Source of the DNA: Telmatospirillum sp.
Lineage (GTDB): Bacteria; Pseudomonadota; Alphaproteobacteria; Rhodospirillales; Magnetospirillaceae
Direction of reading: 5' to 3'
Length of the DNA: 35,638 bases
Assembly (NCBI GenBank): GCA_009712185.1
Contig: WASQ01000089.1
Coordinates: forward strand, 1 to 35,638
Numbering within the stretch: position 1 is the first letter of the stretch; each line of letters starts with the position of its first letter. The notes below the pieces were generated by a model that had not been told where the DNA came from, did no database searches, and was given only the letters and a program-made list of their open reading frames with translations. A program made the position numbers and the translations under genes. Positions 1-35,638 of the stretch are shown in pieces.

Positions 1-23
1 ACATGCTGATCTTTCGGCTTTCG

Positions 24-190
24 CCGAATGGCGGACGGGACGTCCGCCCCACTCCTATTGCTATGTTCTCTCTCCCGAGTGGGGCGGGCATCCTGCCCGC
101 CGCCGACGCGCAAGCGGCGGAATTTCTGAACTCCGGCTTCGCAGGACCACCGGCAGGGACGCCGGTGCCACTGATTTTCTTCGCAAGCCC
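24..190. repeat. GC-rich dispersed repeat, copy A
   Basis: This non-coding stretch is built of short GC-rich palindromic modules that recur at 22479-22545 and 24735-24990. The module ending in ACCGGCAGGGACGCCGGTGC (about 150-169) is identical in copy C. The module around 111-143 (AAGCGGCGGAATT, then CTGAACTCCGGCT) also matches copy C. The hairpin TTCGGCTTTCGCCGAA at 11-26 occurs reverse-complemented in copy C. I see no gene in 1-230. Confidence 0.7.
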
Positions 191-229
191 GGACGCCCGT
201 CCCACTCCGGATGCTGGGACTCATCAGCA

Positions 230-266
230 TAGAAAAAGCCCCGTCGTTTCAGGGCGACGGGGCTCA
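230..266 (-). terminator. Intrinsic terminator of the 45-residue peptide gene
   Basis: A perfect 10-bp stem (237-246 with 255-264) closes an 8-nt loop. Read on the minus strand it is followed by a run of five T, the classic intrinsic terminator layout. It lies about 70 nt beyond the stop codon of the small minus-strand gene at 338-475 and supports that gene being a transcribed single-gene unit. Confidence 0.8.
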
Positions 267-337
267 GTTTTCAGAAGGACGGGGGGAAAAGGATCCGGAG
301 ATCTGTGGGGCCGGATCCGGGGAAACGGGTCGGACGA

Positions 338-475
338 TCAGCGATCCGCCGCTGTCTGGATCGGCGCGGCGACGTCGAACGCGGTGCGGGCGCCGACCGC
401 GAGGGTCGAACTGATGCCGACAGCGAGAACCGCCAGGAAGGTGAACGACAGGGCTTTGCGAATCACGTCCATCAT
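338..475 (-). CDS. Small membrane or secreted peptide, 45 aa
   Basis: The product has 45 residues and starts MMDVIRKALSFTF. A short positive N-terminus is followed by a hydrophobic core (about residues 9-25, FTFLAVLAVGISSTLAV) and a polar tail, so it reads as a signal peptide or single membrane span. The start is supported by AAGGAA 5 nt upstream of the first ATG at 475, and an intrinsic terminator follows downstream. It is transcribed divergently from the LysR gene at 641, 165 bp away, an arrangement in which LysR regulators often control the divergent gene. I do not recognise the family. Being real rests on ribosome site, hydrophobic pattern and terminator together; the function is unknown. 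Confidence 0.6.
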   Translation of the reverse strand: MMDVIRKALSFTFLAVLAVGISSTLAVGARTAFDVAAPIQTAADR

Positions 476-640
476 AAAATTCCTTCAAACTCCGGGATGA
501 CGCCGTAACCGGCGGAAACAGCCGCCATGCGTTCATTCCCTGGCGCGGAGAATGATCTCCCGGCGGAGTGAAGTCCAATATATGGAAGCGGCGGAATCGA
601 TATCTTTAAAAAATAACACGGTCCGGAAAGAGCATCGTCC

Positions 641-1588
641 ATGGAACTTCGCCATCTGCGTTATTTCATTGCCGTCGCCGAGGAGCGACATTTCACCCGT
701 GCCGCGGAACGACTGGGGATCGGGCAGCCGCCGCTCAGTCTGCAGATCCAGCAATTGGAGCATGAGGTCGGCGGAGCGCTGTTCCATCGCCTGTCGCGCG
801 GGGTCGAACTGACCGAGGCCGGAGCCGCCTTTTACGAGGAGGCGCGCGCCATTCTGGAGGCCACGGCGCGCGCCAAGGCGCGTGTCGAGCGGGTGACGCG
901 CGGCGACCAGGGACAGATCCGCGTCGGATTCACCGGCTCGGCATCGTTCAATATGTTCGTTCCCTTCTCGCTGCGCCGGTTCAAGGAACACTATCCCGCC
1001 GTCAATCTGTCGCTGGAGGAAAGCACGACTCCGCGCTTGAACGAGTCGATCAGCCAGGGGAGGCTCGATGTCGGCTTCGTACGCCCGCCATTTCCGGACA
1101 GCGACGTCCTGGCGGTGGCGCCCCTGTTCGAGGAGGAAATGCTGATCGCCCTGCCGATGGCGCATCCTCTGGCCGGCAACGATGTCCTGACAGTGGCGGC
1201 CCTGGCGGCGGAAAACTTCATCCTCTATCCCCGTCCCGTCGGGCCGGGTCTGCACGACCGCATCATTACCGCCTGCCAGAGGGCGGGGTTCAGTCCACGG
1301 ATCGGCCAGGAGGCGCCGCAACTGTCCTCCACGGTCAATCTGGTGGCGGCCGGTCTCGGCATTTCCATCGTGCCGGCCTCCATGAACCATGTTCATGCGG
1401 ACAGCGTCCGTTATCTGCCCATTGCCGGGGAGCCGGTGCGCGCGCCGCTGGGTCTCGTCTACCGGAAAAACGAACGCTCCGCCGCCATCCGCAATTTCGT
1501 CGCCGCGGTCCGGCGCGCGCCCCGTCCGGATGGCACCGTGCCCGTGCCGCCGGCCCCGGCTGTCGCATCCGCCGTCGACCGGGCGTGA
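641..1588 (+). CDS. LysR-family transcriptional regulator
   Basis: A 315-residue LysR-type regulator. The N-terminal winged helix-turn-helix (residues about 1-60, MELRHLRYFIAVAEERHFTR then PPLSLQIQQLEHEVG) is typical, followed by a linker helix and a periplasmic-binding-like effector domain (about 90-295). The N-terminus resembles the BenM/CatM/CbbR-like branch, whose effectors are often aromatic or small organic acids, but the effector cannot be read here. The start ATG is preceded by GGAAAGAG. The C-terminal 25 residues are Pro/Ala rich and probably disordered. It faces the 45-residue peptide gene divergently and converges with fabI. Its own promoter region and that of the peptide are the likely targets by analogy to other LysR pairs. 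Confidence 0.92.
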   Translation: MELRHLRYFIAVAEERHFTRAAERLGIGQPPLSLQIQQLEHEVGGALFHRLSRGVELTEAGAAFYEEARAILEATARAKARVERVTRGDQGQIRVGFTGSASFNMFVPFSLRRFKEHYPAVNLSLEESTTPRLNESISQGRLDVGFVRPPFPDSDVLAVAPLFEEEMLIALPMAHPLAGNDVLTVAALAAENFILYPRPVGPGLHDRIITACQRAGFSPRIGQEAPQLSSTVNLVAAGLGISIVPASMNHVHADSVRYLPIAGEPVRAPLGLVYRKNERSAAIRNFVAAVRRAPRPDGTVPVPPAPAVASAVDRA

Positions 1589-1613
1589 CCGGACCCCGGT
1601 TCCGGTCACGCCC
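1581..1613. terminator. Bidirectional hairpin between LysR gene and fabI
   Basis: A perfect 13-bp stem (1581-1593 with 1601-1613) closes a 7-nt loop. It overlaps the last codons of the LysR gene and lies just beyond the fabI stop. There is no T run, so it may act in a Rho-assisted way. The position between convergent genes favours a shared terminator. Confidence 0.55.
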
Positions 1614-1635
1614 GGGGCGGCCTCAGGCGGGTGCG

Positions 1636-2409
1636 CTACCCGATAATGTGATAACCGGCGTCGACGAACAGGGTCGTTCCGGTGATGGTCTTGGAGCCGT
1701 CGCCGGCGAGGAAGGCGGCCACGGCGCCGCAATCATCAATGTCGACAAGCTGGTGCTGGGGGGCCCGTTTGGCCGCCTGCTCCAGAAGATCGTCAAATCC
1801 CGCGATTCCCGAGGCGGCCCGGGTCTTGAGAGGACCGGGCGAGATCGCATTGACCCGGATCCCCTTCGGTCCCAGTTCCGAGGCCATGTATTTCACGCTC
1901 ATCTCCAGGGCGGCCTTCACCGGACCCATCAGATTGTAGTTTTCGACGACCTTGCGGCCGCCGTAATAGGAGACCGTCATCAGGCTGCCGCCGTCGGGCA
2001 TCAGCGGCTCGGCCAGCTTGCTCATGCGGATGAAGGAGTGGCAGGAAATGTCCATGGCCAGGGCAAAACCCGCGGCCGAGCAGTCGACAATCCGGCCATG
2101 GAGATCCTCCTTCGGCGCGAAGGCGATGGAGTGCAGCAGGAAGTCGAGCTTGCCCCAGGTCTTCTCCACGGCCTCGAAGACCGTCTCCAACTGCCCCTCG
2201 ACACTGACATCCAGGGGAAGGAACAGTTTCGCCTCCAACTCCTCGGCAATCGGCCGGACAAATTTCTCGGCCTTGTCATTGAGATAGGTGATCGCCAGAT
2301 CAGCCCCCTGCTTGCGCATGGCGGCGGCACAGCCATAGGCGATGCTCTTGTTATTGGCGATTCCCACCACCAGACCCTTTTTGCCTTCGAGTGAGAAAAT
2401 ATTGTCCAC
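1636..2409 (-). CDS. fabI: Enoyl-[acyl-carrier-protein] reductase (NADH) FabI
   Basis: FabI reduces the trans-2-enoyl-ACP in the last step of each fatty-acid elongation cycle, in the cytoplasm. The 257-residue length is normal. The nucleotide-binding motif GIANNKSIAYG is at residues 16-26. The FabI catalytic set is visible with the right spacing: Tyr148, Tyr158 and Lys165 (ENYNLMGPVKAALE). The start is GTG at 2409, with AAAGGA about 8 nt upstream. The YYGGRKVVENYN region is of the type seen in alphaproteobacterial FabI. It stands alone, with no other fatty-acid genes beside it, and many alphaproteobacteria carry more than one FabI, so it need not be the only copy. Family is secure. Confidence 0.95.
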   Translation of the reverse strand: MDNIFSLEGKKGLVVGIANNKSIAYGCAAAMRKQGADLAITYLNDKAEKFVRPIAEELEAKLFLPLDVSVEGQLETVFEAVEKTWGKLDFLLHSIAFAPKEDLHGRIVDCSAAGFALAMDISCHSFIRMSKLAEPLMPDGGSLMTVSYYGGRKVVENYNLMGPVKAALEMSVKYMASELGPKGIRVNAISPGPLKTRAASGIAGFDDLLEQAAKRAPQHQLVDIDDCGAVAAFLAGDGSKTITGTTLFVDAGYHIIG

Positions 2410-2895
2410 GGTCGGATCCTTTCCTAATCGTGTGGTCCATGGCCCTGGCGGATGGCGGCTCCCGGGATGGGGCGCGCCCGTCAGACCAACCGGGCCCGCC
2501 GGTTACATGGCGCGGCGCAACAGGGCTTTCAATGAGGGCGGCCGGCGTCTTCGGCCGCTCCGCGCCACCGCTGCAATCAAAGGGAAATAGTCGTCGGAGG
2601 CTGGTTACTTCCGGTCGTGGAGGCGAAACGAAATCATGGGTAACGGTGGCGTTGAGCGATCTCCGGACAGGGGCCGGAGAGGCCATTACAGAATAGAATC
2701 CGGACTCCAGAGAAATATTTCGATTACTTCCCGATATTGACACTTGCAATGAAGTCGCTGTCGGCCTATTGGGTTGATGTCGCCACGTCACGCAAATCGT
2801 GACTCCCACGACCGCCGGAACCGGCATTGCGCCAGCGTCCTGTGGTGTGGAACGGGGGCTGTCTGGATTGCTTGAGAACGGGGTTGATCGACGGA
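2410..2895. other. Long intergenic region between divergent fabI and CHAP gene
   Basis: About 490 bp without a convincing gene. It must hold the promoters of both flanking genes. It becomes AT-richer at about 2690-2745. A TTGACA hexamer at 2737-2742 has no credible -10 at 16-18 nt. I see no strong hairpin or repeat. Confidence 0.4.
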
Positions 2896-3528
2896 ATGCA
2901 GTCGCCTATTCACCGATCGGCTGACCGTCCTGCGGTCCATTCTCTTGTCCCGTGGCTTCTGGCCTTTCTGTTTCTTGTTTTTCTTGGCGGCTGCGCTTCG
3001 CATGAACCTCCCGTTATCGCGGAGGCCCCGGCTCCAGCCCCGGCCGCGCAGGACCCCGGCACCGCCATCGGCGGTTATGTCGGCGGCAAGGTCGTCATGG
3101 AATGCGCGCCCTTTGCCAGGGCGATCTCCGGCGTTGCCCTGAAGGGGGCGGCGGGCGACTGGTGGGGGGAGGCGGCCGGCCGTTATATCCGCGCCGCGCG
3201 TCCGGTGGTGGGCGCGGTTCTCGCCTTTCGCCGGACCTCCCGTCTGCCGGACGGCCATGTTGCGGTGGTTTCCCGGCTGGTCTCCGACCGCGAGATCCGG
3301 GTGACACAGGCCAACTGGGTCCATCATCGCGTGACCGAGGACATGCCCGTGGTGGATGTGTCCCCGGCCAATGACTGGACCGTGGTCCGTGTCTGGTGGC
3401 CACCGATCGGACAACTGGGATCGCGCCATTATCCGACCTGGGGCTTCATTCAACCCGAACATCCCTCCTCGCATGACGAGCAGTATGTGGCCACTCTGTC
3501 GGTGGTCGGAGTGACCGCGCCCGATTGA
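2896..3528 (+). CDS. CHAP-domain lipoprotein (probable cell-wall amidase or endopeptidase)
   Basis: A 210-residue protein with a type II signal peptide: a hydrophobic stretch (about 18-32, PWLLAFLFLVFLGG) ends in the lipobox LGGC at Cys33. A Pro/Ala linker (36-55) leads to a CHAP-like catalytic domain. The expected Cys, His and Asn are visible as Cys70 (VMECAPFAR), His121 (DGHVAVVS) and Asn140 (QANWVHHR). CHAP enzymes cut peptide bonds or amide links in peptidoglycan. Lipidation predicts an envelope location. The ATG at 2896 is chosen because it gives a complete signal peptide; an in-frame TTG at 2827 would add 23 residues that do not look like a signal. No partner gene is evident. Confidence 0.8.
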   Translation: MQSPIHRSADRPAVHSLVPWLLAFLFLVFLGGCASHEPPVIAEAPAPAPAAQDPGTAIGGYVGGKVVMECAPFARAISGVALKGAAGDWWGEAAGRYIRAARPVVGAVLAFRRTSRLPDGHVAVVSRLVSDREIRVTQANWVHHRVTEDMPVVDVSPANDWTVVRVWWPPIGQLGSRHYPTWGFIQPEHPSSHDEQYVATLSVVGVTAPD

Positions 3529-3538
3529 CTCCGGGCGC

Positions 3539-3558
3539 GGACAGGGACCGGTCTGTCC
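3539..3558. terminator. Hairpin between convergent CHAP and antiporter genes
   Basis: The stem GGACAG/CTGTCC closes an 8-nt palindromic loop (GGACCGGT). It lies in the 39-bp gap between two converging genes and probably serves as a shared terminator. It has no T run. Confidence 0.4.
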
Positions 3559-3567
3559 CCTTCCGGT

Positions 3568-4569
3568 TCAGCGAACCGCCAGCGCCAGAACACCGAACAG
3601 GGCATAGAGCCAGCCGACCCTGGCAAGGGTCGCCCCCCTGACCCGGCCCCGCCTGAACAGGGCCAGGAGACAGGCGATGGCCAGGGCGGTGACGCCGGCC
3701 GCCACCAGAAGCGTGCGATCCAGGATCCAGGGCGTGAAGAACAATCCGAAGGCGGTGGGAATGGTCGCCTGGATCATCATGGCCCCGCTGATGTTGGCCA
3801 GGGCCAGCCGTTCCTTGCCCTGGCGGACCCAGATGAGGGCGTTCATCATTTCCGGCAGTTCGGTGGCGATCGGGCTAAGCAGAAGCGCGGTCACCTGCGG
3901 GGGAAGACCCAGCCAGGGGGCGATCACCGTGAGGCGGCCGACGAAAATATGGGATGCGACGAAGATCACAACGGTGGCGCCCAGGGTCTGGGCTAAAATC
4001 CAGCCGATGTGAGGGGTCGCGTCATGGCGGCGGATCAGCAGCGGTTCCACCTCTTCCTCACCGGCCGAGGCCTCGTCGCGGCGAAGCTCGGTCCAGAAAT
4101 AGGCGCCATAGGCGGCAAGGAACACGATTCCCAGCCAGGATTTGCCGGCAAAGACGGTGACCCCGAGGGCGATCTTCACCGCGAAAACGGCAAGAAACCA
4201 GGCCTGATCCCGGCTGAGGCGCCGGCCATCCACTTCAAGAACGCCGGGCAGCGCGCGTTCCGTGCGGGCGCCCCAGGCCACCAGACAGAGACCGACGACG
4301 CCATAGGCCAGCGTGCTGAGTGCCAGCGGCCCGCCCAGGGCGGCGCCGATGCCGATCTGCCGTTCCGCGTCGCCGGCACCGAAGGCGGTGGCCACCAGGG
4401 TGACGACGCTTTCCGGCAGAGCGGTTCCGAAGGCGGCGAGGATGGACCCGGTGGCCGTTCTCCCGATACCCAGGGCCCGGCCCATCCATTCCACACCGTT
4501 CACAAACAGCTCGCAGAACAGATAGATGGCGCCCGCCGAGGCGAGCAGCAGGCCAACCGACATCAGCAT
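3568..4569 (-). CDS. CaCA-family sodium/calcium(-type) cation antiporter
   Basis: A 333-residue integral membrane protein with two homologous halves, each with the alpha-repeat signature of the Ca2+/cation antiporter superfamily: FGTALPES at 48-55 and SPIATELPEM at 232-241. About ten membrane segments are visible, split by an acidic cytoplasmic loop (160-185, RRDEASAGEEEVEP). The family exchanges Ca2+ or other divalent cations for Na+ or H+ across the inner membrane. The start at 4569 has GGAGG 5 nt upstream. A long open frame continues upstream to about 6684 but runs antisense through other genes and is not coding. A yybP-ykoY-like Mn2+ riboswitch in the leader (4697-4806) suggests that Mn2+ export is the real job or the trigger. 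Confidence 0.9.
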   Translation of the reverse strand: MLMSVGLLLASAGAIYLFCELFVNGVEWMGRALGIGRTATGSILAAFGTALPESVVTLVATAFGAGDAERQIGIGAALGGPLALSTLAYGVVGLCLVAWGARTERALPGVLEVDGRRLSRDQAWFLAVFAVKIALGVTVFAGKSWLGIVFLAAYGAYFWTELRRDEASAGEEEVEPLLIRRHDATPHIGWILAQTLGATVVIFVASHIFVGRLTVIAPWLGLPPQVTALLLSPIATELPEMMNALIWVRQGKERLALANISGAMMIQATIPTAFGLFFTPWILDRTLLVAAGVTALAIACLLALFRRGRVRGATLARVGWLYALFGVLALAVR

Positions 4570-4654
4570 GCCGGCCTCCGGCGTCGGTTCGGGGAAAAAG
4601 ACAGCTCTGGAATGGGCATCGCAGGATCTTCCGGGCCGGGCGGAGGGCAAACTT

Positions 4655-4696
4655 CTGACGCCGGCATCCCCGCCCGGCCATGGTGGGCGGATGCCG
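4655..4696 (-). promoter_or_regulatory. Hairpin downstream of the riboswitch (possible expression platform)
   Basis: Directly 3' of the aptamer on the minus strand, GCATCCGCCC can pair with GGGC-GG-GGATGC across a 9-nt loop, a strong hairpin with a two-G bulge. It has no following T run, so intrinsic termination is not obvious. It could act by Rho access or by an alternative fold with the P1 strand. Confidence 0.4.
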
Positions 4697-4806
4697 TCGT
4701 CAAAGGTCTTGCCAAGCAAAAGCCGGAAACGCCATGGACCCGCAAAGGTCCAAGTCTGTTGGCGCATCCCCCTCTGGAGCCGAGGGCGGCTACTCCCCAA
4801 TGACCG
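4697..4806 (-). ncRNA. yybP-ykoY (manganese) riboswitch aptamer
   Basis: Read on the minus strand, the leader of the cation antiporter holds the two hallmark segments of the yybP-ykoY aptamer. The 5' segment is TTGGGGAGTAGCC (about 4800-4788) and the 3' segment is GGCAAGACCTTTGAC (4713-4699). These can pair as P1: GTCA..GG with CC..TGAC. Between them are a hairpin after AGTAGCC, the segment ATGCGCCAACAGACT, and a clean distal hairpin TGGACC-tttgcg-GGTCCA. This family senses Mn2+ and commonly controls Mn2+ exporters, TerC-like and CaCA-type transporters. Order, spacing and the downstream gene all fit. An Infernal search with the family covariance model would settle it. Confidence 0.85.
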
Positions 4807-5028
4807 GGGGAAGGTAACCGGCGGCCGGCAGTAAATCAAGGACGGATCCCCCGCCAACAGATCCCGATCAGGAAAGGGGATGTGGAGTGGCGCTCCCTCC
4901 TTGCCCGGTGTCCCCGTTCCGGTTCCCGGGCTTTCCGGGGCGATCCCTCCGGATCGGCGCTTGCACCCGTCCCAGGGGGTGATATCTGTGATCGGCTGTC
5001 GTTTTCCCGGGACCGGAGAGCCCTGTCC

Positions 5029-5952
5029 ATGCGTTCGTTGTCCTTGCTGCTTGTTCTGCTGTCCCTGGCGATGACCGGGCCCGTTCTGGCGAAGGGGCCT
5101 CTGGACAGGACGCCGTCCAGCGAAAAAGGGGCGGGCGGCGGTGACGGGCGCGCGCCCGGCAAGGTGTTCCGGGACTGTCCCGATTGCCCGGATATGGTCG
5201 CCGTCCCCGGGGGGCGTTTCGCCATGGGGAGTCCGGCGCAGGAACGGGGCCGGTTCGATTCCGAGGGGCCTCGGCACTGGGTGACCGTGCCGGCCTTTGC
5301 GATCGGGCGGACCGACGTCACGGTTCAGGAGTTCGCTGCCTTTGCCAAGGCCACCCTCTATGAGGGAGGGGCCTGCGATTGGCCGGGAGGGATCAGTTGG
5401 CAGTCGCCCGGTTTCATCCCGCTGGACCCCGTCGTCTGTGTAAGCTGGAAGGACGCGAAGGCCTATATCACCTGGTTGAACCGGCGGGTCCGCGGCCTTG
5501 CGCCCGCCGCGCCGGATCCCGATGGCCCCTACCGCCTGCCGACGGAGGCGGAATGGGAATATGCCGCGCGGGGCGGCACCCAGACCGCGCGGTGGTGGGG
5601 CGACGATATCGGGACCGGCAATGCCAATTGCAATGGCTGTGGCAGCCCCTGGGACAACCGCCAGCTTTCGCCGGTCGCCAGCTTCGCCCCCAATCCCTTC
5701 GGTCTTTACGACATGCTGGGCAATGTCTGGCAATGGACGGAGGATTGCTGGAACGAGAATTATACCGGGGCGCCGGCCGACGGCTCCGCCTGGCAGTCGG
5801 GCGATTGTGGCAAAAGGGTGCTGCGGGGCGGGTCCTGGAGCAATCTGCCGAAGTTCCTGCGCTCGGCCGCGCGCAACCGGGACGGGGTGGACAACCGCAG
5901 CTTCGATTTCGCGAGTTACGCGGGATTTCGTGTCGTGCGGTCGCTTCCCTGA
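5029..5952 (+). CDS. Secreted FGE-sulfatase-fold protein (SUMF1/PvdO-like), not a classical FGE
   Basis: A 307-residue protein with a cleavable signal peptide (MRSLSLLLVLLSLAMTG, cut near PVLA|KG at residue 21) and an FGE-sulfatase domain from about residue 50 to the end. Family hallmarks: GGRFAMGS, RLPTEAEWEYAARGG, LYDMLGNVWQWTED, LRGGSW and AGFRVVR. The two cysteines that formylglycine-generating enzymes carry just after GGS are absent here (GGSWSNLPKFLRSAARN). It is therefore unlikely to make formylglycine and belongs with other FGE-fold proteins of varied function. No sulfatase gene is nearby. The ATG at 5029 is chosen because it begins the signal peptide and has GGAGAG 8 nt upstream; the frame is open 49 codons further up. 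Confidence 0.85.
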   Translation: MRSLSLLLVLLSLAMTGPVLAKGPLDRTPSSEKGAGGGDGRAPGKVFRDCPDCPDMVAVPGGRFAMGSPAQERGRFDSEGPRHWVTVPAFAIGRTDVTVQEFAAFAKATLYEGGACDWPGGISWQSPGFIPLDPVVCVSWKDAKAYITWLNRRVRGLAPAAPDPDGPYRLPTEAEWEYAARGGTQTARWWGDDIGTGNANCNGCGSPWDNRQLSPVASFAPNPFGLYDMLGNVWQWTEDCWNENYTGAPADGSAWQSGDCGKRVLRGGSWSNLPKFLRSAARNRDGVDNRSFDFASYAGFRVVRSLP

Positions 5953-5960
5953 CGGGACGG

Positions 5961-6767
5961 CTACCGGCTGATGTCGCGGGGATTGAAGTCCAGGGTCACG
6001 TCGCGGACCAGATCGTATTTTCCGGCGGGAAGTTGCAGGGGGGACGCGACCAGGATGGCGCGCCGGGTACTGTCGGCCACGTCGTGGAAAACCGGATCGG
6101 TCACGTAACGCGGATTTTCGACGATATCGGCGCGTCGCACGCTGCCGTCGGGACCCAGTTGCAGGTGAATGGAGACGGTGAAATCCGCCGCCCGCAGGGT
6201 GGCGACATCGTAATTCAGATGCCGCTCGATCTGCGCGCGCAGGAAATCCTTGACCCCGATCGCATTGCGTCCCGCCGACCCCGCATCGCCGTCGGTCATC
6301 GACAGGCCGTCGGCAGTCTGCCCGTTCAGGGCGTCGTCGGGGGCTGGCATTGGCGATGCCGGCGGTTTCGGTTTTGCCGGTTGCCGGGGACTGGGCACGG
6401 GATCCGGGCGATGCCGGGGCAGAGTGGCCGGCGCCATCGCGACCGGAGCCAGCGGGCGCGGACGCACGTCGGGACGGGATGGTGCGGCCTGTTCCGTGGG
6501 GGTGGCGGGGCCCTGCTCGGCGGCGGCACGGCTGTGGCCGCCCCTTTCCGTCACCAGATCGACGCTGATCTCGGTGGTCGGGGCGGGCAGATCGGGGGGC
6601 GGCACGACCCGGGCGAGGAAAATGGCGGCGACCACGGCCAGCAGATGAAGCAGACCGGAACAGCCCAGTCCCCACGACCGCCAATCCGTCCGGTCCTTCC
6701 AGAACCGCCGCCCGCGTCCCGGCGGGGGGCGCCCCGGCGGGACCTCATCGAGAAACGCGACTGTCAT
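5961..6767 (-). CDS. TonB/TolA-like energy-transducing envelope protein
   Basis: A 268-residue protein with the TonB layout. A short cytoplasmic N-terminus is followed by one membrane anchor (about 35-53, GCSGLLHLLAVVAAIFLARV). Then comes a long Pro/Ala-rich periplasmic spacer (about 55-170) and a small C-terminal domain (about 175-268, IHLQLGPDGSVRRADIVENP) of TonB/TolA C-terminal type. Such proteins couple the proton motive force to outer-membrane receptors or hold the Tol complex. No exbB, exbD or receptor gene is in the window, so the partner is unknown. The end converges tightly (8 bp) with the FGE-fold gene. The ATG start has a weak ribosome site (GGATCGGAAAA). Confidence 0.8.
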   Translation of the reverse strand: MTVAFLDEVPPGRPPPGRGRRFWKDRTDWRSWGLGCSGLLHLLAVVAAIFLARVVPPPDLPAPTTEISVDLVTERGGHSRAAAEQGPATPTEQAAPSRPDVRPRPLAPVAMAPATLPRHRPDPVPSPRQPAKPKPPASPMPAPDDALNGQTADGLSMTDGDAGSAGRNAIGVKDFLRAQIERHLNYDVATLRAADFTVSIHLQLGPDGSVRRADIVENPRYVTDPVFHDVADSTRRAILVASPLQLPAGKYDLVRDVTLDFNPRDISR

Positions 6768-6872
6768 TTTTCCGATCCGGCCTGTCCTTCGGCCGTTCGG
6801 GGACAGACCCTTTTTGCCCGCGCCGGAAGGGCCGCCGCCCCACCCGCCGCCGCGCCAGCGGCGGCCGGACGA
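6768..6872 (-). terminator. Hairpin-containing gap after the 92-residue gene
   Basis: Read on the minus strand, the region just past the stop at 6873 has a 7-bp stem CCGCCGC/GCGGCGG with a 4-nt loop, and further on a GTCC/GGAC hairpin before the TonB-like start. The first hairpin may end transcription of the small upstream gene. There is no T run beside it. Confidence 0.3.
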
Positions 6873-7151
6873 TCAGGGCGCCAGATTGAGAGGTTCCAGC
6901 GTCACCGGGCCATGGCGGAACGGAATCCAGTCCTTGTATTCGGGCCGGAATTGCAGGCCATAGGGTGACTTCAGGAACACCTTCGGCGGATTGCCGCCCT
7001 CTGCCTTGGTCTTCTCGACGTCGACCTGATCGGACGGAAGAAAGACCTTGTCGAAGATCTCCTGGATGCTGACCTCATGCCCGGCGTTCTTCACATAATC
7101 GCGCGCGGCCTCGCTCAACTGCCAGGCTTCCTCCACTTTCTCGTAGCTCAT
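6873..7151 (-). CDS. Conserved-looking hypothetical protein, 92 aa
   Basis: I do not recognise this family. The 92-residue product starts MSYEKVEEAWQLSEAARDYV, is soluble and mixed-charge, with a helical N-terminal half (about 1-45) and a C-terminal half rich in Pro and aromatic residues (KSPYGLQFRPEYKDWIPFRH). The ATG at 7151 is chosen over upstream in-frame starts because AAGGTG lies 5 nt before it and the upstream extension is low in plausible codons. It has no membrane segment. It lies 105 bp upstream of the TonB-like gene on the same strand, so it may share a transcript, but no functional link is visible. Confidence 0.6.
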   Translation of the reverse strand: MSYEKVEEAWQLSEAARDYVKNAGHEVSIQEIFDKVFLPSDQVDVEKTKAEGGNPPKVFLKSPYGLQFRPEYKDWIPFRHGPVTLEPLNLAP

Positions 7152-7482
7152 GCGGCACCTTTTCTCGTAGTCGGGACTATCGACATAGCCCGTCCCGCAG
7201 TCTGCGCAACCCTCCGCGCCTTGGCAAGCACCACGAACATCCGCGCATGAGGGACCTCTTCGGGTCAGCCCCACCCGTGGCCGGCGGGAAGGGGATCCCC
7301 CGGGATCTTGCGGCCGGCCGGTCCATTGTCATCCCCGGCCTTGGACCGGCTATCCACGTCTTGCACCCCCTCCGGCCGTGGATGGCCGGACCGAACCCGG
7401 CCATGGCGAAGACCCTGATCCGGTCTCGATCAAGGACCCGTTCTCGGCGTTTCGCGCCCGGCCAATGCAAAGGCGCCGCCGC
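7152..7482. other. Intergenic region with an alphaproteobacterial hairpin repeat
   Basis: 331 bp without a gene between two minus-strand genes. It holds the promoter region of the 92-residue gene and the palindromic repeat at 7326-7410. I see no credible ORF in either direction. Confidence 0.5.
7326..7410. repeat. Palindromic interspersed (REP-like) element
   Basis: Two arms, TGTCATCCCCGGCC... and ...CCCGGCCATGGCGA, flank an inner pair TATCCACG/CGTGGATG and can form one long imperfect hairpin. Elements of this type (CCCCGGCC-CCGG-ATCCACG with the mirror half) are frequent between genes in alphaproteobacteria. Only one copy lies in this window, so the family call rests on general recognition. 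Confidence 0.6.
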
Positions 7483-8637
7483 TCAGGCGTGAAGCCGGGC
7501 GGCTTCGGCCAGGGCCAGTTCCAGGTGATAAAGTACCCGGATCGGCATCTCGACCGCGCGCTTGCGGCCGTCGCGTTCGATCTGGTTGGTGAACAGACCG
7601 CTTTCCACATCGACATAGTGGCGGAACAGCAGGTCGGTCATGGCCTGGAGCCGGACCAGCGCGTCCTCGTCGCCCAGGAACTCGGCACGCGCGGCGAAGG
7701 CCTTGATCGCCTCCGTCTGCGGCCACATCAGCTTCGTCTGAACCAGAGGCGCGCCCGCGCCGTCGACGGCGTCGAATGCCAGGGTGGGGCAGGCCGGATC
7801 ATGGTCCAGGCCGAAAGTCAGGGCAAACCGGTAGAGGCCCTCGGCGATCGGCAGGACACGGTCGTCACCGGTCAGCCGGCGATGGTGCAGCAAGGCCCAC
7901 ACCCATTCGAAATGACTGCCGGGCTCTCTCGGCGCATCGGCAAACGGTGTCCAGTCGGCGTCGAACAGTTCGTAAAGCGAACTGTTGGCCGGATCGATGA
8001 ACCGCGCGGCCAGAAGGTCGACCAGGGACGACGCCCGCGCTGTCCAGGCCTTGGCCGCGGCACCCTTCGACTGTTCGGCGAGAACGTGGCAGGCCTCCAG
8101 CAGATGCATATGCGGGTTCTGGCGACGCGGCAGCGTCCCGGCGAGGTCCTCCGCGAATCCGCCGGCCGGCGAGGCCATGGTCCGTTCCATGAAGGCATAT
8201 GTCTGTTCCGCCAGCGCCAGGGCGCGGTCCTCCCCGCTGGCCCGGTGATACCAGCCGAGGGCGAACAGGACGAACGCAAGGTCGCCAAGATCGGCATTCG
8301 GGTTCAGAGGCGAGCCGTCGGCATTGAGGCTTTTGTAAAAGCCGCCCTCGGGATTGGCGCACCGCCGGGTCAGATAGTCCATGCCATGACGGGCCGCCGC
8401 CAGTCCCGGCCCCTTGGGGTCGAGAACCGCGGCATGGCTGAAGCAGTAGATCAGCCGGCCGGTGGACAGGGTGCTCTTGCGGGGACGCGGGTCCACGCTA
8501 AAATCCGGGGTGAGGAACTCCACATATCCTTCCTCGTCCGGGCGGACGGCGATCCGGGCGAAGGACGGGAGGGCGACCTCGGTAAGCCACTGGCGGAGAT
8601 TGCGCGGTGCCGCCGCGCCGGTCGGTGTGAGGGACAA
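7483..8637 (-). CDS. N-acylglucosamine 2-epimerase (AGE) family protein
   Basis: A 384-residue protein of the AGE / cellobiose-2-epimerase / mannose-isomerase superfamily, an (alpha/alpha)6 barrel that interconverts sugars at C2. Characteristic segments are visible: GGFYKSLNADG, RRQNPHMHLLEA with its His pair, GSHFEWVWALLHH, and KLMWPQTEAIKAF near residue 300. The length is normal. The start is TTG at 8637, with AAGGAG 7 nt upstream. The substrate (mannose/fructose, N-acylglucosamine or another sugar) cannot be decided from these motifs. No sugar genes stand next to it; the nearest sugar-acid module is 10 kb away. Confidence 0.85.
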   Translation of the reverse strand: MSLTPTGAAAPRNLRQWLTEVALPSFARIAVRPDEEGYVEFLTPDFSVDPRPRKSTLSTGRLIYCFSHAAVLDPKGPGLAAARHGMDYLTRRCANPEGGFYKSLNADGSPLNPNADLGDLAFVLFALGWYHRASGEDRALALAEQTYAFMERTMASPAGGFAEDLAGTLPRRQNPHMHLLEACHVLAEQSKGAAAKAWTARASSLVDLLAARFIDPANSSLYELFDADWTPFADAPREPGSHFEWVWALLHHRRLTGDDRVLPIAEGLYRFALTFGLDHDPACPTLAFDAVDGAGAPLVQTKLMWPQTEAIKAFAARAEFLGDEDALVRLQAMTDLLFRHYVDVESGLFTNQIERDGRKRAVEMPIRVLYHLELALAEAARLHA

Positions 8638-8817
8638 GGCTGGTCTCCTTGCGGGAACGCGTTGGGAGGCGGATCGGTACCGCCGCCTGCCTCAAGGCAA
8701 CACCCTTATGGACAGGTGGTCAAGTTGTCAGATGGATTTTTCCAGCACAAATTTCGGCCCTTGCCGTTCCATCGGCCGGCCGTCCCCGCCGCGCGGCGCC
8801 GTCCCCGGTTGCGCCGG

Positions 8818-9021
8818 TCAGGAATAGCGTCTGCTGTCCACCGCCGGCAGAGCCAGCAGCTCGACGTTGCCATCCAGGATATGGCAGGCCATCGCCAGAT
8901 GCCCCGCGACATCGTCCTGTCCGTAAGCCAAGGCCTCCTCGCGGATGAAGGCCAGACAGGTCCGCAAACCCTTCAGCCGTTGCTCCATGGAAAGGTCACA
9001 ATCACCAGACTGATGATCCAT
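8818..9021 (-). CDS. Small hypothetical protein, 67 aa
   Basis: A 67-residue soluble protein. It is mostly helical by eye (EQRLKGLRTCLAFIREEALA, then DDVAGHLAMACHIL) and has no membrane segment. GGAGGG 6 nt before the ATG supports the start. It is divergent from the receiver-domain protein at 9189, with 167 bp between, which raises the possibility of a shared control region. I do not recognise the family. Similar short helical proteins are common in alphaproteobacteria without known role. Confidence 0.6.
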   Translation of the reverse strand: MDHQSGDCDLSMEQRLKGLRTCLAFIREEALAYGQDDVAGHLAMACHILDGNVELLALPAVDSRRYS

Positions 9022-9188
9022 GCGCGCCCTCCTGCATCGCTGTTTCTTGGTTTGACGTGGTTATTAGGCACGATTATTTATCGGCAGGAAATGTATCATA
9101 CTTGCCGGGACGCCGTCCACTATCACCCCTGGCAGGGTTCTGCTCGATGGCTTTTGGCCTATCGTCCCATGAATTGGAGGGTTTTCCT

Positions 9189-9659
9189 TTGCCGCTGGAA
9201 TTGAAAATACCATGGAAGCGTACTTCCATAGCGATTGTGGACGACAATATCGGCTGGCGCCGGACCGTCCGGTCCATGGTCTCTTCTTTTGGGGTGACAG
9301 AGATAACAGAAGCCACAGACGGGTCCGATTTTTTAACAAAAATAGAAAAGCAGAACAGCGATGTTGATCTCCTGTTAATCGATGATGAAATGTTACCTAT
9401 GGACGGGTTCGTCCTGATGACCTCTCTGCGAACCAAAGCGCGGGAGCCGCTGCGGCGCACCACCGCTCTTTTGATGGCGGGTCAGAACTCCGCCGACATC
9501 GCGCGCCGCGCGCAGGAGGCGGGATACAATGGCGTCCTCGCGAAACCCTTCTCCGCCCGCGAACTGGACGCGGCGGCGCAACGGACATTGTTGGCCCCGG
9601 TTCAGTGGCGCGAGGAGAAGGGGTTTCTGCGTCCCGTCCTTCTGTCTCCACCGGCGTGA
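9189..9659 (+). CDS. Stand-alone response-regulator receiver (CheY-like) protein with atypical active site
   Basis: A 156-residue single receiver domain with no output domain. The acidic pair (Asp18, Asp19 in AIVDDN), the phospho-acceptor Asp65 (LLLIDDEMLPMDG) and the Lys119-Pro pair (VLAKPF) are present. The usual Thr/Ser at the end of strand 4 is replaced by Ala97 (TALLMAGQN), and the Met-Pro after the acceptor is shifted (EMLPMDG). Phosphorylation is possible, but the switch may be altered. I place the start at TTG 9189 because GGAGGG lies 7 nt upstream; the frame is open from GTG 9057, but those 44 residues look non-coding. No histidine kinase gene is nearby. Confidence 0.75.
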   Translation: MPLELKIPWKRTSIAIVDDNIGWRRTVRSMVSSFGVTEITEATDGSDFLTKIEKQNSDVDLLLIDDEMLPMDGFVLMTSLRTKAREPLRRTTALLMAGQNSADIARRAQEAGYNGVLAKPFSARELDAAAQRTLLAPVQWREEKGFLRPVLLSPPA

Positions 9660-9779
9660 TCGGGCCACGGTCATCAATCATTCCCTACTCAGCGTCGCCG
9701 ATTCCCGATATAACGACCGCCCCGGGGGCGCCATCGGCGACGGTTCCCCCAGGGCTGCCAATATGTGCTGACAAGAGTT

Positions 9780-9827
9780 GGTGGTCCGACCCGAACGCCT
9801 GGCGTCGGGCGTTCGGGTCGGACCACC
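9780..9827. repeat. Perfect 20-bp inverted repeat (hairpin) upstream of the SMR pair
   Basis: Positions 9780-9799 and 9808-9827 are exact reverse complements with an 8-nt loop (TGGCGTCG). Neither strand has a T run after it, so a simple intrinsic terminator is not clear. It lies 121 nt after the receiver gene and 28 nt before the presumed SMR start. It could be a terminator, an mRNA-stabilising or attenuating hairpin, or a small mobile hairpin repeat. Confidence 0.85.
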
Positions 9828-9854
9828 AGGGACGGACGGGACCGGGAGGACCTC

Positions 9855-10265
9855 ATCATCGAAAGCCGGATACCGCTGCGGCTGGTTTTGGGCCTGGCCC
9901 TTGCCATTGTTCTCGATACGCTGGTGCAGGTCTTCTGGAAGTCGGCGGTGATCTCGGTCGATGCCGGTCGGGAGGCCATGCCGGTTTTGCAGGCCGTTTT
10001 CCACCAGCCGGTTTTCCTTCTGGTCGCCGCGATGTGGTTCTGTCAGCTTCTGAACTGGCTCAAGGTTCTCGATCAGGCTGATCTCAGTTTTGCCCAGCCG
10101 ATCACATCCCTCAGTTACGTGACGGTCTGCCTCGCCTCCGCCGTTTATCTCGGGGAACGCATCGACATCCTGCAAATGCTGGGGATCGCCCTGATCCTGG
10201 CGGGCGTCTGGCTGGTCAGCCGCAGCGGTCATCTGTCACCGCCGGCCGGGCAGGCGGGGCCATGA
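9855..10265 (+). CDS. SMR/DMT-type half transporter, first of a pair
   Basis: About 136 residues with four membrane segments (starting at LRLVLGLALAIVLDTLVQVF, then LLVAAMWFCQLLNWL, SYVTVCLASAVYLGE and LQMLGIALILAGVWLV). The layout is that of small multidrug resistance / EamA-half proteins such as ArnE/ArnF, which work as dimers. No ATG or GTG fits. A strong GGGAGGA (9844-9850) sits 4-5 nt before two ATC codons at 9855 and 9858, and an in-frame TTG follows at 9888. The start is therefore uncertain and may be the rare ATC. The stop overlaps the start of the second SMR gene (ATGA), which predicts coupled translation and a heterodimer. Substrate unknown. Confidence 0.75.
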   Translation: MIESRIPLRLVLGLALAIVLDTLVQVFWKSAVISVDAGREAMPVLQAVFHQPVFLLVAAMWFCQLLNWLKVLDQADLSFAQPITSLSYVTVCLASAVYLGERIDILQMLGIALILAGVWLVSRSGHLSPPAGQAGP

Positions 10266-10597
10266 TGCGCACTGCCCTGATCGGGGTCCTTCTGGTCCTT
10301 CTGTGCACGATCCTGGAGGGGGGCGCCCAGCTTCTGCTCAAGAAATCGTCGCTCGATTGCGGACGCCGCCGGCTCTGGATCGCGGCCGGGATGGTGATGT
10401 TCGGCACCGAGGCGGCGCTTTACACCGTGGCTCTGCAATTCCTGGACGTCAGCACGGCCTATCCGATCGGCAGCCTGAGTTTTGTCGTCGTCACCCTGCT
10501 GTCGCACTGGCTGCTGGGCGAACAGGTCAGCCGGACGCGATGGACCGGCGTGGCCCTGATCATCGCCGGCGCCGGTCTCGTCATGGCCCGAGCCTGA
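10262..10597 (+). CDS. SMR-type half transporter, second of a pair
   Basis: A 111-residue protein with four membrane helices: MMRTALIGVLLVLLCTILEG, LWIAAGMVMFGTEAALYTVA, AYPIGSLSFVVVTLLSHWLL and WTGVALIIAGAGLVMA. The features GAQLLLKKSS after helix 1 and YPIGSLSF in helix 3 are typical of SMR/ArnE-like proteins. It overlaps the preceding gene by four bases (ATGA). Paired SMR genes usually make a heteromeric transporter or a lipid-linked sugar flippase, as in ArnE/ArnF. The acyltransferase that follows after 15 bp suggests a role in moving or modifying an envelope lipid or sugar. That role is inference. Confidence 0.85.
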   Translation: MMRTALIGVLLVLLCTILEGGAQLLLKKSSLDCGRRRLWIAAGMVMFGTEAALYTVALQFLDVSTAYPIGSLSFVVVTLLSHWLLGEQVSRTRWTGVALIIAGAGLVMARA

Positions 10598-10612
10598 ACC
10601 CCCCGCCCGCCG

Positions 10613-11836
10613 ATGCCCGATGACAGCCCAATGACCCCGCCGGACCTTTCCGTGGATCTGCTGGAGAGCTGCGCCGACGTCCCCGCCGGCCTGTGGCCGG
10701 CCTGCTTCCCGGCCCATCTGGAAGGGGAGTGGTGGTATCGCTGCCTCGAAACCTCCGGCCTCGACGACCAGTTCCGCTTTTTTTACGCCGTGGTCCGTTC
10801 GGGAGACCGGCCGGTCGCCCTGGCCCCTCTTTTCCTGATGAATGTGCCGATCGATCTCGTCCTGCCGGAGGGGCTTCTGCCCTTGTTCCGGCTGCTGGGG
10901 CGCGTGGCTCCCGGTCTGCGGTACCAACGCACCCTGTTCGTCGGGTCGCCCTGCGCCGACGAGGGGACGGTGGGCGTCCTTCCCGGCGTGGCGCGGCGCC
11001 CGGTGCTGGAGCGGCTGGCGGATGCGGTGACGGCGAAGGCCGGGGCTGTGGGGGCGCCGATGGTCGTGTGGAAGGATTTCCGCGATTCCGACCTTCCCGA
11101 CCTTGACTGGCTCGCGGTCCGCGCCGGTCTGTTCCCGATGGCGAGCTTTCCGGGAACCGAGGCGCCGCTTCCGGCAACGGGCGGCAGGCAGGCCTATTTC
11201 GCGGCCATGAAAGGCTCCCGGCGCCAGCAGCTTCGCAAGAAATTGAGACGCAGCCACGAGGCGGTCGCCCTCGATGTCTCCGTCGAGCGCCATCCCCCGC
11301 CGGCAGTGATGGACGAGATCTTCGGCCTTTTCTGGCAGACCTATGAAAAGGCGACGACCAAATTCGAGCGCCTGAATCGGCGGACGTTCGACCTGTTGGC
11401 CGCCGAACCGGTCAGCCGCTTCGTCATCCTGCGCGAACAGGATGGCGGCGCGATAATCGCGTTCATGCTGTGCTTCGTGCTGGATGGCCGGATGATCAAC
11501 AAATTCATCGGTATCGATTATCACCGGCCGCGCGACTGGATGCTTTATTTCCGCCTGTGGGAGGCTGCGCTCGACTGGGCCTTGGCGGAGGGGTTCTCCA
11601 GCATCCAGAGCGGGCAGACCGGTTATGCCCCCAAGATCGAAATGGGCCATTCCCTGGTGCCGCTCACGAATTACTGCCGGCATGCCAATCCGTTGATTCA
11701 CTGGATCTATGCCCGCGTCGCCCGGACCATCGGCTGGGCCACACTGGATCCGGATCTGGCGCGCTTTCTCGCGGCCCATCCGGAATGCGCTCCGGGCGCA
11801 ATCGTTCCGCCATCAGGGGGCTGTCCGGCGGACTGA
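10613..11836 (+). CDS. GNAT/FemAB-like N-acyltransferase (BioF2-like domain)
   Basis: A 407-residue cytoplasmic protein. The C-terminal half (about 195-370) has the pattern of the GNAT/FemAB-like acetyltransferase domain: SRRQQLRKKLRRSHE, then FWQTYEKATTKFERLNRRTF, the strand VILREQDGGAIIAFMLCFVL and QSGQTGYAPKIEMGH. The N-terminal half shows the weaker related fold of two-domain FemAB-type proteins. Such enzymes transfer acyl or aminoacyl groups to amino sugars, cell-wall peptides or lipids. It follows the SMR pair with a 15-bp gap and probably shares their transcript. The ATG at 10613 lacks a strong ribosome site. Substrate unknown; the family call is good. Confidence 0.75.
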   Translation: MPDDSPMTPPDLSVDLLESCADVPAGLWPACFPAHLEGEWWYRCLETSGLDDQFRFFYAVVRSGDRPVALAPLFLMNVPIDLVLPEGLLPLFRLLGRVAPGLRYQRTLFVGSPCADEGTVGVLPGVARRPVLERLADAVTAKAGAVGAPMVVWKDFRDSDLPDLDWLAVRAGLFPMASFPGTEAPLPATGGRQAYFAAMKGSRRQQLRKKLRRSHEAVALDVSVERHPPPAVMDEIFGLFWQTYEKATTKFERLNRRTFDLLAAEPVSRFVILREQDGGAIIAFMLCFVLDGRMINKFIGIDYHRPRDWMLYFRLWEAALDWALAEGFSSIQSGQTGYAPKIEMGHSLVPLTNYCRHANPLIHWIYARVARTIGWATLDPDLARFLAAHPECAPGAIVPPSGGCPAD

Positions 11837-11937
11837 TCCCCGCCGCGCCGCGCGGGTCGGAATGCCGGCATTATTGTTTACAAAAGTTTCCAAAAAGGAT
11901 ACTTTTCCCGTCCGTCGAACAAGGGCGGGAGGGGGTG
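11837..11937 (+). promoter_or_regulatory. Possible promoter of the type IV secretion block
   Basis: The 101-bp gap has an AT-rich part with TTGTTT (11874-11879), an 18-nt spacer and GATACT (11898-11903), a weak sigma70-like arrangement. Upstream, CCGCCGCGCCGCGCGGG is GC-rich and could fold. The GGGAGGGGG just before the VirB10-like ATG is a strong ribosome site. Confidence 0.35.
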
Positions 11938-13584
11938 ATGACTGGGGGTGTTGCAAGGCGGATCGCCCTTGTCCTGTGCGGTATCCCGCTGCTGTTGCCG
12001 GGATGTGGCGACCCGCAGCCTCAGCATCAGGACCGGAAGATCCCGGCGCCGAAAGGGGAAAATGCCCTCGATGATCTGATAAGGCGTTCGGCGCCGGCGG
12101 CGCCGGTCAATCCTGGACGGCTGGCGGCCGATCGCGACTCGCTCGATTTTCCGGATGTCGCACTGGGCGGCGATGCCGAACGTCAGATCCGTCTGACGAA
12201 CGACGGCGGACAGCCGCTTGCGATCGCGCAGGTTCATCTGTCGGGACAGGCGTCGGCCTTCCGGGCCGGCGGGACATGCGGCGGCGGTGCCGAACTGGCG
12301 GCGGGGGCATCCTGCGTGGTGGATGTCGTTTTCCATCCCCGCCGCGAAGGCGCGGCGGAGGCCGAACTGGTGATCACTCACAGCGGCGTCGGCAGCCCCC
12401 TGTTCCTTTCGCTGGGGGGCATGGCCCTGCCGCGAACGCCCCCGGCCCCCCTCCAGGTCCGCGGCCAGGGCAATGCCACGGCCTCCCTCGATTTCGCCGC
12501 CAGACGCCAGGAAGGCGGACTGGTCTTCGACATGGCGTCGGCCGGCCAGGATGGGGACGGGGCTCCGGGACCCGGCCGGGACGCCGACTATGTCGAGGCG
12601 GGGATCAAGGGCATTGTCTCGACCTTTCCCGTGGACCGGACCAGGGTGATCACGGCCGACCGCTATATCCCGGCGGTGCTTGAAAACACGTTGAGCAGCC
12701 AGCTTCCCGGCCGCGCCATCGCCGTCGTTGAACGCAATGTGTTCGGGGCCGAGGGGCGGACCGTCCTGATCCCGGCGGGGTCCCGGGTCATCGGTCAGTA
12801 CCGGTCGCTCGGCCGCTACGGGGAGTCGCGCCTCGACGTGATCTGGTCGCGGATCCTGCGTCCCGACGGCGTCAGCGTCGCGATCGAGGACCATGGCGCC
12901 GACGTGATGGGGCGGTCCGGCCTGCCCGGCGATCTCGACACCCGCTTTTTTGAGAAATATGGCAGTTCCCTCCTGACCAGTTCCATCGCCGCGGCGGGGG
13001 AGTGGGCGCTGAACGGCAACAGCACGACCATCACCGGCCCTCTCGGCAACGCCGCCCAGTCGATGGACGGGCGGGCGCGCGCCGCCAACCGGCTGGGCAA
13101 CGATCTCGATATGCTGGCGCAGCGCATGGTTCAGGAAAATGTGGATATCCGGCCCGTTCTGACGGTTCCGGCGGGAACCCGCCTCGATATTGTTCCGTCG
13201 GAAGACATCTGGCTGCGGGACCCCAACCATCTGAGGGCGGCCACGCCTCCGAAGGACGGTCCTCAGAAAACTCTGGTGGCGGGCGGCGACCGGATGATGC
13301 AGATGGCGCCCGGTCTCGTGGAAATGGTGGCGCAGAACCCGGGATTCCAGCGTCTGGCGCCGCAGACCGCGCAACAGATCATGCAGTCGTCGGTGCTCCA
13401 GCAACTGCGCGACACCGCCTCGCAGGAGGCGGTGCAGGACAATCGGGCGACGATGCCGGCCGGTGCTGCCGATGGCGCCGGTTTCCGGCGCGATTCCCGG
13501 GGCGATCTCAGGCCGGCCGGCGCCAGAGGCGGGTCCGGGGATGGGGGCGGCGGCTATCCGGACTGGCGGGAGGGCGGACGGTGA
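11938..13584 (+). CDS. VirB10/TrbI-like protein with lipoprotein signal and ASH-like domain
   Basis: A 548-residue type IV secretion core protein. The C-terminal part (about 185-460) matches the VirB10/TrbI pattern: LQVRGQGNATASLDF, the GTLPAVLET-like element seen as DRYIPAVLENTLSSQLPG, RTVLIPAGSRVIGQY and TVPAGTRLDIV. The front end is unusual. VirB10 normally has an inner-membrane helix and Pro-rich spacer. Here there is a hydrophobic signal ending LLLPGC (Cys23, lipobox-like with Pro at -2), followed by an ASPM/SPD-2/Hydin-like immunoglobulin domain (about 65-160, DSLDFPDVALGGDAERQIRL and CVVDVVFHP). The C-terminal 90 residues are Gly/Ala/Arg-rich. It overlaps the VirB11 gene (GTGA). Confidence 0.85.
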   Translation: MTGGVARRIALVLCGIPLLLPGCGDPQPQHQDRKIPAPKGENALDDLIRRSAPAAPVNPGRLAADRDSLDFPDVALGGDAERQIRLTNDGGQPLAIAQVHLSGQASAFRAGGTCGGGAELAAGASCVVDVVFHPRREGAAEAELVITHSGVGSPLFLSLGGMALPRTPPAPLQVRGQGNATASLDFAARRQEGGLVFDMASAGQDGDGAPGPGRDADYVEAGIKGIVSTFPVDRTRVITADRYIPAVLENTLSSQLPGRAIAVVERNVFGAEGRTVLIPAGSRVIGQYRSLGRYGESRLDVIWSRILRPDGVSVAIEDHGADVMGRSGLPGDLDTRFFEKYGSSLLTSSIAAAGEWALNGNSTTITGPLGNAAQSMDGRARAANRLGNDLDMLAQRMVQENVDIRPVLTVPAGTRLDIVPSEDIWLRDPNHLRAATPPKDGPQKTLVAGGDRMMQMAPGLVEMVAQNPGFQRLAPQTAQQIMQSSVLQQLRDTASQEAVQDNRATMPAGAADGAGFRRDSRGDLRPAGARGGSGDGGGGYPDWREGGR

Positions 13585-14582
13585 ACCCTTTGCTTCAGGA
13601 CACCCTCCAGCGGCTGGCGATCCATTATGACGGCGCCGATGTCGAGGAAATCGCCATGAACCGTCCGGGCGAGGTCTGGATCCGCCATGTCGGCGGCGGT
13701 TGGGAGGCGCGACCCGACCCGGCCCTGACCACGGATTATGTGCTGATCCTCTGCCAGCAGCTCGCCAATGTCAGCGGCCAGATCTTTCATCGCCGCCGGA
13801 TGCCGCTGCTGTATGCGACGCTGCCGGAAGGGCATCGTTTCACGGCCATCGTCGGCCCCAATGTCCGCTATGACATGGGCGATACCGAGGGCGTCGCCAT
13901 GGCGGTGCGGGTGTTCCGCCCCGACCGGCGGATCACCCTTGACCGCTATGGCCTGAGCGAGACCCGGACGGAGCTGGACGAGGTTCCGCTGAGGCATGGG
14001 CAGACGCGCTATGACGCCTCGCCGCTGGGCGATCTTCTGGCCGCGGTGCGCAACCGCGAGGCCATCCTGATTTCGGGTGCCACATCAACGGGCAAGACCA
14101 CCTTTCTGAACGCGATCATGGGCTATCTTCCGCCGGAGTCGCGGGTCCTGACGGTCGAGGACGCGCGCGAGGTGATCGTTGCCCATCCCAACCGGGTGCA
14201 TCTGGTGGTGTCGCGCACGGAAACGGCCAATGGTGTCGATTTCATGCGGGTGGTCGACGCGGTGGTGCGCATGACCCCCGACGTGATCGTCTGCGGCGAG
14301 ATCGGGATCGCCAATGCGGCCGGGGTGTTCCGCCTGATGACGACCGGACACACCAATTTCATGGCCACCATCCACGCCAACAGTCCGGAGGCCGCTCTCC
14401 GGGCATTTTACCAGAATCTGGCCCAGGGCAGCCCCGGGATCGATGCCGGCGCCGCCATCGATATCATCGGGTCCGCCTTCGGCCGCATCGTCCAGATCGA
14501 CCGTCACGGATCCCGCCGGGTGGTGACCGCCATCGATATTCCCCGCCTGTTGCGCGAGGCGGTGGCCGGAGACCCGCCATGA
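13581..14582 (+). CDS. VirB11-type secretion ATPase
   Basis: A 333-residue hexameric ATPase of the VirB11/TrbB family, which powers assembly or transport in type IV secretion on the cytoplasmic face. The Walker A motif GATSTGKT is at 166-173, the acidic segment TVEDAREV near 191, Walker B VIVCGEI at 235-241 and the His box TGHTNFMATIHAN at 255-267. The N-terminal domain (1-140) is typical. The start is GTG at 13581, overlapping the VirB10-like stop, with GGGAGGG upstream. It in turn overlaps the VirD4 gene by four bases, so the three products are probably made in set ratio. Confidence 0.93.
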   Translation: MNPLLQDTLQRLAIHYDGADVEEIAMNRPGEVWIRHVGGGWEARPDPALTTDYVLILCQQLANVSGQIFHRRRMPLLYATLPEGHRFTAIVGPNVRYDMGDTEGVAMAVRVFRPDRRITLDRYGLSETRTELDEVPLRHGQTRYDASPLGDLLAAVRNREAILISGATSTGKTTFLNAIMGYLPPESRVLTVEDAREVIVAHPNRVHLVVSRTETANGVDFMRVVDAVVRMTPDVIVCGEIGIANAAGVFRLMTTGHTNFMATIHANSPEAALRAFYQNLAQGSPGIDAGAAIDIIGSAFGRIVQIDRHGSRRVVTAIDIPRLLREAVAGDPP

Positions 14583-16534
14583 CGGATGAGGCGGGGGCGG
14601 CACAGCGCTGGCAGTTCTGCGGCGTTCTCCTGTTTCTGTTGGTGCTGGCGGGGGGGGCGGCCCTGATGCTGCCCCTGACCTATCTGTCCGAACGGGGGGT
14701 CAGCCGCGATACCGTCGCCTGGGTGCGGGGATATCTCGCCACCTTGCCGGTCCAGGGAGACTATTGGATCGCGGTGCACCGCGACTGGCTGGCGCGGGCC
14801 TGGGCGGTTCATCAGCTTCCCCCGGTCCTGATCGTGGTGCCGGCCTTGGCCGTGATGGTCCTGGGGGCGGGGCTGGCTCTTAATCCCTATTCCCCGAACG
14901 CGGCCCCCCATGGCGATGCCCGTTGGGCCCGCGCCTCCGACATCGCGCGGATGGGCCTGTTCGGCGGGCGGATCGTCGCCCTCGGGCAATGGCGACGGCG
15001 CTGGCTGATGCTGCCCGAAACGCTGTCGGTGCTGTGCGTCGCGCCGCCGGGAACCGGTAAAACGGCCGGCATCGTGGTCCCGACCATTCTCAGGAGCCCC
15101 GGGCTGTCGCTGGTGATCAACGACGTGAAACCCGAACTTCATGCCATGACCTCCGGCTATCGCCAGTCCCTGGGGCCGGTGATCCGTCTGGAATGGGCCG
15201 CCACCGACGATCCCGCCCGGGGAAAAATTCCCGCCCGGTGGAATCCTCTGTCCCCCTTGTCGCTGCCCGGTCCCGGGCCGGCGCGGGATCTGGCGCTGGA
15301 TCGTCTGGCTGCCGTCCTGGTCCCCGATCCGCAAGGCAATGCGGACCCCCACTGGAGCCGCAAGGCCCGTGCCGCCCTGACCGGTCTGGTCCATTTTCTG
15401 CTGTCCAAATGCGAGGCGGGTGCCTGCGAAGGGCTGCCGGAACAATGGCGCGGGGCGGAGCCCTGTTTCGCGATGCTGATGGATTGGATGGCCGAAGCCA
15501 GCCTGGCCGCCGCCGACGCGGCCGGCGCCGCGGAGGGGGAGGACCCGGCGGCCGCGATGATGGCCGATCCCATGCGCGATATGCTTCTGGCTGCGGTGCA
15601 TGAGGCGAAAGCGGGCGGCTATGCCCATCGCGCGGTTATCGAGCTGACGCAACTTGCCAATACCCCGGATCGGGAACGGGGGTCGATTCTGTCGGCGATG
15701 GACGCCGGACTGGCGGTGTTCAAGAACACCGCCGTCCGCCAGCGGACCGCCGTGTCGGATTTTTCTTTTCAGGACTTGCGCGGCCGGCCGGACAGGGATG
15801 TCGGGGCCGATGGTCCGGGCGGTCCCTGCCGGCCGGTGACGGTCTATCTGTGCGTCAATCAGCAGGACGCGCGGGCTTTGGGGGTGATCACCGCGCTGTT
15901 CGTCGAATCCCTGTCGACCTATCTGCTGGCTCACCCGCCGGGGGCGGCCGATGGGGCGGGCGGGCGTCTCGGACCCTGCCCGGTGATGTTCGTGCTGGAC
16001 GAGTTTCCCCAGATGCCGAAGATCCAGGCCCTGATCGACGGGCCGGCGCTGGGGCGCGGGCAGAAGCTGTCCTATCTGCTGATCGGCCAGGATTTCGCGC
16101 AGATCGAGGAAAAATACGGCCGCACGGGGCTGGAGACCCTGCTGTCGACGACCGCGGCGAAAATCGTCTTGCCGCTCAACAACGAGCAGGTCGCGAAACG
16201 GTTTTCCGACATGGTCGGGAACCGCACCCATGAGGGGGAGGCCCGCAGCCGGACCTATGGGCTGTCGAAGGACGCCAATCCCTTCGCCATCCATGTCAAC
16301 AAAAGCCTGTCCGGGGTGCCGTTGATCCATCCCGCCGATTTCATGTCGATGGAGCGGGGAACGCATGTCCTGGTGATGCAGTCGTTCGCCAGCCGGCCGA
16401 TCCGGGCGACGACGCCCTTCTATTTCAAGGATCCGCTGTTGCGCCGGCGGGTTTTCGATCCCAGGACCGGGAAAGGACCGCGTCCGGTGGAGGGGGAGAG
16501 CCCCGCCCTGCCAATCGGAGGGGGCGGCCCGTGA
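14579..16534 (+). CDS. VirD4/TraG-type coupling ATPase
   Basis: A 651-residue coupling protein that recruits substrate DNA or protein to a type IV secretion channel. Two N-terminal membrane helices (about 13-35 and 82-101) precede the ATPase. Walker A APPGTGKT is at 155-162, followed by VINDVKPELH. Walker B VMFVLDEFPQMPK lies near residue 470-482, followed by SYLLIGQDFAQIEEKYG. The C-terminal end (NRTHEGEARSRTYGLSKD) is typical of TraG. Length and motif order are normal. It sits in a chain of four-base overlaps. No relaxase gene is in the window, so conjugation is unproved; protein export is equally possible. Confidence 0.93.
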   Translation: MTDEAGAAQRWQFCGVLLFLLVLAGGAALMLPLTYLSERGVSRDTVAWVRGYLATLPVQGDYWIAVHRDWLARAWAVHQLPPVLIVVPALAVMVLGAGLALNPYSPNAAPHGDARWARASDIARMGLFGGRIVALGQWRRRWLMLPETLSVLCVAPPGTGKTAGIVVPTILRSPGLSLVINDVKPELHAMTSGYRQSLGPVIRLEWAATDDPARGKIPARWNPLSPLSLPGPGPARDLALDRLAAVLVPDPQGNADPHWSRKARAALTGLVHFLLSKCEAGACEGLPEQWRGAEPCFAMLMDWMAEASLAAADAAGAAEGEDPAAAMMADPMRDMLLAAVHEAKAGGYAHRAVIELTQLANTPDRERGSILSAMDAGLAVFKNTAVRQRTAVSDFSFQDLRGRPDRDVGADGPGGPCRPVTVYLCVNQQDARALGVITALFVESLSTYLLAHPPGAADGAGGRLGPCPVMFVLDEFPQMPKIQALIDGPALGRGQKLSYLLIGQDFAQIEEKYGRTGLETLLSTTAAKIVLPLNNEQVAKRFSDMVGNRTHEGEARSRTYGLSKDANPFAIHVNKSLSGVPLIHPADFMSMERGTHVLVMQSFASRPIRATTPFYFKDPLLRRRVFDPRTGKGPRPVEGESPALPIGGGGP

Positions 16535-17334
16535 CCCTGGGTGTCGCCTGTGCGCTGTCCCTGGTCCTGGGGATCGGGGCTGTGGCCGCCGCCGGCTGGT
16601 GTGAACCGCGGATCCGGCTTCTGCTGGATTATCGCCCGATACGGGCCATGTGTCTGCGGCCGATGGCGTCAGCCCGGCCGTCATCGGGGCGGGACCGGCT
16701 TTGCGCGGTGACCGGCGTGGCGATCATCGTGGCCGCCAGCGCCTGCCAGTCGCCGGATTGCGATCGGGTGGTCGCCGCCGGAGTGCTCTGTGCCGGTCTG
16801 TTGTTGTGTTCCCGGATCGACGGGCGTCATCGCGTCCTGCCGGATCTGATCCTGGGGCCGATGATGGCGGCGGGGCTGGGGTTCGACCTTCTGACGGCGC
16901 CCTTCGTCGGTATCCGGCTGGGTATGGCCGGGGCCGGGACCGGTCTTGCGGCGGGACTGCTGGTGCGGTCGCTGGGACGGCGGATGGGCCTGGGGGATGT
17001 GAAGCTGCTGGCCGTTCTCGGGATGTGGTTGGGCCCCGCGGGGGTCATCGCGACCTTCTGGCTGGCATCGGCTCTGGCTTTGGCGGCCATGCTGATGACC
17101 CCGAAGAGCCGGCGGACCCGTCCGTTCGGTCCCTTTCTGGCGGCGGCAACGGCCGGCATTCTGATCATTGCCTCCCACGTCGGGATGCCGGACCTTGGGG
17201 CGGGTGTTTTTCCGATATCCGACTGGCGTGTTGACCGGTCGAGTGTTGATGTGCGGGAGAGAGAGTCCCGTCCGGCATCGAGAGAAAGCGCAAGTACCGT
17301 TTCAGTCTCATGTGATATATATGTAATGTTTTAA
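16531..17334 (+). CDS. A24-type prepilin peptidase
   Basis: A 267-residue membrane aspartyl peptidase of the type IV prepilin peptidase / TadV family. The two catalytic Asp are visible: Asp97 (IDGRHRVLPD) and Asp156 in the GLGD motif (RMGLGDVKLLAVLG). There is no N-terminal methyltransferase domain. Seven to eight hydrophobic segments fit. The GTG start overlaps the VirD4 stop and GGAGGGGGC precedes it. The last 40 residues (after GVFPISDW) are hydrophilic and run into the AT-rich region, so the natural end may have been changed by an insertion or rearrangement. A prepilin peptidase in a VirB10-B11-D4 unit suggests a pilin-like substrate, as in some IncI-type systems. Confidence 0.85.
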   Translation: MTLGVACALSLVLGIGAVAAAGWCEPRIRLLLDYRPIRAMCLRPMASARPSSGRDRLCAVTGVAIIVAASACQSPDCDRVVAAGVLCAGLLLCSRIDGRHRVLPDLILGPMMAAGLGFDLLTAPFVGIRLGMAGAGTGLAAGLLVRSLGRRMGLGDVKLLAVLGMWLGPAGVIATFWLASALALAAMLMTPKSRRTRPFGPFLAAATAGILIIASHVGMPDLGAGVFPISDWRVDRSSVDVRERESRPASRESASTVSVSCDIYVMF

Positions 17335-17565
17335 CTAAATTGAATACAATGTGGAATTAAAGTTGAAGTGTTATGGCATTGACATCGATTTTTTGAGACA
17401 CTTATTTAAGTATATGTCGAAATTTATATACCTTAGATTCTAAGTGTATTGTTGCTGTACGCTGAGAAATTTTGAAAATTGCAGACTCTAGTATGGAATT
17501 GGGAAAAATAAATTTTGAAAAAGTTTTAATACTGTTGTTATAATCCTATCGTATGAACGGTATCG
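17285..17565. other. AT-rich island
   Basis: Composition changes abruptly from GC-rich coding sequence to roughly one-quarter to one-third GC for about 280 bp, then returns. The stretch is rich in TTTT/AAAA runs and TATATA steps. It has no ORF of note beyond the prepilin peptidase tail. It carries the promoter at 17515-17544 and a second TTGACA at 17379-17384 with only a weak -10 (TATTTA). Such islands are typical binding zones of xenogeneic silencers (MucR/Ros-type or H-NS-like in alphaproteobacteria) or remnants of transferred DNA. Confidence 0.8.
17515..17544 (+). promoter_or_regulatory. Near-consensus sigma70 promoter
   Basis: TTGAAA at 17515-17520 (one mismatch), an 18-nt spacer and a perfect TATAAT at 17539-17544. 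It points to the small gene at 17648 with a leader of about 95 nt. It is the best promoter match in the window. Confidence 0.7.
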
Positions 17566-17647
17566 CCAGAAGGTATTGGTGGGTGGTCAAAAGTCATTGG
17601 GGACGCCTTTTGGCATACGATGGGATGTTTTATTGAGTGAGGTCCTA

Positions 17648-17956
17648 ATGCTTGGGGAAAGGGACGGGGTTGAGCTGGTCGATGAATACCGGCGCTTAAG
17701 AAATAGAAGTTTGCAACGCACCCCGGCAGACACCATGGGATTGGATCCCGACCACCAACTGGATGCGATATACGCGCGGATCGTCTCCCGGCCCGTCGTC
17801 GATATTTCCGCCGCTCTCGAAAAGCTGTGGTTTGCCCATCACTGCCTGACCGAGGAGGATGACGTCAAGGAGGCGACCAATCTGGTCTATCAGGTGTGCC
17901 TGGGGCTGGAGGCGTTCTCGAAGCGGACCGGACAGCGACGGGTTCGAAGCGACTGA
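17648..17956 (+). CDS. Small hypothetical protein, 102 aa
   Basis: I do not recognise a named family. The 102-residue product is helical and soluble (LVDEYRRLRNRSLQRTP, then LDAIYARIVSRPVVDISAALEKLWFA and EATNLVYQVCLGLEAFSKR). The pattern of a short helix, IVSRP-type turn and a helix with a KL motif is seen in many short alphaproteobacterial proteins of unknown role, some of them near phages. The ATG at 17648 is chosen because GAGG lies 5 nt upstream; the frame is open back to 17576. The strong promoter in the AT-rich island probably drives it. Confidence 0.6.
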   Translation: MLGERDGVELVDEYRRLRNRSLQRTPADTMGLDPDHQLDAIYARIVSRPVVDISAALEKLWFAHHCLTEEDDVKEATNLVYQVCLGLEAFSKRTGQRRVRSD

Positions 17957-18090
17957 CGGTCATTGCCTGAGGGGATCGGACGCCGGTTCCCGCAGGCCCG
18001 ATGGGTCCTTGCGATGGGCGTCGGAACCGATCTGCGAAGGCGGATATCATGCCGCGTCCCGATGAATTGAACTCAGCGGGACGCGGTTGA

Positions 18091-18135
18091 CCTGACTATG
18101 GCCGACCTGATTGTGGCCGACCTGATTGTGGATGG
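18091..18135. repeat. Tandem repeat, three 15-bp units
   Basis: Units CCTGACTATGGCCGA, CCTGATTGTGGCCGA and CCTGATTGTGGATGG follow each other without a gap. They could be slippage-made or a set of binding sites 1.5 helical turns apart. Confidence 0.75.
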
Positions 18136-18236
18136 CCGGCGGGAGGCCGAACCCCAAGGGGGGGCTGCGTCCTCGTGGCTATGGCGGCGGGATTTCCGCA
18201 CACCACGTCCCGAACTTCTGCCTGGGTTGATTTGAC

Positions 18237-18280
18237 TTTAATCGATAAAAAACTTGTTGCTTTGTCCAAAAACGATTAAA
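18237..18280. promoter_or_regulatory. Widely spaced inverted repeat, candidate operator
   Basis: TTTAATCG (18237-18244) and CGATTAAA (18273-18280) are exact inverted copies 36 bp apart centre to centre, in the AT-rich part of the leader upstream of the dehydrogenase gene. The GntR-type regulator at 22619-23518 has two DNA-binding domains and is the natural candidate to bind here. This is inference from position. Confidence 0.4.
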
Positions 18281-18398
18281 AACCGATTCGGCGGCGACCG
18301 GACCGGTTGCGCCGCCGGGGTTTGGATGCCGGGGGTCCCGGGGGCGCGGAATGCGGGCCCGGTCCGGGCCACAGTCCGGCAGGACAGGAGGACAAAGC

Positions 18399-19433
18399 GT
18401 GAAGGCGTTAATGATCAGCGGGGTGGATGCCTGCGCGTTCGGGGAGTGTCCCGAGCCGACGCCGGCCGACGGAGAGGTCGTGCTGGCGGTGCGTCATGTG
18501 GGCCTGTGCGGCAGCGATCTGGCTACCTTCAAGGGGCTGAATCCGCTGGTGTCGCTTCCCCGGATTCCGGGGCACGAAATCGGTGGTGAGATCGTTTCCG
18601 TGGGGGCGGGTGTTCCGCCGGACTATGCGCCGGGCCGCCGCGCCATCGTCGTTCCCTACACCAGTTGCGGCACCTGCCCGTCCTGCCGGAAGGGTCGGGT
18701 CAATGCCTGCCGGTCCAACCGGACGCTGGGGGTTCAGCAGGATGGCGGTCTGACGGAGCGCATCCGGCTGCCCTACGGCAAGCTGATCCTCAATGACACG
18801 CTGGCGCCCCGGCATCTCGCCCTGGTAGAGCCGCTGTCGGTCGGCTTCCACGCGGTGGCGCGGGGCCGGGTGGCGGCCGGCGAAACGGTCGTGGTGCTGG
18901 GCTGCGGAATGATCGGGCTGGGGGCGGTGGCCGCTGCCGCTCATCGCGGCGCCCGGGTGATCGCGGTCGATCTGGGGGATGCCAAGACCTCCCTGGCCCG
19001 GCGATTCGGCGCGGCGCAGACCATCGACGCCGGCCAGGACGACGTGATGGCGCGCATCGGTGAACTGACCGGCGGCGACGGCGCCGATGTGGTGTTCGAG
19101 GCTGTGGGAACACCCCAGACCTTTACGCAGGCGATCGACATCGCCGGATTCTCCGGCCGGGTGGTCTATATCGGTTATGCCAAGGAGCCGGTGTCCTACA
19201 AGACCCAGTTCTTCAATCTGAAAGAGCTGGACATCATGGGGTCGCGCAACGCCACCGCCGACGATTTCAAGGCGGTGATCGGCTATCTGGAAGGCCTGGG
19301 GCGGTCCACCACACCCTCGATCTCGCCCGATGAACTGATCTCCAGGGTCATTCCCTTTGCCGAGGCCGACACCGCCCTGCCCATCTGGGCGCGGGACCGC
19401 GCCACCACGGTCAAAATCGTCATCGAATTCTGA
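18399..19433 (+). CDS. Zinc-dependent alcohol/polyol dehydrogenase (L-galactonate/sorbitol dehydrogenase-like)
   Basis: A 344-residue medium-chain dehydrogenase. Catalytic zinc ligands are Cys37 (GLCGSD) and His59-Glu60 (GHEIGGE). The structural zinc cysteines are 90, 93, 96 and 104 (SCGTCPSCRKGRVNAC). The NAD-binding motif is VVVLGCGMIGLGAV. The GTG start has AGGAGG 7 nt before it. It is the first gene of a probable operon with L-fuconate dehydratase and an MFS transporter, so it probably oxidises a sugar acid, keto-deoxy acid or related alcohol in L-fucose/L-galactonate breakdown. The exact substrate is not determined by the sequence. Cytoplasmic. Confidence 0.88.
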   Translation: MKALMISGVDACAFGECPEPTPADGEVVLAVRHVGLCGSDLATFKGLNPLVSLPRIPGHEIGGEIVSVGAGVPPDYAPGRRAIVVPYTSCGTCPSCRKGRVNACRSNRTLGVQQDGGLTERIRLPYGKLILNDTLAPRHLALVEPLSVGFHAVARGRVAAGETVVVLGCGMIGLGAVAAAAHRGARVIAVDLGDAKTSLARRFGAAQTIDAGQDDVMARIGELTGGDGADVVFEAVGTPQTFTQAIDIAGFSGRVVYIGYAKEPVSYKTQFFNLKELDIMGSRNATADDFKAVIGYLEGLGRSTTPSISPDELISRVIPFAEADTALPIWARDRATTVKIVIEF

Positions 19434-19561
19434 ACGGTCTGGCCGCGTGGCGCCGGGTAACGGCCGGCTTCGCGCGGCCGGTCCCGAACCGCCGCCCAGG
19501 ATTGCTGCCCATGATTGCGGCCCGGATTTGAAGCCCGGGCTTGAAGCAAGGAAGGAAACTG

Positions 19562-20881
19562 ATGAGCACCCGGATCACCAATGTCGTCGTCCGCGACATC
19601 CGCTTTCCGACGTCGAGGACACTTGACGGATCGGATGCCGTGAACACCACCTCCGACTATTCGGCGACCTATGTCACGGTCGAGACCGATCGTCCCGACG
19701 GTCTTTGCGGCCATGGCCTGACCTTCACCATCGGTCGTGGAAACGACCTGTGCGTCGAGGCGGTCAAAGCCCTGTCACGGCTGTTCGTGACCGGCAGGAC
19801 GCTGGAGGACATCACCGGCAATTTCGGGGCCTACTGGCATGAACTGGTCGCCGGGGACTGCCAGTTGCGCTGGGTGGGGCCTGAAAAAGGCGTGATCCAT
19901 CTGGCGACCGCCGCCATCGTCAACGCCCTTTGGGACCTGTGGGCGAAGACGGAGGGCAAGCCGGTCTGGAAGCTTCTGGTCGACATGTCGCCGGAGGAAC
20001 TGGTCCGTTGCGTCGATTTCACCTACCTCACCGACGCCATCACGCCGCAGGAATGCATTGCCATGCTGCGCCGGACGCTTCCGACCCGGGCGGCGCGCGA
20101 AAAAGAAATGCTGGAGACGGGGTTCCCGGGCTACACCACCGCCGCCGGATGGCTGGGCTATTCCGAGGAGAAGATGCGGACGCTGGCCCGTCAGGCGGTG
20201 GCCGACGGCTGGACCCATCTGAAACAGAAGGTCGGTGCCGACATCGAGCAGGACATCCGCCGCGCCCGCATCCTGCGCGAGGAGCTGGGCTGGGACCGCA
20301 AACTGATGATGGACGCCAACCAGATCTGGGACGTCGATCAGGCGGTCGGGAACATGCGCCGGCTGGCCGAGTTCGATCCCTGGTGGATCGAGGAACCCAC
20401 GAGCCCCGACGACGTCCTGGGTCATGCCGCCATTCGTCGCCGCATTGCGCCGATCGGTGTCGCGACGGGCGAACATGCCCATAACCGGGTGATGTTCAAG
20501 CAGTTGTTCCAGGCGGGCGCGGTGGATTTCTGCCAGTTGGACCCGGCGCGGCTGGGCGGCCTCAACGAGGTTCTGGCCGTGGTGCTGATGGCGGCCAAGT
20601 TCGGTGTTCCGGTCTGTCCGCATGGCGGTGGCGTCGGGCTTTGCCAGTATTCGCAGAATATCGTCCTGTTCGATTACATCGCTGTCTCCGCTTCCCTGGA
20701 GAACCGGGTGCTGGAATACGTCGACCATCTGCATGAGAACTTCGTCGAACCGATCGTCATCAGGCGCGGGCGCTATATGCCGCCCCGGATGCCGGGCTAT
20801 GGCGTGACCATGAAGGACGCCTCATTGCGCCAGTTCGCCTATCCCGACGGGACGGAATGGGCGTCGGAGTCGAACGCATAG
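19562..20881 (+). CDS. fucD: L-fuconate dehydratase
   Basis: A 439-residue enolase-superfamily sugar-acid dehydratase of the mandelate racemase subgroup. It removes water from L-fuconate to give 2-keto-3-deoxy-L-fuconate. The KxK base pair is Lys221-Gln-Lys223 (HLKQKVGAD). Metal ligands are Asp251 (MMDANQIWD), Glu277 (WIEEPTSPDD) and Glu304 (ATGEHAHN), with His354 (CPHGGGVGL). The N-terminal segment VRDIRFPTSRTLDGSDA and the length are those of FucD. The ATG has GGAAGGAAAC just upstream; the neighbouring dehydrogenase and transporter support sugar-acid use. Related dehydratases with L-galactonate side activity exist, so substrate breadth is open. Confidence 0.93.
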   Translation: MSTRITNVVVRDIRFPTSRTLDGSDAVNTTSDYSATYVTVETDRPDGLCGHGLTFTIGRGNDLCVEAVKALSRLFVTGRTLEDITGNFGAYWHELVAGDCQLRWVGPEKGVIHLATAAIVNALWDLWAKTEGKPVWKLLVDMSPEELVRCVDFTYLTDAITPQECIAMLRRTLPTRAAREKEMLETGFPGYTTAAGWLGYSEEKMRTLARQAVADGWTHLKQKVGADIEQDIRRARILREELGWDRKLMMDANQIWDVDQAVGNMRRLAEFDPWWIEEPTSPDDVLGHAAIRRRIAPIGVATGEHAHNRVMFKQLFQAGAVDFCQLDPARLGGLNEVLAVVLMAAKFGVPVCPHGGGVGLCQYSQNIVLFDYIAVSASLENRVLEYVDHLHENFVEPIVIRRGRYMPPRMPGYGVTMKDASLRQFAYPDGTEWASESNA

Positions 20882-20973
20882 GAAAGAAGGCCCGTAGATC
20901 CCGACCGGTCCCCGCGCGCTTGCGCGTCCGGGGGCCGGGACGGCGGCAATAAAGATAAATGGGAGAGGACACC

Positions 20974-22293
20974 ATGAGTGATGACCGGAGCGCCCCGGCG
21001 CTGTCGTCCGCAATCAAAAAATCGGCGATCAGACTGTTGCCGTTTCTCGCCTTGATGTATTCGCTGGCCTTCGTCGACAGGGCCAATGTCGGTTTCGCCA
21101 AGATCGCCTTTCAGGCGGACACCGGCATCAGCAATGCGGCCTATGCCTTCGGCGCCGGCATTTTCTTTATCGGATATGCCCTGTTCGAAGTGCCGAGCAA
21201 CCTGATCCTTCATCGCATCGGTGCCAAGATCTGGATGAGCCGGATCATGGTCACGTGGGGTCTGGTCTCGGCCGCGATGATCTATGCCAAGACCGAAAAC
21301 ATGTTCTATTTCATCCGTTTCCTCCTGGGCGCGGCGGAAGCGGGATTTTTCCCGGGCGTCATCCTGTTCCTGACCTACTGGTTCCCGGCGCAACAGCGGG
21401 CCCGGGCCCTGGGTCTGTTTTATTTCGGCGTACCGCTTGCCATGCTGTTCGGAAGCCCGATTTCCGGATTCCTGCTGGACATGGGGACCATGTTCGGGCT
21501 GTCGAACTGGCAATGGATGTTCGTTGTCGAGGGGCTGTCGGCCACGGTCGTCGGCGTCATCGCCTTCTTCTATCTGGACAGCCGTCCCCGCAATGCCAAA
21601 TGGCTGACCGATCAGGAGAAGTCGGCCCTGATCGCGGTCATCGAGGAGGAGGAACGGGCCAAGTCCCGGAACGCCCCCGATTCCGTGTTCGGCGTTCTGA
21701 AGAACGGCCGGGTGCTGATGTTCATCCTGATCTATTTCTGCATTCAGATCGGCAATGCGCCGCTTGCCTTCTATCTGCCGTCGAAACTGGCCTCCACCAT
21801 GGGCGGGCAGGTCAACACGATGGTCGGCCTTCTGCTCTCGATCCCATGGTTCTGCACCATCGTCGCCATGCGGGTCGCCACCAAATATGCCGACCGCCAC
21901 AACAATCACCGGCTGGTCGCGACCAGCATGCTGGCCACCGGGATCCTGGCCTTCGCCTCCCTGTCGGTGATCAACAGCGCGCCATTGACCGTGATTGCGT
22001 TTTGCATCGCGATCCCCGGTCTGGTCGCCTGCCAGCCGGTGTTCTGGAGCCTGCCGACCCGCTATCTCGGTGGGACGGCGGCCGCCAGCGGTATCGCCTT
22101 CATCGTGTCGATCGGCAATCTGGGCGGCTTCGTCTCTCCCCAGATCAAGGCCTTCGCGGACGCCAACCTTGGTAACACCAACGCCGGGTTCCTGGTGGTG
22201 GCCGCGCTCTGCTTCGTCAGCGTCATTCTGCTGTGCCTGATGAAGGGAACGGCCTCACCGGCCCCGGCGCCGGAGCGGGTGCCGGCGGAGTAA
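20974..22293 (+). CDS. MFS transporter, anion:cation symporter (ACS) family
   Basis: A 439-residue, twelve-helix major facilitator of the group that takes up organic and sugar acids with protons or sodium. The ACS signature is visible in the first helices: MYSLAFVDRANVGFAK and AYAFGAGIFFIGYALFEVPS, then the loop between helices 2 and 3, LILHRIGAKIWMSRIMVTWG. It follows fucD by 92 bp with a GGGAGAGGAC ribosome site, so it probably imports L-fuconate, L-galactonate or a similar acid. Inner membrane. Confidence 0.9.
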   Translation: MSDDRSAPALSSAIKKSAIRLLPFLALMYSLAFVDRANVGFAKIAFQADTGISNAAYAFGAGIFFIGYALFEVPSNLILHRIGAKIWMSRIMVTWGLVSAAMIYAKTENMFYFIRFLLGAAEAGFFPGVILFLTYWFPAQQRARALGLFYFGVPLAMLFGSPISGFLLDMGTMFGLSNWQWMFVVEGLSATVVGVIAFFYLDSRPRNAKWLTDQEKSALIAVIEEEERAKSRNAPDSVFGVLKNGRVLMFILIYFCIQIGNAPLAFYLPSKLASTMGGQVNTMVGLLLSIPWFCTIVAMRVATKYADRHNNHRLVATSMLATGILAFASLSVINSAPLTVIAFCIAIPGLVACQPVFWSLPTRYLGGTAAASGIAFIVSIGNLGGFVSPQIKAFADANLGNTNAGFLVVAALCFVSVILLCLMKGTASPAPAPERVPAE

Positions 22294-22618
22294 CGAAAAG
22301 CGGCCGGCGTTGCCTGCCGGCCGGAGGCCGGTTCGCGCGGATGATGTCCCTCGTCCCCGCGGACCGGCCCTTTTTGTCATCCGGACCGGTTCACTCGCGC
22401 GGGGTTTCGTGCACTGGACCTTTTGAATAAGCCGGTGCACTCGGGGTCGGAGTCCAACACCTGGCGCCCTTGCGAATGGGGCGGGCATCCGAGGGTGTGA
22501 AAAAATTCCACCAGTGGCTCCGGCGGGGACGCCGGACCCACTTGAGGATCGACCCACGTGAGGTTCTTTTTTCACATCTCCTCGCCGGTTGGTCCGACTG
22601 ACCAGAGAACCTGACGGA
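22294..22618. other. Intergenic region with hairpins and a dispersed repeat
   Basis: No gene in 325 bp between convergent genes. It holds a hairpin right after the MFS stop (CGGCCGGC/GCCGGCCG, 22301-22323, possible terminator without T run), a GTGCACTGG/CCGGTGCAC hairpin (22409-22440) and repeat copy B (22479-22545). Confidence 0.5.
22479..22545. repeat. GC-rich dispersed repeat, copy B
   Basis: The stretch TGGGGCGGGC, then TGAAAAAATTCCACCAGTGG and CTCCGGCGGGGACGCCGG, matches 24735-24790. The middle segment of more than 20 nt is identical in both places. Confidence 0.7.
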
Positions 22619-23518
22619 TCACGCTCTTGCCGGCCACAGGGTGCTGACCAGAAGGGTCTCCGACGTCTTCAGATGCTGCACCAGGGCGGCCCTGGCTCCG
22701 TCGCGATCGCCGGACCGAAGGCTTTCAATGATCATCAGATGTTCATTGATGGCGATGGAGTTCCTTTTCTGCTCACCCGCCTTCTCATATTGATAGTGAT
22801 AATGGAAAACGAACGAGATCACTTCGAGATGACTGCTGGCAAACCGGTTTTCCATGCCTGACACGATCCAGGCGTGGAAATGCTTGTCGAGGTCGGGAAA
22901 ACCGACATAAAGCGTTTCCAGGTCGTTTCTGATCTGAATGTGCCGGTCGTAAAAGGCCTTCAACGCCCGCTCGGATTGGCGCGTCATGTCGCGTGTCAGG
23001 AACCGGTCGAAAGCGGCCAGTTCGATGAGGGCGCGCATTTCGGACAGTTCCTTGGCGAACTGTTCATCGAAACTGCAAAGCCGCCAGCCGCCGCGCGGTC
23101 GTCTTTCGATCAATCCGAACTGGGAAAAGCCGATCAGGAACTCACGGACCGAGGCCGTGCTGGTCTGGCTGAGGCGGGCCAGATCGGCCTCCGAGAACTG
23201 TTGGCCCGGTCTCAAGTCTCCCCGGCGCACCAGATCCATGAAGCGGTTTTCGATGAGTTCCGGGCGGCTGGAGATCTGTGTGTCGCTGAAAAAGTCCTCG
23301 GGTACGGGATGGCGGCGGATCGTCACGCCCGCGCCGGACGTCGCCAGAATCCCGTTGTCCTGGGCGTGCTGGAGAACGCGCCGCACGGTCGTCCGGCTGA
23401 CATCCAGGGTCCGGGACAGCGCGGTTTCGGACGGGACGACGGCGCCGACCGGCTGATCCTTCAGGTGGGTCATCAACAGATTGGTCGTGCGCCGGAAGAC
23501 GTTACTGGACCGAGACAT
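22619..23518 (-). CDS. GntR-type regulator with two winged-helix domains and an FCD domain
   Basis: A 299-residue regulator. Domain order is unusual: a first winged helix (about 8-70, VPSETALSRTLDVSRTTVRR), a second (about 84-148, FSEADLARLSQTSTASVREF then IERRPRGGWRL) and a helical FCD effector domain (about 155-290, EMRALIELAAFDRF, then FPDLDKHFHAWIV). FadR-subfamily regulators normally have one winged helix before FCD. It converges with the sugar-acid operon and is the likely sensor of its acid substrate. The ATG at 23518 is chosen; an in-frame TTG lies 9 codons upstream. Confidence 0.85.
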   Translation of the reverse strand: MSRSSNVFRRTTNLLMTHLKDQPVGAVVPSETALSRTLDVSRTTVRRVLQHAQDNGILATSGAGVTIRRHPVPEDFFSDTQISSRPELIENRFMDLVRRGDLRPGQQFSEADLARLSQTSTASVREFLIGFSQFGLIERRPRGGWRLCSFDEQFAKELSEMRALIELAAFDRFLTRDMTRQSERALKAFYDRHIQIRNDLETLYVGFPDLDKHFHAWIVSGMENRFASSHLEVISFVFHYHYQYEKAGEQKRNSIAINEHLMIIESLRSGDRDGARAALVQHLKTSETLLVSTLWPARA

Positions 23519-24020
23519 GTCCGGGTGCCCCTGACGGGCTGGCAAATCCAGGGTTATTCATAGGGTCGTGCCGTCGCATCCTGATCGGAGGTGGGGGCGA
23601 TGCCGGCGGCGCCGGCTCTTGAGACGTGATATAGTTGCGGTTTGAAATCCGCATGCGCTGTTGTTCGTGATGGATAAGACGGGCGCGACGTCCGTCCCGC
23701 TCCCGATTTTCCCTCTCATCATCCAGGGGCCATCTGTTCTTTCAGTATTTTACCACTAGCAGACGATTCCCGATTTGGCGAGCGTTGCCTTCGGAATTTA
23801 TACCAGCCTGCGCTGACCGGAAGCGATCGGCGCGGCCCTCCCGCGGCGCGACGGCCAAGACGGTGAAATCTGTCCTTTATTCGGCAACCGTCGCACATCC
23901 GATCCGTTCCCTGTCCCGGACTCCGGTATGGATCTTCTCAGGACAGGGCCCGGGAGGATACTGTTGCGTCTCCATCCCGCCCGGCCGGCAACGGACGCCG
24001 GGCCTTTTCTGAGGTTGCCC
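23519..24020. other. Intergenic region with short repeats
   Basis: About 500 bp without a convincing gene, carrying the promoter region of the GntR gene and of the nuclease-like gene. ATACCAGCCTG followed by GCTGA and CGGAA (23799-23822) recurs at 24628-24650. A GACGTCCGTCCC module near 23688 resembles part of copy A. Confidence 0.45.
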
Positions 24021-24539
24021 ATGTCCCCCGAAGACCTGTTCACCGTGGTTGTCGACCATCTGGCCGGCCTGTCCTCGTTTCCCGTGATCGTCGAAAGCAG
24101 CGGATCGTTCGAGCAATGGATCAACTGGGAGGCCTATGTGGCCTGCCGGAACGCCGGCTGGACCACCGTTCCCAATCCCCGTTACGTCAATCCCGGCCTG
24201 TCCGGCGGGCCGCAATTCGGCGATCTGCTGGTGGAACGGCCCGACGGCTGGAGCATCATGTTGGAAACCAAGATCGTCGGCGATTACACCCTGCCCAGAT
24301 ATCTGGAGGAGATCGAAGACGACCGCGTCAAGCTCGCCGGTTTGAAGGAGGTAACGGATGGACGGATCCGGGGGCTGCAACTGCTGTTCCTGTCATCGAT
24401 GAAGGGGAACATCCTCGGGCGGCCCTCCTGGACGGACTGGCTGGAGAAACTGTCCTTCTGGAAAGCGCGTCCCTGGGTCACGCGCGACATTGTGGTGGGA
24501 GAGGGCGGCGAGGCCTTGTTTCGCGGCTGGGCGATTTAG
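24021..24539 (+). CDS. Orphan PD-(D/E)XK nuclease-fold-like protein
   Basis: A 172-residue soluble protein without a named family that I can recognise. It shows a plausible PD-(D/E)XK core: Glu37 in an N-terminal helix (FEQWINWEAYVA), Asp68 (PQFGDLLVERPDG) and Glu82-x-Lys84 (SIMLETKI) at the usual 13-residue spacing, followed by a helical region rich in charged residues. Such folds occur in restriction and repair enzymes and in many proteins of unknown role. It is a lone gene flanked by repeats, with no methyltransferase or helicase partner. The ATG at 24021 has GAGG 6 nt upstream. The fold call is by pattern only. Confidence 0.6.
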   Translation: MSPEDLFTVVVDHLAGLSSFPVIVESSGSFEQWINWEAYVACRNAGWTTVPNPRYVNPGLSGGPQFGDLLVERPDGWSIMLETKIVGDYTLPRYLEEIEDDRVKLAGLKEVTDGRIRGLQLLFLSSMKGNILGRPSWTDWLEKLSFWKARPWVTRDIVVGEGGEALFRGWAI

Positions 24540-24633
24540 AGCGCGTCGTCCGTTACGCTGTTTCCGTCCCCGTTACCGTCATCCCACGATGGGGCGCCGA
24601 AATCCAACGGATGAGTCTCTGGCCGGATACCAG

Positions 24634-24663
24634 CCTGTGCTGATCGGAACCGATCATCACAGG
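24634..24663. repeat. 30-bp near-perfect palindrome
   Basis: CCTGTG-CTGATCGG, AA, CCGATCAT-CACAGG reads almost the same on both strands (one mismatched pair besides the centre). A degenerate version lies at 23807-23835. It could be a dispersed repeat unit or a protein-binding site. Confidence 0.65.
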
Positions 24664-24734
24664 CCAAGCGGGTTTCTCCGAACCCTTGGCATCGCTCGCT
24701 ATCCACTCGCGGGCCCTCATCGCCGGTTGGCATA

Positions 24735-24990
24735 AGGAGTGGGGCGGGCGTCCGGGGGGGTGAAAAAATTCCACCAGTGGCTCCAGCGTCCCTGCCGGAG
24801 TCCGCCGCGAAAGCGGCGGAATTGCTGAACTCCGGCTCCGCCGGAACACAGGCGCGGAGGCCTGTGCTGCTGATTCTTTCACACGCCCTTCCGCCCGCCG
24901 TTCGGCGAAAGCCGAAAATCCGGCAATTCCGGCTTCGCCGGACCACCGGCAGGGACGCCGGTGCGACTGAATTTTTCACAAATTCGGATG
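24735..24990. repeat. GC-rich dispersed repeat, copy C (mosaic)
   Basis: The longest copy. It combines the copy B module (GTGAAAAAATTCCACCAGTG), the copy A module (CGGCGGAATTGCTGAACTCC), an inverted TTCGGCGAAAGCCGAA module and the ACCGGCAGGGACGCCGGTGC module. Each module can form a small hairpin. Confidence 0.75.
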
Positions 24991-25124
24991 CTTGCCCCGC
25001 TCCCAAGAGAGCCGGGAGTTCGATTCGGCCCCCTCCGGGAAGTTGATCGGCATATATCAAATTTAACACACTTGGTTATAGCCTTTGGATATACTCCGCC
25101 CGCGAAAAGACAGAAGGGCCTCCC

Positions 25125-26513
25125 ATGACCGATCACTTCGACGCCATTACCGGGGATGGCGCCGCGGCCACCGAAACAGAATGGAAGGCCATCGTCTCCG
25201 CCATATCGCCTTCGTTGCGCAGGATCGTCGCCGAGGTCGTGATGACCAACGGAGCCAGTCTTTCCCGGCGGTTTTATGCCGCCATGATGGACGATTCCGA
25301 AGCCCAACTGTATCTTGATCATGAACTGGTCGAGACCCGGTTGCGCGACAGCATGCAACGCTGGCTGGTCGGTCTTTTCGCGGACAGCGGTGAAACGGCG
25401 TCGGTTGGCATGGTGTCCCATCAGCGACATGTTGCCGACAGTCATGCCCGCATCAAAATTCCCATTCATCTGGTCGGTCGCGGCGCCCGGTTGCTGAAAC
25501 ACTGGATCTGGGAGTTCCTGGCGGACGATGTCCGTCTCGATCGGGACGATCTCCGTGGTGCGATCATTTTCGTCAACGATATGATCGATGTCGCCATCGA
25601 CATCATGAACGCGTCCTTTGTCAGCAGTTCCGACCGGGCGGCGCGGATGGACGAGGCCTACCGGCTGTTTTCGTTAAGCCAGGATCTGGCGATCGAAAGG
25701 GAACGGCAGCGCGCATCCCTGCTGGAGTGGAGCCAGCAGATGACCTATGCCGTTCATCGCAAGCCCAAGGCCGGTGTTCCGGGCATCGGCCAATCGGGTT
25801 TCGGACTGTGGTTGACCCACAAGGCGGAGTTCATGTTCGAACGCGCCCCGGAGATCCTTCATATCGTGGCGGCGGTCCGACGGATCGACCACCAGCTTGT
25901 TCCCCGCTTCGCGGCCCCGCTTGCGATGGAGGATCTGTCGGCGCTGTTCGCCCGTCTGGAGACGGAGATCTCAACGATCCAATTCCATCTGACCACGGTG
26001 TTCAACCGCTATTTGGAGGTTGAAAATGGAAGAGATGTGTTGACCCGTTTGTTTAACAGGCGCTTTCTTCCCTCCGTCCTGTCGCGCGAGATCGAACTCT
26101 CCAAACGGGAAAATCACCCGTTCGCCGTGATGCTGATCGACATCGATCATTTCAAACGGGTCAACGACGGCTACGGCCACGACTCCGGGGATGTCGTTCT
26201 CCAGAAGGTTTCCGCCCTGATCATGAATAATGTCCGGGCGGGCGATTTCGTCTTCCGCTATGGCGGAGAGGAAATCCTGGTGGTTCTGGTGGCGGTCGCC
26301 CAGCGGTCCGCACGGACCGTGGCGGAGACCTGGCGGGCCAAGGTCGAGGCCGCGACCATCCCGTTGAGCGGAGGGCGCAGCCTTGGTGTGACCGTCAGCA
26401 TCGGCGTGGCGGCCCATGACGGGCATCCCGATTACCAGAGGCTTGTGGCCCGCGCCGATGGCGCCCTTTACGAAGCCAAGAACGCCGGCCGGAACCGTTG
26501 CCGGGTGGCATGA
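25125..26513 (+). CDS. Globin-coupled diguanylate cyclase (DosC/HemDGC-like)
   Basis: A 462-residue cytoplasmic oxygen sensor that makes cyclic di-GMP. An N-terminal globin (about 15-165) carries the probable proximal haem ligand His107 in VADSHARIKIPIHLVGRG, the sensor-globin signature. A helical middle region (about 170-295) leads to the GGDEF domain (about 300-460). The active site reads GGEEI (380-384) and the inhibitory site RxxD is present five residues before it (Arg371-Ala-Gly-Asp374). DIDHFKRVND is the metal/nucleotide segment. All key residues are there, so it should be active and feedback-inhibited. It stands alone, so its target is unknown. Confidence 0.93.
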   Translation: MTDHFDAITGDGAAATETEWKAIVSAISPSLRRIVAEVVMTNGASLSRRFYAAMMDDSEAQLYLDHELVETRLRDSMQRWLVGLFADSGETASVGMVSHQRHVADSHARIKIPIHLVGRGARLLKHWIWEFLADDVRLDRDDLRGAIIFVNDMIDVAIDIMNASFVSSSDRAARMDEAYRLFSLSQDLAIERERQRASLLEWSQQMTYAVHRKPKAGVPGIGQSGFGLWLTHKAEFMFERAPEILHIVAAVRRIDHQLVPRFAAPLAMEDLSALFARLETEISTIQFHLTTVFNRYLEVENGRDVLTRLFNRRFLPSVLSREIELSKRENHPFAVMLIDIDHFKRVNDGYGHDSGDVVLQKVSALIMNNVRAGDFVFRYGGEEILVVLVAVAQRSARTVAETWRAKVEAATIPLSGGRSLGVTVSIGVAAHDGHPDYQRLVARADGALYEAKNAGRNRCRVA

Positions 26514-26639
26514 CCGGAGCAGGCCGCTTTTCGTTCCGGGGGCGGGTCAATCAAAACGTTTCTATATAGAAATGAATTGTCTTCCTTTGCAGTTAAAACA
26601 GGCTGTGCCGGTCGGAGGCGGTCGCGTCCCTCCATCGGT

Positions 26640-27617
26640 TTAAGCGGGGGTCTCCGATATTCTTGAGCCATCGCCGGCATCGGCCCTCGGGCCCGCCCCG
26701 GAGCCGCCGGCCGGTATCCTGTCATCCTCAGCGCGGGTCGCTGCCGCCCGCTCCGGCCGGCGCGCCTTTTGCGACGCGGCCAGGTAAAGCATATAGGCCG
26801 ACGCGATCACAATGACGGCGCCGCCCATGATGACATAGCGGTCCGACATTTCCTGGAAAAAGACATAGCCCAGCAGTTCCGCGCACAGCAGTTTCATATA
26901 ATCGACCGTTCCGACGATGCTGGCTTCACAGAGCCGGAGAGCCCGGATTCCCGCCCACTGGGCGATGGCGGCCAGGAGCCCCATCAGGCTCATGGAAAGG
27001 ATGTCTGCCAGGGGGGGCGTCTTCCACAGCCAGATCATCGGCACCGCGCAGAGAAGCCCGACGCATGTCGACAGATAGGCCAGCAGCGTGGCGGTACTTT
27101 CGGTTTGGGACAATCGCCGGACGCTGGTCACGGCGATCGCGCCGCCGAACGCGCCCAGAACCGGGATCAGCGCGGAAACATTGAGCAGGCCGTTCAGTCC
27201 CGGGCGCAGCACGATCACCACCCCCAGAAAACCGGTTCCGATCGCCAGCAGGCGCCGACGGTCGACCGTCTCTCCCAGAAAAAACACCGCCAGAAGCGCG
27301 ACGAAGAAGACCTGCGCGAATCCCAGGGTGACGACGGTCGCGAGCGGCAGCAATGCCACCGCCCAGACCCCGGCGGCAAGATTGATGAACGCGCCCAGCA
27401 GCCGGAGACCATGCAGGACGGGGCGCCTTGTCCGGAAGCTGTCGGGGAAATGGCTGACCAGCGTGGGGACGGCGGTCAGGAACACCACGATCTGACGGAA
27501 CAGCAAAACCTCGAGGAAATGATAGTCCCTCACGAAGACTTTCCCCATGGCCGCGATCACGGCGTACAGCATCGTCGCCAGCAAAGCCCAGAGCGCGCCC
27601 TTCAAACTGTTTGACAT
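26640..27617 (-). CDS. EamA/DMT-family transporter
   Basis: A 325-residue ten-helix drug/metabolite transporter made of two EamA repeats. It begins MSNSLKGALWALLATMLYAV; the end of the first repeat (GFLGVVIVLRPGL) and the second (about 150-285) are clear. A hydrophilic 35-residue Arg/Ala/Gly tail follows. Members export amino acids, metabolites or drugs; the substrate is not evident. The ATG at 27617 is chosen because it starts at helix 1; the frame is open 16 codons further but crosses the promoter-like AT-rich stretch. It is divergent from the RHH gene at 27799, which could regulate it. Confidence 0.87.
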   Translation of the reverse strand: MSNSLKGALWALLATMLYAVIAAMGKVFVRDYHFLEVLLFRQIVVFLTAVPTLVSHFPDSFRTRRPVLHGLRLLGAFINLAAGVWAVALLPLATVVTLGFAQVFFVALLAVFFLGETVDRRRLLAIGTGFLGVVIVLRPGLNGLLNVSALIPVLGAFGGAIAVTSVRRLSQTESTATLLAYLSTCVGLLCAVPMIWLWKTPPLADILSMSLMGLLAAIAQWAGIRALRLCEASIVGTVDYMKLLCAELLGYVFFQEMSDRYVIMGGAVIVIASAYMLYLAASQKARRPERAAATRAEDDRIPAGGSGAGPRADAGDGSRISETPA

Positions 27618-27641
27618 GGTTCCGATTCCCAAGGCGATATA

Positions 27642-27653
27642 ATTGGTACCAAT
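27642..27653. promoter_or_regulatory. Palindromic operator candidate ATTGGTACCAAT
   Basis: A perfect 12-bp palindrome in an AT-rich setting (TATA-rich on both sides), 25 nt upstream of the EamA start, in the gap shared with the divergent RHH gene. Position fits an operator overlapping the EamA promoter. Confidence 0.45.
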
Positions 27654-27798
27654 ATATGATGACACATTATTAAAAACGCACCATCCTACCAGAACGTCGT
27701 GGTCGATCGCGGCTTGTGGCCTGGGCCGGAATACGCATTGCCGGTTGCCGGCGGAAAACGATAAATTCGGGTATCTTTCGCAAAGGGCGAGTGAATTG

Positions 27799-28071
27799 AT
27801 GGACGTCCGGGAAATGAAAAAAGTCGAACGCGTCCAGACGGGCGTGCGGATCGAAAAGCGCCTGCTGAAAATTTTGAAGTCCCTGGCCGCCTACCAGGAG
27901 ATGAGCGTCAGCGATCTGCTGGAGGGGATCCTTCTGCACAGCCTGGAGGGAAAGGTTCCATTCGGTCCCGAAACGCTGGCCATCATCGAGACTTTGCGGA
28001 CCTCTTACGGTCTTGACCTGCGTGCCGACGACAGCCATTCCCTGCTGGAACACCGGACGGATGACGCATGA
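27799..28071 (+). CDS. Ribbon-helix-helix-like small protein, 90 aa
   Basis: A 90-residue protein with an RHH-like segment: a strand (ERVQTGVRIEK), a helix (RLLKILKSLAAYQEM) and a second helix (SVSDLLEGILLHSLEG), followed by a 40-residue C-terminal helix-rich part. RHH proteins bind DNA as dimers and often serve as repressors or antitoxins; no toxin gene is next to it. The ATG at 27799 is chosen; an ATG five codons later is equally possible. It faces the EamA gene divergently and the palindrome at 27642-27653 may be its site. Confidence 0.65.
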   Translation: MDVREMKKVERVQTGVRIEKRLLKILKSLAAYQEMSVSDLLEGILLHSLEGKVPFGPETLAIIETLRTSYGLDLRADDSHSLLEHRTDDA

Positions 28072-28137
28072 CGGCTGGCCCGGGCAACACATGCCCCGCC
28101 GCCGCCCGGCTTTGAGCCGGGTTTCTCCGAAGCCCTT

Positions 28138-28169
28138 GAGGACCCGCACCGCCGATGGCGCGGGTCCTC
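28138..28169. terminator. Bidirectional hairpin between RHH gene and yczE-like gene
   Basis: A perfect 10-bp stem, GAGGACCCGC/GCGGGTCCTC, with a 12-nt loop. A second hairpin CCCGGC-tttga-GCCGGG lies at 28105-28121, followed by TTTCT. They sit between convergent genes and probably end both transcripts. Confidence 0.6.
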
Positions 28170-28183
28170 ACCCTTGCCCGGGA

Positions 28184-28888
28184 TCAGGCGGGGGCTCTTT
28201 CCTCGATCGTGGATGACGGGGCCATGCCATAGTTGGTCATGCCAAGGAAGCGTGTGTTCAGGCCCAGGAAAAGCTGGATCAGGAAACTGACGATCAGAAC
28301 GAACAGGAGTGTTGTCAGCCCGACCGGCCCCCCCAGAACCCACCCGACAGCGACAAATCCGGCTTCGAAGGCGGCTTTGGGCACGACGAACGGAATTCCG
28401 AATTTTTGCACCACGGTGATCACCAGCAGATCCATGCTGCGGATTCCGAATCCGGCCACGATGATCAGTGCCGAGGCATAGGAGTCGAGAAGCAGGCCGC
28501 TGCCCGCCAGGATCCAGCGGTTGCCGAGAAGCGTGGTCACGGTTTCAAGACGCAACAGATTCCAAAGGTCGATCAGGAAGCCCACGGACCCCATCGTCAG
28601 GAACACCGAAACGACGGTGACGATGGGAAAGGTACGGTTCCAGGCACACCACAACGCCAGGGACAGGCAGACGATGCCGATCTCGACGACCCCGACCTTC
28701 ACGAACGGCAGGTCGAGGGTGGTGACGATTCCGATGATCATGGCGTGGAGGGGATCCGTGCCGAGGCCGGAATCGATGAACAGTTTGACCCCGAGCGAGA
28801 ACATGCAGCAGCCGATCATCCACTGCGCAACCCGGGTCCGGTCGGGAACCGCCCGCCGCCCGGGCGGGGATAATGTCGATCCGCTCAT
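28184..28888 (-). CDS. YczE/YitT-type integral membrane protein
   Basis: A 234-residue membrane protein with about five to six helices. The family signature near the start is clear: CCMFSLGVKLFIDSGLGTDP (residues about 28-47). Later segments such as GFGIRSMDLLVITVVQKFG also fit. Biochemical function of the family is unknown; in Bacillus, yczE is next to sfp and has been tied to polyketide/lipopeptide production. AAGGAG 7 nt before the ATG at 28888 fixes the start. It is the last gene of the putative hgc-like operon, 65 bp after the alpha/beta hydrolase, so it could export or protect against the product. That role is inference. Confidence 0.8.
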   Translation of the reverse strand: MSGSTLSPPGRRAVPDRTRVAQWMIGCCMFSLGVKLFIDSGLGTDPLHAMIIGIVTTLDLPFVKVGVVEIGIVCLSLALWCAWNRTFPIVTVVSVFLTMGSVGFLIDLWNLLRLETVTTLLGNRWILAGSGLLLDSYASALIIVAGFGIRSMDLLVITVVQKFGIPFVVPKAAFEAGFVAVGWVLGGPVGLTTLLFVLIVSFLIQLFLGLNTRFLGMTNYGMAPSSTIEERAPA

Positions 28889-28953
28889 GAGATGCTCCTT
28901 TGCTGGTGTGTCGTGAGAACCGTCCCGTCCCCGGCCGTTCTGATCGGTGGCGA

Positions 28954-29931
28954 TCATGGCGGCACCGGACAGGGTGGCACCGGAGAGGGGGATCCCTTGG
29001 GGGAGGGCACGGGACCGGAGGCCCGGGTCGTCATCGCGAAAAACTGCCGCATGAGGTCGGCGCAGCGCCGGGGCCGTTCCTCATGCGGGAGATGACCGGC
29101 CCCGGGAACCAGGACCGACCAGCAGTTCCGGATGCGTTTCTGGACGGCGACCGAGCGGGCGACCGGAAGCACCCTGTCTTCCGTTCCCCAGATCAGCAGA
29201 ACCGGTTTTTCCAACTCGGGAAGCTGTTGTTGCAGGTCCCGTTCGCTGAACTGGCGCAAGGTCTGGAGAAAGCTCTCCTCGCCCCGGTCCTTCAGAAGAA
29301 GGTGATAATAATGATCGACCAGCTTCTCGTCCGGGACCAGCCGGGCGTAGGAGGCCCGCAGCTTGGATCGGAAAATTTGCCGGCCGAAGCCTTTTCGCAG
29401 CAGCGCGTTGCGCATGGCATAGCGCAACAGACCGATGCGGGCGGCCCGTTCGACCGCGTGGGTTCCCCCGTCGATGCCGACGCTGTTGATCAGGACGGCC
29501 CCCCGCACCAGTTCGGGGAACCGGATCGACAGCGTCGCGGCGACAGCCGCGCCGAAGGAACTGCCGGCCACGAAGACCTGATCGATCCCCAACCTGCCGC
29601 AGAAGCGGGCGATCTGAAGGCTGATCGCGTCCAGGCTGTAGTCGCCCAGGCTCTTGTCCGACGCGCCATAGCCGGGCATGTCGAGGGCGAAGACGCGGTA
29701 ATGCGCCGACAGTTCGAAGAACAGATCCTGCCATGTCGCCATGGCGAGGGGGATGCCATGGCACAGCAGGACCGCCGGGCCGTCGCCCCGGCAGGCGTAT
29801 CGGATCCTTCGTCCGTCGATCAGGATGTCGGAGCTGTAGGGCGCCATCCGATCCTCGAACGACAGGGCCGACAATGCGACCTCGTCCCGGCCTTGTCCCG
29901 GCGCCTCGTCGATGAGTCCCATGCCGGTCAT
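28954..29931 (-). CDS. Alpha/beta hydrolase, intact catalytic triad
   Basis: A 325-residue alpha/beta-hydrolase-fold enzyme. The oxyanion-hole segment HGIP is at 58-61, the nucleophile Ser125 in AGSSFGAA, the acid Asp252 (WGTEDRVLP) and the base His280 (GAGHLPHEE). The sequence resembles C-C bond hydrolases and esterases of the MhpC/DhaA-like group. An odd Pro/Ser tail ends the protein (PVPSPKGSPSPVPP). It overlaps the stop of the ThiF-hydrolase fusion by four bases (ATGA), so the two are translated together; the fusion has a damaged triad and this one an intact triad, which suggests a working pair. Substrate unknown. Confidence 0.88.
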   Translation of the reverse strand: MTGMGLIDEAPGQGRDEVALSALSFEDRMAPYSSDILIDGRRIRYACRGDGPAVLLCHGIPLAMATWQDLFFELSAHYRVFALDMPGYGASDKSLGDYSLDAISLQIARFCGRLGIDQVFVAGSSFGAAVAATLSIRFPELVRGAVLINSVGIDGGTHAVERAARIGLLRYAMRNALLRKGFGRQIFRSKLRASYARLVPDEKLVDHYYHLLLKDRGEESFLQTLRQFSERDLQQQLPELEKPVLLIWGTEDRVLPVARSVAVQKRIRNCWSVLVPGAGHLPHEERPRRCADLMRQFFAMTTRASGPVPSPKGSPSPVPPCPVPP

Positions 29932-31664
29932 CCTTTCCGGGGCAGGTCGGCCAGGAAGCCGCGCAGGCCGTCGTTGAAGCGTCCGGCCGCCTCCCAGTTC
30001 AGAAAATGGCCGGCATCGGACAGGACGGCGGCCCGGCTGTTCGGGATCATCCGTTCCAGCGTCCGCGCATGGTCGGGAGCGACCAGCAGATCCTCGCCGC
30101 CATGAATGATGCCGACCGGGCAGGAGATGCGGTCCAGCGGCGCCGTCGGACGGAAGGCGTTACCGATCAGGGTCTGTTTGCAGAATTCGTCCGGGTGCTG
30201 TTCGTTGACCCGGTAGAAGGTCTTCAGTTTGTAGATCTCGTCCTTGTTCGAGGCGCGGTAGGTTTTGCCGAAGATCCAGTCGATACTGTCGTCGAAAACC
30301 GCCGTCATCCCTTTGGTCAGGGCGAGATCGCGCCAGCGTCCCGTGACATCGGCGATGGTCCGGTCGGCTTCGGCATAGGCGGCCGCGACGAACAGCCCGG
30401 CGATCCTGTCGGGGCGGAGCAGGGCGCATTGCAGGGCGATCAGTCCGCCGAGGGCGGAGCCGACCAGAACCGCGTCCTCAAGCTTCAGGAAGTCCAGCAG
30501 ATGGATCACATCGGCCGCCATGGTCGCCACATCCGCGTCGGCCGGCAGCGGCGAGGAGCGCCCGGCGCCGCGGTTGTCGAGGGTGATGACGCGGAAATCA
30601 GCCGCCAGCGCCGGCGCCTGCCGCGCCCAGAAACTGGTGTCGCCGCCCACCGGAGGAATGAGCACGACCGGGCGCCCGTCGCCCTCGCTCCGGTAGCAGA
30701 GCCGGCCTCCGTCGGGCAGATCGAGTGTCGCCGCGCGGACCTTCCGGTAGAAATGGTCGAAAATATTGACGACCAGAGAACTTTTGTCCTCGATGCCCTC
30801 GATCACGTCGCTCGGGTCGTAGGCCGGCATTCCCCCGTCGATATAGACGGACTCGTTGCGGAAGGTGCAGGGATCGTATTGCAAGGTGTGCGGAATGACG
30901 CGGGGCTTGCGGCGTCCGACCAGGATCATCGCGACCTCGCCGGCCACCAATGCCGCGGCCAGGGTGCAGGCCGAGGCCAGGGACGGGCCGCTGCGGTTCA
31001 GGAAATCGGTATTCGAATTCTGTTTCGAGACGTCGTAATAGCTGATGTGCGCAAGCCTCGGCACAATGCCGCAGGCATAGCGCAACTGCCTCTCCACGTC
31101 GTTCATCTCCGCCGTGATCCCGCAATAGTCCTCGATACTCATGCCGTCGGGATCGAAGATTTGCAGGCAGGCGCTGAACCCCACAGGGGACCCCATGAGA
31201 ACATAAAGACCCTTCCGCCGGGCGGCGCGATGCAAGGTGAGGTGATCGTCGATCGCATAGAAGTCGATGGCGTCGATGCAAAGGCCGCAGCCGTCGAGAA
31301 CGGCATCGGCGATGCCGTCCGCGAAGCGTTCCGTCCAGACGGTCACGGAGGCCAGCGGATTGATGTCCAGGATCTCGTCGCGCAGGACCTCCACCTTATG
31401 GCGTCCCTGCGTGGAGACCTTGGCTCCGAACTGTCTGTTGATGTTGGCCAGCTCGAAGACGTCGGGATCGACGAGATGGAACCGGCCCACCCCCATTCGC
31501 GCCAGAATGGACAGGCAACTGCTGCCGATGCCGCCGGTGCCGATCACCGCGACCGTCGCATTGGCGAGGCGCGCCTGTTCCTCCTGCGTCAGGATCCCGA
31601 GATTGCGGGAAAAGGAGGTGGCATAGGTCGGGTCCGTATGAATGCTGTTCAGGCTGTCGGGCAT
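29928..31664 (-). CDS. ThiF/E1-like adenylyltransferase fused to an alpha/beta-hydrolase domain
   Basis: A 578-residue two-domain protein. Residues about 20-290 form a ThiF/MoeB/E1-like activating domain: GTGGIG (42-47), DPDVFELANINRQ (66-78), Lys90 in GRHKVEV and DAIDFYAID (131-139). No zinc CxxC pairs are visible. This family adenylates a C-terminal carboxylate of a small carrier protein, peptide or other acid. Residues about 305-578 form an alpha/beta-hydrolase domain. Its nucleophile elbow reads GSALGG, so the position of the catalytic Ser is Ala404, while Asp525 (GGED) and His553 (AGHFLNW) remain. The hydrolase half may be a pseudo-enzyme or act by another chemistry. The start has GGAGGGGGA upstream. 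Confidence 0.88.
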   Translation of the reverse strand: MPDSLNSIHTDPTYATSFSRNLGILTQEEQARLANATVAVIGTGGIGSSCLSILARMGVGRFHLVDPDVFELANINRQFGAKVSTQGRHKVEVLRDEILDINPLASVTVWTERFADGIADAVLDGCGLCIDAIDFYAIDDHLTLHRAARRKGLYVLMGSPVGFSACLQIFDPDGMSIEDYCGITAEMNDVERQLRYACGIVPRLAHISYYDVSKQNSNTDFLNRSGPSLASACTLAAALVAGEVAMILVGRRKPRVIPHTLQYDPCTFRNESVYIDGGMPAYDPSDVIEGIEDKSSLVVNIFDHFYRKVRAATLDLPDGGRLCYRSEGDGRPVVLIPPVGGDTSFWARQAPALAADFRVITLDNRGAGRSSPLPADADVATMAADVIHLLDFLKLEDAVLVGSALGGLIALQCALLRPDRIAGLFVAAAYAEADRTIADVTGRWRDLALTKGMTAVFDDSIDWIFGKTYRASNKDEIYKLKTFYRVNEQHPDEFCKQTLIGNAFRPTAPLDRISCPVGIIHGGEDLLVAPDHARTLERMIPNSRAAVLSDAGHFLNWEAAGRFNDGLRGFLADLPRKG

Positions 31665-31807
31665 GGGACTCCCCCTCCGTTAGGGCTTTTCGCGACTTAA
31701 TCGCTCCAAGCCCTTGGTTTTCTGTGGCGCTTCCGCTCCGCTCCAGCGGGGCTCAAACGCCGCTCGGGCTTGAGGGCCTGTTGATTCACCTGGTGATCAT
31801 CAGGTCC
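31665..31807 (-). promoter_or_regulatory. Structured gap inside the hgc-like operon
   Basis: A 143-nt spacer in an otherwise overlapping gene chain. It has a symmetric nested hairpin: AGGGCTT (31682-31688) with AAGCCCT (31708-31714), and inside it GCGA (31692-31695) with TCGC (31701-31704). A competing CCAAG-CC-CTTGG pair overlaps one arm, and CTCAA/TTGAG and AGCGG/CCGCT pairs lie upstream in the transcript. It may hold an internal promoter, an attenuator or an RNA-processing site. Confidence 0.45.
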
Positions 31808-32566
31808 TCAGAGTTGTGCCGCTCTTTTCTGGTAGCGGCCGATTTTCGACAGGGCGCCGGCCACGTCCGTCCGTCCGACATTGACGAACACGTCGCCGGC
31901 GGCGATATCGAGCAGGCTGTCGAAAAGGGCGTTGATGCGGGTGTCCGAGACATAGGGCACGTCGCGGTAGAAAAAATCGCATTCGCGGCGAAGCACGAGC
32001 GTGTCCGGCTCCAGCTCCAGATGCGGGTCGTATTTGGCGACGACCCGGCCGGCCACGTCGACGATCGGCGCCGGGGGACGGGACCGCCCGTCGGGGTGAA
32101 GCGGCGCGATCTTCGACATGATGCTGTAGACAAGGGGACTCTGCGAGATCGAGGTGAAAAAGACCTCGTCGCCGGGCGGCAGGGAGGCCAGCACCTGATC
32201 GGCCAGAATCACGAACAATTGCGCGATGAGTCCGCTGTTGCGCAGCGACCGGTCCATATTGACGCTGCAAAGATGGACGATGTGCCGGTCGTTCCGGCCG
32301 GCATCGAAATCGGTATCGACGCCGGCCGTTCCGACCAGATTGTCGCCGTTGAAGACGAGGGCCATGGCCGTGGCGTTGTAGAAGGGATCGATCTTGAAGA
32401 CCTGCCGCATGTGATCCAGCTTGTCCGGACCCCATCCCCTGGCGAGGGTGGCCAGCCTCAGGAGATCGGGTTCGAGCCGGCGCATGTCGTCGGGGAACTG
32501 GCGCGCGTTTCGCAGCAGATAAAGATCGCAATCGTGAAACCGCAGTTTTTCGGCTCCGTCCAGCAT
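31808..32566 (-). CDS. GNAT-like acyltransferase (probable)
   Basis: A 252-residue soluble protein. The middle (about 65-150) has a GNAT-like pattern: a strand MALVFNGDNLVGTAGVDTDF, then HIVHLCSVNMDRSLRNSGLI with the R-x-x-G-x-type turn that holds acetyl-CoA, and EVFFTSISQSPLVYSIMSK, which resembles the final GNAT strand-helix unit. The remainder is not recognised. The ATG directly abuts the stop of the DUF2817 gene (TGA-ATG), so it belongs to the same operon. Its probable role is acylation of the pathway intermediate. The family call is moderate. Confidence 0.6.
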   Translation of the reverse strand: MLDGAEKLRFHDCDLYLLRNARQFPDDMRRLEPDLLRLATLARGWGPDKLDHMRQVFKIDPFYNATAMALVFNGDNLVGTAGVDTDFDAGRNDRHIVHLCSVNMDRSLRNSGLIAQLFVILADQVLASLPPGDEVFFTSISQSPLVYSIMSKIAPLHPDGRSRPPAPIVDVAGRVVAKYDPHLELEPDTLVLRRECDFFYRDVPYVSDTRINALFDSLLDIAAGDVFVNVGRTDVAGALSKIGRYQKRAAQL

Positions 32567-33673
32567 TCACGCTTCTCCGTTCGCGAGACAGTGGATGGCA
32601 CGATCCAGGAAGTGCAGGGCGCGACGGACGTAACCGATCCGCCAGGCGGGGTCGTCCGGACAGAAGGCGCGCGTCATCCGGGCCCGCGCCGCCTGTTCCC
32701 GGCGCCGGCTGGCGGGAAAATGGGCATGGGCGGAATTGGAGGCCCGGATGGCGAGCAAGGTGCCGAGAGCCGGTCCGGTGCCGAATTCGAAGGTCACGCC
32801 GCAGGCCTCCGTCGCGTCGAGGCGGGCCTTCAGGCCGCCGATGACCTCGCCCCGGGCCGGAAACCCGACCCCCTTCGGACCATGTCCGTCGGCGACGGGC
32901 ACGCCGAAAATCGTCCGGGGCGACAGAGCGGACTCCCCGTGCCCCAAAAGCGAGGCGGCGCCATACCGTCCGACGCCCGAATGCAGGTCGAACAGGATGG
33001 TGCGGGACGCGGTTCCGGCGCCGACCGCGTCGCCGACCGCGGTCAGCAGGGGGGCGAGTTCCGGGGCAAGGGCCCGGCCGCCGAAGAACGGGGCCCCGGG
33101 GGCGAAGAACTGACCGCCGGCCAGTGTTTTGCGGACTGTCGCGAGACCGCCGGAGACCATCGCGCGGGCCAGCGCCAGGGGAACCCAGACGGGGTCCGGC
33201 AGGCGTGAGAGGACCGGACTGCTGAACAGCCGGCCGATGGTCCTGGCCCGCCCGTCGACGCGCGCCAGGGCGGCGTGGTCGAACAGCAGATTGCGGTTGA
33301 GGTCGACATTGTCCCGATTGGTTCGCCGGCCCGCCCGGGCGCCGGCGGGATTGACCATATGCAGGAGGATGACGCGGGTCCCGGGCGGACGGGCGGCGAA
33401 CCGCCGCAGCAGGGCGATCTGGACCGCGCTGCCGCAAAATCCCTCGATCCCGTGGACGCCGCTCAGGACGATCAGGCGGCCGGTCGCCTCCCCGGGGCCG
33501 ATGTCGACCCGGCACAGGCTGTCGCCGCCGGCGATCGGGAACTCGGACCAGCGCAGACCCTGGGCGGCGCAAAGATCGCGCAGGCGGCGCCGGGTATCCT
33601 CGAAGCGGTCGTCATAGCAGTCCAGGATGTCCTGGTCGCTGAGGTCCGCCGGGGGGAGGGAAACGACGTTCAT
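32567..33673 (-). CDS. M14/DUF2817-type zinc peptidase-fold enzyme
   Basis: A 368-residue enzyme of the DUF2817 branch of the M14 carboxypeptidase / aspartoacylase-like superfamily. Zinc ligands are His74 and Glu77 in SGVHGIEGFCGSA, and His231 in LFDLHSGVGRYG. The Asn-Arg motif NRDNVDLNRN is at 119-128, and a candidate general base is Glu296 (VTFEFGTG). Superfamily members cleave C-terminal residues or N-acyl groups. Its ATG overlaps the stop of the HgcAB-like gene (TGATG), so the two are coupled. In this operon it may trim or deacylate a small peptide or amino-acid conjugate. Confidence 0.85.
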   Translation of the reverse strand: MNVVSLPPADLSDQDILDCYDDRFEDTRRRLRDLCAAQGLRWSEFPIAGGDSLCRVDIGPGEATGRLIVLSGVHGIEGFCGSAVQIALLRRFAARPPGTRVILLHMVNPAGARAGRRTNRDNVDLNRNLLFDHAALARVDGRARTIGRLFSSPVLSRLPDPVWVPLALARAMVSGGLATVRKTLAGGQFFAPGAPFFGGRALAPELAPLLTAVGDAVGAGTASRTILFDLHSGVGRYGAASLLGHGESALSPRTIFGVPVADGHGPKGVGFPARGEVIGGLKARLDATEACGVTFEFGTGPALGTLLAIRASNSAHAHFPASRRREQAARARMTRAFCPDDPAWRIGYVRRALHFLDRAIHCLANGEA

Positions 33674-34926
33674 CAGGTTTCTTCCACCGACGTCGCCGGC
33701 TCGAATGCGGCGGATCGTCCTGGCGCCGCCGTTTCCGCGACCGTCATCGCCGCCAGATCGACCACCAGCATCTCGCCCTGGAACTTGAGGGGGGCGCCGA
33801 TCCACCGCGTCTCCCGGTCAAGATGGCGCCAGTCGCGGGTCATGATGTCCCCCAGATTGGCGATGCTCTTGACGTCGCCCTTCCAGTCCCGCGACCGGTT
33901 GAAAAAGGCGTCGGTTTCGCAGCTTTTGACGCAGGCCAGGCATTCGATGCAGTTGTCGGGGCGGACGGCCACGGCCGGCCCTTTCGGCAGGCGGGCCAGA
34001 ACGCCCTTGGGACAGACATGGATGCAGTCGTAGCAGGAGGTGCATTTGTCCGGATCGACGATCGGCTGGAAATGACAGCGGTAGTCGCCCTTCGTCAGCC
34101 AGTGGCGCGGCGTCGTCTTGTAGAGGGTGGAGCTGCCGCAGCCGTCGAGGGAGATCAGCAGCACGATGGCCGAAATCGTGGCGGCCCAGAGGGCGTAGCT
34201 GTCCCCGGCCATGTCTTCCGCCCCCGCGACGGCCACCAGCCCGGCCTGGGCCAGCAGCAGATGTGACAGCGTCTTCGCCCACAGCCGTTCCGTGGGAAGG
34301 ACGTCCCAAAGAGAAAACCAGCTTATGTGCAGAAGAAAGATCAGCCCCATGACGCGGGCGGTATATGCGGGATAAAAGAACGCCAGGGGAAAGATCGTCA
34401 TGCAATAGACGAGAGAGGTGGACAACGCCTGTTCCAGCCTGTCGACAAATCCGAACCGGGCCTGGGTCATGGCATAGGTGCGGCGGTAATTGTGCCGGAT
34501 GTAGTCGGGCAGATCGTCGAGATGGGTCGGTCCCCACACCAGCCGGAACCCGGTCTGCCGGGCGACCTCCGCGGTATCCACGCCGGGGGCCGCGTAGGGG
34601 GGCGCGATGATCCGCCGGCCCCTGACGATATTTCCGATCCCCGAGACATTGATGGCGTCGATGATGTCGAATTCGTTGAATTCGTTCATGCCGGCCGCGC
34701 ACCAGACGTTCGATCCCTTCGAATTCGCCACGATCAGGTAACAGTCGAAGGGGCGCAGCCGTTTCATCAGCCGATGGACGGTCAGCGCGTAATTGCCGCT
34801 GAGAAACACCGGGCTGCCGGCGTCGGGCCGGCCGATCACGCGCAGCCCCAGTTCGCAGGGGAAATTGAAGTGGCGGAAGAAGACGTGGAACAGCTCGAAG
34901 AGCTTGATCTTGATGAAGTCAATCAT
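33673..34926 (-). CDS. Fused HgcA-HgcB-like corrinoid/ferredoxin membrane protein
   Basis: A 417-residue protein that joins both mercury-methylation partners in one chain. Residues about 25-165 match the HgcA corrinoid domain: GRPDAGSPVFLSGNYALT, the cap helix NVWCAAGM (73-80, cobalt-ligand candidate Cys76), RRIIAPPYAAPGVDTAEVAR and GFRLVWGPTHLDDLPDYI. Four membrane helices follow (about 168-262), ending in an HgcA-like GSSTLYK segment. Residues about 290-345 match HgcB: CTSCYDCIHVCPKGV (Cys295, 298, 301, 305) and CIECLACVKSCETDA (Cys326, 329, 332, 336), two [4Fe-4S] sites. It differs from canonical HgcA/B: Lys of the cap motif is Met80 and the late C-terminal cysteines of HgcB are missing. 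It overlaps the methyltransferase gene by 8 bp. Confidence 0.88.
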   Translation of the reverse strand: MIDFIKIKLFELFHVFFRHFNFPCELGLRVIGRPDAGSPVFLSGNYALTVHRLMKRLRPFDCYLIVANSKGSNVWCAAGMNEFNEFDIIDAINVSGIGNIVRGRRIIAPPYAAPGVDTAEVARQTGFRLVWGPTHLDDLPDYIRHNYRRTYAMTQARFGFVDRLEQALSTSLVYCMTIFPLAFFYPAYTARVMGLIFLLHISWFSLWDVLPTERLWAKTLSHLLLAQAGLVAVAGAEDMAGDSYALWAATISAIVLLISLDGCGSSTLYKTTPRHWLTKGDYRCHFQPIVDPDKCTSCYDCIHVCPKGVLARLPKGPAVAVRPDNCIECLACVKSCETDAFFNRSRDWKGDVKSIANLGDIMTRDWRHLDRETRWIGAPLKFQGEMLVVDLAAMTVAETAAPGRSAAFEPATSVEET

Positions 34927-35581
34927 GCCGCTTCACGCCCTCTATCAATTGGAAGGTCGACAGGGGCCAGGTTCTCCGGGCGCGGATTTCGAATCCGGCT
35001 TCCTCGATGACGCCTTTCAGGTCCTTGATGGGGAAAAAGGCGCGCCGCAGGATCGCGAATTGCGGAACCCACATCAGGGTCATGATCAGCCGGAAGAAGA
35101 ACCGGGACAGGCCGCCTTCCGGCCAGACCTCGTCGGCGATCAGCATTTTGCCGCCGGGCTTCAGGATCGTCCGGCATTCCTCGAAGATATGCAGAAGGTA
35201 TTTCTTCGACAGTTCGCCCACCACCATCGTCGACACGATGACATCGACGCTGTCGGGTTCGAAATGCCGGCGGAGGTTGGTGATGCTGTCCTTGACGATC
35301 TCGAACCGGTCGGCGCATCCCGACCGGTCGAGATTTTTCCGGCATTCCTTCAGCATGCTGTCCGAGATGTCCATGCCGACGACGGTCGCGCCCCGCTGGA
35401 CGCATTTGATGCCGAGCGACCCGGTGCCGCATCCGATGTCGAGCACGCGGTCGCCCGGCGAAATCCGGCTGGCGATGGTGTCCTTGATGTTGTCGATTTT
35501 GCCGCCCGTCAGCAGCTTGACGGCGACGTCATAGCGTTCGGGCGCGTATTCCACCCAAACCATCCAACTGTACATCAGCAT
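34919..35581 (-). CDS. Class I SAM-dependent methyltransferase
   Basis: A 220-residue methyltransferase. The SAM-binding motif VLDIGCGTGSLGIKC begins at residue 46 and the acidic ribose ligand follows (GMDIS, Asp71). The later motif VDVIVSTMVVGELS and the LKPGGKMLIADEVWP segment are typical of the UbiE/methyltransferase-11/25 group. The C-terminal part has a hydrophobic helix (about 150-165). GGAGAGG lies just upstream of the ATG. It is the first visible gene of the operon and overlaps the HgcAB-like gene by 8 bp. It could methylate the pathway substrate or load methyl onto the corrinoid; neither is shown by sequence. Confidence 0.9.
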   Translation of the reverse strand: MLMYSWMVWVEYAPERYDVAVKLLTGGKIDNIKDTIASRISPGDRVLDIGCGTGSLGIKCVQRGATVVGMDISDSMLKECRKNLDRSGCADRFEIVKDSITNLRRHFEPDSVDVIVSTMVVGELSKKYLLHIFEECRTILKPGGKMLIADEVWPEGGLSRFFFRLIMTLMWVPQFAILRRAFFPIKDLKGVIEEAGFEIRARRTWPLSTFQLIEGVKRHD

Positions 35582-35608
35582 TCCGGCCTCTCCCCGACTG
35601 TGTCCGGG

Positions 35609-35635
35609 CCGCCCGCCCGGGGCCCGCGCGGGCGG
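35609..35635. terminator. GC hairpin just upstream of the methyltransferase gene
   Basis: CCGCCCGC (35609-35616) pairs with GCGGGCGG (35628-35635) across an 11-nt loop, starting 28 nt before the methyltransferase ATG. It may end an upstream gene or attenuate the operon. The window ends here, so the operon's true start cannot be seen. Confidence 0.4.
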
Positions 35636-35638
35636 GGG

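Follow-up and report, generated by a model that had tools for sequence, protein, structure and literature searches.

What does a relative of the mercury-methylation proteins HgcA and HgcB do when it is encoded among enzymes that appear to act on organic compounds? To our knowledge, the role of HgcAB and their fused relatives beyond mercury is an open question. It is raised by a stretch of 35,638 nucleotides from Telmatospirillum sp. (hereafter the window, meaning the whole stretch at its full length), in which a sequence-only reading had described a seven-gene operon built around a fused HgcA-HgcB-like protein, thought to modify a small molecule or peptide. Judged from gene content and order, a larger cluster of about eleven genes, present in a few alphaproteobacteria, probably makes a small molecule and exports it.

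ORF inspection confirmed the seven minus-strand genes at 28184-35581, mostly overlapping or abutting as described, and a home-made frame-composition gene caller retained the same seven, with starts at 33673 for the DUF2817 gene and 28819 for the YczE gene. They encode CpaM, a SAM-dependent methyltransferase of a family paired with HgcAB-like proteins (34919..35581); the HgcAB-like corrinoid-ferredoxin fusion (33673..34926); a DUF2817 protein, an M14/AstE-AspA-like metallohydrolase (32567..33673, with 33673 as the likely start); a weakly assigned GNAT-like acyltransferase (31808..32566); a fusion of a ThiF/E1-like adenylyltransferase with an alpha/beta-hydrolase domain (29928..31664); a separate alpha/beta hydrolase (28954..29931); and a YczE-like membrane protein (28184..28957). 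The CpaM and HgcAB-like genes overlap by 8 bp, the latter overlaps the DUF2817 gene by 1 bp if that gene starts at 33673, the DUF2817 and GNAT genes abut, 143 bp separate the GNAT and ThiF genes, and the ThiF/hydrolase and hydrolase/YczE overlaps are 4 bp each.

These genes are real, and the earlier set left out five neighbors. The edge of the window cuts the operon, and three radical SAM genes lie further upstream on the same contig (locus L024): an AmrS-type gene upstream of the CpaM gene (contig 35680-37122, alternative start 37218), then a HemW/HemN-type gene (37154-38461), then a radical SAM/SPASM gene (38498-40006). On the other side are a plus-strand gene for a ribbon-helix-helix-like (RHH) DNA-binding protein, a likely regulator (27799..28071), and a minus-strand gene for an EamA-family transporter, a candidate exporter of the product (26640..27617).

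Nine genes occur in the same order in the window genome, in Stappia sp. TSB10P1A and in the metagenome-assembled genome MedPE-SWcel, at 51-79% protein identity: those for the SPASM, HemW/HemN-type and AmrS-type radical SAM proteins, CpaM, the HgcAB-like protein, the DUF2817 protein, the GNAT-like protein, the ThiF-hydrolase fusion and the alpha/beta hydrolase. The EamA and RHH genes lie near this row in all three genomes, the only ones from which the cluster is known, and the key motifs of the cluster proteins are conserved by alignment in all three. Six of the original seven genes are thus co-conserved in two other alphaproteobacterial genomes, so the proposed set survives the objection that its genes never recur together; the YczE gene drops out, with no match in loci L027, L028 or L029, and its product reaches 63.5 bits with NF052291 against a cut-off of 205.

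The cluster appears to be rare. The cut-off of the NCBIfam HgcAB-like model NF043039 was passed by one of 149 relatives, the window's own genome; all 149 had a sub-cut-off match to it, nearly always in the ferredoxin part among the matches listed. It was also passed in 2 of 398 genomes of a phylum sample (its own genome and G477), in 1 of 385 of a class sample (its own) and in 1 of 189 from Stappia's order, namely Stappia itself, and the GNAT-like protein was found in a single genome, its own, among 398 sampled Pseudomonadota. Of six loci examined, three (L030, L031 and L032, the last from residue 225) matched by the ferredoxin end only and were not counted as cluster relatives. Plasmid carriage was rejected: among 72,556 plasmid records, from which those of the window's own genome were possibly excluded, there was no HgcAB-like match (E <= 1e-10) and no GNAT match (E <= 1e-4), and the ThiF and AmrS matches (5 and 6) were all below 60% identity.

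The central protein is, by its sequence, an HgcA/CdhD-type corrinoid-ferredoxin fusion, as the sequence-only reading had proposed when it suggested HgcA and HgcB profile searches and an HgcA tree. It exceeds the Pfam CdhD cut-off (27.2 vs 24.8) and matches large subunits of the corrinoid protein CFeSP in the PDB (E 1.6e-9 with a profile; more weakly, E 0.0019, with the single sequence), so the placement withstood the profile search. A corrinoid-binding domain (residues ~21-146) is followed by hydrophobic membrane segments (~167-263), a dicluster ferredoxin (~288-341) and a Cys-free tail. The protein passes NF043039 (333.7 bits, cut-off 285), as do those of L027 (337.4), L028 (338.6) and Defluviimonas (L029, 366.2); it falls below both the HgcA model NF040863 (136.5 vs 275) and the HgcB model NF040864 (38.9 vs 99).

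We compared these four HgcAB-like proteins, three from the cluster and one from Defluviimonas, with 47 control HgcAB loci, from which 46 HgcA were recovered (that of L090 was not and is absent from HgcA counts and trees). All four keep the cap-helix motif NVWCAAG with its corrinoid-facing Cys (Cys93 type), which is absent at this position in the single CFeSP control row. The next residue is Met in three and Gly in one, as against Lys in 46 of 46 control HgcA, the set from which this Lys was derived as an HgcA feature. After the second Fe-S motif none of the four has a Cys, whereas the HgcB controls have one at +13 in 45 of 47 cases and TGA in the other two; both the HgcB Cys73 equivalent and the C-terminal Cys are missing in all four. 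The alignment with control HgcA gives 25 of 57 conserved columns, and in the tree the HgcAB-like proteins branch apart from the 46 controls (support 99/97, bootstrap not fully settled). Hydropathy plots of the four proteins show some three to five peaks, which overlap; the HgcAB pattern is five transmembrane helices. An AlphaFold model of the four-row alignment (mean pLDDT 41.9, pTM 0.33) was too poor to support a fold. Model scores and missing residues together rule out a bona fide HgcAB. The earlier view that metal methylation is not the function is supported by the lack of mercury-handling residues, a result that speaks to mercury and leaves room for another metal or metalloid acceptor.

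CpaM passes its own model, NF043040 (243.8 bits vs 180; 247.3 in L027, 243.0 in L028 and 259.1 in L029), is 79.0% and 77.2% identical to its counterparts in L027 and L028, and is encoded next to the HgcAB-like gene in all four loci, Defluviimonas included. The 47 control loci, searched over about 1.5 kb of flank per side where the contig allowed, yielded no CpaM-like ORF at E <= 0.01.

The enzyme types first proposed hold for CpaM, the DUF2817 protein, the ThiF-hydrolase fusion and the separate hydrolase, and are weak for the GNAT-like and YczE-like proteins. The DUF2817 protein scores 160.5 bits with PF10994 (cut-off 23; longer ORF 32567-33805), and residues that we take to be its zinc ligands are kept in all three genomes. 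The GNAT-like protein of the window is below the PF00583 cut-off (E 0.084); its Stappia orthologue exceeds it (21.6 vs 20.7), and the MedPE orthologue matches no family. In the hydrolase domain of the ThiF fusion (PF00899 123.9 bits, PF00561 88.3 bits), Ala occupies the position aligned with the nucleophile in all three genomes, so the hydrolysis that had been attributed to it is doubtful, whereas the separate hydrolase (PF00561 105.4 bits) keeps its GSSFG nucleophile elbow in all three. The EamA transporter (PF00892 63.6 bits vs 28.2; longer ORF 26640-27665) is likewise a neighbor of the cluster in L027 and L028, at 57.0% and 52.4% identity. Among the radical SAM proteins, the AmrS-type one passes the AmrS model (289.5 vs 220) and extends about 110 residues or more past its C-terminal end; the HemW/HemN-type one is barely over HemW TIGR00539 (206.3 vs 205.4), other HemN-like models in the list being below cut-off; and the SPASM protein passes the general SPASM domain TIGR04085 (44.3 vs 27), its top matches being peptide and enzyme maturases, each below cut-off, among the best 25 of 56 families.

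The RHH protein probably regulates the cluster. It reaches 17.9 bits with PF13467 (cut-off 25; longer ORF 27643-28071), is 62% identical to the Stappia protein and is cluster-linked in all three genomes. Between the EamA and RHH genes lies a palindrome, TTGGTACCAA (27643..27652, no strand), a candidate operator, and the stretch upstream of the SPASM gene carries related TTGGTA/TACCAA sites, at 40047, 40071, 40232 and 40263 on the contig. With a motif picked after looking at the sequences, the outer edges of the cluster take up 6 of 12 matches on the window contig (within 804 bp), 5 of 7 in L027 (within 319 bp) and 2 of 3 in L028 (within 317 bp); elsewhere there are six on the window contig, one in L028 and two in L045. 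The repeats at the outer promoters are presented as a candidate operator. No cobalamin riboswitch was found at the gathering threshold in the window, L024, L027, L028 or L029.

Our favored reading, to which we give about an even chance, is that the genes form a regulated cluster for biosynthesis and export. CpaM and the HgcAB-like protein would relay a SAM-derived methyl group, carried on a corrinoid with a Cys ligand, to an intermediate of the pathway and not to mercury. The ferredoxin domain would reduce the corrinoid to Co(I), and CpaM, or SAM directly as reported for HgcAB, would methylate it. With an HgcA-type Cys below the cobalt, the methyl group would become available to an acceptor among the pathway intermediates instead of Hg(II); we infer that this acceptor is organic. 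The radical SAM enzymes may modify a substrate that resembles an amino acid or a peptide, the GNAT-like protein may add and the DUF2817 enzyme remove an acyl group, ThiF would activate a carboxylate, and the EamA protein would export the product. CpaM could methylate the product rather than the corrinoid, and the HgcAB-like protein might be an electron carrier or act on a metal other than mercury. More tentatively, and well short of an even chance, the Cys-ligated methylcorrinoid may C-methylate a natural product, for example an acyl-adenylate made by ThiF or an intermediate made by a radical SAM enzyme. If true, this would be a new kind of biological C-methylation by HgcA-type chemistry, so far known for mercury.

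Among other explanations, one overlaps with this reading and differs in substrate only: a RiPP pathway that acts, through the SPASM enzyme and others, on a ribosomal peptide whose gene may lie close by or somewhere else. The maturase-like matches and SPASM domain of that enzyme are consistent with it, and enzymes of the ThiF type, such as MccB, can adenylate the C terminus of a peptide. Against it, no conserved small ORF lies between the genes at the three loci, the conserved small ORFs there overlying larger genes, and we consider it possible but doubtful. We think it rather unlikely that the corrinoid-ferredoxin protein serves the three radical SAM enzymes in electron transfer, with CpaM methylating the product. 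The ferredoxin motifs are both intact in the three cluster members and the radical SAM genes stand in the same row; a full corrinoid domain with an invariant cap Cys would, however, be superfluous, and the CpaM/HgcAB-like pair of Defluviimonas occurs without matches to the radical SAM genes of the cluster.

A functional methylation system for mercury or another metal in an alphaproteobacterium, with the remaining genes as bystanders, is improbable. It would account for the preserved corrinoid domain, cap Cys and dicluster ferredoxin, and SAM-dependent corrinoid methylation has been reported for HgcAB. For mercury, the low HgcA and HgcB scores, the replaced Lys and the missing Cys after the second Fe-S motif all speak against it; in one study, loss of HgcB Cys73, which has no equivalent here, is described as abolishing Hg methylation (PMC7305189). 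For any metal, nine co-conserved genes are hardly bystanders. An anti-phage or conflict system is the least probable reading, suggested by a CRISPR-Cas locus near the cluster in the window genome, with cas-like genes (recognized by eye) starting some 1.7 kb upstream from the SPASM gene, and by partial matches of the ThiF domain to E1-E2 models and of CpaM to a mad2 model. We rejected it: the PADLOC matches are only partial and fold-level, 3 of 10 proteins having one and 7 having none at E <= 1e-5, and no cas gene caught the eye in the gene calls next to the two marine loci.

A conserved, probably biosynthetic cluster holding an HgcAB relative without the mercury residues gives a handle on HgcA-type corrinoid chemistry beyond mercury, and one member is in a named strain, Stappia sp. 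TSB10P1A. Compared with known systems, the cluster shares the AmrS model with AmmeMemoRadiSam, a triad that we rejected since the AmrS-type gene is not linked with Memo and AMMECR1: Memo has no match in the Stappia or MedPE genomes, and the window genome carries a Memo-AMMECR1-like ORF on a different contig. The ThiF domain is related (38% over 254 residues) to that of a PRK14852-type FeeM-ThiF-nitroreductase protein of Nitratidesulfovibrio vulgaris, where ThiF shares a chain with FeeM, an N-acyl amino acid synthase domain with a GNAT fold; the GNAT-like protein of the window has no significant similarity to it, and fusion partners and locus differ. With HgcAB the central protein has in common the corrinoid domain, the cap-helix Cys, the membrane segments and the dicluster ferredoxin, but it is fused, lacks the mercury-handling Cys and the Lys after NVWCAAG, and scores far under the model cut-offs. 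A literature search, limited to the results listed, found no paper on this gene set. The claim of an undescribed system applies to the setting and not to the core: NCBIfam already has names for both the HgcAB-like and the CpaM family, so that only the gene setting of the module is new. The adjacent pair passes both the NF043039 and the NF043040 cut-off, with cluster members at 334-339 bits on NF043039 against 366 for the Defluviimonas protein; the model names imply no wider gene set or function, whereas here the pair lies within nine co-conserved genes, three of them for radical SAM enzymes.

The seven minus-strand genes between 28184 and 35581, which the sequence-only reading had taken as an operon around an HgcA-HgcB fusion, are real, and most of them overlap or abut. 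Profile searches assigned the SAM methyltransferase to CpaM (NF043040, 243.8 bits, cut-off 180) and the fusion to the HgcAB-like family (NF043039, 333.7 against 285), while the fusion stayed below the cut-offs of the HgcA model proper (136.5 vs 275) and the HgcB model (38.9 vs 99). Its proposed membership of the corrinoid family was borne out by the Pfam CdhD model (27.2 vs 24.8), and Pfam also names DUF2817, ThiF and the alpha/beta hydrolase in the window operon. The GNAT-like enzyme is a weak call, since only the orthologue from Stappia sp. TSB10P1A passed the Pfam cut-off, whereas the window protein and that of the MAG MedPE-SWcel failed.

The window comprises bases 1-35638 of a contig with 61,546 bases, and its edge cuts the operon, which continues on the next stretch (L024) with three radical SAM genes on the same strand. 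These are an AmrS-type gene (TIGR04337, 289.5 vs 220), a HemN-like gene that barely passes the HemW model TIGR00539 (206.3 vs 205.4), the only one among the models listed to reach its cut-off, and a radical SAM/SPASM gene that passes the SPASM domain model, with maturases below their cut-offs as best matches. They are followed by a pair of small ORFs on the plus strand and, farther out, by cas-like genes; by eye, this CRISPR-Cas-like locus (L024 6660-15733, upstream of the operon) holds a Cas3-like gene and further cas-like genes. Elsewhere in the window, a protein at 25125-26513 has, by eye, a C-terminal diguanylate-cyclase-like GGDEF/GGEE region. A separate contig of the same genome carries a Memo-AMMECR1-like ORF (L046 1120-2700), and no AmrS gene was seen by eye in the 4 kb inspected there.

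Scanning genome contigs with two exact short patterns gave six loci, three of which held a long match to the fusion. Co-conservation covered nine core genes, found in the same order in the Stappia (L027) and MedPE-SWcel (L028) loci at 51-79% protein identity to the window, but did not extend to YczE, which had no match in either; statements on cluster conservation rest on these three genomes. The third locus (L029, uncultured Defluviimonas) carries CpaM and the fusion together with a gene that looks TetR-like by eye; the remaining cluster genes had no match there. The EamA gene is divergent from the SPASM gene in L027 and L028; in the window it lies at the opposite cluster end, past YczE and RHH. 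An RHH gene is present near the cluster in all three genomes, adjoining it in the window and Stappia and lying about 0.6 kb past the L028 end in MedPE-SWcel. Common to both marine loci are an ATP-grasp gene and a large protein, neither of which is on the window contig; the window genome has only a weak ATP-grasp match away from the cluster. No profile exceeded its cut-off for the large protein (702 residues in Stappia, L027 16344-18452) or its relative (L028 1882-3618). The fold looks caspase/CHAT-like by eye only, and the ATP-grasp gene next to the Stappia protein carries an LAL_C2 domain.

The gene set was rarely encountered in the genomes sampled. The NF043039 cut-off was passed in 1/149 relatives and 1/385 genomes of the class sample (own genome counted in both), in 2/398 of the phylum sample (own and G477), and in 1/189 of the order of Stappia; since the counts come from samples and the contig scan depended on exact matches to short patterns, further members may exist.

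Alignment of the three cluster genomes showed that the Cys motifs of the radical SAM enzymes, the glycine loop and NRQF region of ThiF, the likely zinc ligands of DUF2817 and, in the separate hydrolase, the GSSFG elbow are conserved, with Ala at the aligned nucleophile position of the ThiF-fused hydrolase in 3/3; the motifs are read here as is usual for these families. A Nitratidesulfovibrio vulgaris plasmid encodes FeeM, ThiF and nitroreductase domains in one protein (L033 7062-10031), adjoining XrtA/PEP-CTERM genes. No conserved small ORFs were found between the cluster genes, those conserved overlying larger genes, and no cobalamin riboswitch in the five sources searched. A manganese riboswitch (yybP-ykoY, 76.3 bits) lies at 4625-4810 of the window, minus strand.

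The 61.5 kb contig contains 12 copies of the word TTGGTA or its complement, six of them within 804 bp at the cluster outer edges, and the word is likewise clustered in L027 (5/7 within 319 bp) and L028 (2/3 within 317 bp). Three of the five L027 sites fall inside the EamA ORF as called, but upstream of the MedPE-aligned start. The two L027 sites outside the 319 bp precede the ATP-grasp gene; in L044, which neighbours L028, two sites are upstream of ATP-grasp and one is upstream of RHH. Speaking against this pattern, sites elsewhere number six in the contig, one in L028 and two in L045. TTGGTA had the top inside-count of 60 letter permutations in each of the three sequences, with overlapping words next in the contig (counts 4 and 3) and a TTGGTA count of just 2 in L028; as it was picked post hoc, binomial values are descriptive. 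These sites are putative targets of the RHH protein.

To set the fusion beside canonical HgcAB, 47 control loci, all below its cut-off, were retrieved with the HgcAB-like model: 30/246 genomes at E <= 1e-40 from the phylum to which a Methanoregulaceae MAG belongs, and 17/219 at E <= 1e-50 from that of a Bacillota MAG. They are termed canonical on gene layout and motif: each (47/47) comes with a separate HgcB-like ORF, and the cap motif is as published. HgcA was recovered from 46/47, with NVWCAAGK in 46/46. The HgcAB-like proteins keep NVWCAAG in 4/4, with M or G replacing the following K. Control HgcB has a Cys 13 residues past the last cluster Cys, and more beyond, in 45/47, and TGA at that position in the other two, whereas all four HgcAB-like proteins lack Cys past the second cluster motif; in the one from Defluviimonas, the first motif is a Cys short as well. 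The TGA-bearing genes (L078 and L085, Bacillota sample) read GVG-TGA at the Cys73 position, which fits the selenocysteine form GVGU listed in PMC13188914. Mutating Cys73 of HgcB abolishes methylation, and losing both C-terminal Cys lowers it by 95% (PMC7305189). A 51-row HgcA tree, which the sequence-only reading had proposed, placed the four HgcAB-like proteins on one branch apart from the 46 HgcA (support 99/97, bootstrap not fully settled), with long branches for Defluviimonas and CFeSP. In the joint alignment, 25 of the 57 columns conserved in HgcA are identical in all four. An AlphaFold model of the four-sequence alignment was too poor for use (mean pLDDT 41.9).

The cobalamin of HgcAB is reported to be methylated by SAM, with Co-thiolate ligation via a conserved Cys (PMC11588087). 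Because the HgcAB-like protein retains the corrinoid domain and this Cys, and a SAM methyltransferase adjoins its gene in 4/4 loci, it most likely serves in a methyl relay: CpaM and the HgcAB-like protein would pass a SAM-derived methyl group through the corrinoid. We consider this relay reasonably likely, its acceptor being putative. Three radical SAM enzymes, the GNAT-like enzyme, DUF2817, ThiF and a transporter point to an amino-acid- or peptide-like product that the cluster enzymes may make and the transporter may export, and a conserved biosynthetic cluster is highly probable. The combined proposal, in which the relay within this biosynthetic and export cluster serves a pathway intermediate rather than mercury, is evenly balanced. 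Other fused HgcAB proteins are reported from further phyla (PMC7438021 and PMC7573106). HgcAB and the HgcAB-like proteins have the corrinoid domain and cap Cys in common, but the latter differ in having no K after NVWCAAG and no Cys past the second cluster motif.
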